Shown: positions 1 through 46,532 of the stretch, in pieces
Layout of the letters: each line of letters starts with the position of its first letter
Position numbering within the stretch: the first letter of the stretch is position 1
Assembly (NCBI GenBank): GCA_027686065.1
Contig: JAQCTH010000024.1
Coordinates: 1 to 46,532 of the forward strand
Origin: Clostridiaceae bacterium AF10-41
GTDB lineage: Bacteria; Bacillota; Clostridia; Clostridiales; Clostridiaceae
Direction: 5' to 3'
DNA length: 46,532 nt
Notes under the pieces: generated by a model
What the model saw: only the letters and a program-made list of their open reading frames with translations
The model's database searches: none
What the model was told of the DNA's origin: nothing
Made by a program: the position numbers and the translations under genes

Positions 1-1
1 A

Positions 2-40
2 AAGGCTTCTGGAGAACCATTTGATGCAGGTAAGAGATAG
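2..40 (+). CDS. 3' end of an unidentified gene (partial)
   Basis: The first bases read in one frame as the twelve residues KASGEPFDAGKR followed by TAG at 38-40. This may be the tail of a gene that starts outside the window, but another frame stays open to base 74, so the frame is not certain. Related clostridia carry a GlpX-type fructose-1,6-bisphosphatase near rho, which would fit a sugar-phosphate context. Twelve residues cannot prove that, so no function is assigned. Confidence 0.3.
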   Translation, partial: KASGEPFDAGKR

Positions 41-75
41 GATTTTAGTTAAAAGGGAAAAGTTAAGTAATTAAT

Positions 76-106
76 GTAGAAATTCATTCAATGAATGAAT
101 TTCTAC
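76..106. repeat. Perfect 15-bp palindrome upstream of the aldolase gene
   Basis: Two perfectly complementary 15-base arms (76-90 and 92-106) flank a single central A. As RNA this is a strong hairpin, but no T-run follows it, so it is not a standard rho-independent terminator. It lies 37 bases before the aldolase start codon and could be an operator, an RNA-processing hairpin, or part of a terminator for the upstream gene. Confidence 0.6.
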
Positions 107-143
107 TGAAATATTAAAGAATTTATATAGGGGGACTTGAGGT

Positions 144-791
144 ATGAAGATATTTATAGACACAGCAAATGTAGATGAAATTATATCTGCAAATGATATG
201 GGAGTTATTTGTGGAGTTACTACGAATCCATCTTTAATAGCTAAAGAAGGAAGAGATTTCAAAGAAGTCATAAAGGAAATAACTACAATAGTTGATGGAC
301 CTATAAGTGCAGAGGTAATTAGCTTGAAACATGAGGAAATGATAGATGAAGGTATTGAATTATCAAAAATTCATCCTAATATAGTTATTAAGATCCCAAT
401 GACTATAGAAGGATTAAAAGCAGTGAATGTACTATCATCAAAAGGAATAAAAACAAATGTTACTTTAGTTTTCTCTACTGCCCAAGCATTATTAGCTGCT
501 AGAGCTGGCGCTACTTATGTAAGCCCTTTCATAGGCAGAGTAGATGATATTGGAAGTAAAGGAATAGAACTGATAAAAGAAATTGCATCAGTTTTTAAAA
601 TACATGATATAGGTACAGAAATAATAGCTGCAAGTGTTAGAAATCCTATACACAGCATAGAAGCAGCATTAGCTGGAGCTCATATAGCAACTATTCCGTA
701 CAATGTATTAGTTCAAATGAGTAAAAACCCATTAACAGACATTGGAATAGAAAAGTTTTTAAGTGACTGGAATAACAGTATTAAAAAGTAA
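144..791 (+). CDS. fsa: Fructose-6-phosphate aldolase / transaldolase-like protein
   Basis: The 215-residue product matches the short transaldolase subfamily (FSA/TalC/MipB) in length and motifs. The N-terminus [13 protein letters not shown], the GVTTNPSLI segment (residues 24-32), NIVIKIPMT with the presumed Schiff-base lysine K83, and [13 protein letters not shown] are all diagnostic. Members of this family either cleave fructose 6-phosphate to dihydroxyacetone and glyceraldehyde 3-phosphate or act as true transaldolases of the non-oxidative pentose phosphate pathway. Sequence alone does not separate the two; in clostridia lacking a long transaldolase, the transaldolase role is the more likely one. 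It is cytosolic. The ATG follows GGGGGA and GAGGT purine tracts. It appears to be a short transcription unit, with a stem-loop at 908-963 before the next gene. Confidence 0.93.
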
Positions 792-907
792 TATAATATA
801 TTTTACATCATAGGGTATGGTCATTAACAATTAATAATATTACTGATATCATTAAAGAAATCACTAATACTATTAAACAACAAATTTTAGAATTGCTTTA
901 CAATGAA

Positions 908-963
908 GACATCTTAAGTATTAGCTACAGATATTATAATTATATCTAAATACTTTAGATGTC
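908..963 (+). other. Long stem-loop between the aldolase and nucleotidase genes
   Basis: Bases 908-922 pair with 949-963 (15 positions, one mismatch), and inside them 929-934 pair with 942-947. The result is an elongated hairpin followed by TATTTT. It could terminate transcription from the aldolase gene or fold in the 5' leader of the nucleotidase, whose start is 55 bases downstream. The T-tract is short, so I do not call it a firm terminator. Confidence 0.5.
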
Positions 964-1017
964 TATTTTAAATGGTTATTATTAAAAATAACATAAAAAA
1001 ATATTAGGAGGGGTAAA

Positions 1018-4000
1018 ATGAGAATTAAGGGAAACCTGAAAAAATTCTTAGCTTCAGTTTTAGCTTTTACTTTTGTTATTGGAAATCTACCAATGAATTT
1101 AGTAAAAGCAACAGCAGAAGAACTATCAACAAAAACAATTCAAATTCTTGCAACTACCGATTTGCATGGAAGGTTTGCTCCATACGAATATGCTAGAGCG
1201 ACAAGATCAGATGGAGGTTTAACTCAAATAGCTACACTTGTTAAGCAGGAAAAAGTTAAAAATGAGAATACTATAGTTGTTGATAATGGAGACACCATTC
1301 AAGGAAACTATAATCACTTGTTTTTAGAAGATGAATTTAACCCAATGGTATTAGGCATGGGTAAAATAGGATATAATTCTTATAACCTTGGAAACCATGA
1401 GTTTAATTTTGGAATGGATAAACTATTTAAAATAGCAGAACAAGCAGAGAAAGCAGAAATATCTGTATTATGTGCAAATCTTTATAAAGATGGGCAAAGA
1501 GTATTTGATGCATATAATATGGAAACTTTAAACAATGGAATAAAAGTTGCAACAATAGGTGTTGTTACACCACATATTACTAAATGGGATGGACCAAATT
1601 TAGTTGGATATACACCTACTAATCCATCACAAGAAGTTGCAAAAGTTATTGAAGAAATAAAGGCAGCTGGCGGTGCAGATGTATATGTAGTTACAGCGCA
1701 CATGGGTTTTGATAGTGAATATGGTAATGGAGATTCAGCAAAAGAAGTAGCTATAAACAATCCTGATGTAGACGTTGTCATAATGGGTCATAGCCATGAT
1801 GCTGATAAAAATAAAACTGCAGGTAATGCTGTTTTAATACAACCAACGAATAATGGTGGAAAGTTAGGAAAAGTAGAAGTAAGACTTCAAACTAATGGCA
1901 CAGGCTATGAAATAGTAGAGAAAAAAGTAGAATTTTTAAACACAAAAGGTGTAGCAGAAGATTCAGACTTAGCAGAGGCATTAAAAGGATATGACCAAAG
2001 GGCTAAAGCCGATGCAAGCGTAGTGATTGGTAGATTAGAAGGAAAGGATTTAGCTGATAAAAATGAAATTGCAGATATTCCAGAATCATTAGTAAGAGAT
2101 CAAGGAATAACTGACTTAGTAAATGAAGTTCAATTATATAATAGTAAAAAGCATCTAGAGTCAAAAGGAATAGATGTTAATACTGGATATCAAGTTTCAG
2201 CAGCAGCTTTATTTGATGCAACATCAAATATGAAGTCTGGAGATATTAAGAGATCAGATATTTCTAATATATATAAATATGATAATAAGCTTTACACAAT
2301 AAAAACAAATGGAAAGCAACTTAAGAGATTTATGGAATGGACATCATCAATATATAATACATTTAAACCGGGAGATTTAACTGTATCGTTAAACGAAAAT
2401 ATTAGACTATATCAATATGATATGTTTGATGGAATAAGTTATGAAATAAATATTTCTAAGCCAGCTGGAAGTAGAATTGAAAACGTTAAGTTTGAAAAGG
2501 ATGGAAAAGTTGTTGCAGATACTGATGTAGTTTATTTATCAGTAAATAACTATAGATATGACTCAATTTTGAATGCACCTGAAAATTCTGTTTTTGAGGC
2601 AGGAACTCATGAAAAAGTTTATGATACAAATAATGATACTATATCAGATATGAGAGATTTAATTATAGAGTATATAACCGAAGTTAAAAGTGGAAGTATT
2701 ACTAGAAATATTGACAACAACTGGAAATTGACAGGAATTAATTATGATTCTAAATTAAGAGAAGAAGTTGTTAAGTTAGTTAATGATGGAGTCCTTAAAA
2801 TACCAGTATCAGAAGATGGAAGAACTCCTAATATAAGAAGTTTAACTATAAATGATGTTTTAGTAGCTAAAAACTTAAAAAGAGTTGAATTAGTAAGTTT
2901 CAATGATTTACATGGAAATGTACAAGAAAGTGGTAAAAATGTTGGAATAGCTAAGCTAGCATCAGCAATAAAGGAAAGAACTTCATTAAATGGATTCTCT
3001 AATTATGAAGCTATACCACTATCAGCTGGAGACTTATACCAAGGTACAGCAATATCAAATCTTACTAAAGGTGCTCCAGTGAGTGAATTCTTGAAGGATA
3101 TAAACATACCTGCATCTTCAATTGGAAATCATGAATTTGACTGGGGAAAAGAATTAATTCCTACATGGGCAGAAAAAGGTAACTTTGATTTCTTGGCTGC
3201 TAATATTATAGATAAGAAAACAGGAAAACCTGTTGAATGGGCAAAACCTTATAAAATTATTGAAGTTGATGGAGTTAAAATTGGATTAATAGGTGTTACA
3301 ACACCTGAAACAGCTTATAAGACAACACCAGCAAATGTTGCTGACTTAATATTCGAAGATCCATCAATATCAGTTCAAAAATATACTGATAAATTAAGAA
3401 ATGAAGACAAAGTTAATGCAGTAGTTGTATTATCACATTTAGGAGCAACAACAGATAAGGATAAAAAACCTGTTGGAGAAGCTGTAGATTTAGCTAATAA
3501 AGTTAAAAATGTTGATGCAATTATAGCATCACATGATCATCAATTTACAAATGTTGAAGTTAATGGAGTTAAGATAATTGAAGCTGGATATAACGGTAGA
3601 GCTTTATCAGTATTAACCTTTGATTTTGATGATACAGGAAAATTAGTTTCACTTGGAGCTAAATTAGATGAACTTTACTTAAGAAGTGCTAGCATAGTAC
3701 CAGATAAGACTTCAGCAGATATAGTTAAGAAATATGAAGCTGAATTATTACCAATATTAAGTGAAAAGGTAGCAGATTTAGATAAGGATTTATCTCATGA
3801 TAGAAATGAAGGTCTTACTCCGTTGGGAACAGTTGTTTCAGAGACAATGAGAAAAATTACTGGTGTAGATATTGCAATAACTAATGGTGGAGGAGTAAGA
3901 GCTCCATTATCAGCAGGCGTATTAACAATTGGAGATTTATATACAATATTACCATTTGATAACACTTTAGTAACAATGGAATTAAAGGGTTCAGATGTAA

Positions 4001-4524
4001 AAGCTGCTATAGAACATGGAATTATGCCAGAAAACTTTGGATGGGGACAATTCTCAGGAATAAAAGTTTGGTATGATAAAGATGCTAAAGCGGGAGAGAG
4101 AATTACTTCAATTAGATTAGCAGATGGAACTCCATTAGATATGAATAAATATTATACAGTTGTAGTTAATGATTTTATGGCAACTGGTGGAGATGGATAT
4201 GACTTTAGAAATGCTAAAAATATGAAAGATACAATGCTTGTAATGAGAGACGAAATTATTGATTACTGGAGAGCAAATGGAGTAGATACAAATATAGTGA
4301 AGCTATTAATAGCTGGAGCAGATGACACTAAAGGTGAAGTTATAATTCCAGGAGATAATACAAATACAGGAGGCTCAAATAACAATTCAGGTAACACAAA
4401 TAATCAAAATAACTTGCCAAACACAGGCGGACAAGATTCTGCAAATGTATTAATATTTGCTATGCTAATGTCTGGTATAGGTTATATCATGTTTAGAAAG
4501 AAAAACGAAGAAAAAATAAGTTAA
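1018..4524 (+). CDS. Cell-wall-anchored tandem 5'-nucleotidase / 2',3'-cyclic phosphodiesterase
   Basis: This 1168-residue exported protein carries two complete metallophosphatase-nucleotidase modules. A signal peptide covers about residues 1-33. Module 1 has DLHG (48-51), DNGDTIQGN, GNHEFNFG and GHSHD. Module 2 has DLHGN (from 630), GNHEFDWG (about 702-709), SHDHQF, and the nucleoside-binding NGGGVRAPLS (from 956). A Ser/Asn/Gly-rich linker leads to the sortase signal LPNTG (1133-1137), a hydrophobic helix and a basic tail. The layout matches YfkN/CpdB-like enzymes that strip phosphate from extracellular cyclic and 5' nucleotides, so a role in phosphate and nucleoside scavenging at the cell surface is inferred. 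The start is set by AGGAGGGG just upstream. It appears to be monocistronic, with a terminator right after the stop. Confidence 0.95.
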   Translation: MRIKGNLKKFLASVLAFTFVIGNLPMNLVKATAEELSTKTIQILATTDLHGRFAPYEYARATRSDGGLTQIATLVKQEKVKNENTIVVDNGDTIQGNYNHLFLEDEFNPMVLGMGKIGYNSYNLGNHEFNFGMDKLFKIAEQAEKAEISVLCANLYKDGQRVFDAYNMETLNNGIKVATIGVVTPHITKWDGPNLVGYTPTNPSQEVAKVIEEIKAAGGADVYVVTAHMGFDSEYGNGDSAKEVAINNPDVDVVIMGHSHDADKNKTAGNAVLIQPTNNGGKLGKVEVRLQTNGTGYEIVEKKVEFLNTKGVAEDSDLAEALKGYDQRAKADASVVIGRLEGKDLADKNEIADIPESLVRDQGITDLVNEVQLYNSKKHLESKGIDVNTGYQVSAAALFDATSNMKSGDIKRSDISNIYKYDNKLYTIKTNGKQLKRFMEWTSSIYNTFKPGDLTVSLNENIRLYQYDMFDGISYEINISKPAGSRIENVKFEKDGKVVADTDVVYLSVNNYRYDSILNAPENSVFEAGTHEKVYDTNNDTISDMRDLIIEYITEVKSGSITRNIDNNWKLTGINYDSKLREEVVKLVNDGVLKIPVSEDGRTPNIRSLTINDVLVAKNLKRVELVSFNDLHGNVQESGKNVGIAKLASAIKERTSLNGFSNYEAIPLSAGDLYQGTAISNLTKGAPVSEFLKDINIPASSIGNHEFDWGKELIPTWAEKGNFDFLAANIIDKKTGKPVEWAKPYKIIEVDGVKIGLIGVTTPETAYKTTPANVADLIFEDPSISVQKYTDKLRNEDKVNAVVVLSHLGATTDKDKKPVGEAVDLANKVKNVDAIIASHDHQFTNVEVNGVKIIEAGYNGRALSVLTFDFDDTGKLVSLGAKLDELYLRSASIVPDKTSADIVKKYEAELLPILSEKVADLDKDLSHDRNEGLTPLGTVVSETMRKITGVDIAITNGGGVRAPLSAGVLTIGDLYTILPFDNTLVTMELKGSDVKAAIEHGIMPENFGWGQFSGIKVWYDKDAKAGERITSIRLADGTPLDMNKYYTVVVNDFMATGGDGYDFRNAKNMKDTMLVMRDEIIDYWRANGVDTNIVKLLIAGADDTKGEVIIPGDNTNTGGSNNNSGNTNNQNNLPNTGGQDSANVLIFAMLMSGIGYIMFRKKNEEKIS

Positions 4525-4535
4525 TACTTAAATCT

Positions 4536-4575
4536 AGGGGCTGCTTTTATGCGGCTCCTTTATTTTATTTTGCAA
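4536..4575 (+). terminator. Rho-independent terminator after the nucleotidase gene
   Basis: Bases 4536-4544 pair with 4551-4559 (9 bp including two G-T pairs), closed by a six-base loop and followed by a T-rich tract. Confidence 0.85.
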
Positions 4576-4593
4576 AGCAAAATAGTGAAAGGG

Positions 4594-4667
4594 AAAGAGT
4601 GAAAAAGTGAGTAGTTATGAAAAAAATCCTTAAAGGATTTTGGAATAAAGATGCTTTTCACTCTTTT
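4594..4667. repeat. Large nested stem-loop between the nucleotidase gene and rho
   Basis: AAAGAGTGAAAA at 4594-4605 pairs with TTTTCACTCTTT further down (4654-4667). Inside lies a second palindrome (about 4624-4641) built on AAATCCTTAAAGGATTT. The surrounding GTGAAA/TTCAC wording resembles the other intergenic palindromes of this window. It follows an already adequate terminator, so its role is unclear. Confidence 0.55.
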
Positions 4668-4924
4668 ATTATTAAATTCTCACTAAAAAATTACTTTGCA
4701 ATTTATAAAGTTGTATTAAAAACGATATTTGGGAAATAATAGAAATATAATTAATTAAATTAATCTTGATAAATTGTTCTTATTAATTCATAATATAGAT
4801 ACATATATAAAATCTGTGAGATTCATATCTTAAATATTTATATCTGAAAATATCCCAACTAGGAATTATTTAAATTTAAAAAAGTTATTTTTATTATGAA
4901 CATATAGTCATAATTAATTTATAA
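4668..4924 (+). promoter_or_regulatory. rho upstream region with a candidate sigma-A promoter
   Basis: This non-coding stretch before rho contains TTGATA (4766-4771), 17 bases, then CATAAT (4789-4794), a plausible sigma-A promoter that would give a leader of about 150 bases. Many bacterial rho genes are autoregulated through long leaders. Nothing specific such as an attenuator stem can be pointed to here. Confidence 0.4.
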
Positions 4925-4951
4925 ATGAAAATATTATATGGAGGTGTAATT

Positions 4952-6355
4952 TTGACTAAAGAAATGTATGAAAGAAAAACATTAGCTGAGTTAAAAGAAA
5001 TTGCTAAGGAAATTAATATAAAAAATATAAGTAAGCTTAAAAAAAATGAACTTATAGATGCAATAATTGAAAATACTCCTAAGAGTATAGAAAAAAATGG
5101 AGTTGTATTACAAGAAAAAATAACTCCTAAGGTGAATGTAGAAGAAGTTAGTAATACTGTAACTACAGAAGTAAAGGAAGAAAATAAAGAAGAAAAAAGA
5201 GAAAGACTAAAAGTTATGATAAATGAATCTAATAGCGCTAAAGGTGTTTTAGAGATATTAGAAAATAATAGTTTTGGATTTTTAAGATGTAACAACTATC
5301 AAACAGGTGAAAATGATATTTATGTATCTCCATCTCAAATAAGAAGATTCAATCTTAGGACTGGTGATGAAGTAGAAGGAAAAGTAAGAGAAGCAAAAGA
5401 TGGTGAAAAATTTAAGGCTCTACTTTTTGTCGAGAGAGTAAATGGCGAAAATCCTGAGCGAGCTGTTAGAAGACAGTCCTTTGAGACATTAACACCTATT
5501 TATCCTCAAGAAAGGCTACATTTAGAAACTAATGATGAAGGAGATTTATCTTCAAGATTAATGGATATAATTTGTCCTATAGGTAAAGGACAAAGAGGAA
5601 TAATAGTAGCCCCTCCTAAAGCAGGTAAAACAACTTTATTAAAAAAAGTTGCTCAAAATATCTCTAAAAACTATCCCGATATTAAACTTATAGTATTGCT
5701 TATAGATGAAAGACCAGAAGAAGTAACTGACATGAAAAGATCTATAAATGGTGATGTTATTTATTCAACTTTTGACGAAGAGCCTCAAAATCATGCAAAA
5801 GTTTCTCAAATGGTACTAGAAAGAGCCAAAAGAATGGTAGAGCAAGGAAAAGATGTAGTTATACTACTAGATAGCTTAACAAGGCTATCAAGAGCTTATA
5901 ACTTAACAATAACTCCAACAGGTAGAACTCTATCAGGTGGTTTAGATCCTGGAGCACTAATAATGCCTAAAAAATTCTTTGGAGCAGCTAGAAATATTGA
6001 AGAGGGTGGAAGTTTAACAATACTTGCTACAGCTTTAGTAGATACAGGCTCAAGAATGGATGATATGATATTTGAAGAGTTTAAAGGAACTGGAAATATG
6101 GAAGTTCATTTAGATAGAAAACTTCAAGAAAGAAGAATATTCCCAGCTATAGATATTTATAAATCAGGTACAAGAAAAGAAGACTTAATATTATCTAATG
6201 AAGAAAAAGAAGTTTCATATGCTATTAGAAGAGTAATGTATAGAGATGGAAACGTAGAGAATGTAACTGAAAAATTAATAAATATGCTTTCAAAAACAAA
6301 AAGTAACAAAGAATTTATTAACATATTTAGCAAGAGTGAAATAGAGAGAAAGTAA
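4952..6355 (+). CDS. rho: Transcription termination factor Rho
   Basis: Hexameric RNA-dependent ATPase/helicase that ends transcription and suppresses antisense RNA. An N-terminal SAP-like Rho_N helical domain (residues 1-45) is followed by a charged linker, the cold-shock-like primary RNA-binding domain (SFGFLR) and the RecA-like motor. Visible motor motifs are Walker [10 protein letters not shown] (220-228), [27 protein letters not shown] and the GGLDPGA loop. The TTG at 4952 is chosen as start because GGAGGTG (4940-4946) sits five bases before it; an in-frame ATG at 4925 lies ahead of that site and would lengthen the protein by nine atypical residues. The 467-residue length is normal for clostridia with a short N-terminal insert. 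No strong terminator follows, only a weak ATTTTG/CAAAAT hairpin. Confidence 0.96.
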
Positions 6356-6381
6356 TATTTTGTGAAGCAAAATTTCTAGTT

Positions 6382-6606
6382 TGCAGTTCACAAGTGTTTC
6401 TTATTTTTAATGTCTTAGGTAACAGGTAACAGGTAACAGGTAACAGGTAACAGGTGAAATTTGTATAATATAAATTAACGATGTTTTTCCATGAGAAGCA
6501 CTTTTTACTCAAAATGCATTCCCGTTTGATTATTCATTATTTTTCTTTACAAAATCTAATACCTGGTGCCTGTTCCTTTTAAATTAAAAAGCTGTGAACT
6601 ATGCAC
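6382..6606. repeat. Imperfect palindromic intergenic element with GGTAACA units
   Basis: The outer arms are GCAGTTCACA (6383 onward) and TGTGAACT (about 6593-6600). Inside these, the GGTAACAGG tract is mirrored by ACCTGGTGCCTGTTCC at about 6560-6576, so the whole spacer is a degenerate inverted repeat. It has the same wording as the elements at 24952-25170, 34374-34515 and 43536-43667, and like them it lies at gene 3' ends, here between convergent genes. Confidence 0.5.
6417..6455. repeat. Heptamer tandem repeat (AGGTAAC) x5.6
   Basis: Five exact copies of AGGTAAC run from 6417 to 6451, followed by a partial AGGT. It is a simple-sequence array inside the larger palindromic element and a likely site of copy-number variation by replication slippage. 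It lies outside any gene. Confidence 0.95.
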
Positions 6607-6617
6607 TGTTAACTAAA

Positions 6618-6638
6618 ATATATTGTTTTGCAATATAT
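6618..6638 (-). terminator. Weak terminator of the glucosyltransferase-like gene
   Basis: An 8-bp perfect stem (6618-6625 with 6631-6638) and a five-base loop lie just past the minus-strand stop codon. Read on the minus strand it is followed by only a short T-tract, so termination may be inefficient. Confidence 0.45.
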
Positions 6639-6640
6639 AA

Positions 6641-7741
6641 CTATTTGTCTATTAACTGGTTAGCTAATTTAACTATCTTTTCTTTAGAATAACAAGATGA
6701 TATTTTAGATAACTTAAAACGCATTTTTTCTAATTCTTTAGGATTTGAAATCAAATTATCTATTTTGAAATTTAACTCTAAAAGATTATCTACATATATG
6801 GCATATCCATTAGAAGTTAAGAATTCTACATTCTGAGTTTCTTGTCCTGGAATGGCAAATGGAATTAATAAAGGCAAATTTTTTGTTATAGCCTCAGTAA
6901 CAGTTAAACCACCAGGTTTACTTATTATTAAATCGGAATATTCCATTAATGAATCGATATCTTTTGAGAAACCCAATATATGTAGTTTTTTATCTTTCAT
7001 TGAATGGCTATATTCGCTTAATAAGTCATTCTTAAGCTTTTCATTTTTACCACAAACTACTGTTATTCTAAGTTTATGAGAATTATTCAATAATTCTTTT
7101 AAAACATAAGAAATATTTTTTAATCCCATACTTCCACTCATTAATAAAATATTAAAATAATCATCATTTTTAGTAGTTTTAATATCAGATTTACTTTCTA
7201 AGAATTCATCTTTTACAGGAATACCAAAAGAGAATATTCTTCTAGGATCGATTCCTCTACCTGCTAAATTTTCCTTTGTATTTTCACTTGCAGTTATATA
7301 AGCATCAATATTTTTATCTATATATGTTGAATGAGCTTTAAAATCTGTTACTATAACAATTACAGGTTTATTTAAGCCCTTTTTCTTTAGGGATCCCATT
7401 ATATTTACAGCAAATGGATGAGTAATTAAAATTATATCTGGATTAACTGAATTTATTAAATTTGATATTTTTCTTTTAGTAAAGAAAAATACAAGAGATA
7501 ATAGTTTGTTTGTAAATCCAGTATCAGTAAGTTTATAAGCCAATCCATATGTTTTAGGGAAAAATGAAGCAGATATTTCATATCCACTAATAAATAATTT
7601 AGTTAAAATCTTACTATTATTTTTCAGAAAATCATGGCGTACAACTTCGTATCCAGATTTTTCAAAATTTCCTGATATAGAATTTGCAGCTTGATTATGA
7701 CCCTCGCCCGTAGAAGTTGATATTATTAAAATTTTCTTCAT
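6641..7741 (-). CDS. Processive diacylglycerol glucosyltransferase-like protein (GT28)
   Basis: The 366-residue product belongs to the MGDG synthase / UgtP / MurG-like fold. Residues 8-19 (STSTGEGHNQAA) form the N-terminal glycine-rich acceptor loop of the MGDG_synth domain. GSMG (203-206) begins the C-terminal Rossmann half, and SKPGGLTVTEA (274-284) is the UDP-sugar binding signature of GT28. Known relatives transfer glucose or galactose from UDP-sugar to diacylglycerol at the inner face of the membrane, making glycolipids and the lipoteichoic acid anchor. No transmembrane helix is evident, as expected for a peripheral enzyme. The start has a weak Shine-Dalgarno sequence, but the N-terminus is the conserved one. 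The exact sugar and the number of transfers cannot be read from sequence, so no gene symbol is given. Confidence 0.85.
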   Translation of the reverse strand: MKKILIISTSTGEGHNQAANSISGNFEKSGYEVVRHDFLKNNSKILTKLFISGYEISASFFPKTYGLAYKLTDTGFTNKLLSLVFFFTKRKISNLINSVNPDIILITHPFAVNIMGSLKKKGLNKPVIVIVTDFKAHSTYIDKNIDAYITASENTKENLAGRGIDPRRIFSFGIPVKDEFLESKSDIKTTKNDDYFNILLMSGSMGLKNISYVLKELLNNSHKLRITVVCGKNEKLKNDLLSEYSHSMKDKKLHILGFSKDIDSLMEYSDLIISKPGGLTVTEAITKNLPLLIPFAIPGQETQNVEFLTSNGYAIYVDNLLELNFKIDNLISNPKELEKMRFKLSKISSCYSKEKIVKLANQLIDK

Positions 7742-7929
7742 GATTATATAACACTCACTTTTCTAAATAACATAATATATTTTTAATAGAAATTAAAATA
7801 GGTTTGAAATTTATGACAATAAATAATTACTATATATATTATAATATATATTTTTAAATAAAGTATAAAAAAGAAAAAATCTAAGATAAATTTAAGAAAC
7901 TGAAGAAAAAATTAAGAAAATAAAGATAA

Positions 7930-7961
7930 TAAAGAAAAATGGGAAAGACAATGTCTTTCCC
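7930..7961 (-). terminator. Rho-independent terminator of rpmE
   Basis: GGGAAAGAC (7941-7949) pairs perfectly with GTCTTTCCC (7953-7961) around a three-base loop. On the minus strand the stem is followed by ATTTTTCTTTATT. It lies a few bases past the rpmE stop. Confidence 0.88.
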
Positions 7962-7968
7962 AGAATTT

Positions 7969-8175
7969 CTATTTGTTAAGATTAAATCTCTTATTGAATT
8001 TGTCAACTCTTCCGCCAACATCAATGATTTTTTGTTTACCAGTGAAGAATGGGTGGCATTTAGAGCATATTTCTACTTTAAGTTCATCTTTAACTGAACC
8101 AGTTGTAAAAGTATTTCCACATGCACACTTAACTACAGCTTCGTGGTTATATTTTGGATGTATGCCTTCTCTCAT
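7969..8175 (-). CDS. rpmE: 50S ribosomal protein L31
   Basis: This 68-residue zinc-type (C+) L31 starts [14 protein letters not shown] and has the zinc ribbon CACG ... CSKC, then the L31 signature HPFFTGKQ. L31 sits at the subunit interface of the large ribosomal subunit. The ATG at 8175 is preferred over an in-frame GTG three codons upstream because that GTG is part of the Shine-Dalgarno sequence AAGAGGTG. Retention of zinc ligands means this is the zinc-replete paralogue; a non-zinc copy, if any, is not in the window. It is a single-gene unit with its own promoter and terminator. Confidence 0.97.
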
Positions 8176-8212
8176 ATTTTTCACCTCTTTCGACTACTTA
8201 AATAACCATTTG

Positions 8213-8241
8213 AGTATATCATAGGAGGATAATCGAGTCAA
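8213..8241 (-). promoter_or_regulatory. Sigma-A promoter of rpmE
   Basis: On the minus strand TTGACT (8241-8236), 17 bases, then TATACT (8218-8213): near-consensus. It lies back to back with the tdk promoter. Confidence 0.85.
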
Positions 8242-8264
8242 TATAATTACATAATAAAATATCT

Positions 8265-8294
8265 TTGATTAGTTATAAGGTAAAATGCTATAAT
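8265..8294 (+). promoter_or_regulatory. Sigma-A promoter of the tdk-prmC operon
   Basis: TTGATT (8265-8270), an 18-base spacer and TATAAT (8289-8294) lie 33 bases before the tdk start codon. Confidence 0.75.
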
Positions 8295-8327
8295 CTTAGT
8301 ATATATCTAATGAAAAGGAGACGTATT

Positions 8328-8915
8328 ATGAGTAAATTATATTTTAGATATGGTGCTATGAATTCAGGAAAATCAACACATCTTATGCAAGTAGCCTATA
8401 ACTATGAAGAGAGAGGCATGAAGGTTATATTGATGAAGCCTTATACTGATAAAAAAGGTGGAGAAAAATTAATTTCAAGATTAGGTGTTGAAAGAAAAGT
8501 AGATTTAGTTATTTATAATGAAGATAATGTATTAGAAAAAGTTAAACAATATAAAGAACAAAATGGAAATATAGATTGTATTTTGGTAGATGAAGTTCAA
8601 TTCTTAAATGCAAATCAGATAGATCAATTATTTGAATTAGCAGTTGTTTTAGATATACCAGTAATATGCTATGGTTTAAGAACAGATTTTAAAATGCAAG
8701 GTTTTGAAGGAAGTACCAGATTATTATTGCTTGCTCATAGTATAGAGGAAATGAAGACAATATGTAAATGTGGAAGAAAAGCAGTTTTAAATGGAAGAAA
8801 AATTAATAATAGATTTGTATTCGAAGGAGAGCAAATTGCTATAGACAATGTAAATAATGTAGAATATGAATCTTTATGTGGGCACTGTTATTTTAAGTAC
8901 AAAAATAATTTATAA
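8328..8915 (+). CDS. tdk: Thymidine kinase
   Basis: The 195-residue enzyme phosphorylates thymidine with ATP for salvage into dTMP. It is a type II (TK1-like) kinase: P-loop GAMNSGKST (9-17), Walker B-like DEVQFL (88-93), and a C-terminal zinc ribbon formed by CKCG and CGHC. The ATG at 8328 is chosen because AAAGGAG lies seven bases upstream and MSKLYFRYG is the conserved N-terminus; upstream in-frame codons overlap the promoter. The next gene starts 17 bases after the stop, so the two are co-transcribed. tdk next to prmC and prfA is a common Firmicute arrangement. Confidence 0.96.
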   Translation: MSKLYFRYGAMNSGKSTHLMQVAYNYEERGMKVILMKPYTDKKGGEKLISRLGVERKVDLVIYNEDNVLEKVKQYKEQNGNIDCILVDEVQFLNANQIDQLFELAVVLDIPVICYGLRTDFKMQGFEGSTRLLLLAHSIEEMKTICKCGRKAVLNGRKINNRFVFEGEQIAIDNVNNVEYESLCGHCYFKYKNNL

Positions 8916-8932
8916 ATAGGAAGAGTGGTAGA

Positions 8933-10699
8933 ATGAAAAAGTGCGAGGTTGGAGGTCAAGCTGTTATTGAAGGCGTTATGATGAGAGGAAGCAAAGGTCA
9001 AGCTACAGCTGTTAGAACTCCAGATAAAGAAATAAAGATAGAATTTAAAAAAATAATTCCTATAACTAAAAAATACAAATTTTTAAATATTCCATTTATT
9101 AGAGGTATATTTGTGCTTGTAGATTCTTTAATTACAGGAATTAATACACTAAACTATTCAGCATCATTCTTTGAGGATGAGGACGAGGTAGAATCAAAAT
9201 TTGAAATATGGCTAAAAAATAAATTTGGAGATAAAAGTAATGACTTAATAATAGGAGCAACTATGATGCTATCCTTTTTTATTGCTATAGGGTTATTTGT
9301 GGCCTTACCAACGGGAATAGCTTCTTTATTTAACGTGAGGTTAACTATGCCAGCAATAGCATTAAATTTAATTGAAGCTGCAATTAGAATTACAATTTTG
9401 CTTATATATATGTATTCTATAAGCAAGATGGAAGACATATATAGAGTGTTTCAATATCATGGAGCTGAGCATAAATCAATATTCTGTTATGAATCAGGAG
9501 AAGAATTAACAGTAGAAAATGTAAGGAAATTTGGTAGATTCCATCCAAGATGTGGAACAAATTTTTTGTTTTTAATTATGTTTGTTAGTATAATAATATT
9601 TAGCTTCACTGGTTGGGGCGGGTTTTTTGAAAGACTTATACTTAGAATAATTCTAATTCCATTTGTATCAGGAATAACATATGAACTAATAAGGTGGCTT
9701 GGAAAGAATGACAATAAGTTATCAAAAATAATAGCATATCCAGGATTAAAACTTCAAGAGCTTACAACTAAGGAGCCAGATGATGATCAAATAGAGGTTG
9801 CTATTGCAGCTCTTATGAGTGCAGAAGGAATAAAGCCAAAAGAGAAGACTATTGGAGATTTATTAGATATAGCATCAAAAACATTAAAAGCAGAAGACAT
9901 AGATACATATATGTTAGACGCTCAATTATTACTATGTAATGTTTTAGCAAAAGATAAGGTATATATAATAACAAATAGGGAGAAAGAGGTTTCAGCTAAA
10001 GATGAAAAAGAGTATTTAAACTTAATAGAAAAAAGAAAAGGAAAAATGCCTATAAAATATATTTTAGGTGAAACAGAATTTATGGGATTAGACTTCGATA
10101 TAGAAGAAGGGGTATTAATACCAAGGGGAGACACTGAAATATTAGTTGAGGAAGTATTATCAATTGTAGAAGATGATGATGAAATAGAAATCTGCGATTT
10201 ATGTTCAGGGAGTGGAGCAATAGGTATATCTATTGCATCTTACAGAAAAAAAGTAAGAGTAGACGAAATTGATTTTTACAATATTCCAGAGAAGATAACT
10301 AAAAAGAATATAGTTAAGCATGGGTTAGAAGACAGAGTTAGCTTTATAAAGAGTGATTTATTAACAGAAGCAATAAAAGAAGGAAAGAAGTATAGTATAA
10401 TAGTATCTAATCCACCATACATTAAAGCCTATGAAATTGATAATTTAATGGATGATGTTAAAAAATATGAACCACATGTAGCTTTAGATGGTGGAGATGA
10501 TGGATTAATATTCTATAGAAGAATAATAAAAGAAAGTAAGTATGTATTAAAAGAGAATGGAGTATTAGCATTTGAAATTGGTCATGATCAAGGAGAAGAT
10601 GTTAGTGAGTTAATGAAAGAAGCTGGATTTTCTAATATAAAATTATTAAAAGATTTGGCAGGATTAGACAGAGTTCTACTGGGATACTTTAAATATTGA
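8933..10699 (+). CDS. prmC: DUF1385 membrane protein fused to release factor glutamine methyltransferase PrmC
   Basis: This 588-residue fusion has two parts. Residues 1 to about 300 form a DUF1385 (YqhQ-like) membrane domain: N-terminal GGQAVIEGVMMRG, several hydrophobic helices, and conserved YHGAEHK and FHPRCGTNFL. From about residue 306 the sequence is PrmC/HemK: a helical recognition domain, LGETEFMGLDF, SAM-binding DLCSGSGAIG (422-431) and catalytic NPPY (from 493). PrmC methylates the glutamine of the GGQ motif in RF1 and RF2 and so raises their activity. The target gene prfA follows directly and prfB lies in the same window. The acidic segment after the SAM loop (DEIDFYN) is less canonical than the usual DIS...AL. 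No frameshift separates the halves, so the fusion looks real, and similar fusions are known in Clostridium. Confidence 0.93.
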   Translation: MKKCEVGGQAVIEGVMMRGSKGQATAVRTPDKEIKIEFKKIIPITKKYKFLNIPFIRGIFVLVDSLITGINTLNYSASFFEDEDEVESKFEIWLKNKFGDKSNDLIIGATMMLSFFIAIGLFVALPTGIASLFNVRLTMPAIALNLIEAAIRITILLIYMYSISKMEDIYRVFQYHGAEHKSIFCYESGEELTVENVRKFGRFHPRCGTNFLFLIMFVSIIIFSFTGWGGFFERLILRIILIPFVSGITYELIRWLGKNDNKLSKIIAYPGLKLQELTTKEPDDDQIEVAIAALMSAEGIKPKEKTIGDLLDIASKTLKAEDIDTYMLDAQLLLCNVLAKDKVYIITNREKEVSAKDEKEYLNLIEKRKGKMPIKYILGETEFMGLDFDIEEGVLIPRGDTEILVEEVLSIVEDDDEIEICDLCSGSGAIGISIASYRKKVRVDEIDFYNIPEKITKKNIVKHGLEDRVSFIKSDLLTEAIKEGKKYSIIVSNPPYIKAYEIDNLMDDVKKYEPHVALDGGDDGLIFYRRIIKESKYVLKENGVLAFEIGHDQGEDVSELMKEAGFSNIKLLKDLAGLDRVLLGYFKY

Positions 10700-10725
10700 T
10701 AAGTTTCTATCTCTTGTGATATAAT
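10696..10725 (+). promoter_or_regulatory. Candidate internal promoter before prfA
   Basis: TTGATA (10696-10701), 18 bases, TATAAT (10720-10725). The -35 box overlaps the end of prmC, so prfA may have its own promoter besides read-through from tdk. Confidence 0.65.
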
Positions 10726-10762
10726 ATGGAGATGTTAAAAAATATAGTACGGAGTGATATTT

Positions 10763-11848
10763 ATGTTATTAGATAAATTGGCTTTTATAGAAAATAAATA
10801 TGATGAGTTATCTGTAAAGATATCAGATCCTTCAATAATGGCTAACCAAAGTGAATGGAGAAAGCTATGTAAGGAGCACGCTGATTTAGAAATTATAGTT
10901 ACTGCATATAGAGAATATAGAACAGTTACAGATGATTTAGAAGCAAACAAAGAAATGTTATCAGAAGAAAGCGATAAAGAAATGAGAGAAATGCTTTCAG
11001 AAGAAATTTCATTGTTAGCAACAAGAAAAGAAGAATTAGAAAATCATATACAAATTCTTTTATTACCTAAGGATCCAAATGATGATAAGAATGTTTTTGT
11101 AGAAATAAGAGGTGGTGCAGGTGGAGATGAAGCAGCATTATTTGCAGCAAATCTATTTAGAATGTACACAAGATATGCAGAAACACAAAGATGGTCAGTT
11201 GAACTAATGAGTGCTAACGAAACTGATATTGGTGGATTTAAAGAAGTAGTATTTATGATTAAGGGTTCAGGAGCGTACTCTAAACTTAAATATGAAAGTG
11301 GAGTTCATAGAGTTCAAAGGGTTCCAGATACAGAATCAAGCGGTAGAATTCACACATCTACGGCAACGGTAGCTGTATTACCAGAAGTTGATGACGTTGA
11401 AATAGAAATAAACGAAAAAGACTTAAGAATAGATGTATATAGATCTTCAGGTAATGGAGGTCAATGCGTTAATACAACAGATTCAGCAGTAAGAATCACA
11501 CATTTACCATCAGGACTTGTTGTTGCATGTCAAGATGAAAAATCACAATTAAAAAATAAAGAAAAAGCTATGAAGGTTTTAAGGTCTAGATTATATGAAG
11601 CTGCAGAAGCTGAAAGAAGTGCTGGGATAGCAGAAGATAGAAAGAGCCAAGTAGGTTCAGGGGATAGAAGTGAGAGAATAAGAACTTATAACTACCCACA
11701 AGGAAGAGTTACTGACCATAGAATTGGATTAACACTTTATAAATTAGAATCATATTTAAATGGTGATATAGATGAAGTTATTAATGCATTAATTACAGCT
11801 GACCAAGCAGAAAAAATGAAGAAGATGGGAAATACTGACGCTATTTAA
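10763..11848 (+). CDS. prfA: Peptide chain release factor 1
   Basis: RF1 reads UAA and UAG and triggers peptide release. The 361-residue protein has the N-terminal coiled-coil domain, the RF1-specific stretch [17 protein letters not shown] and the catalytic GGQ at residues 232-234 inside [16 protein letters not shown]. The last motif differs from RF2 (GAGGQHVNKTESAI), which fixes the paralogue. Start ATG 10763 lies six bases after GGAGTG; an in-frame GTG at 10754 is part of that site. Substrate of the preceding PrmC. A terminator-like stem follows. Confidence 0.97.
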
Positions 11849-11851
11849 TAA

Positions 11852-11883
11852 AAAAGCCTTGCATTTGATAATGTAGGGCTTTT
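11852..11883 (+). terminator. Terminator-like stem after prfA
   Basis: AAAAGCCTTGCA pairs with TGTAGGGCTTTT (12 bp with two G-U pairs). The T-tract is only four bases, so part of the transcription may continue into the next gene. Confidence 0.65.
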
Positions 11884-11898
11884 AAAGTAGGTGGAAGA

Positions 11899-12486
11899 AT
11901 GAAAATAAATAAAGCATTAAAAAAGGAAAGAAAGCATAAAAATCAATTCTTTATATTAATGTTCATACTATTTGTAATACTTCCTTTAGTAGCTTTATTA
12001 TCAGAAATAAGAGCTATGTTCTTATGGATTTATCTATTAGTCTTAGAGGTGTTAATAATAATATCATGTATAAGTAAATTGAATTATCACAGATTAAAGT
12101 TTTCTTGTATAAATAATAAGTTGAAATTTAAAAGTGGACTATTTTCTAAAGAGTCTGTTATACTATGTGATAAAGTGATTTCTGTTCATACTGATAAACG
12201 TAAAGAAGATATGGATATAGTAATTATGACTACAACCAGATTCAGGAATAGGTATTTAAAGCCTATAAGCAAGATATTCATTAAAAAATATCCAGAAGCT
12301 GCAGAAGAATATTTAAAAATAAAAAAGATTAATCCAGAAGAAACGTATTATTTTCAAGTTATAAGAAAAGGTGCTCTTAAAAAATATATTTTATTAGATG
12401 AAATATATAAAAATTGTGTTAGAGCATCATATACAGCTTCAGCTATAGAAAATATTAAAATAGCAAGAGAACAAATAGAAATATAA
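11899..12486 (+). CDS. Conserved-looking small membrane protein, function unknown
   Basis: I do not recognise this 195-residue protein. It has a very basic N-terminus (KALKKERKHKNQ), two closely spaced hydrophobic segments at about residues 16-35 and 39-58, and a soluble C-terminal part of about 130 residues that alternates short beta-like strands with charged turns, compatible with a PH-like or other small beta fold. The start follows GTAGGTGG. It lies between prfA and the t6A gene, 20 bases before the latter, so it shares that operon. Nothing in it suggests an enzyme active site; an anchoring or regulatory role is the most that can be inferred. Confidence 0.8.
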   Translation: MKINKALKKERKHKNQFFILMFILFVILPLVALLSEIRAMFLWIYLLVLEVLIIISCISKLNYHRLKFSCINNKLKFKSGLFSKESVILCDKVISVHTDKRKEDMDIVIMTTTRFRNRYLKPISKIFIKKYPEAAEEYLKIKKINPEETYYFQVIRKGALKKYILLDEIYKNCVRASYTASAIENIKIAREQIEI

Positions 12487-12506
12487 AGAGAAAGAGGGTA
12501 GAACTT

Positions 12507-13556
12507 TTGGAAACAAAGGTAGCTATTATAAAAGATATTGATAAAGATATTGAATATTTAATTGAAGCGGCAAAGGTTATACATAATGGGGGAATTGTTG
12601 CATTTCCAACAGAAACTGTGTATGGATTAGGTGGTAATGCTTTAAATGCTCAAGCTGTAGAAAAAATATTTAAAGCAAAAGGAAGACCACAAGATAATCC
12701 TTTAATAATACATGTATCTTCAAAAGAAATAAAGTATTTAGTAAGAGAAGTACCAGAAGTAGCCCAAAAGCTTATTGATAAATTCTGGCCAGGACCGCTT
12801 ACAATAATATTAAATAAAAAAGAGATAATTCCAAATGAAACTAGTGCAAACTTAGATACAATAGGTATAAGAATGCCAAATAGTAGTATTGCATTAAAGC
12901 TTATAGATCTATCAGGATATCCAATTGCAGCACCATCGGCTAATATATCAGGCAGACCTAGTCCAACTGAAGTTGAACGCTGTATTGAGGATTTAAGTGG
13001 AAGGGTAGACTATATACTTGGAGGAGAAAAAAGTGATATTGGGGTCGAATCTACTATAGTTGATTGCACAGTCTATCCACCTATGGTTTTAAGACCAGGT
13101 GGAGTGACATTAGAAATGTTGCAAGAAGTTTGTAAGGATATAAATATAGATAAAGCAATACAAGGAAAACCAGATGAAAATCTAAGGCCAAAAGCACCGG
13201 GAATGAAGTATCGACATTATGCGCCAAAGGCAAAATTAAAAATAATAAAGGGAAATAAGAAAAAAACTATTGAAAAAATTAATGAAATAGTACAAAATTA
13301 TATAGAAAATCAAAAAGAAGTTGCAATATTATCTACAGATGAATTATGTAGTAGTTTTAATAGTGGTAAAGTGATTTCTTTAGGAAGTGAAAAAAATCTA
13401 TACGATGTAGCAAGAAACCTGTTTGAATCCCTTAGAGAGTGTGATGATTTAAAAGTAGATGTTATTTTATGTCAAGCTTTTGATGAAGAAGGAGTAGGTT
13501 TAGCCATAATGAATAGATTAAATAAAGCATCAGGCTTTGACATATTAGAAGTATAA
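12507..13556 (+). CDS. tsaC: L-threonylcarbamoyladenylate synthase (YrdC-Sua5 type)
   Basis: It makes threonylcarbamoyl-AMP from threonine, bicarbonate and ATP, the first step of t6A37 modification in tRNAs reading ANN codons. The 349-residue length shows the two-domain Sua5 form. The YrdC domain has FPTETVYGLGGNA, KAKGRPQDNPLIIHV (the KxR region), GIRMPN and SANISGRPSPT. The linker begins at APGMKYRHYAPKA and leads into the Sua5 domain. It starts at TTG 12507 with GAGGG upstream; there is no better ATG. It fits the translation-related cluster prmC-prfA-tsaC. Also known as ywlC or sua5. Confidence 0.95.
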   Translation: METKVAIIKDIDKDIEYLIEAAKVIHNGGIVAFPTETVYGLGGNALNAQAVEKIFKAKGRPQDNPLIIHVSSKEIKYLVREVPEVAQKLIDKFWPGPLTIILNKKEIIPNETSANLDTIGIRMPNSSIALKLIDLSGYPIAAPSANISGRPSPTEVERCIEDLSGRVDYILGGEKSDIGVESTIVDCTVYPPMVLRPGGVTLEMLQEVCKDINIDKAIQGKPDENLRPKAPGMKYRHYAPKAKLKIIKGNKKKTIEKINEIVQNYIENQKEVAILSTDELCSSFNSGKVISLGSEKNLYDVARNLFESLRECDDLKVDVILCQAFDEEGVGLAIMNRLNKASGFDILEV

Positions 13557-13630
13557 TTGGGGAGGGAGGGGGAAACCTTTCCTTTTTTATTATAAAAAAT
13601 TACCAATACAGTGATAGGAGGTACATTTTT

Positions 13631-14080
13631 ATGAAAATAGCAATTGGATGCGATCATGGTGGAGTCGAATTAAAAGAAGAAATAAAAAAATATTTATTCG
13701 AAGCAGGATATGAGACAAAAGATTTTGGAACTAACTCTAACGAATCTTGTGATTATCCAGATTACGCCATATTGGTAGCAGAAGCAGTAGCAGCAAAAGA
13801 ATTCAATTTTGGAATTCTAATATGTGGAACAGGTATAGGCATAGGAATTGCAGCTAATAAAATTCCTGGAATTAGAGCAGCATTATGTTCTGATACTTTT
13901 AGCGCTCATGCAACAAGAGAACATAATGATGCAAATATATTAACTATAGGACAGAGAGTTGTAGGACCAGGATTAGCAATAGATATAGTAAAAACATTTT
14001 TAAATACAAAATTTGAAGGTGGAAGACATCAAAATAGAATTGACAAAATATCTGAAATAGAAAAGAAGTATTACAAATAA
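13631..14080 (+). CDS. rpiB: Ribose-5-phosphate isomerase B
   Basis: The 149-residue RpiB/LacAB-family enzyme interconverts ribulose 5-phosphate and ribose 5-phosphate. Key features are GCDHGGVELKEEI (residues 6-18), the active-site cysteine in ICGTGIGIGIAANK, and the histidine in TREHNDANIL. AGGAGG lies ten bases before the ATG. The gene sits directly before upp, so ribose phosphate for PRPP and the PRPP-dependent enzyme are made from one unit. A G-rich/T-rich patch at 13559-13590 precedes it but does not fold into a convincing terminator. Confidence 0.96.
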   Translation: MKIAIGCDHGGVELKEEIKKYLFEAGYETKDFGTNSNESCDYPDYAILVAEAVAAKEFNFGILICGTGIGIGIAANKIPGIRAALCSDTFSAHATREHNDANILTIGQRVVGPGLAIDIVKTFLNTKFEGGRHQNRIDKISEIEKKYYK

Positions 14081-14110
14081 TAAAAATAAATAGTCTCAGG
14101 AGGAATATAA

Positions 14111-14740
14111 ATGAGTAAGGTAACACAAATAGATCACCCATTAATATTACACAAATTAGCTTTTATAAGAAATAAGGAAACAGGTTCAAAAGATTTTAGA
14201 GAATTAGTAGAAGAAGTTTCAATGCTTATGGCTTATGAAGTAACAAGAGATTTAAGTACAGAAGAAGTAGAAATAGAAACACCAATTTGCAAAACAAAAT
14301 GCAAAATGTTATCAGGTAAGAAGGTTGCTATAGTTCCTATATTAAGAGCTGGACTTGGTATGGTAGATGGTATGCTTAAGCTTATACCAGCAGCTAAGGT
14401 TGGTCACATAGGATTATATAGAGATGAAGAAACTCTTCAACCAGTAGAATACTTCTGTAAGTTACCACAAGATATAGCAGAAAGAGATGTAATAGTAGTA
14501 GATCCAATGTTAGCAACAGGAGGATCAGCAGCAGATGCTATAACTATGTTAAAGAAAAGAGGAGCCAAGAATTTAAGACTTGTATGCTTAATAAGTTCCC
14601 CAGAAGGTATTGAACTTGTTCAAAAGCTTCATCCTGATGTAGATATATATGTTGCAGGAATTGATGAGAAGTTAAATGAGCATGGATACATAGTCCCAGG
14701 ACTTGGAGATGCAGGGGATAGATTATTCGGAACTAAATAA
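14111..14740 (+). CDS. upp: Uracil phosphoribosyltransferase
   Basis: It salvages uracil with PRPP to give UMP. The 209-residue length and the motifs [13 protein letters not shown] (flexible loop), [16 protein letters not shown] (PRPP-binding loop) and the C-terminal [12 protein letters not shown] are those of bacterial UPRTases. It is 30 bases behind rpiB with a strong AGGAGG site. A strong terminator closes the unit. Confidence 0.97.
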
Positions 14741-14754
14741 TTATTATGTAATTG

Positions 14755-14784
14755 AAAATGAGCTGTAGTAACAGCTCATTTTTT
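14755..14784 (+). terminator. Rho-independent terminator after upp
   Basis: AAAATGAGCTGT (14755-14766), a four-base loop and ACAGCTCATTTT, followed by further T residues. A perfect 12-bp stem. Confidence 0.93.
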
Positions 14785-14910
14785 ATGAATTTTTATTGAG
14801 ATTTATAGAGATATAAAAATTTGATTTTAATTGTATAAGAGTAACAGAATAGCTAATAATATTGTGTAAACTTTGTTATCTTAAAATAATATTAAAAAAT
14901 ACATCAAAAT

Positions 14911-14939
14911 TTGTTTATGCAAAGTATAAAGTGTATAAT
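14911..14939 (+). promoter_or_regulatory. Sigma-A promoter of the UDP-GlcNAc 2-epimerase gene
   Basis: TTGTTT (14911-14916), 17 bases, TATAAT (14934-14939). It predicts a leader of about 115 bases that contains the stem-loop at 14942-15013. Confidence 0.75.
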
Positions 14940-14941
14940 TA

Positions 14942-15013
14942 TATATACTACATATTTTACATATTACACCTACAGAACCGAATAAAGACTATGTAAAATA
15001 GAAATAGTATATA
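14942..15013 (+). other. Long stem-loop in the 5' leader of the 2-epimerase gene
   Basis: TATATACTA (14942-14950) pairs with TAGTATATA (15005-15013), and TATTTTACAT (14953-14962) with ATGTAAAATA (14991-15000). The two helices are joined by a small internal loop (CA against GAAA). The 28-base apical loop contains ACACCTACAGAACCG. The stem begins almost at the predicted transcription start and ends about 35 bases before the AGGAGG site. No known riboswitch consensus is recognised. Confidence 0.6.
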
Positions 15014-15059
15014 GTAGTGAAAAATAATAATTTTATAATTTAATTAGGAGGAACCTAAA

Positions 15060-16211
15060 ATGAATAAAAAGAAGGTAATAACTATATTTGGAACTAGACC
15101 AGAGGCAATAAAAATGGCACCTTTAGTAAAAGAGTTAGAGAAAAGAGAAGGAATAGATTCTAAAGTTTGTGTCACAGCTCAACATAGAGAAATGTTAGAC
15201 CAAGTATTAGATTACTTTGATATAAAACCAGATTTTGACCTAAATATTATGAAGAGTAAGCAAACTTTAACAGGGATAACTAATAAAGTACTAGATGGAT
15301 TAGAAGAAATATTCATACAGGAAAAACCTGATATGATATTAGTTCATGGAGATACAACTACTACATTTTCAGGGGCACTTGCAGCTTTTTATCAACAAAT
15401 TAAAGTTGGGCATGTAGAAGCGGGACTTAGGACTTTTGATAAATATTTCCCATTTCCAGAAGAAATGAATAGAAAACTTACAGGAGCTTTAGCTGATTTA
15501 CATTTTGCACCAACAAAGGGCTCTAAAGCCAATCTTTTAAGAGAAGGTGTAAGTGAGAATGATATTTATGTAACAGGAAATACAGTTATTGATGCTATGC
15601 TTCATACAGTTAAAGAAGATTATATATTTGATAATGATATATTAAATGAAATAGATTTCAAAAACAAAAAAATAATAATGGTAACTGCCCATAGAAGAGA
15701 AAATTGGGGGGAAGGAATAGATAATATTTGTGAAGCATTGAATAAAATAGTTGATGAAAATAAAGATGTTGAGCTTATATATTTAGTTCATTTAAATCCA
15801 GTAGTAAAAGATGTTGTTTACAGTAAATTAGGGAATAAAGAAAGAGTGCATCTATTACCTCCATTAGATACTAATGAAACCCACAATTTAATGAATAAGT
15901 GCTTTATGGTAATGACTGATTCAGGAGGACTACAAGAAGAAGCTCCACACTTAGGAAAACCTGTACTAGTACTTAGAGATGTTACAGAAAGACCAGAGGC
16001 AGTAGAATATGGAACAGTAAAATTAGTTGGAACAGATATTAATAAAATAGTGATAGAAGCTAATAATTTAATAAATAACAAAGATGAATATATGAAAATG
16101 AGTAAAGCAGCTAATCCATATGGAGATGGTTTTGCATCAAGAAGAATTGCTGATATAATAGAGAATTATTTTTCAATAAGAATGGTAGAAATTGAAGAAT
16201 TTTTAAGATAA
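15060..16211 (+). CDS. wecB: UDP-N-acetylglucosamine 2-epimerase (non-hydrolysing)
   Basis: It interconverts UDP-GlcNAc and UDP-ManNAc, the precursor of teichoic-acid linkage units and of ManNAc-containing surface polymers. The 383-residue protein has the family N-terminus VITIFGTRPEAIKMAPL, AGLRTFDKYFPFPEEMNR, the TAHRRENWG motif, and the UDP-binding TDSGGLQEEAP. It is cytosolic. AGGAGG sits about seven bases before the ATG. It is a single gene with its own promoter and a structured leader. Also called mnaA. Confidence 0.95.
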   Translation: MNKKKVITIFGTRPEAIKMAPLVKELEKREGIDSKVCVTAQHREMLDQVLDYFDIKPDFDLNIMKSKQTLTGITNKVLDGLEEIFIQEKPDMILVHGDTTTTFSGALAAFYQQIKVGHVEAGLRTFDKYFPFPEEMNRKLTGALADLHFAPTKGSKANLLREGVSENDIYVTGNTVIDAMLHTVKEDYIFDNDILNEIDFKNKKIIMVTAHRRENWGEGIDNICEALNKIVDENKDVELIYLVHLNPVVKDVVYSKLGNKERVHLLPPLDTNETHNLMNKCFMVMTDSGGLQEEAPHLGKPVLVLRDVTERPEAVEYGTVKLVGTDINKIVIEANNLINNKDEYMKMSKAANPYGDGFASRRIADIIENYFSIRMVEIEEFLR

Positions 16212-16234
16212 ATCATAAAAAGATGAAATTCTAG

Positions 16235-16262
16235 TTGATTAAAAGGGAGAAAGTGGTATAAT
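16235..16262 (+). promoter_or_regulatory. Sigma-A promoter of thlA
   Basis: TTGATT (16235-16240), 16 bases, TATAAT (16257-16262). The transcription start should fall at about 16268-16270, at the edge of the Rex-like operator. Confidence 0.75.
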
Positions 16263-16268
16263 TAAATT

Positions 16269-16286
16269 ATGTTAATTGTTTAACAA
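16269..16286. promoter_or_regulatory. Probable Rex operator overlapping the thlA transcription start
   Basis: The 18-base ATGTTAATTGTTTAACAA differs from the Rex consensus TTGTTAA-N4-TTAACAA at one position. It begins six bases after the -10 box, where a bound repressor would block initiation. Rex is the NADH/NAD+-sensing repressor that controls fermentation genes in Clostridium, including thiolase genes. Repression is expected at low NADH/NAD+. Confidence 0.8.
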
Positions 16287-16326
16287 ACATGAGAGTATTT
16301 TAATTATATAGAGGAGGATGTAAATT

Positions 16327-17508
16327 ATGAGAGAAGTAGTAATTGCAAGTGCTGTAAGAACTGCTATTGGGTCTTTCGGGGGAGGCTTAAAAGATGTATC
16401 AGCAGCAGATTTAGGAGCAATAGTAATAAAGGAAGCAGTAGCTAAAGCAGGTATAAAGGGTGAATCAGTAGAAGAAGTAGTAATGGGGAATGTAATTCAA
16501 GCAGGACTTGGACAAAATGTTGCAAGACAAGCGGCAGTGAAGGCTGGATTACCAGTTGAAGTTCCTGCAATGACAATAAATAAAGTTTGTGGATCAGGAT
16601 TAAGAACAGTTGCATTAGCAGCTCAAATGATAAAAGCTGGAGATGCAGATATAGTTGTAGCAGGTGGTATGGAAAACATGTCTCAAGCTCCGTATATATT
16701 AAAAACAGCTAGATGGGGCCAAAGAATGGGAGATGGAAAAATGGTTGACTCTATGATAAATGATGCATTGTGGGATGCATTTAATAATTATCATATGGGA
16801 GTAACTGCAGAAAACATAGCTAAAGAGTGGAGCTTAACAAGAGAAGAGCAAGATCAATTTGCACTTAATTCTCAATTAAAAGCGGAATCAGCAATTAAAG
16901 AAGGAAGATTTAAGGATGAAATAGTACCAGTAGTTATTCCTCAAAGAAAAGGAGATCCTAAGGTTTTCGATACAGATGAGTATCCAAGATTTGGTGCTAC
17001 AATTGAAGGAATGGCTAAGTTGAAACCAGCTTTTGTAAAAGATGGTACAGTGACAGCTGCAAATGCATCAGGAATAAATGATGGAGCTGCCGCTTTTGTA
17101 GTAATGAGTGCTGAAAAGGCAGAAGAATTAGGAATAACTCCATTAGCTAAAATAGTTTCTTATGGACAAAGAGGATTAGAACCATCAATAATGGGATATG
17201 GTCCATTTCATGCAACTAAGAAAGCTTTAGAAGTAGCAAATTTAAAAATAGAAGATTTAGATTTAATAGAAGCTAATGAAGCATTTGCAGCACAAAGCTT
17301 AGCAGTAGCAAAAGACTTAAATTTTGATATGAGTAAAGTTAATGTAAATGGAGGAGCTATTGCATTAGGTCATCCAGTAGGAGCATCAGGTGCTAGAATA
17401 TTGGTTACATTATTACATGAAATGCAAAAAAGAGATGCTAAAAAAGGCTTAGCAACTTTATGTATAGGTGGAGGAATGGGAACAGCACTTATAGTTGAAA
17501 GAAAATAG
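16327..17508 (+). CDS. thlA: Acetyl-CoA C-acetyltransferase (thiolase)
   Basis: It condenses two acetyl-CoA to acetoacetyl-CoA, the entry to butyrate and solvent formation. The 393-residue biosynthetic thiolase has the nucleophile C88 in NKVCGSG, the catalytic histidine in [10 protein letters not shown] (H349) and the second cysteine C379 in LCIGGGMG. Residues V77 and N153, linked to the reversible disulfide redox switch of the C. acetobutylicum enzyme, are present; the third switch position appears to be serine rather than alanine. AGGAGG precedes the ATG. The promoter carries a Rex-type operator. No crt/bcd genes follow, so the gene stands alone, as thl often does in clostridia. Confidence 0.96.
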
Positions 17509-17529
17509 TAAAAGTTAAATGTTAATTAT

Positions 17530-17570
17530 ATAAACTTTCGATAATAAAATATCGGAAGTTTATTTTTTTT
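17530..17570 (+). terminator. Rho-independent terminator after thlA
   Basis: ATAAACTTTCGAT (17530-17542) pairs with ATCGGAAGTTTAT (17551-17563), with one G-T pair, followed by eight further T residues. Confidence 0.93.
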
Positions 17571-18097
17571 ATGAATTATAACGTGAAAAATAGAAAACAA
17601 TATTATATAAATGGGTAATTGAATGATTTTATTTATAATAATAACTAAAGCTGGTAAAAATAACATCATTAAGATATATTTATTAACAAAAATTTTAAAA
17701 AAACAAATAAAAATGAATAAATAAATAAATGGTTATTCATTTTTTATAAATATAAGTATCATTTATATTTATAAAAAAAATTTTTTTTAGTGCTATAAAA
17801 GGTGTTAAAATACAATTGTTGGGAAAAATATATATAAAACTTAATATGAAAATGATATCATAAATAGAAAATCGCAAATTCAATAATTAAAATATTCTGA
17901 AAAATGAATAATATTCTTTTGTTTTAGCTATATGTTAAGAAAATGTAAACAAAAGTGAATCGAAGTAAGTAAAATCAATATAAACTCTCATAACAACTAA
18001 ATATAGCCGTTAGAAGTGTTATATCAACTAAAATCACATTTTCATTAATGTTTTCAGAGTACTATAATAACAAGAGTTAGTTCGAGGTGGAGATAAG
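17571..18097. other. Long AT-rich intergenic region before the ATP synthase operon
   Basis: About 530 bases without a supported gene. It holds two adjacent stem-loops (17709-17777) and then about 280 bases of very AT-rich DNA. A TATAAT (18063-18068) lies close to atpI with a poor -35 match (TTCATT, 18041-18046), and this is the best promoter candidate for the operon. Such a spacer before a highly expressed operon may also hold UP elements. Confidence 0.5.
17709..17777. repeat. Two adjacent perfect hairpins between thlA and the atp operon
   Basis: The first stem pairs AAAAATGAATAA (17709-17720) with TTATTCATTTTT (17733-17744). The second pairs 17741-17755 with 17763-17777 (15 perfect base pairs around a seven-base loop). 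The arms overlap slightly, so the two folds compete at the edge. Both look like bidirectional terminators, although thlA already has one. Confidence 0.6.
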
Positions 18098-18460
18098 ATG
18101 AGTAGAGAAATGAATAAGATGGTATCAAAATTAATTAAATATGATTTAATGGTTGTATTCATTTTTGCACTTATATTATCTATTCTGATTGATTTGAAAG
18201 TGGCCTTAATTTTTGCATTGGGTGTAATGATAGCATTATTAAACACTATAGCTAGTGGATTAATTTTAGAGTACTCATTAAAAAATGATAAAAAAACAAT
18301 ATTAATTCTTAGCTATATAATAAGAATACTAATCATCATTATTATAGCATTGCCATTTTTGAATAATTTAATACAACTTATAACATATCTTATAGGCTAT
18401 ATATTACATTTTGTTGTAATAATATTTTATTGGATAAAGACGGGGAAAGGAAGTGATTAG
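18098..18460 (+). CDS. atpI: ATP synthase subunit I-like membrane protein
   Basis: A 120-residue protein with four predicted membrane helices, in the position of atpI. AtpI proteins help assemble the c-ring and may aid magnesium uptake; they are not part of the final enzyme and are poorly conserved. Identification rests on size, hydrophobic profile and place in the operon rather than on a strong motif. GAGGTGGAG is the ribosome binding site. The stop TAG directly abuts the GTG start of atpB. Confidence 0.8.
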   Translation: MSREMNKMVSKLIKYDLMVVFIFALILSILIDLKVALIFALGVMIALLNTIASGLILEYSLKNDKKTILILSYIIRILIIIIIALPFLNNLIQLITYLIGYILHFVVIIFYWIKTGKGSD

Positions 18461-19159
18461 GTGGAACCACTAAAACCAATATGGTCTTATGTTATTGGAC
18501 CTATTAAGATTGATTTAGCTCCAGAGGTGGTAATTCAATGGATAACTATTGGAATAATAGCTATTGTATCTATGTGGGCAACAAGAAATATGAAACTTAG
18601 ACCTAGTAAAAAACAAACTGTAGTAGAATATATATATACTATGTTAAAAAATGTAGTTACTGCCAATATGGGAGAAGAATTTTTAGAACTCCTTCCTTTT
18701 ATAGGGAGTTTAGCAGTATTCTTATTGTTTATGAACTTTGCTGGATTAGTAGGACTACCTGTACCTACAAAAAACTTTAGTGTGACAATAGGATTAGCCC
18801 TGATTACATTTTATATGGTACAATTTTATACAATACGTAAGTGTGGATTTAAGAGCTATTTTAAAGGGTATACATTCCCTATTGCTATAATTACACCAAT
18901 AAATATATTAGAAAGAATAATGCTACCAATATCATTATCACTAAGATTATTTGGTAATATTCTTGCAGCTACATTCTTGGTAGAATTATGTTATGAGGCA
19001 TTACACCATATAGGATTTATAGCTCAAATAGGAATACCAATACCATTACATGCGTACTTTGATATTTTTGATGGTGGTATTCAAACAGTTATATTTGTAA
19101 TGTTAACTATGATTAATATTAAAATGATTGCAGAGCATTCAGAACACTCAGAACACTAA
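18461..19159 (+). CDS. atpB: ATP synthase subunit a
   Basis: Fo stator subunit that forms the two half-channels for ions. The 232-residue, strongly hydrophobic protein has the essential arginine R162 in LSLRLFGNI. It starts with GTG immediately after the atpI stop, with GGAAAGGAAG upstream, so translation is likely coupled. The C-terminus SEHSEHSEH is an odd short repeat and may be the result of a triplication. Confidence 0.95.
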   Translation: MEPLKPIWSYVIGPIKIDLAPEVVIQWITIGIIAIVSMWATRNMKLRPSKKQTVVEYIYTMLKNVVTANMGEEFLELLPFIGSLAVFLLFMNFAGLVGLPVPTKNFSVTIGLALITFYMVQFYTIRKCGFKSYFKGYTFPIAIITPINILERIMLPISLSLRLFGNILAATFLVELCYEALHHIGFIAQIGIPIPLHAYFDIFDGGIQTVIFVMLTMINIKMIAEHSEHSEH

Positions 19160-19328
19160 TTTTGTTTAAGTATTTATATATATGTTTCAATTAATAATCT
19201 ACACCGTTACGATTTTATAAACTTAAAGATTAATAAACTTATTTAAGTGTGGATATTTATTACAACTTATATATTAATTTTTAATTATATAATATTATAT
19301 TGTTTTATTTTAAAGGAGGATTTTTATT
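19160..19328 (+). other. Unusually long atpB-atpE spacer with weak secondary structure
   Basis: The gap of 169 bases is by far the longest inside this operon. AATCTACAC (about 19195-19204) can pair with GTGTGGAT (about 19247-19254), and inside it CTTAAA can pair with TTTAAG. An AAAGGAGGA site follows. Because c-subunit is needed in about tenfold excess, spacers here often boost translation or mark processing sites; that role is inferred. Confidence 0.45.
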
Positions 19329-19559
19329 ATGGACACAACATCAATGAGAGCAATAGCAGCTGCTATAGCAGTATTAGTAGGTATAGGAGCAGCAATAGGA
19401 ATAGGAAATGCAACAGCTAAAGCTGTAGAAGGAATATCAAGACAACCAGAAGCAAGTGGTAAGATTACTACTGCATTAATGCTTGGAGCTGCTTTCGCAG
19501 AAGCAACTGCTATTTATGGATTATTAGTATCAATTCTTTTAATATTTGTTTTAAAATAG
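19329..19559 (+). CDS. atpE: ATP synthase subunit c
   Basis: The 76-residue two-helix proteolipid forms the rotor ring. The polar loop SRQPEA and the ion-binding glutamate E58 in [11 protein letters not shown] are clear. Compared with the sodium-binding Ilyobacter ring, the helix-1 glutamine is replaced by a hydrophobic residue and the serine after the glutamate is alanine, although the following threonine and tyrosine are kept. This favours protons as the coupling ion. A very strong AAAGGAGGA site suits its high copy number. Confidence 0.96.
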
Positions 19560-19592
19560 TGTCTTAGGGCTCCAGAAGGGAGGCAGTAATAT

Positions 19593-20081
19593 ATGTTAAT
19601 GGAAATAAACCCTAGTACCCTTATAGCTACTATTATTAACTTTATTATTCTTTTTGTGGTTTTAAAATATAAGTTTTTTGATAAAGTTAAGGCTATTATT
19701 GATGAACGGGAAAATCTTATCAATGAACAACTAGATAATGCTGAAGAAGAAGCTGAAAAATCTAGAATTCTAGCAATAGAAAATGAAAGAATATTAAAAA
19801 ATGCTAGAGAAGAAGGGAAATTAATTACAGAAAGACATAAGCAAAAGGCTGAAAAAATTTATGATGAAATAGTGGAAGAAGCAAATCAAGAAGCTAAAAT
19901 CATTTTAGAAAGAGCTAAAGTTGAAATAAATAGAGAAAAAGAAAAAGTAGAATATCAATTAAAAAAAGAAGCTATAGATTTAGCTATCGAACTTTCTAAA
20001 AAAGTTATAGAAAAGAATATAGATGAAGAAAAGAATAGAGAGCTAATTGGAGAATTTATAACTAAGGTAGGTAATTCATAA
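19593..20081 (+). CDS. atpF: ATP synthase subunit b
   Basis: The peripheral stalk subunit: one N-terminal membrane helix (residues 8-26) followed by a long charged coiled coil rich in E, K and A. At 162 residues it has normal length. The ATG at 19593 is preferred because GGGAGG lies at good distance. Its TAA overlaps the ATG of atpH by one base (TAATG), indicating coupled translation. Confidence 0.95.
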
Positions 20082-20620
20082 TGTATGAATATTTAGACCG
20101 TAGATATGCTCTAGCTCTATATGAAGTAGCAGAACAAAAAGGGAAAGTTCAAGAGTATCTACAAGACTTACGAGAAATATGTAGCCTTATAGATACAAAT
20201 AAGGAATTCTACGAAGTAATTAAGCACCCTCAAATTAGTACTAAAAAGAAAAAGAGAACCTTTATAAATATTTTTAAAGGGCATATAGATGAGGAATTAT
20301 TATCATTTTTATTAATTCTTATAGAAAAAGATAGAATACTTTATTTAAAAGAAAAACTTAGAGAAATGGAAAAAATTGATTTAGAGAGAAAAAACACTCT
20401 AAATGGTATAGTAAAAACTACAGTTCCTTTAAATGAAGAAGAATTTAATAATTTAATAGCTACATTAGAAAAAAAATATAATAAGCATATTATATTAGAG
20501 CAAGTTATTGATGAAAGTATTCTTGGTGGAATATATGTAAGAATTAATAATGATGTTATAGATGGAACTGTTAAATCTAAATTAGAGGAACTAAAGGAAT
20601 TAATGCTTAGAACGGAATAG
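20081..20620 (+). CDS. atpH: ATP synthase subunit delta
   Basis: It links the peripheral stalk to the top of F1. The 179-residue protein has the delta N-terminal pattern [20 protein letters not shown] and the conserved C-terminal [21 protein letters not shown]. The start overlaps the atpF stop by one base. Order and length are standard. Confidence 0.95.
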
Positions 20621-20630
20621 AGGTGAAGGT

Positions 20631-22145
20631 ATGAATATTAAGCCTGAAGAAATAACTTCCATAATTAAAAAGGAAATTGAGAGATACGAAAAAGAAATAA
20701 AAACTGTAGACTCAGGAACTATAATACAAATTGGTGATGGTATAGCAAGAGTTTATGGATTAGATGATTGTATGGAAGGTGAATTATTAGAATTCCCTAA
20801 CAATATTTATGGTATGGCTTTAAATTTAGAGCAAGATAATGTAGGTTGCGTTCTTTTAGGATCAGAAGAGGGAATTAGAGAAGGTGACATAGTTAAAAGA
20901 ACAAATAAAATTGTTGAAGTACCAGTAGGGGAAGCGTTATTAGGAAGAGTAGTTAACTCACTTGGAGCTCCAATAGATGGTAAAGGACCAATAAATAATT
21001 CAGGTTATAGATCTATAGAAGTTCCAGCTCCTAGTATTATAGATAGAAGCTCTGTTAAGGAACCTTTGCAAACTGGAATAAAAGCAATAGACTCTATGAT
21101 TCCAATTGGAAAAGGACAAAGAGAACTTATAATTGGAGATAGACAAACAGGTAAAACTGCTATAGCTCTAGATACAATGATAAATCAAAAAGGTAAAGAT
21201 GTAATTTGTATATATGTTGCTATTGGACAAAAACAATCAACAGTTGCAAATATAGTTAATACCTTAGAAGAATTTGGAGCCTTGGATTATTCAATAGTTG
21301 TAAGTGGTACAGCATCAGAATCAGCACCATTACAATATTTAGCTCCTTATGCAGGATGTAGCATGGGTGAGTACTTTATGAATCAAGGAAGAGATGTTCT
21401 TATAATATACGATGATCTTTCCAAACATGCAGTAGCTTATAGAACTATGTCATTACTACTTAGAAGACCACCAGGTAGAGAAGCTTACCCAGGAGATGTT
21501 TTCTATATTCACTCAAGACTTTTAGAAAGAGCTGCAAAGTTATCTAAGGAAAATGGAGGAGGATCATTAACAGCTCTTCCAATAATAGAAACACTTGCTG
21601 GAGATGTAACTGCATATATACCAACTAATGTTATATCAATAACAGATGGTCAAATATTCTTGGAATCTGATTTGTTCCACTCTGGACAAAGACCAGCAGT
21701 TAATGCGGGTATATCAGTATCAAGAGTCGGTGGAAATGCTCAAATTAAGGCAATGAAACAAGTTTCAGGAACACTAAGACTTGAATTAGCCCAATATAGA
21801 GAACTTGAGTCTTTTGCTCAATTTGGTTCGGATTTAGATAAGGATTCTAAAAAGAGACTTGAAAAAGGTAAGAGACTAGTAGAAGTATTAAAGCAAGATC
21901 AATACTCACCTATGGCAGTAGAAGAACAAATCGTAATTTTATATGCAATATTAAAAGATTTCTTATCAGATATAAAAGTTAGTGATGTTAGAAAGTTTGA
22001 GAGAGAACTTTTAGAATATATGGATACTCACCATAGAGATTTAATAAAGCAAATAGTAGATGTAAAATCATTAACAGATGAAATAAAAATGGAATTAGAG
22101 AACTCAATAGTAGAGTTTAAGAAATTATTCTTACAAGATGCATAG
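20631..22145 (+). CDS. atpA: ATP synthase subunit alpha
   Basis: Non-catalytic nucleotide-binding F1 subunit, 504 residues. Walker [10 protein letters not shown], the [15 protein letters not shown] segment and the arginine-finger region [10 protein letters not shown] are present. AGAGGTGAAGG is the ribosome binding site, ten bases after atpH. The stop codon lies inside a small hairpin (22140-22160). Confidence 0.97.
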
Positions 22146-22160
22146 CTTAAATAGCTATGC
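22140..22160 (+). other. Intercistronic hairpin spanning the atpA stop codon
   Basis: GCATAGCT (22140-22147) pairs perfectly with AGCTATGC (22153-22160) around a five-base loop. The atpA stop TAG is in the left arm. No T-run follows, so this is not a terminator; it may mark RNA processing or influence coupling to atpG. Confidence 0.55.
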
Positions 22161-22181
22161 ACTTCTTTAGGAGGTGGAAAT

Positions 22182-23033
22182 TTGGGATCAGCAGGACTTA
22201 TAGAAATAAAGAGAAGAATAAAGTCGGTTGAAAGTACAAGAAAGATAACAAAAGCTATGAATCTTGTAGCCACTTCTAAACTTAGAAAAGCAAGGAAAGA
22301 GCTTAATGATAATGAAGAATACTATAAATTATGTGAAGAGATATTATATAATCTAATGTCAGCATTACCAGAAGAATACGAAAGTTCTTTCTTTAATGAA
22401 GCTTCTAAAGATTTAGATAAACTATATATTGTTATAGCTTCTGATACAGGTCTTTGTGGAGGCTTTAATGGGAATATAGCTAATACTATGAATGAAATGA
22501 TTAAGGATAAAGAATCAGCTAGAATAGTTGTTGCAGGAAGCAAAGGGATTTCTTATATGAGAAAATATGCCTTTGATACAGTTAGAGAATATGTAGAAAT
22601 TCCTGATATACCTACAATAAAAGAAGTTAGGTCTATATATGAAGATGCTTTATATATGTTTAAAACTGGAGAGATAGGTGAAGTTAATATAGTCTTTACA
22701 GAATTTAAGTCTGCTATAAAGCAAGAAGTTAAAATAGAAAAGCTATTCCCAATAGAAATGAAAAATATAAAGTCAGAACAATTATTAATTGAACCTAGTT
22801 TAGAAGAGGTTTTGAATTCAAGTTTAGATGTATATTTTAAGAGTAAATTAAGAAGAGCTATGTTGCATTCAAAAGTTAGTGAACAAAACGCTAGAATGAC
22901 TGCTATGGATGGAGCAACACAAAATGCTAATGATATATTACAATCTTTAAACCTTAAGTATAATAGAATAAGACAAGGAATGATAACACAAGAGATATCA
23001 GAGATTGTAGGAGGAGCAGAAGCTCAAAAATAG
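22182..23033 (+). CDS. atpG: ATP synthase subunit gamma
   Basis: The central rotor shaft, 283 residues. The N-terminus IEIKRRIKSVESTRKITKAMNLVATSKL and the C-terminal MTAMDGATQNANDI with LKYNRIRQGMITQEI are the two conserved coiled-coil ends. It starts with TTG after AGGAGGTGG. Confidence 0.96.
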   Translation: MGSAGLIEIKRRIKSVESTRKITKAMNLVATSKLRKARKELNDNEEYYKLCEEILYNLMSALPEEYESSFFNEASKDLDKLYIVIASDTGLCGGFNGNIANTMNEMIKDKESARIVVAGSKGISYMRKYAFDTVREYVEIPDIPTIKEVRSIYEDALYMFKTGEIGEVNIVFTEFKSAIKQEVKIEKLFPIEMKNIKSEQLLIEPSLEEVLNSSLDVYFKSKLRRAMLHSKVSEQNARMTAMDGATQNANDILQSLNLKYNRIRQGMITQEISEIVGGAEAQK

Positions 23034-23036
23034 TAA

Positions 23037-24440
<1,404 letters not shown>

Positions 24441-24451
24441 GGGATGAATTT

Positions 24452-24856
24452 ATGAGTAAAACTTTCAAAGTAATTATAATTGCCCCTGGAAAAGCTCCAA
24501 TAAAGATTGAAGCTGAGAGGCTCACTACATTAACTAAGGATGGGCAAATTGAATTTAAAGCAAATCATGCACCTATAATAGTAAGTACTATTCCAACTTC
24601 AACTCTTATAGTAAATGGCGATAAAAACGAAGAAGTGTTTACATCATCAGGAATAATTTATATAAAAGAAAATGAATTAAAGTTTTGCTGTGATGCTGTG
24701 GAAAGACCTACAGATATAGATTTAGAAAGAGCCGAAAAATCAAAAGATAGAGCTGAAAAGAGATTGAAAGAAAATAAAAATATAGATGTAGAGAGAGCAA
24801 AAAGAGCATTGGCAAGAGCTAATGCAAGAATTAATATTATAAGTATTAATAATTAA
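24452..24856 (+). CDS. atpC: ATP synthase subunit epsilon
   Basis: The 134-residue subunit with an N-terminal beta-sandwich (GQIEFKANHAPIIVST) and a C-terminal helical hairpin rich in A, R and E, which in bacteria inhibits ATP hydrolysis. Last gene of the operon, 11 bases after atpD, closed by a very strong terminator. Confidence 0.95.
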   Translation: MSKTFKVIIIAPGKAPIKIEAERLTTLTKDGQIEFKANHAPIIVSTIPTSTLIVNGDKNEEVFTSSGIIYIKENELKFCCDAVERPTDIDLERAEKSKDRAEKRLKENKNIDVERAKRALARANARINIISINN

Positions 24857-24860
24857 ATTT

Positions 24861-24926
24861 ATAAAAAGATAGAGGAATAAAAGAGATATAAATTCTTTTA
24901 TTCCTCTATCTTTTTATATTTTTTTG
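24861..24926 (+). terminator. Strong rho-independent terminator of the atp operon
   Basis: A perfect 24-bp stem (24861-24884 with 24894-24917), a nine-base loop and a following T-run. One of the longest perfect stems in the window, fitting the end of a highly expressed operon. Confidence 0.96.
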
Positions 24927-25276
24927 AATATTTTTATAGTGCACAGTGTATAATTATCAATTTTTTGCATAAGGTAACGGATATTGGGTAACAAGCAACA
25001 GGTAATTACTAAAGTGAAAAGTTAAAAGTGAATAGAAAAAAGTTATTGGAAATATTTCTGGTAATTTTAGGGTAAAGGGTACTTTTTACATATAGTTGAA
25101 GTTTAAATTGGTAAAATATTATTAATTATTAGTTGTGAATTATTAATTGGCAATTGACTAAATACTGACAATTAATCACAAATTTCAACTTAATTTATAT
25201 ATTATAATATAGCTATTAATTTTGAATAAAAAAAAATAAACTGGACAATAATTTAATTGAAAGGTAGGGGGATATT
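24927..25276. repeat. Intergenic region with degenerate GGTAACA / GTGAAA repeat element
   Basis: About 350 bases without a gene. AAGGTAACGG, GGGTAACAAG and CAACAGGTAATT (about 24971-25007) are variants of the heptamer at 6417, followed by AAGTGAAAAGTTAAAAGTGAA, then AGTTGTGAATTATTAATTGGCAATTGAC. This looks like a decayed copy of the palindromic family. A TATAAT at 25203-25208 without a good -35 may serve ywmB. Confidence 0.45.
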
Positions 25277-25924
25277 ATGAAGAAATTTATGAAAGTGATA
25301 TCTACTATAATCGTATCTTTAATAATTATTGGTGCAGTTCCAACTAAATCTGAGTTACCCTCAGATAATTTTGATTTTATAGAAAATAAAATTAAAGAAA
25401 GTAGTGAATTTATTCAAAATGGTATTAAGGTAGAATATAGTGTAAATCAACCAATTAGTAAAGAAGTTTCTAGAATTAAAAAATACTTCAATTTAAATTT
25501 TCACAAAAATGTACAAACTGATGGAAATACTATCATTTATGATGATTTAACAAGACAAATAAAAGCATTAGTATGGAGTGATAATGGAGACACAAAAGTT
25601 CAGATAACCTATATAAATAATGAGAAAAATGCTAATACTTTTCATTTAAAGAAGGAATTAAATCAAATACAAAATATTGCAGCAAAAAATATAAAATATT
25701 TTAATTTTATAAAGGTAAAAATAATAGAAGAGCGAAAGCAGAATCTTTTAGAAATACTAAAGAACAATATAGATAAAGATACTTTAGAAATAATTGATAT
25801 TCATAATGGATCAGTAGGAAAAGCAAATTTATATGATGGCAATAAAGTTAATATAGGATTTGTTAGATACGATACAGGAGAATATTTAGTTATTGGAACA
25901 CCAGTGATATTCATAACATACTAA
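25277..25924 (+). CDS. YwmB-like exported protein
   Basis: A 215-residue protein with a signal sequence or N-terminal anchor (KKFMKVISTIIVSLIIIGAV). It is assigned to the YwmB family mainly from position: in Bacillus and Clostridium ywmB lies between the ATP synthase operon and murA, exactly as here. The fold of the family resembles a TATA-box-binding-protein-like two-lobed beta structure outside the membrane; function is unknown. GGTAGGGGG is upstream of the ATG and murA follows after 21 bases, so they form an operon. Confidence 0.75.
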   Translation: MKKFMKVISTIIVSLIIIGAVPTKSELPSDNFDFIENKIKESSEFIQNGIKVEYSVNQPISKEVSRIKKYFNLNFHKNVQTDGNTIIYDDLTRQIKALVWSDNGDTKVQITYINNEKNANTFHLKKELNQIQNIAAKNIKYFNFIKVKIIEERKQNLLEILKNNIDKDTLEIIDIHNGSVGKANLYDGNKVNIGFVRYDTGEYLVIGTPVIFITY

Positions 25925-25945
25925 CAATTCATTATGGAGGATAAT

Positions 25946-27205
25946 ATGGAAAAAATTATAGTTGAAGGCGGTAATAAACTAAATGGTGAAGTGAATATTA
26001 GTTTAGCTAAAAATTCTGTTTTACCAATAATAGTTGCAAGTATTTTAAGTCCAAATGATATTATTATTAATAATGCACCTATATTAGAAGACGTAGTAGT
26101 TTTAAGTGACTTATTAACGGGAATGGACTGTGAAATTAAAAATGATTCAAATGGAAATCTTAAAATAAACACATCAAATATAAAAGAAAGTAATATGAAT
26201 AGCGAATTAATAAGAAAAATGAGAGCATCCTTTCTTATTATGGGACCTATGTTATCAAGGTTTGGCAAATGTAAGATATCTATGCCAGGCGGATGTAATA
26301 TAGGAAGTAGACCAATTGATTTGCATTTAAAAGGCTTTAAACTTTTAGGGGCAGAAATTGAAATAGGACATGGTTTTGTAGAAGCTAAAGCTAAAAAATT
26401 GAAGGGAAATAGAATTTACTTAGATTTTCCATCAGTAGGAGCAACAGAAAATTTATTGATGGCATCTGTTTTAGCAGAAGGAACAACTATTATTGAGAAT
26501 GCTGCTGAAGAACCTGAAATATGGGATTTAGCCAACTTTTTAAATTCTATGGGAGCTAAGGTTACTGGAGCGGGAGTAGGTAAAATTACAATAGAAGGAG
26601 TAGATTCTTTAAAAGGAATAAGCTACACGCCAATATACGATAGAGTTGAAGCAGGAACCTTCATGGTTGCAGCAGCAATTACAAATAGTAAAATAACAAT
26701 AAATGGAGCTAATGAAGAACAGTTAAGACCAACTGTAGAAAAATTGAAGGAATGCGGAGTAAAATTTGAAAATATAAGAGAAAATGTTATGGTTGTTGAT
26801 GGAACTGGTGCAAAAAATTCAGTTGACATAAAAACATTACCTTATCCAGGTTTTCCAACAGATATGCAAGCTCAAATGATGACATTATTATCTGTAACCA
26901 AAGGATCTAGTATAATAACAGAAACTGTTTTTGAAAATAGATTTATGCATGTTGCAGAATTAGTGAGAATGGGTGCAAATATTAAAATTGATGGAAGAAC
27001 TGCTATAATAGAAGGTGTAGAATCATTAACAGGATGTGAAGTTAAAGCTACAGATTTAAGAGCTGGTGCAGCAATGATATTAGCGGGATTAGTAGCTCAA
27101 GGAAGAACAGAAATAAGTGATTTGTATCATATAGATAGAGGATATGTAGATATAGAAGAGAAATTTAGAGGTTTGGGAGCTAATATATATAGGGTTGATA
27201 AATAA
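25946..27205 (+). CDS. murA: UDP-N-acetylglucosamine 1-carboxyvinyltransferase
   Basis: First committed step of peptidoglycan synthesis: transfer of enolpyruvate from PEP to UDP-GlcNAc. The 419-residue enzyme has the fosfomycin-sensitive cysteine C117 in MPGGCNIGSRP, the conserved lysine near the N-terminus (LAKNSVLP, in place of the usual GAKNAALP), and PGFPTDMQAQ. Start ATG 25946 follows GGAGG directly; an in-frame ATG at 25934 overlaps that site. It is co-transcribed with the YwmB-like gene and closed by a perfect terminator. Confidence 0.97.
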   Translation: MEKIIVEGGNKLNGEVNISLAKNSVLPIIVASILSPNDIIINNAPILEDVVVLSDLLTGMDCEIKNDSNGNLKINTSNIKESNMNSELIRKMRASFLIMGPMLSRFGKCKISMPGGCNIGSRPIDLHLKGFKLLGAEIEIGHGFVEAKAKKLKGNRIYLDFPSVGATENLLMASVLAEGTTIIENAAEEPEIWDLANFLNSMGAKVTGAGVGKITIEGVDSLKGISYTPIYDRVEAGTFMVAAAITNSKITINGANEEQLRPTVEKLKECGVKFENIRENVMVVDGTGAKNSVDIKTLPYPGFPTDMQAQMMTLLSVTKGSSIITETVFENRFMHVAELVRMGANIKIDGRTAIIEGVESLTGCEVKATDLRAGAAMILAGLVAQGRTEISDLYHIDRGYVDIEEKFRGLGANIYRVDK

Positions 27206-27240
27206 TAAGTATGTTTAAATAGATATAGCTATATTCGCCT

Positions 27241-27284
27241 AATTAAAGAACTTAGAATAAATTCTAAGTTCTTTAATTTTATTT
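27241..27284 (+). terminator. Rho-independent terminator after murA
   Basis: A 17-bp perfect stem (27241-27257 with 27262-27278), a four-base loop, and a T-rich tail. Confidence 0.95.
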
Positions 27285-27311
27285 TGCTTAACATAAAAAA
27301 TAAAAAATAAA

Positions 27312-27339
27312 GTATATTTGATAAATTTAAACATATATT
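27312..27339 (+). promoter_or_regulatory. Candidate sigma-E promoter of spoIID
   Basis: GTATATT (27312-27318), 13 bases, CATATATT (27332-27339). This is close to the mother-cell sigma-E pattern (ATATT then CATA-N3-T, usual spacing about 14). spoIID is a sigma-E gene in Bacillus and Clostridium. The spacing is one base short, so confidence is moderate. Confidence 0.55.
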
Positions 27340-27371
27340 AAATTGTACTTAATTTAAAAGGGGGAATACGA

Positions 27372-28415
27372 TTGAAAAATACTTTGAAATCGCTTGAAGG
27401 ATTATTATCGCTTATAGTCTTCAGCCTATTAATTTTAATATCAATGATAGTAATTCCTATGTTAGTAATTAAATCATCTCCGGTAAGTGCTCATGAAGAA
27501 AATGGGTTAGATATATCTGAAGAGAATAATAAGGAAGAGGTAAGTTATGTTAGATTAAGTGGTGATGAAACTATAAAGGTACACATTACAAGTACAGATA
27601 AGATTATAGAAATTCCTTTAGAAGAATATGTGAAAAGTGTTGTTTCAGGAGAAATGCCAGTTAGTTTTGAAGCGGAGGCTCTAAAATCTCAAGCTGTAGC
27701 AGCAAGAACATATGTAGCAGCAAAAAAAAATAGGCCTTGTAATGAAGCTAATGGAGCAGATGTGTGTGATACGACTCATTGTCAGGTATATATAAGCAAA
27801 GAAAGTAGAATGGAAAAATGGGGAGATAATGCTGATGAATATTGGAAAAGGATATCAGAAGCTGTTGATGCAACAAAAGGTATGGTTCTAACATATGATA
27901 ATGAATTAATTGAATATCCGCAATTTTTCTCAACTAGTTCAGGCATGACAGAAAATTCAGTAGATGTATTTTCAAGTGCTGTTCCTTATTTAGTATCAAC
28001 TGAAAGTAAAGGGGAAGAAATAGCACCAAAATATGAAAGTGAGTCTAAATTTAACATAGGTGAATTCATAAGTAAGGTAAATGAAAAATATCCAAATGCA
28101 AATTTAAATGAAAAAACTATAAAAGAAAATATAGAAATCTTAAGTAGAAGTGAAGCTGGAGGAGTAAAAGAAATTAAACTTGGAGAAACTAAAGTTAAGG
28201 GATTAGATTTTAGATTAACACTTGGATTAAATTCTACTAATTTTAAATTTAGTATAAATGGAAATGAAATAGTATTTAACTGTAAGGGGTATGGTCATGG
28301 TGTTGGAATGAGTCAATGGGGAGCAAATGTTATGGCTAAAGATGGTAAAAAATATGATGAAATATTAAAACATTATTATACAGGAACTAAGCTAAAAGAA
28401 ATAAAATTTAATTAG
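27372..28415 (+). CDS. spoIID: Stage II sporulation protein D (lytic transglycosylase)
   Basis: SpoIID cuts glycan strands during engulfment together with SpoIIP and SpoIIM. The 347-residue protein has one N-terminal membrane helix (about residues 12-33), then the SpoIID/LytB domain: VSGEMPVSFEAEALKSQAVA with the presumed catalytic glutamate, the cysteine-containing CDTTHCQVY, FFSTSSGMTENS and the closing GYGHGVGMSQWGA. It starts with TTG after GGGGGAAT. It is one of four consecutive spore-development genes. Confidence 0.96.
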   Translation: MKNTLKSLEGLLSLIVFSLLILISMIVIPMLVIKSSPVSAHEENGLDISEENNKEEVSYVRLSGDETIKVHITSTDKIIEIPLEEYVKSVVSGEMPVSFEAEALKSQAVAARTYVAAKKNRPCNEANGADVCDTTHCQVYISKESRMEKWGDNADEYWKRISEAVDATKGMVLTYDNELIEYPQFFSTSSGMTENSVDVFSSAVPYLVSTESKGEEIAPKYESESKFNIGEFISKVNEKYPNANLNEKTIKENIEILSRSEAGGVKEIKLGETKVKGLDFRLTLGLNSTNFKFSINGNEIVFNCKGYGHGVGMSQWGANVMAKDGKKYDEILKHYYTGTKLKEIKFN

Positions 28416-28462
28416 GCATATGTAAATTATTGTATTATTACAAAATTTAGATTTTATTGAAA

Positions 28463-28507
28463 GAAGTAGATATAAGGCTTTAAAAGCATTATATTGCTTC
28501 TTTTTTT
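28463..28507 (+). terminator. Terminator after spoIID
   Basis: A bulged stem with outer GAAG (28463-28466) and CTTC (28497-28500) and an inner GCTTT/AAAGC core, followed by seven T residues. Confidence 0.85.
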
Positions 28508-28594
28508 GTGTGCAAGAATAATATTATTAGAGATAAAAAATAAAAAAATGATGGTAAATGTAGAAATTTGATGTAAATAAATCCAAAATTCATT

Positions 28595-28623
28595 GTATTA
28601 ATTTATTATAACGGGCAAGAATA
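28595..28623 (+). promoter_or_regulatory. Consensus-like sigma-F promoter of spoIIQ
   Basis: GTATT (28595-28599), 14 bases, GGCAAGAATA (28614-28623). The -10 element fits the forespore sigma-F pattern GGNRANANTW at every position. The start codon lies 18 bases downstream. spoIIQ is the classic sigma-F gene. Confidence 0.75.
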
Positions 28624-28641
28624 CAAAAAGGAGGTGTTGAT

Positions 28642-29370
28642 ATGGACCAAAATAAGAAAGATAAGGCAAAAGACTTTTTCAGAAAGGAGGGCTTTTATTT
28701 AGTACTATTCCTTTGCTTATGTATAATTGCTACTGTTGCTGTTGTTACTACAAGAAAAAATAGAGCATTACAACAAAGCAATAAATCAGAAAACGAATTT
28801 ACTTTAAATGTTGAGGATAAAGCAACTTCAGAAGTACAAAAACAAAATGCTGATAGGGTAGAAAATAATCAAAATAACGGATTAGCAAAAGAAGAAATTG
28901 CATCTACAGAAGAAGATGTTAATGTTTCTACTGGAACTAATGTAGAAGTTAAATTTTCGAATCCTATAGATGGATTGCTTTCAAGAAGCTACTCCTATCC
29001 AAAACCACAAGTTATAAGTGAAGGAGTTAGCAGAAATATTAGAGGAATAGATATAAAAGCTAGTGTTGGAACAGAAGTTAAGGCGGCAGCAGTAGGTGAA
29101 GTAAAAGAAGTTTCAAGTAAAGCTGAAGAAGGTAATTATGTAGTTATTGCTCATGCAAATGGGCTATACACAAAATATTGTAATCTTGCTAAGGATATAA
29201 AAGTAAATGTTGGAGATAAGGTAACAGAAGAAACTGTAATAGGAACTATTGGTGATAGCTCTGTAATATTTAAAAACAGTGAATTTGGAGAGCATTTAAA
29301 CTTACAAGTTCAAAATTCAGACGGAAAAGATATAGATCCAACAACATATTTTACATTTAATGAAGAGTAA
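28642..29370 (+). CDS. spoIIQ: SpoIIQ-like forespore membrane protein with degenerate LytM (M23) domain
   Basis: A 242-residue protein: cytoplasmic tail, one membrane helix (17-35), a low-complexity linker, and an M23/LytM domain from about 105. SpoIIQ is made in the forespore and docks with SpoIIIAH across the septal space. Identity is supported by its place between spoIID and spoIIID and a sigma-F promoter. The metallopeptidase centre is largely lost: isoleucine 133 replaces the first histidine of HxxxD (D137 is kept), N181 replaces the histidine of YxHL, and HLH has become HLN (218-220). Zinc-dependent cleavage is therefore unlikely; a structural channel role is expected. A perfect 14-bp stem-loop follows. 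Confidence 0.9.
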   Translation: MDQNKKDKAKDFFRKEGFYLVLFLCLCIIATVAVVTTRKNRALQQSNKSENEFTLNVEDKATSEVQKQNADRVENNQNNGLAKEEIASTEEDVNVSTGTNVEVKFSNPIDGLLSRSYSYPKPQVISEGVSRNIRGIDIKASVGTEVKAAAVGEVKEVSSKAEEGNYVVIAHANGLYTKYCNLAKDIKVNVGDKVTEETVIGTIGDSSVIFKNSEFGEHLNLQVQNSDGKDIDPTTYFTFNEE

Positions 29371-29379
29371 TAGATAATA

Positions 29380-29414
29380 ATTCATCAGTCATTAGAAATA
29401 AATGACTGATGAAT
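29380..29414 (+). terminator. Stem-loop after spoIIQ
   Basis: ATTCATCAGTCATT (29380-29393) and AATGACTGATGAAT (29401-29414) pair perfectly. Only a short ATATT follows, so it may act as a processing or partial termination signal. Confidence 0.6.
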
Positions 29415-29470
29415 ATATTAAGACTAATGGTCGACTAGAATAAGTTATCAATTAAAAAGGAGGTAATGTT

Positions 29471-29722
29471 TTGAAAGATTATATAGAAGAAAGAGTTTTA
29501 GAAGTAGCAAAATATATTATAGATTCAAAAGATACGATCAGAAAGACTGCTAAGGTATTTGGCGTAAGTAAAAGCACTATTCATAAAGATATGACTGAAA
29601 GATTACCTAAGATAAATCCAGTAATTGCAGAACAAACTCATTCAATATTAGAGCTAAATAAGGCAGAAAGACATATTAGAGGCGGAAAAGCCACTAAAAT
29701 GAAATATAAAACAGCAGAATAG
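29471..29722 (+). CDS. spoIIID: Sporulation transcriptional regulator SpoIIID
   Basis: The 83-residue DNA-binding protein activates and represses mother-cell genes after sigma-E. The helix-turn-helix is TIRKTAKVFGVSKSTIHKDM and is followed by the family's basic C-terminus (RHIRGGKATKMKY). It starts with TTG right behind AAGGAGG; the ATG within that stretch is out of frame and stops at once. Confidence 0.96.
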   Translation: MKDYIEERVLEVAKYIIDSKDTIRKTAKVFGVSKSTIHKDMTERLPKINPVIAEQTHSILELNKAERHIRGGKATKMKYKTAE

Positions 29723-29751
29723 TAATTGATTACAAAATTGATACAAATATA

Positions 29752-29780
29752 TTGAAGGATTACCATATTCCATATATAAT
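29752..29780 (+). promoter_or_regulatory. Sigma-A promoter of mbl
   Basis: TTGAAG (29752-29757), 17 bases, TATAAT (29775-29780). It gives mbl a vegetative promoter independent of spoIIID. Confidence 0.75.
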
Positions 29781-29861
29781 AAGAAATAGAGCAATCGAAA
29801 AATGTAAAATAAGAGCGATTTGTAATAAGATATATTGTGATAGAGTAGGAGTGAGTAAGGA

Positions 29862-30896
29862 ATGTGGTTTTGGAAAAATAGGAGCGATTTAGGAATAGAC
29901 TTAGGAACAGCAACTGTTTTAGTTTATGCTAAAGGTAAAGGTATAATATTAAAAGAACCATCAGTAGTAGCAATAAACAAAAATAACAACAAGATACTTG
30001 CAGTTGGAGAAGAAGCAAGAAGAATGATTGGAAGAACTCCAGGTAACATAGTTGCAGTAAGACCATTAAGAGATGGAGTTATATCAGATTATGATATAAC
30101 AGAAAGAATGTTAAAAGAGTTTATTAAAAAGGCATATGGGAAGAGTAAAATTACGGCTCCTAAAGTAATGGTATGCGTTCCGTCACAAGCCACAGAAGTG
30201 GAAAAAAGAGCAGTTATTGATGCTGCAAGGAATTCTGGAGCAAAAAAAGTGCATTTGATAGAGGAACCTCTAGCGGCGGCAATAGGTGCTGGGTTAGATA
30301 TAACTAGACCTACTGGATCTATGGTAGTAGATATTGGTGGTGGTACTACTGATATAGCTGTAATATCATTAGGGGGAGTTGTAGTAAGATCATCTATAAA
30401 GGTAGCTGGTGATTCTTTTGACGATGCTATAATAAAGTACGTAAGAAATAAGTACAAGATAATGATAGGTGAGAAAACAGCAGAAGAATTAAAAGTAACT
30501 ATAGGATCAGCATTTAAAGGTTCAAGGAACTTAACTTCTAATATGAAAGGAAGAAATTTAATCACAGGATTACCAGATGAAATTTCTATTTCAACAGAAG
30601 AAATAGTTAGTGCTTTGAAGGAATCAGTATATTTAATTGTTGATAGTGTTAAATTTGTATTGGAAAAAACACCACCTGAACTTGCTGCGGACATCATAGA
30701 GAGAGGTATTTTAATGACTGGTGGAGGAGCTTTATTAGATGGATTAGATAAATTAATAGAGCATGAAACTGGTGTTGGTGTTGAGGTAGCTAATAACTCT
30801 GTAGAAGCAGTTGCAGAAGGTACAGGTAAGGTTTTAGGATATTTAGATAAGATAGAATCTGGTTCATTAGATGGAGAAATAACTTTGGTTGAGTAA
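29862..30896 (+). CDS. mbl: MreB-like actin homologue (Mbl)
   Basis: Actin-like filament protein that guides lateral cell-wall synthesis in rods. The 344-residue product has an N-terminal amphipathic membrane anchor (MWFWKNRS), the phosphate-1 loop GIDLGTATVLVYAKG, the phosphate-2 region VVDIGGGTTDIAVISLGG, and the adenosine motif TGGGALLDGLD. The gene directly behind spoIIID is mbl in Bacillus, and the same order here supports that paralogue, although sequence alone could also be called mreB. It converges on yyaC over a shared perfect stem-loop. Confidence 0.93.
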   Translation: MWFWKNRSDLGIDLGTATVLVYAKGKGIILKEPSVVAINKNNNKILAVGEEARRMIGRTPGNIVAVRPLRDGVISDYDITERMLKEFIKKAYGKSKITAPKVMVCVPSQATEVEKRAVIDAARNSGAKKVHLIEEPLAAAIGAGLDITRPTGSMVVDIGGGTTDIAVISLGGVVVRSSIKVAGDSFDDAIIKYVRNKYKIMIGEKTAEELKVTIGSAFKGSRNLTSNMKGRNLITGLPDEISISTEEIVSALKESVYLIVDSVKFVLEKTPPELAADIIERGILMTGGGALLDGLDKLIEHETGVGVEVANNSVEAVAEGTGKVLGYLDKIESGSLDGEITLVE

Positions 30897-30911
30897 ATAC
30901 ATAATATAGAT

Positions 30912-30967
30912 AATATTTCTTATAAATAAAAGGGAGTAAGTACTCCCTTTTATTTATAAGAAATATT
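30912..30967. terminator. Bidirectional terminator, 27-bp perfect inverted repeat
   Basis: Bases 30912-30938 are perfectly complementary to 30941-30967. Both strands carry T-rich outer arms, so it can terminate mbl and the convergent yyaC. The yyaC stop codon (30950-30952) and last codons lie in its right arm. Confidence 0.95.
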
Positions 30968-31471
30968 ATATGCGTAAATGATTGCAGAAGATATGATTCT
31001 TGCCATTTCCATAACCAAATGAAGACGAATACTCCTAGATGTAAAAAATTCGGCATTTTCACTTGAATCTATAATTCCAATTATTGAGGCTGTACCAACA
31101 TCTGGTAAGCTTTTACCTACACCTTTTCCAGGATGGATTGGATAATCTCTGGTATGTATTTCACCAATAGAATTAACCTCGCCTAAACAAGCATCAATTC
31201 CTATAATTAATGAATTAGGATGCATCTTATTAATTTCACTTAATCGTCTATTTATATTTAAAGCGTGAATCGGAGATTCTATTGTCCCATATACAGGAAG
31301 AGGGAATAGTCTTTCTTTTAGAAATGTTCCTACCATAGGACCTAAACAATCGCCAATACATTTATCAGTACCTATACAAACTATTATAGTATTGTTTCTA
31401 ATATATCCTTTAATATGATTTGCTATTTCAATATGAGAATTAAATTTGTTATATAACACTTTATGCTTCAC
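30950..31471 (-). CDS. yyaC: YyaC-like spore protein (DUF1256)
   Basis: The 173-residue product matches the YyaC family, whose fold is related to the germination protease Gpr. Recognisable parts are IIVCIGTDKCIGDCLGPMVG, VYGTIESPIHALNI, IIGIDACLG, and HPGKGVGKSLPDVG. The family is restricted to spore formers; a proteolytic role during sporulation or germination has been proposed but is not established. A GTG start with GGGGGTG upstream is used. Its 3' end lies within the convergent terminator. Confidence 0.88.
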   Translation of the reverse strand: MKHKVLYNKFNSHIEIANHIKGYIRNNTIIVCIGTDKCIGDCLGPMVGTFLKERLFPLPVYGTIESPIHALNINRRLSEINKMHPNSLIIGIDACLGEVNSIGEIHTRDYPIHPGKGVGKSLPDVGTASIIGIIDSSENAEFFTSRSIRLHLVMEMARIISSAIIYAYNISYK

Positions 31472-31582
31472 TAAAAATTCACCCCCGATTATACCAATAT
31501 ATGTTTATAAGAAGATAATTATAATTAAATGTATAAAAAAACATAAAAAGGAAATTAATTAAATAAAAGGAGATGAATAAAT

Positions 31583-32104
31583 TTGAAAAAAATTCTTATT
31601 TACATTGCTACTATTTTAATAGGTGCTAGTATACCAATATACTTTCTATTAATATGGGAGCCTCTAAAAAGTGAAGAAGCTATAAGTAAAAATTCTATAG
31701 ATATAAATACAGAAAATAAGATAGATATGGAAAATTCAAATACAAATGAAAAAGTTTTAAGTGATAAGAAATCCATAGAAGATAAAGAAATAAATGATGA
31801 TAATGAGATTAATAGAATTAATAATAAAAAAGAAGTAACTTTAATAAAGAATGGGACCCTTAATAATAATTTATTTAATGGATTAGAAAAAACTAAAAAA
31901 GAAGAAATAAATAAAATATTTAAAAATTTATCCATAGTGGACATAATACAAATTAATGATTATTTTTCTAATAGTGAAGATAAAGGGAATTTAAAAAATG
32001 GAATTTTATTAGTGAAGAAGAGAACATCAAATTCAGAGTATGAAGTTTTTAAAAATATAATGAATGAATATATTAATTTAGAAGAGTTAGAAGTAGAAAT
32101 ATAA
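31583..32104 (+). CDS. Membrane-anchored hypothetical protein
   Basis: Not recognised. The 173 residues begin with a single hydrophobic helix (about 3-27), then a low-complexity Asn/Glu/Lys/Ile region to about residue 95. A compact C-terminal part follows, with TKKEEINKIFKNLSIVDIIQINDYF and a helical end rich in glutamate. No cysteine follows the helix, so it is not a lipoprotein. TTG at 31583 fits AAGGAG nine bases upstream; the ATG at 31573 is out of frame. It lies beside yyaC, head to head, in a spore-gene neighbourhood, which suggests but does not show a link to sporulation. Confidence 0.7.
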   Translation: MKKILIYIATILIGASIPIYFLLIWEPLKSEEAISKNSIDINTENKIDMENSNTNEKVLSDKKSIEDKEINDDNEINRINNKKEVTLIKNGTLNNNLFNGLEKTKKEEINKIFKNLSIVDIIQINDYFSNSEDKGNLKNGILLVKKRTSNSEYEVFKNIMNEYINLEELEVEI

Positions 32105-32301
32105 AGGGATTTATAAATATAATGTGAAAATTGATATAGATATAAAGTTATATATAAATGAAAGATAGAATTTAAATTTAACATCATATATATACAATAA
32201 TAAAAAAAGATATTAGTATTAAATTAAAGAAAATAGGAGAAAAATAGATTATAATAGATATAAATTCTCTAAATGCGTAGAAATTACACTTGAAATTAAG
32301 A

Positions 32302-32307
32302 TATAAT
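32302..32307 (+). promoter_or_regulatory. -10 box of the tRNA cluster
   Basis: TATAAT about 70 bases before the first tRNA. The -35 match is poor (TAGAAA, 18 bases upstream). A perfect hairpin follows in the leader (32327-32335 with 32349-32357), TCAGTTAAG against CTTAACTGA. Confidence 0.5.
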
Positions 32308-32376
32308 AAATATATACTAATCATTGTCAGTTAAGGCGACAAGGTTTACTTAACTGATAAATGAATAAATTTTAAT

Positions 32377-32461
32377 GGGGGAGTTCCCGAGTGGCCAAAG
32401 GGGGCAGACTGTAAATCTGTTACGTTTCGTTTCGATGGTTCGAATCCGTCCTCCCCCACCA
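32377..32461 (+). tRNA. tRNA-Tyr (GTA), copy 1
   Basis: An 85-base class II tRNA. The acceptor GGGGGAG pairs with CTCCCCC, the anticodon loop is CTGTAAA, the variable arm is long, and the T-arm contains GGTTCGAATCC. Discriminator A and CCA are encoded. The anticodon stem is intact. Confidence 0.97.
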
Positions 32462-32491
32462 TTTTATAAATATATTTTAGTAATTTAACGT

Positions 32492-32567
32492 GGAAGCATA
32501 GCTCAGCTGGGAGAGCATCTGCCTTACAAGCAGAGGGTCACAGGTTCGATCCCTGTTGTTTCCACCA
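32492..32567 (+). tRNA. tRNA-Val (TAC)
   Basis: A 76-base cloverleaf. The acceptor is GGAAGCA with TGTTTCC (one G-U pair), the D-arm is GCTC/GAGC, the anticodon TAC lies at 32525-32527, and CCA is encoded. Confidence 0.96.
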
Positions 32568-32672
32568 CTTTGGCATTGAAGACTTAATGAAGTAGAGCAT
32601 AGCGATAACTGAATTTAGTTTGAAAGCCTATCAGCTGAAAGAAGAGAAGAAGCTGTTTTATTAATTAAATAT

Positions 32673-32744
32673 GCTGGCATGGCTCAACGGTAGAGCAGCT
32701 GACTTGTAATCAGCAGGTTGTAGGTTCGATTCCTATTGCCAGCT
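32673..32744 (+). tRNA. tRNA-Thr (TGT)
   Basis: The acceptor GCTGGCA pairs with TGCCAGC, the anticodon is TGT, and the discriminator is T. The next bases are CCT, so unlike its neighbours the CCA end is not encoded and must be added or repaired by tRNA nucleotidyltransferase. A 105-base spacer without a tRNA separates it from tRNA-Val. Confidence 0.95.
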
Positions 32745-32751
32745 CCTATAT

Positions 32752-32836
32752 GGGGGAGTTCCCGAGTGGCCAAAGGGGGCAGACTGTAAACCTGTTACGT
32801 TTCGTTTCGATGGTTCGAATCCGTCCTCCCCCACCA
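32752..32836 (+). tRNA. tRNA-Tyr (GTA), copy 2 with anticodon-stem mismatch
   Basis: Identical to copy 1 except for one T-to-C change at position 39. This turns the base pair closing the anticodon loop from A31-U39 into A31-C39. CCA is encoded. It lies seven bases after tRNA-Thr. Confidence 0.96.
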
Positions 32837-32837
32837 T

Positions 32838-32866
32838 AAAAAGACAAATTTTTTGTCTTTTTTTTA
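32838..32866 (+). terminator. Terminator of the tRNA cluster
   Basis: AAAAAGACAAA (32838-32848), a three-base loop, TTTGTCTTTTT (32852-32862), then further T residues. Confidence 0.9.
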
Positions 32867-32933
32867 TTTTCAAAATTAAAGACAACATTTCACAAAATAA
32901 TACATATAAATATGAATATTAAGAAGTCTATAG

Positions 32934-32962
32934 TTGACTATTAATATTAAAAATGATATAAT
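32934..32962 (+). promoter_or_regulatory. Sigma-A promoter of metK
   Basis: TTGACT (32934-32939), 17 bases, TATAAT (32957-32962). The start of transcription falls about 20 bases before the S-box. Confidence 0.88.
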
Positions 32963-32986
32963 CTGAAAAGTAAAATTTGATATTAG

Positions 32987-33140
32987 TTCTTATCCAGAGA
33001 GGCGGAGGGAAAAGGGCCCGATGAAACCCGGCAACCTACTTCATTAAGTTTGAGTGTGGTGCCAATTCCTGCAAAGTAATTTTGCAAGATAAGAAAGATT
33101 ATGATTTTTGTTGTCTCTTCTTATCGAAGAGACTTTTTTT
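32987..33140 (+). promoter_or_regulatory. SAM-I riboswitch (S-box) with terminator
   Basis: The P1 helix pairs TTCTTATC (32987-32994) with GATAAGAA (33088-33095). The conserved core CAGAGAGGCGGAGGGA, CCCGATGAAACCCGGCAACC and GGTGCCAATTCCTGC is intact. A terminator (33113-33120 with 33126-33133, then seven T residues) follows. When SAM binds, P1 is stabilised and the terminator forms, switching off metK; without SAM, an antiterminator is expected. Confidence 0.98.
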
Positions 33141-33194
33141 ATAAATAATTTTAGTTTAGAATTAATATCAAATAAAATGAAAGGAGAAATAGAA

Positions 33195-34370
33195 ATGAAA
33201 AGATTATTTACATCAGAATCAGTTACAGAAGGACATCCAGATAAGATATGTGACCAAATCTCAGATGCAGTGTTAGATAGTATTTTAGCTAAAGATCCAA
33301 CAGCAAGAGTTGCTTGTGAAACTGCAGTTACAACGGGAATGGTTCTAGTTATGGGAGAAATATCAACCAATTGTTATGTTGATATTCCTAAATTAGTAAG
33401 AGAAACTGTAAGGGAAATAGGATATGATAGAGCTAAGTATGGTTTTGACTGTGACACATGTTCGGTTTTAACATCAATAGATGAACAATCAGGTGATATA
33501 GCTATGGGTGTTGATGAAGCTTTAGAATCAAAATCAGGCCAAAAAGATGAAGTTGAAGCAGTTGGTGCTGGGGATCAAGGTATGATGTTTGGTTTTGCAA
33601 CAAATGAAACTGAAGAATATATGCCATTACCAATAGCCATGGCTCATAGATTATCAAGAAGATTATCAGAAGTTAGAAAAAATGGAACTTTACCATATCT
33701 AAGACCAGATGGGAAAACTCAAGTTACAGTTGAATATGATGATAATAAAATTGTAAGAATAGATGCAATAGTAATATCAACTCAACATGGTGAAGAGGTA
33801 TCTCAAGAACAAATAAGAAAAGATTTAATGGAACATGTAATTAAAGCTGTAGTCCCATCAGAATTGTTAGATGATAATACTAAATATTATATAAATCCAA
33901 CTGGAAGATTCGTTGTTGGAGGACCACAAGGAGACAGTGGATTAACCGGAAGAAAGATAATAGTTGATACCTATGGTGGATATGGAAGACACGGTGGTGG
34001 AGCATTTTCAGGGAAAGATCCAACAAAGGTTGATAGATCAGCAGCATATGCAGCAAGATGGGTTGCTAAGAACTTAGTTGCAGCTGGAGTTGCAGATAAA
34101 TTAGAAATTCAATTAGCTTATGCTATTGGTGTAGCTAAACCAGTATCAATAGAAATAGATACATTTGGAACAGGAAAAAAATCAGAAGAAGAAATAATTT
34201 CAATAGTTGAAAAAGTATTTGATTTAAGACCAGGAGCTATAATAAGAGACTTAGAATTGAGAAGACCAATATATAAACAAACAGCTGCTTATGGACATTT
34301 TGGTAGAAATGATTTAAATTTACCATGGGAACAATTAGATAAGGTAGAAGAGATAAAGAAAGTACTTTAG
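33195..34370 (+). CDS. metK: S-adenosylmethionine synthetase
   Basis: It makes SAM from methionine and ATP. The 391-residue protein has the conserved [20 protein letters not shown] start, [12 protein letters not shown] (the family hexapeptide region), and [19 protein letters not shown] (P-loop-like). ATG 33195 is chosen because AAAGGAGA lies upstream and the N-terminus is canonical; in-frame codons further upstream are inside the riboswitch terminator. It is regulated by SAM feedback through the S-box. A strong terminator shared with nagA follows. Confidence 0.98.
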
Positions 34371-34373
34371 TCA

Positions 34374-34515
34374 GTGAACATGTTACAATGCACAATTTTG
34401 GATGATTTTCAGCTTAGCTAAAAATCTAAATAAAATTAGAGCCTAATTAGCAATATACTAATTAGGCTCTTTGATTTTCAGATTGGATGAAAAGTTACCT
34501 TAACTGTGAACTATA
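34374..34515. repeat. Degenerate palindromic element between metK and nagA
   Basis: CAGTGAACATG and ACAATGCACAATT on the left, and TAACTGTGAACTA on the right (34501-34513), match the vocabulary of the 43536 element. It fills the convergent spacer around the terminator and ends at the nagA stop codon. Confidence 0.45.
34438..34475. terminator. Bidirectional terminator between metK and nagA
   Basis: AGAGCCTAATTAG (34438-34450) pairs perfectly with CTAATTAGGCTCT (34458-34470), followed by TTGATTTT on the plus strand and an AT-rich flank on the minus strand. Confidence 0.9.
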
Positions 34516-35652
34516 TTAAGCTGAATGAACCGTTCTTCCACCAACGATTACTTTTTTTATATTAATTTCTTCATCAAATAACACTAAATCAGCATCATAG
34601 CCTTCTTTAACAAGACCTTTTTTATTTTCAACCTTACAATGTCTAGCAGCATTAAAAGTTGCCATTTTTACAGCGTCATTCAAAGAAAGACCAACATTCT
34701 TATATACATTTCTAATAGCTTTATCTAAAGTCAATATTGAACCAGCTAAACTTCCGCTTAAAAGTCTTGCAGCACCATCTTTAACAATAACATCTTGACC
34801 ACCTAAAGCATACATACCATCAGGCATAGCACATGCCATCATTGCATCAGTAACCAGCAAAACTTTATCTGTAGTTTTTTGATTATAAGCAATTCTAAGA
34901 GAGGGGTAAGATATGTGAATACCATCAGAAATTGTTTCGGTAGTTATTTCACTATCGAATATAGCACCTACAACTCCAGGTTCCCTGTGAGAAAATGGTG
35001 TCATGGCATTAAATAAATGAGTTGAATGACAGCAGCCGCATTTAATTCCCTCCATAGCTTCATCATAAGTTGCTTTTGTGTGGCCTATAGAGCAAACTAT
35101 TCCTTTTTTTGATAATTCCTTTATTAACTCTTTAGCACCAGGCACTTCAGGAGCAATTGTTATAGATACAACAGCATCTTCAGCATCTCCTACCATAGCA
35201 TTAAAGTTTTCAATTGTTGGCGGAATTAAGAAGTTAGGATTCTGAGCCCCTATAGCCTTTGGACTAATAAATGGTCCTTCTAGATGTGCACCTAAAACCA
35301 TAGCACCATCAGTACCATTTTCTTTAGCTTCTTTTATGACAGACATTGATTTTCTTATATCTTCTACTGATACTGTCATAGTAGTAGGCGTAAATGAAGT
35401 GGTTCCATGCTTGACTATAGTTTTAGAAATTTCATTAATAGCCTCAAAAGTGCCGTCCATTGTATCATGACCTCCAGCACCATGGATATGAACATCTATA
35501 AATCCAGGAGATAAATATAAGCCTTCAGCATCCATTACTTCACTGTCATCAGTAATGTTTGGATTAATTTTTTTTATTTTTCCATCCTCAATTAAAACAG
35601 AACCTTTTTCTATTTTATCAAGAAATATTATATTACAATTTTTAATTATCAT
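34516..35652 (-). CDS. nagA: N-acetylglucosamine-6-phosphate deacetylase
   Basis: It removes the acetyl group from GlcNAc-6-phosphate for amino-sugar catabolism and wall recycling. The 378-residue amidohydrolase has the metal motif FIDVHIHGAGGHDTMDGT, GAHLEGPFISPKAIGAQ (metal-binding glutamate), HLFNAMTPFSHREPG, and LVTDAMMACAMPDG (catalytic aspartate). AGGCGC lies before the ATG. nagB is not adjacent, so the gene seems to be a single-gene unit. Its substrate also links it to MurA and the UDP-GlcNAc epimerase nearby. Confidence 0.96.
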   Translation of the reverse strand: MIIKNCNIIFLDKIEKGSVLIEDGKIKKINPNITDDSEVMDAEGLYLSPGFIDVHIHGAGGHDTMDGTFEAINEISKTIVKHGTTSFTPTTMTVSVEDIRKSMSVIKEAKENGTDGAMVLGAHLEGPFISPKAIGAQNPNFLIPPTIENFNAMVGDAEDAVVSITIAPEVPGAKELIKELSKKGIVCSIGHTKATYDEAMEGIKCGCCHSTHLFNAMTPFSHREPGVVGAIFDSEITTETISDGIHISYPSLRIAYNQKTTDKVLLVTDAMMACAMPDGMYALGGQDVIVKDGAARLLSGSLAGSILTLDKAIRNVYKNVGLSLNDAVKMATFNAARHCKVENKKGLVKEGYDADLVLFDEEINIKKVIVGGRTVHSA

Positions 35653-35771
35653 ATTAGCGCCTCCAAATTATAATATTAAAATTTTATTTGATTGAATTTA
35701 TGTACTGTAGTATATAATTAATTATATCACAAAAATATGATTTCAATTAAATAAATGTATAGTTGTATAGT

Positions 35772-35799
35772 CTTCACTACAATTTATATATGATATAAT
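35772..35799 (+). promoter_or_regulatory. Candidate promoter of the recD2-comFC operon
   Basis: TTCACT (35772-35777), 16 bases, TATAAT (35794-35799). The divergent spacer to nagA (about 200 bases) shows no other clear signal. Confidence 0.5.
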
Positions 35800-35855
35800 T
35801 ATATAATGAAATCATAAGCATTAAAATATTATCAAAAAAGATTTGGAGAGATAAC

Positions 35856-38084
35856 ATGGAATTTCTAAATGGAATAGTAGAATCTATTGTATTCAAAAGT
35901 GATGATACAGGATATGTTGTATCAAAAATAAGAGTTGATAAGGACTGTATTAATGCAGTTGGCATTGTTCCTTTTTTAAAAGAAGGGCAAAGTGTTAAAT
36001 TAAAAGGACAATGGGTTCTTCATAAACAATTTGGGCGTCAATTTAATATAGATGAATATGAGGAAATACTACCTGATTCAATAGATGGAATTAAGAGATA
36101 TTTAAGTACAGGAATAATCCATGGTATAGGTCCTATAACAGCAAAGAAAATTGTTGATAGATTTAAAGAAGAAACCTTAGATATATTAGAAAATAATATT
36201 GAAAGACTACAAGAAATTGAAGGAATTGGCGAAAAAAAATTCAAGATAATTTATGAATCTTATATGGAGCAAAAGGATTTAAAAGATATAGTAATATACT
36301 TTCAAGGACATGGAATGACAACTAATCAATGTATAAAAATATATAAGAAATTTGGGGTTGATTCAAAGGCAATAATCCTAGAAAATCCATATATACTTTC
36401 AGATGAAATATCAGGAATAGGTTTTATAACAGCAGATAGAATTGCAAAAAGTCTTGGAGTAGAATTAATATCACCATTTAGAATACAAAGTGGAATACGG
36501 TATGTATTAAATCAATTTTCTGCATCGGGAAATACTTATATGCCTAAAGAAAATTTAATAGAAGAAGTAGGTAAGTTATTAAACGTATCTAGTGAATTGG
36601 TTGAAGAAAATTTATATAATTTAGTTTTAGAGACTAAAATAAAAATAGAAAAAATAAATGACATAGAAGCAGTATTTTCTTTGCCCTATTATTATTGTGA
36701 GTTAGGGGTTACCAATAAAATAATAACACTAAGTATAGAGAATTTTAGAAATATAAATGCAGATGTAGAATTTGAAATAAAATCATTTGAAAGAAAAAAC
36801 AATATAAAATTTGCAGCTTCTCAAAGAGAGGCAATAGTAGGTGCCTTTGAAAATGGAATAGAAATAATAACAGGGGGACCTGGCACAGGGAAAACCACAA
36901 TAATAAAAGCAATAATAGAAATATATGAGAATAATGGAATGAAGGTTTTATTAGGTGCACCAACTGGAAGAGCTGCTAAAAGAATGACAGAATCTACTGG
37001 AAGGGAAGCTAAAACAATACATAGACTACTTGAAATGGGTGTAAGTGAAGATGAAAATTCCTATTTTGGAAAAGGTGAAGGAGAGCCATTAGAAGCTGAT
37101 GTAGTTATAATAGATGAAGCATCAATGATAGATATAATGCTTATGCATAGTCTACTTAAAGCCATAAAACTTGGAACTAGGTTAATAATAGTTGGTGATG
37201 TAGATCAATTACCCTCAGTAGGAGCAGGAAATGTATTAAAGGATTTAATAGAAAGTAATTTTATAAAGGTAGTAAGACTTAAGGATATATTTAGACAGGG
37301 AGAAGCAAGTTTAATTGTAACCAATGCTCATAAAATAAATAATGGGGAAATGCCATATATAAATAGAAGAGATGGAGATTTTTTCTTTGAAAATAAAGAA
37401 GATTTAGAAGAGATATTATTTACTATAATTGATTTAATAAACAGAAGATTACCTAAATTTAATAAAGGGTGGGATAAGTATAGAGACATACAAATTCTTA
37501 CTCCAACTAGAAAGGGAATATTAGGGGTACAAAACTTAAATAACAAATTACAAGAAGTTTTGAATCCTAAGGCATCTACCAAAAAAGAAAAAGAGTTAAA
37601 GGAAGTTATTTTTAGAGAAGGTGATAAAGTAATGCAAACTAAAAATAATTATTCTTTAAAATGGGTTAGAGTCAATGGGAACGGAGAGAGTGAGGGTGTA
37701 GGTGTATTCAATGGAGATATGGGATTTATACAAAGCATAAATGAAGAAGAAAAAACTATAACAATAGTATTTGATGATGAAAGAAAGGTAGTTTATGACT
37801 ATATATATTTAGATGAATTAGAATTAGCTTATGCCATAACTATCCACAAAAGTCAAGGAAGTGAATTTAAAGTAATTATTACTCCTGCTTTTATGGGGTC
37901 ACCATTTTTAATGAACAAAAATTTACTATATACGGCCATAACTAGGGCAAAAGAACTAGTTGTAGTTGTTGGTATTCCAAAAGCATTAAAATATATGGTT
38001 TCAAATAAAAAAGTTATGGAAAGATACTCATCACTTAAAGATAGAATTATAGATATAACAAGTAAAGATGTTTTTATTGAGTAA
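35856..38084 (+). CDS. recD2: RecD2-type ATP-dependent DNA helicase
   Basis: A 5'-3' SF1B helicase of the long RecD2 type found in bacteria without RecBC. The 742-residue protein has an N-terminal OB-like part (FNGIVESIVFKSDDTGY), helix-hairpin-helix repeats (GIGPITAKKIV, EGIGEKKF), Walker A GGPGTGKTT (340-348), VVIIDEASMID, GDVDQLPSVGAGNVL, and the C-terminal motif AITIHKSQGSEF with LLYTAITRAKELVVVVG. It acts in DNA repair and fork processing. The next gene starts 14 bases later, so recD2 leads an operon with the competence-type genes. Confidence 0.96.
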   Translation: MEFLNGIVESIVFKSDDTGYVVSKIRVDKDCINAVGIVPFLKEGQSVKLKGQWVLHKQFGRQFNIDEYEEILPDSIDGIKRYLSTGIIHGIGPITAKKIVDRFKEETLDILENNIERLQEIEGIGEKKFKIIYESYMEQKDLKDIVIYFQGHGMTTNQCIKIYKKFGVDSKAIILENPYILSDEISGIGFITADRIAKSLGVELISPFRIQSGIRYVLNQFSASGNTYMPKENLIEEVGKLLNVSSELVEENLYNLVLETKIKIEKINDIEAVFSLPYYYCELGVTNKIITLSIENFRNINADVEFEIKSFERKNNIKFAASQREAIVGAFENGIEIITGGPGTGKTTIIKAIIEIYENNGMKVLLGAPTGRAAKRMTESTGREAKTIHRLLEMGVSEDENSYFGKGEGEPLEADVVIIDEASMIDIMLMHSLLKAIKLGTRLIIVGDVDQLPSVGAGNVLKDLIESNFIKVVRLKDIFRQGEASLIVTNAHKINNGEMPYINRRDGDFFFENKEDLEEILFTIIDLINRRLPKFNKGWDKYRDIQILTPTRKGILGVQNLNNKLQEVLNPKASTKKEKELKEVIFREGDKVMQTKNNYSLKWVRVNGNGESEGVGVFNGDMGFIQSINEEEKTITIVFDDERKVVYDYIYLDELELAYAITIHKSQGSEFKVIITPAFMGSPFLMNKNLLYTAITRAKELVVVVGIPKALKYMVSNKKVMERYSSLKDRIIDITSKDVFIE

Positions 38085-38098
38085 ATGAGGAGAGTTAT

Positions 38099-39121
38099 AT
38101 GTTAGATAAAGGGCTAATAAAAATTAGGGAGTTTAATAATTGTACTTCTAGGATAAATAAATGGTATAACAAGCAATCAAAAATACTAACTATAATAACT
38201 AACCCGTATAATAGTGCATTAATATTTATAGGCTTAATAGAGAATGTATTAAAAGAGAATAAGAAAATATTATATATTTGGGGTGGAAATGAACCTAATA
38301 AAGAGATAGTAGAAATATTAAAAGAACGGAATCTTAATTTTACTTATTCATATATAGAAGAAAAAGAAGGAAAAGAAGATTTAACATTTTTAAACTTTGT
38401 AAGTACAAGTAAAATAAAAAAAAATTATGACTTATGTATATTTGATGACATAAGTACTTATTCAAAAATTTCAAAAGAAAACTTAAGAGAATGTGTAGAA
38501 GATTTATATCTATATGGGAATAGAATGATAATATTTTCTATAGAAAAAATAGTTAATATGGGGAAAAGTATGTTCCTTTCAGATTTTAAAAGGGCTAAGC
38601 CCTTTGTAGAACCAAGAATAATTACAACAAGAGTAAAATTAGATGAGGATATACCGTATACTTTATATGATTATTTAATGTGGTTTAAAAGTAATAATAG
38701 GAAAGTTATTATATTTGTTCCAACAGAAGAAAAAATAAATAAATTATATAATTACTATAAAGAAGAATTAAAGATTAAGGATGTAAGAATAATTAAATTC
38801 TTAAAGGGAGATAATTTAAAAGAAATAGAATTAATATATAAATTAAAAAATAAAAGTGTATTTGTAATTACAAATAATATAAGAAGTTATGCAAAGGAGA
38901 TAAATGATATAGATATAGTAGCATTATTTTCAGATGATATTTTTTATAGTTATAAAAGGATAATATACTTTTGTTCAGATGTAGGAAAAAATACTAAAGG
39001 TGATAAAATGGGAGAAGTAATTTTAGTTGCTAAAGAAATATCAAAAGATATGGATTTAGCTAAGAATATGACAAGAGGTTATAATAAAGAGATATGGGAA
39101 AAGGGTTTATTAAATTATTAA
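38099..39121 (+). CDS. Degenerate ComFA-like helicase
   Basis: A 340-residue protein between recD2 and comFC, where ComFA would stand. The second half follows the ComFA helicase C-domain: RKVIIFVPTEEKINKLYNYY, VFVITNNIRSYAKEINDIDIV, and a tail GEVILVAKEISKDMDLAKNM that matches the usual GDV...K...M..A pattern. The ATPase machinery is lost: there is no Walker A (ITNPYNSALIFIG stands in that area), the DEAD-like box reads FDDIS (D116, D117), and the motif VI segment QIAGRAGR has become YFCSDVGKN (290-298). The N-terminal zinc finger is missing too. The frame is intact and codon use is like the neighbours, so it is a maintained but catalytically inactive protein. GAGGAGAG precedes the ATG. It overlaps comFC by 28 bases. 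Confidence 0.72.
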   Translation: MLDKGLIKIREFNNCTSRINKWYNKQSKILTIITNPYNSALIFIGLIENVLKENKKILYIWGGNEPNKEIVEILKERNLNFTYSYIEEKEGKEDLTFLNFVSTSKIKKNYDLCIFDDISTYSKISKENLRECVEDLYLYGNRMIIFSIEKIVNMGKSMFLSDFKRAKPFVEPRIITTRVKLDEDIPYTLYDYLMWFKSNNRKVIIFVPTEEKINKLYNYYKEELKIKDVRIIKFLKGDNLKEIELIYKLKNKSVFVITNNIRSYAKEINDIDIVALFSDDIFYSYKRIIYFCSDVGKNTKGDKMGEVILVAKEISKDMDLAKNMTRGYNKEIWEKGLLNY

Positions 39122-39738
39122 AAGAATTTCTTAATGAATTTCTAGATATAATATATCCACCAATAAATAAGTGCATATCATGTGGAAGTGAATTTATAGG
39201 GCTATGCCCAATATGTAACAAAAAGATAATAAGGGTAAAGGAAAATTACAACATAATATCATATGGTTATTATAGTGGTGTAATGAAAAAATTAGTATTA
39301 GAATTTAAATATAAAAAAAATTTTATTTGTGGAGATATATTATCAAATTACTTATGTAAATTAATAGAAGAAAATAATATTAAAGCAGATGCTATATTTT
39401 TCATTCCAAGTAGCAAAAAATCCTTAAAGGAAAGAGGATTTAATCAGTGTGAATTTATGGCAAATAAAATAGGTGATAAATTAAATATACCGGTGTATAA
39501 GGATATTATTAAAATAAAAAATATAAAAGAGCAAAAAACTTTATCAAAAGAAGATAGATTAAAAAATATACAGGGAGCATTTGGAATTAGAAGCAGTAGA
39601 AATATAAGCAATAAAAATATCATATTAATAGATGATGTTGTAACGACTGGTGCAACTTTATTGGAGTGCGAAAAATTACTTATAAATAATGGAGCTTGTT
39701 CAATAAAAATGTTGACAGTTGCCAAAAGTTATATATAA
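39094..39738 (+). CDS. comFC: ComFC-like phosphoribosyltransferase
   Basis: A 214-residue ComF-family protein: zinc ribbon with C27, C30, C38 and C41 (CISCGSEFIGLCPIC), KERGFNQCEFMANKIG, and the PRPP-binding LIDDVVTTGAT (178-188). ComFC homologues take part in DNA uptake and processing in competent bacteria, but they are also kept in species with no known natural transformation. The start overlaps the end of the ComFA-like gene by 28 bases, so translation is probably coupled. Its stop codon is embedded in the -10 box of the following RNA gene. Confidence 0.92.
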   Translation: MGKGFIKLLKEFLNEFLDIIYPPINKCISCGSEFIGLCPICNKKIIRVKENYNIISYGYYSGVMKKLVLEFKYKKNFICGDILSNYLCKLIEENNIKADAIFFIPSSKKSLKERGFNQCEFMANKIGDKLNIPVYKDIIKIKNIKEQKTLSKEDRLKNIQGAFGIRSSRNISNKNIILIDDVVTTGATLLECEKLLINNGACSIKMLTVAKSYI

Positions 39739-39739
39739 T
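39712..39739 (+). promoter_or_regulatory. Full-consensus sigma-A promoter of the raiA-motif RNA
   Basis: TTGACA (39712-39717), 16 bases, TATAAT (39734-39739), a perfect match to both boxes. The -35 box is in comFC coding sequence and the -10 box covers its stop. Transcription should start near 39745-39746, at the first base of helix P1. Confidence 0.88.
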
Positions 39740-39744
39740 AATAA

Positions 39745-39953
39745 TGTAAAGAGAGGTCTGTGGATGAAAGTCGATGCCAGTCGCAGGCAAAACGATCCAC
39801 GTAAGTTTGGAAAAGTTCCTAATGAGCATGGTGCGGTATAGAAGTAAGTCCTACCAAGAAAATTGAGAGGGTTAGTAGTGAGAGGTTAATTCCGAGTAGC
39901 AAAAGCTCCAGTAGGCGAGTGTGGGGTCAAAATCCAGGTCAGCTGACTTTACA
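39745..39953 (+). ncRNA. raiA-motif structured RNA
   Basis: A roughly 210-base structured RNA whose ends TGTAAAG (39745-39751) and CTTTACA (39947-39953) form the closing helix. Inside are GTGGAT/ATCCAC (39760-39765 with 39795-39800) around GCC-AGTCGCA-GGC, a GGT...ACC arm near 39830-39855, and GTCAGCTGAC before the 3' strand. Its G+C content is far above the flanks and there is no open frame. Position just upstream of hpf/raiA, size, and 5' region match the raiA motif known by comparative genomics from many Firmicutes and Actinobacteria. Its molecular function is not settled. It has its own consensus promoter and terminator, so it is an independent RNA rather than a leader of hpf. Confidence 0.85.
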
Positions 39954-39998
39954 AAAAAATAGCTATTAGTTTTTACTGGTGGCTATTTTTTTATTTTT
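39954..39998 (+). terminator. Terminator of the raiA-motif RNA
   Basis: Bases 39954-39970 pair with 39975-39991 (17 bp with three G-U pairs), closed by a TTTT loop and followed by a T-rich tract. It starts directly after the closing helix of the RNA. Confidence 0.92.
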
Positions 39999-40078
39999 TA
40001 AATATATAAAAGATAGAGTAAACAGAAGTTACAATGAGTAAAATAAAGTGAATTTTCTGTCAATTAACCTTATTCCCC

Positions 40079-40108
40079 TTGATTAAAGGAGCTTGAGAAT
40101 AGTATAAT
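40079..40108 (+). promoter_or_regulatory. Sigma-A-type promoter of hpf
   Basis: TTGATT (40079-40084), 18 bases, TATAAT (40103-40108). In the leader a 7-bp hairpin TAAGCTA-CATA-TAGCTTA (40135-40152) stops four bases before the AAAGGGG site and may affect translation. Confidence 0.75.
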
Positions 40109-40172
40109 ATATATATAACAAAAATTTAATCTATTAAGCTACATATAGCTTATAGAAAGGGGATGAACTTAT

Positions 40173-40709
40173 ATGAGAGTTTCAACAATAGCAAAAAATA
40201 CAACAGTAACACCAGCATTAAAAGAGATGATAGAAAAAAAGCTTTCAAAGGTGAAAAGATACTTTGATCCGGAGGTAGAAGCAAAGGCTACTTTATCAGT
40301 ACAAAAAAATAAACAAAAGGTAGAAATAACTATACCGTTTAATGGAATAATATTAAGAGCTGAAGAAGCAACAGAGGATATGTATAAGTCAATAGATTTA
40401 GTTGTAGCTAAATTAGAAAGACAAATTAGAAAGCAAAGAACAAAGTTATCAAGAAGAAACAATGAGTCATTAAGATTCCCACAATTAGATGAAGTTGCTT
40501 TAAGTGACGAAATAAAAGAAAATGATGGAGAAGTTGTTAAAGTCAAGAGATTTGGTGTTAAGCCAATGTCAGTAGATGAAGCAATACTTCAAATGGAATT
40601 AGTAGGACATAATTTCTTTGTTTATCAAGATTCAGATGAAAATAAAATATGTGTTATATATAAGAGAAAAGATGGCGATTACGGTTTGTTAGAACCAGAT
40701 TATATTTAA
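40173..40709 (+). CDS. hpf: Long-form ribosome hibernation promoting factor
   Basis: The 178-residue protein binds idle 30S subunits and, through its C-terminal domain, links 70S ribosomes into inactive 100S dimers. The N-terminal RaiA/YfiA domain covers about 1-105, with VTPALKEMIEKKLSKVKRYF and EDMYKSIDLVVAKLERQIRK. The C-terminal dimerisation domain is VKRFGVKPMSVDEAILQMEL followed by GHNFFVYQDSDENKICVIYKRKDGDYGLLEP. AAAGGGG lies upstream of the ATG. Also called raiA; it gives its name to the RNA upstream. Confidence 0.97.
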   Translation: MRVSTIAKNTTVTPALKEMIEKKLSKVKRYFDPEVEAKATLSVQKNKQKVEITIPFNGIILRAEEATEDMYKSIDLVVAKLERQIRKQRTKLSRRNNESLRFPQLDEVALSDEIKENDGEVVKVKRFGVKPMSVDEAILQMELVGHNFFVYQDSDENKICVIYKRKDGDYGLLEPDYI

Positions 40710-40737
40710 ATTTATGTTAATATTCAATTAAATTAAT

Positions 40738-40766
40738 AAAAGGAAGTGCAATGCACTTCCTTTTTA
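40738..40766 (+). terminator. Rho-independent terminator after hpf
   Basis: AAAAGGAAGTGC (40738-40749), loop AAT, GCACTTCCTTTT (40753-40764), and a further T. Confidence 0.93.
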
Positions 40767-40796
40767 GTTATAATATTATTAATATTAAGTTATTTC

Positions 40797-40826
40797 TTGA
40801 ATTGATTATTAGTAAAATGGTATAAT
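40797..40826 (+). promoter_or_regulatory. Sigma-A promoter of secA
   Basis: TTGAAT (40797-40802), 18 bases, TATAAT (40821-40826). The leader of about 130 bases is almost pure A/T with repeated TAATAAA words. Confidence 0.65.
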
Positions 40827-40958
40827 TTTAAAGGAATTTTAATTAATAACTAATAAATAATAAATAATAAATAATTATTAGTAAAACTTATATAAATAAA
40901 ATAATATGATTAAACTAATAAGAGAAAATAAAATAAAGTGATTGGAAGGAAAATTAGC

Positions 40959-43472
40959 ATGGGATTTTTGGAAAAAGTATTCGGGTCATATAGTGAGAGA
41001 GAAGTAAAGAAACTACAAAAAATTGCAGATAAAATAGAAGAATTAGATGAAGAAATGCAAAAATTATCAGATGAAGGACTAAAAGCTAAAACTGATGAAT
41101 TTAAAGAAAGACTACAAAAGGGAGAATCACTAGATGATTTATTACCAGAAGCTTTTGCAGTATGTAGAGAAGCTGCATGGAGAGCTTTAGGAATGAAACA
41201 CTATAGAGTTCAACTTATAGGGGGAATGGTTCTTCACCAAGGAAGAATCGCAGAAATGAAAACTGGGGAAGGTAAGACTTTAGTTGCAACACTTCCATTA
41301 TATTTAAATGCATTGACAGGTGAAGGTGTTCACTTAGTAACAGTTAATGATTACTTAGCAACAAGAGACGTAGAGTGGATGGGAAAACTATATAATTTCT
41401 TAGGTTTAACTACAGGATGTATAGTTCATGGATTAACATCAGAACAAAGAAGAGAAGCATATTCAGCAGATATAACATATGGAACTAATAATGAATTTGG
41501 TTTTGATTACTTAAGAGATAATATGGTGATTTATAAGGAAGAAAGAGTTCAAAGAAGATTAAACTTTGCAGTTGTAGATGAAGTTGACTCAATACTTATT
41601 GATGAAGCGAGAACACCACTTATAATTTCAGGAGCAGGAGAAAAGTCAACTAAGTTTTATAATGTTGCAGATAATTTCGTAAAGCAATTATTAGCTGAAA
41701 AAGATTATACAATTGATGAAAAAGCTAATTCTGTAATGCTAACAGAAGCTGGTGTTGAAAAAGCAGAAAGAGCTTTTGGAATAGATAACTATGCAGATGC
41801 AGAACATCTAGAATTACAACACTATATAACTCAAGCATTAAAAGCAAACTACGGAATGAAAATAGATAAGGACTACATGGTAAAGGATGGGCAAGTAATA
41901 ATAGTTGATGAATTTACAGGTAGACTTATGGAAGGTAGAAGATATTCAGATGGTCTTCATCAAGCTATTGAAGCAAAGGAAGGAGTTAAGATTGAAAGAG
42001 AATCTAAAACTCTTGCAACAATAACATTCCAAAATTACTTTAGAATGTATAAAAAACTATCTGGTATGACAGGTACAGCATTAACAGAGGAAAATGAATT
42101 CAGAGAAATTTATGCACTAGATGTTATAGTTGTTCCAACTAATAAGCCAGTTGCCAGATTAGATAAGAGTGATTTAATATATAAAAACACTAAAGGAAAG
42201 TATAATGCTATTATAGAAGACATAATAGAGTCTAATAAAAAGGGTCAGCCCGTTTTAGTTGGTACAGTAAGTATAGAAAAATCAGAGTACTTATCTTCTT
42301 TACTTAAGAAAAGAGGAGTTAAGCATAAAGTTCTTAATGCTAAGTACCATGAACAGGAAGCGGAAATAATTTCTCATGCTGGTGAGTTAGGTAGTGTAAC
42401 TATAGCAACTAATATGGCTGGTAGAGGTACTGATATTAAGCTTGGGGAAGGCGTTAAAGAAGTCGGCGGATTAAAGATAATAGGCACAGAAAGACATGAA
42501 TCAAGAAGAATAGATAACCAATTAAGAGGTAGATCTGGTCGTCAAGGAGATTCAGGAGAATCAGCATTCTATATATCTTTAGAAGATGATTTAATGAGAA
42601 TATTCGGATCAGAAAAAATCCAAGGAATAATGGAGAGATTAGGTTTAGAAGAAGATGAAGCTATTGATCATAAGATGGTAAGTAAAGCTATAGAAAATGC
42701 TCAAAAGAAGGTTGAAGGTAATAACTTTGACATAAGAAAGAATCTTATCGGTTATGATGATGTTATGAATATGCAAAGAGAAGTAATTTACAAACAAAGA
42801 TCTGAAGTTCTAGAAGGAAAAAATCTAAGAGAACAAATTAATCAAATGGTTAATGAATTAGTATCTGATGCTGTGAAAGCGCATTTAGATGGTGTAAATG
42901 AAAATATTGAAGAAGAAATAAATAAATTAATAAAATATCTAGAAGATATATGTTTACCACATGGAATAGTGAAAGTTGAAGATTTAGCAGAATTATCTAA
43001 TGATGAGATGATTAATAAGCTATTAGATGTGTTGATGAAGATTTATAATGAAAAGGAACAAGAATTTGGTGAAGAACAATTTAGAGAAGTTGAAAGAGTA
43101 ATACTTCTTAGAGTGGTAGACCAAAAATGGATGGATCATATAGACAATATGGATCATTTAAAACAAGGTATTGGACTTAGAGCATATAAGCAATTAGACC
43201 CAATACAAGCATACCAAATGGAGGGTAGTGCTATGTTTGAAGAAATGATAAATGGAATAAAAATAGATACAGTAAAGTTCCTATTCCATATTCAAATTCA
43301 AAAACCTGTTGAAAGAGAAAGAGTAGCAGAAGAAACAACAGCAAGCCATGGTGGAGATGATTCAGACGTAAAGAAGAAGCCTGTTAGAAATGAAGCAAAA
43401 GTAGGTAGAAATGATTCATGTCCTTGTGGAAGTGGGAAAAAGTATAAAAACTGTTGTGGAAGAGAAGCATAA
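40959..43472 (+). CDS. secA: Preprotein translocase ATPase SecA
   Basis: The motor of the Sec export pathway. The 837-residue protein has the N-terminal helix, Walker A TGEGKT (102-107), [20 protein letters not shown], the preprotein cross-linking region, [31 protein letters not shown], and a C-terminal zinc SEC-C motif ([13 protein letters not shown]) for SecB or ribosome contact. ATG 40959 is chosen for the GGAAGGA site and conserved MGFLEKVFG; an in-frame GTG at 40938 lies further upstream, ahead of that site. secA followed by prfB is the common Firmicute order. Confidence 0.98.
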
Positions 43473-43535
43473 AATATATATAAATTGTTTTCTATACCAT
43501 GATAGTATAAAATACTAAATATTTAGATATAAACT

Positions 43536-43667
43536 AATTCACAATGCGCAATGAGCAATTCACAATTAAGGTATAAACTCTAAAGGAGTTTAGAAATATA
43601 TTTTTCATAATTCAGCTAAGCTGAATTAGTATCTAAATTGTGGACTGTGAACTGTGAATTGTGAATT
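43536..43667. repeat. Palindromic intergenic element between secA and prfB
   Basis: A 132-base imperfect inverted repeat. The left arm (43536-43568) begins AATTCACAAT, and the right arm (43634-43667) ends TGTGAATTGTGAATT. Inside are two perfect small hairpins: TAAACTC/GAGTTTA (43574-43592) and AATTCAGC/GCTGAATT (43609-43627). No coding capacity. The architecture resembles a MITE or a REP/BIME-like element. It is the best preserved member of the family in this window. Confidence 0.75.
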
Positions 43668-43753
43668 CTTTATATAATCATCCAAAGTATTATAGAGTTT
43701 TTGAGTTATATCTATAGTTAGTTTTTAAAAATAAAAAAGAATAGGGTGATGTT

Positions 43754-44858
43754 ATGATAATCAAGTTAGAAGCTGAATTAGGAAAGCTTAATGATATAAA
43801 AAAGACTATAAAGGAAATGGGGGCTTCTCTTTGACAAGGAAGCACTACAAAAACAATTAGAGGAATTAGAACTTCAAATGCAAGAAAGTGGATTTTGGGA
43901 AGATATAAAAAGGGCAGAAGAAGTTACTAAAGAAAGTAAGAGAATTAAGGATAAGATAGATAGGTTTAATTCCTTATCCTCAAGGGTTGAGGATATTGAA
44001 GTTTTATCAGAATTGATAGAGGAAGAAGATCAAGAGTCTATAAATGAAGTTATAAGAGAAATTAGACTTATAGAAAAAGATGTTGAAGAATATAGAATAG
44101 AACTTCTCTTATCGGGTGAATATGATAGAAATGATTCAATATTGACATTACATGCAGGTGTTGGTGGAAGTGATGCAAATGATTGGACAGAAATTTTACT
44201 AAGAATGTACACTAGATGGTGTGAAAAAAAAGGCTTCAAGGTAGAAACTATTGATTATTTAGAAGGAGATGAAGCCGGAATAAAAAGTGTAACATTAAAG
44301 GTGAAGGGTGAATTTGCATATGGATACTTAAAGGCTGAAAAGGGCGTTCATAGGTTAGTAAGAATATCTCCATTCAATGCAAATGGTAAAAGACAAACAT
44401 CTTTTGCATCAGTTGAAGTTCTTCCAGAGCTTACAAAAGATCAAGATATTGAAATAAAAAGTGATGACTTAAAAATTGATACATACAGATCAAGTGGAGC
44501 TGGAGGACAGCACGTTAATAAAACAGAATCTGCAATAAGAATAACCCATTTACCAACAGGAATAGTTGTTCAATGCCAAAATGAAAGAAGTCAATTTGCA
44601 AATAAAGATACAGCTATGTCTATGCTTAAATCTAAACTTATAGAATTAAAAGAAAGAGCTCATAAAGAAAAAATAGAAGATTTAACTGGAGAATTAAAGG
44701 ATATGGGATGGGGTAGCCAAATAAGATCTTATGTATTCCATCCATATAATTTAGTAAAGGACCATAGAACAAGTGAAGAAACATCAAATTTAAATGCAGT
44801 TATGAATGGTGAAATAGATAATTTCATAACAGCATATTTAAAGAGTAATAACCTATAG
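43754..44858 (+). CDS. prfB: Peptide chain release factor 2 (programmed +1 frameshift)
   Basis: RF2 reads UAA and UGA. Translation starts at ATG 43754 (AGGGTGAT upstream), runs 26 codons to CTT followed by the in-frame UGA at 43832-43834, and continues in the +1 frame (LDKEALQKQLEE). The total is about 367 residues, the normal length. GGQ is at 250-252 in SSGAGGQHVNKTESAI. The CTT-TGA-C slip site lets RF2 regulate its own synthesis: when RF2 is scarce, the ribosome pauses at UGA and shifts. The internal Shine-Dalgarno GGGGG (43819-43823) is five bases from CTT, not three as in E. coli. Substrate of PrmC. Confidence 0.96.
43819..43835 (+). promoter_or_regulatory. RF2 recoding site
   Basis: GGGGG (43819-43823), CTTCT, then CTT-TGA-C (43829-43835). 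It combines an internal Shine-Dalgarno element with the slippery CTT codon and the UGA that RF2 itself recognises. Confidence 0.93.
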
Positions 44859-44873
44859 CTCTAATAGAAATTA

Positions 44874-44914
44874 AAAACCATGTAAAAATAGATTTGTTAT
44901 TTTTACATGGTTTT
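44874..44914. terminator. Bidirectional terminator between prfB and the M28 peptidase gene
   Basis: AAAACCATGTAAAAATA (44874-44890) pairs perfectly with 44898-44914 (17 bp) around a seven-base loop. The A/T outer ends give T-tracts on both strands. Confidence 0.93.
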
Positions 44915-44938
44915 ATAAAATTTATAAGCCAATACTAA

Positions 44939-46294
44939 TTAAGAGACTTTTTTTCTTTTTATATAACTTATAAAAGGGGAAGATAACAAAAATCCAAATA
45001 ATATGGCGAAAGTAAACAGTGAAGATTTACTATGGAAAAATACAGTTAAGGTTCCATAAGCAGATTTATTTATCTTATCTTCAATTACACTGTATGCACT
45101 ATCTATAGCATCAGTACTTATGAATTCTACTTTATCATTAGGAGTATGAATTTTACTCATATCACTATGACAAAAGCTTAAAGAATCTATTCCTAAATTA
45201 TTGAAACTTGCATGGTCACTTGAATCCTCATAAACAACTTTAGTATCAACATTGTTTTTCTTCGCCATTTTTTCAACAGATTTAAGAAGCTCAGAATCTT
45301 TATCTTTATATGATGATCCAAGCATTAAAGTAAGAGGATATCCTTTGCTACCAATCATATCAAAATTAATTACTTCTGCCTCTTTTAGCTTATCAAGATT
45401 ATTTTCAGCAAAGCTTTTTGAGCCAAGTAACCCAAACTCTTCAGCATTTAATGCTACAAAAATTATATCTCTTTTAGGCTTACCATAACTTGATAAGGTT
45501 TTTTGCAGTTCTAATAAAAATGCAGTTCCAGAGGCATTATCCAAAGCTCCGTAATAAGTGTTTTTTAAACCATCTACACCTAAATGATCATAATGAGCAG
45601 TTAATACAAGAGGAGGTAGGTCACTAGAAGAACCTTTTAAAACCCCTACTATGTTAACCAGTTCTTTTTCGCAAGTAGTAAATGGTAAGTTTACAGAAAT
45701 ACTTAGACCAGAACGTATAGAATCTAGAATTTTATTATAAGTATTAGTATTTATCAAAACCATCATGTCATAAGCAAAATCACTGATAAAAGAACTTCTA
45801 AAAGAAAAATCATTATTAGGAGATACATAAAATAAACAATTTCCTTCGTTAGTTATTACTTCAATAGAATTTGTATAAATATTTACTTTATCATCCTTAG
45901 AAAAACTTAAATTACTGATTCTGAAATTAATCATATCCTCCTTATAATCAACTCCATATTTTAAAGTTTCTACAATACCTTCACCAGAGAAGATTTTAAG
46001 ATAAGGGGAACTATTATTAGTTATAGGACATAATGTTTTGAAGCTTTCTTTAAAGCTTTCATTAAGTGGAACCAATTTGTTATCTTCGAAGTTTTTTCTT
46101 ATAATTTCTCCAACTAGTAAATTACCATTGCTACCAGATAGTCTGCCGCCATAAGTTTCAGAAGAAAATGCAGCAATATTTGCCTTTACATTATCAGCAT
46201 TAAAAGGTGAATATGTAAAATTAAAAAATATAGAAACAGATAATAATACTAAACTAGTAATTAATGATAGATAGTAAAACAATTTTTTTTTCAT
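44939..46294 (-). CDS. Membrane-anchored M28 family aminopeptidase
   Basis: A 451-residue zinc peptidase with an N-terminal signal anchor (4-25) and a second hydrophobic segment near the C-terminus (about 425-445) ending in basic KRKKV. The M28 centre is complete: H234 and D236 in AHYDHLG, D252 in ALDNASG, E285/E286 in NAEEFG, D312 in NFDMIGS, and H383 in KIHTPND. The catalytic part would face outside, tethered at both ends. Such enzymes trim peptides outside the cell, but substrate is unknown. GAGGT is the ribosome binding site. It converges with prfB on a shared terminator. Confidence 0.92.
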   Translation of the reverse strand: MKKKLFYYLSLITSLVLLSVSIFFNFTYSPFNADNVKANIAAFSSETYGGRLSGSNGNLLVGEIIRKNFEDNKLVPLNESFKESFKTLCPITNNSSPYLKIFSGEGIVETLKYGVDYKEDMINFRISNLSFSKDDKVNIYTNSIEVITNEGNCLFYVSPNNDFSFRSSFISDFAYDMMVLINTNTYNKILDSIRSGLSISVNLPFTTCEKELVNIVGVLKGSSSDLPPLVLTAHYDHLGVDGLKNTYYGALDNASGTAFLLELQKTLSSYGKPKRDIIFVALNAEEFGLLGSKSFAENNLDKLKEAEVINFDMIGSKGYPLTLMLGSSYKDKDSELLKSVEKMAKKNNVDTKVVYEDSSDHASFNNLGIDSLSFCHSDMSKIHTPNDKVEFISTDAIDSAYSVIEDKINKSAYGTLTVFFHSKSSLFTFAILFGFLLSSPFISYIKRKKVS

Positions 46295-46377
46295 AAATTT
46301 ACCTCAAATAATAATTATATTTAATACTATTACTTAAGGTATGATATTATGAAGAAATATTAATTAAACATAGAAAA

Positions 46378-46530
46378 TTAAGCTTTTTTATAAACCAATT
46401 CTATAAATCCGTAAATTAGGGAAAATAGAATACAAATATAAATAAATATATTTATTTGATTGGCAACTATTGAAAAAACTCCACCAACTATTGATGAAAA
46501 TAGTATTATACAATTAATAAATTTTGATAA
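46378..46530 (-). CDS. C-terminal end of a membrane protein (partial)
   Basis: Fifty codons open on the minus strand from the window edge to TAA at 46378-46380. The peptide is strongly hydrophobic (FINCIILFSSIVGGVF, then IFIYICILFSLIYGFI) and ends LVYKKA. Two membrane helices with a short basic end resemble the C-terminus of a transporter such as an MFS permease, but the family cannot be fixed. It lies upstream of, and in the same direction as, the M28 gene, 83 bases apart. Confidence 0.6.
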   Translation of the reverse strand, partial: LSKFINCIILFSSIVGGVFSIVANQINIFIYICILFSLIYGFIELVYKKA

Positions 46531-46532
46531 CC

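Follow-up and report, generated by a model that had tools for sequence, protein, structure and literature searches.

The DNA between comFC and hpf in this Clostridium very probably encodes a raiA/ModT RNA that is transcribed from a promoter embedded in the end of comFC, ends at a strong terminator and would act in trans as a free molecule of about 250 nt, its tie to comFC being held by selection. The window, by which we mean the whole stretch of 46,532 nucleotides that was analyzed, shows the following features around this RNA.

39094..39738, + strand: comFC, 214 aa, phosphoribosyltransferase fold (ORF; PF00156, 39.3 bits, cut-off 26.3)
39712..39717, + strand: −35 box TTGACA, formed by the ComFC codons Leu-Thr (TTG ACA)
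39734..39739, + strand: −10 box TATAAT, made of TA from the end of the Ile codon ATA, the stop codon TAA and one T
39745..39953, + strand: closing helix P1, with arms 39745-39751 and 39947-39953
39746..39746 (39745-39746), + strand: predicted transcription start (spacing rule, seventh base after the −10 box)
39747..39951, + strand: core of the raiA motif/ModT RNA (RF03072, 189.3 bits, E-value 1.5e-48)
39953..39992, + strand: intrinsic terminator hairpin, 18 pairs and a loop of 4, followed by a T-rich tail
40079..40108, + strand: possible separate hpf promoter TTGATT-18-TATAAT (10/12 matches; taken alone, not above chance)
40173..40709, + strand: hpf, long form, 178 aa (ORF; PF02482 and PF16321)

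The RNA and Its Promoter

By its covariance-model match, the block is a raiA-motif (ModT) RNA, a member of an already known family, as a preliminary description made from the letters alone had claimed. The full Rfam model RF03072 (1-209) aligns to 39747-39951 of the + strand with a score well above the gathering score (189.3 vs. 101.3 bits), the best of six matches in an Rfam scan of the whole 46.5-kb window, and the match spans segments of the pk-1 and pk-2 pseudoknots known from solved structures. The closing helix TGTAAAG/CTTTACA was found as claimed. In a set of 174 sequences (73 loci from relatives, the window, and 100 named loci, with some species present twice), 90.4% of the nine model pairs of P1 are standard pairs, a proportion that falls to 21–47% when the partner is slid by 1–3 bases; six standard pair types occur at seven of the nine positions and five at the remaining two. 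We set aside minimum free energy as evidence for the core, because it was uninformative: z is −0.31 without the terminator and −2.20 with it, so that the core alone is not marked as special. Such an unremarkable energy may be compatible with a pseudoknotted RNA.

The promoter TTGACA-16-TATAAT is perfect (12/12 matches). It is made up of the last eight comFC codons, the stop codon (TAA, 39736-39738, inside the −10 box) and one further base, and ends 7 bases before the motif. A single 12/12 site was found on both strands of the window, where mononucleotide shuffles predict 0.15, which bears out the earlier description of a promoter whose −10 box overlies the comFC stop. The start had been placed on the first base of the closing helix, T39745; the region is right, but counting seven bases from the −10 box leads to G39746, one base further on. 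Likewise, the terminator had been described as a hairpin of 17 bp beginning one base after the helix. A strong hairpin is indeed present, but it abuts the helix, with 18 pairs counted from 39953 and 17 once the A shared with the helix is excluded. Two terminator-like sites were found in 39000-40800, against 0.3 expected.

From this arrangement, RNA polymerase would start at 39745-39746 and stop near 39992-39998, releasing an independent RNA about 250 nt long. As in C. difficile, there may also be a second form of about 210 nt, ending with the closing helix. The terminator behind the RNA would also stop messengers that read through from comFC, making the RNA, as we propose, the 3′ UTR of comFC as well.

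Neighboring Genes and the Relation to hpf

The usual, though not obligatory, neighborhood of raiA is found here, with comFC upstream and hpf downstream. In the nearest genome compared (G001, locus L171), ComFC and Hpf are 93% and 97% identical, respectively, over the matched stretch. Within genus g1, comFC lies upstream on the same strand at 56/56 loci, and in 48 of them the first base of its stop codon is found 11 bases ahead of the motif. At 55 of the 56, hpf follows on that strand, 133–473 bases from the RNA.

Other parts of the window also hold recognizable elements. At 32377-33095, a SAM riboswitch (81.1 bits) comes after four tRNA genes. A 340-aa ORF between recD2 and comFC (38099-39121) matches DEAD helicases only weakly (19.8 bits against a cut-off of 26) and is possibly a degenerate helicase. 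Between secA and prfB (43530-43680), an inverted-repeat-like stretch identified by eye (AATTCACAAT... / ...ATTGTGAATT) is perhaps a small mobile element. At prfB (43749-43850), possible starts and a CTTTGAC stretch precede a 326-aa ORF; this stretch may be the programmed frameshift site that is typical of release factor 2.

The preliminary description had also given hpf a promoter of its own at 40079-40108. The sequence TTGATT-18-TATAAT is present there with 10/12 matches, but it is indistinguishable from chance frequency: the region around the RNA contains 12 promoter-like sites with at least 9 matches against 11.0 expected, and a site of at least 9/12 occurs between the RNA and hpf in 53 of 55 genus-g1 loci, such sites being at chance frequency in the window. 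Because promoter-like sites are as common as chance, a separate hpf promoter is unproven.

The type label that Rfam gives to RF03072 (Cis-reg; riboswitch) and the nearly constant company of hpf on the same strand would both suit an RNA that controls hpf in cis, as a riboswitch or leader. We hold this to be highly improbable. In the minimum-energy fold, the one fold considered, the terminator forms between the RNA and hpf beside an intact closing helix, and no expression platform is seen in the 221 bases that separate the RNA from hpf. The distance between the two varies from 133 to 473 bases within a single genus. Moreover, a gene other than hpf lies downstream in C. difficile, and RNA supplied from another locus restores growth, according to the accessible text of PMC11706538; a riboswitch role for the raiA motif has also been argued against (accessible text of PMC11477304). 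Action in trans rather than on hpf in cis, as put forward in the preliminary description, would by analogy fit the complementation from a distant locus, and free-standing transcription would fit the SigA promoter and separate isoforms of the C. difficile relative (PMC11706538).

Conservation of the Promoter in Family f1

We found a raiA match in 73 of 98 relatives, one per genome, and the RNA is present in 168 of the 187 family-f1 genomes with a completeness of 90% or more. Viral contigs gave no exact match to an RNA pattern with 20 fixed bases; this negative is weak because 25 of 191 known sequences, each belonging to the 73 loci from relatives, miss even the looser core of the pattern.

All 116 family-f1 loci compared, from 33 genera, have a promoter of at least 10/12 matches that ends 2–15 bases before the RNA; in 112 of them, its −35 box is part of the ComFC reading frame. 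This set comprises 56 loci of genus g1 (55 genomes and the window) and 60 loci of 32 other genera, 1 to 4 per genus, hand-picked from 112 RNA-bearing genomes outside genus g1; it excludes the RNA-bearing genera g63, g68, and g72 and eight genus-g1 genomes. TTGACN-16-TATAAT occurs at all 56 genus-g1 loci, with 7 bases between the −10 box and the motif in 49, and the best of 1650 control stretches taken further upstream in 55 genus-g1 loci reaches 10/12. All 60 loci from other genera have at least 10/12 matches and 57 have at least 11; the spacer is 16 in 56, and 58 have their −35 box within the frame of ComFC. Shifted forms are found in genus g62 (TTGCAA-17-TATAAT) and genus g59 (TTGACA-18-TAAAAT).

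Exceptions to the coding frame are L254 (comFC not found, contig end) and L262 (no good comFC frame beside the RNA). At L007 and L169, the promoter is kept though the comFC stop now lies 891 and 58 bases upstream, respectively; the sequence before the RNA at L007, TTGACAGTTAATAATACTTATATATAATAATAATG, resembles by eye a comFC tail, and so does that at L169. At both loci the promoter seems to have outlived its coding role as a relic of the comFC tail. In the five RNA-bearing genomes of g63, g68, and g72, the strict RNA pattern was absent within 600 bases after the comFC-like gene; as far as these sequences tell, embedding in comFC is not universal.

The base at the predicted start bears on how the promoter might be controlled. 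It is G in 48 of the 56 genus-g1 loci, and ModT levels drop in stationary phase in relatives (accessible text of PMC11706538), both of which would suit an rRNA-like, GTP-sensing promoter coupling the RNA to growth rate. G is found at this position in just 12 of the 60 loci from other genera, however, and we dropped the GTP-start idea as unlikely.

A conserved terminator across genus g1 was another candidate that we dropped: a hairpin lies within 10 bases in just 25 of the 56 loci, a T-rich run follows the closing helix in 15 more, and 16 have neither. Within 120 bases, a hairpin is present in 33/56 loci versus 46/284 control stretches. For loci without a hairpin, we considered the closing helix followed by a U-run as a possible terminator.

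Codon Choice and Genomes without the RNA

A promoter that is also coding sequence might be a by-product of the conservation of the ComFC C-terminus, in which case the RNA would be nothing other than a nuclease-cut 3′ UTR of the comFC mRNA. Much of the promoter is indeed dictated by the conserved protein. Leucine and threonine at the head of the ComFC tail LTxAKSxI (TTG-ACN) supply the −35 box, and conservation of this tail explains part of the promoter match, chiefly the TATAA of the −10 box (ATA-TAA).

The choice among synonymous codons is nevertheless fixed where the promoter needs it. The promoter leucine is TTG in 109/109 RNA-bearing family-f1 genes scored with a leucine there; among the 112 genes that could be scored, three have no scored leucine, namely two of genus g62 and L215, whose shortened tail was missed by the motif and which has TTGACA. 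Within genus g1, this leucine is TTG in 54/54 genes, against 83 of the 1009 leucines (8.2%) elsewhere in the same genes, and eight other conserved leucine columns, taken from 52 aligned genus-g1 genes, have TTG in 1 to 7 of 42–52 sequences, the highest share being 7 of 48. The last comFC codon is ATA in 53 of 54 genus-g1 genes (GTA in one), compared with 62% ATA among isoleucine codons, and its third base is the one needed by the −10 box.

Nineteen family-f1 genomes of at least 90% completeness, from seven genera (g1, g34, g51, g61, g65, g67, and g71), are without the RNA (loci L264-L279, L285, L192, and L193; two of genus g1 and 17 others). G059 and G075, in which the RNA is cut by a contig end, were not counted as losses, and G048, G074, and G076, for which no comFC was obtained, were set aside. 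The RNA-less loci fetched gave no Rfam family match, even at an E-value of 0.1, and hpf is present in the fetched comFC locus of 15 of the 17 RNA-less genomes tested. The leucine is kept in 12 of the 19 genes, encoded by TTA in six, by CTA, CTG, and CTT in one each, and by TTG in three (L271, L272, and L276); the other seven, including L279, carry a different residue or an unalignable tail. The TTG of L276 was read by eye, and L279, with its GC-rich, nonaligning tail, was left out; with both included the count is 4/13. The difference between genes with the RNA (TTG in 109/109) and genes without it (3/12) is large (Fisher 1.9e-11), a value uncorrected for kinship, and the independent losses are fewer than the genomes because eight RNA-less genomes belong to one genus, g51. 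RNA loss does not always erase the site, since nine of the 19 genomes still have 10 or 11 of 12 matches near the comFC stop and three keep TTG.

These persisting sites favor a by-product of protein conservation, as does family f2, in which no promoter adjoins the RNA (see below). Against it stand the fixed TTG and ATA codons, the relaxed leucine codon in nine of 12 RNA-less genes, the promoters kept at L007 and L169 despite the moved comFC end, and the SigA start site mapped for modT in C. difficile (accessible text of PMC11706538). We therefore consider a cut 3′ UTR without a promoter of its own very unlikely. According to the reading that we prefer, selection would hold the leucine TTG and the end of comFC in the Clostridium family as the promoter of the RNA. 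Because such a promoter ties the RNA to comFC, it could explain their synteny with no need for a shared biochemical function.

Family f2 and Other Lineages

In the sister family f2, no site above 9/12 was found within 60 bases of the RNA at any of 14 loci (L003, L004, L014, L023, L029, L151, L154, L157, L160, L161, L168, L177, L186, and L189), though the comFC stop lies within 43 bases. All 14 contain TGGTATAAT, an extended −10 element at the ComFC codons Trp-Tyr-Asn that ends 163–202 bases upstream of the RNA, and this sequence is absent from the other 60 loci of the same set, up to 900 bases upstream. TTG stands 18 bases before it in 11 of the 14 loci (the other three being one genus, g4), TTG accounting for 11% of the codons for leucine there. 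On the simple 12-base count, the site reaches at least 10 in five of the 14, with 0.21 such sites expected per 400 bases. In f2, TAT and AAT represent 90% and 78% of their codons anyway, and the Trp-Tyr-Asn residues may be conserved for the protein's sake. Among at least 21 ComFC-like proteins with the RxxN motif from the named loci listed, one only, from Caloramator (L103), has Trp-Tyr; 13 more proteins are without the motif. The predicted leader of 157–196 nt would be unusual. We regard TGGTATAAT as a candidate only for an f2 promoter inside comFC.

At the other end of the RNA, a T-rich run directly follows the closing helix, without a separate hairpin, in 10 of the 13 f2 loci with enough downstream DNA.

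Taken to its full extent, the proposal is more tentative, and we give it slightly less than an even chance. The comFC gene of the Clostridium family would double as the raiA/ModT promoter, its C-terminal codons being selected as DNA, which would keep RNA and comFC locked together in 33 genera and explain the synteny; in f2, the promoter would have shifted to another position embedded in coding sequence, TTG-18-TGGTATAAT, in a family-specific RWYN motif 163–202 bases before the RNA, giving a longer precursor or a comFC-derived leader.

A broader survey used named loci. At least 117 stretches were listed, 17 of which had no findable 3′ anchor; six of the other 100 were short upstream, which left 94 to be counted. 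An exact TATAAT lies 3–26 bases before the motif in 60 of these 94 loci among those listed, against 2.4 in shuffles (maximum 7), and a site of at least 10/12 ends 3–14 bases before the motif in 38 of them. The comFC gene was found within 2.5 kb upstream in at least 34 of the 100 named loci listed, a lower bound set by BLAST with clostridial queries. In 25 of these 34, the comFC stop is 48–944 bases before the RNA, and the promoter must thus lie outside comFC or at its edge.

Comparison with Known Systems and Significance

DapZ and MicL of enterobacteria are 3′-UTR small RNAs that have their own promoter within the upstream gene and share its terminator; both are Hfq-dependent base-pairing RNAs of narrow range. 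The RNA described here resembles them in having a promoter in the 3′ end of a coding sequence and a shared terminator, both predicted from sequence, and differs from them in being large and structured and in a promoter that is kept within coding sequence in 33 genera.

Published work on raiA/ModT is cited here as far as the accessible text of each article goes. The family occurs in more than 2,500 bacterial species (PMC11706538), and structures of raiA RNA have been solved (PMC12286853, PMC11751092). ModT of C. difficile is an abundant trans-acting RNA with one SigA promoter and isoforms of 260 and 215 nt; complementation from another locus works, and in a modT deletion stationary phase is entered late and sporulation is reduced via c-di-GMP. 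The SigA motif is conserved in four clostridial species (PMC11706538). ModT and the RNA of the window share the RF03072 family, a SigA promoter just upstream, a core of about 210 nt with a terminator-bearing long form (PMC11706538), and a comFC-like gene upstream (PMC11477304). In C. difficile, however, a PTS operon lies downstream in place of hpf, and the start is called intergenic, whereas the promoter is inside comFC here (PMC11706538). The raiA RNA of C. acetobutylicum (structure 9ELY) belongs to the same RNA family and was solved as a monomer (PMC12286853, PMC11751092), but the long isoform is reported to be absent there (PMC11706538); its deletion impairs sporulation and aggregation (Soares et al. 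2024, as cited in PMC11706538 and PMC11477304). The function of the family had been called unclear in the preliminary description, a statement now partly outdated by the deletion phenotypes published in these two species. By analogy with ModT, the RNA of the window may help the cell to leave exponential growth in time and to sporulate.

Among the titles, abstract openings and passages covered in the open-licence literature, we found no description of a promoter inside comFC. The comFC-embedded promoter may thus be a new aspect of an RNA family that is itself known.

The comFC neighborhood has been examined as a functional hint for raiA/ModT. If comFC does carry the promoter, this hint would be void in clostridia, and attention would turn to partners in trans. 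A single silent change in a comFC codon should lower the level of the RNA with all proteins untouched, which would make it a clean tool, and the natural losses of the RNA in family f1 provide ready-made controls.
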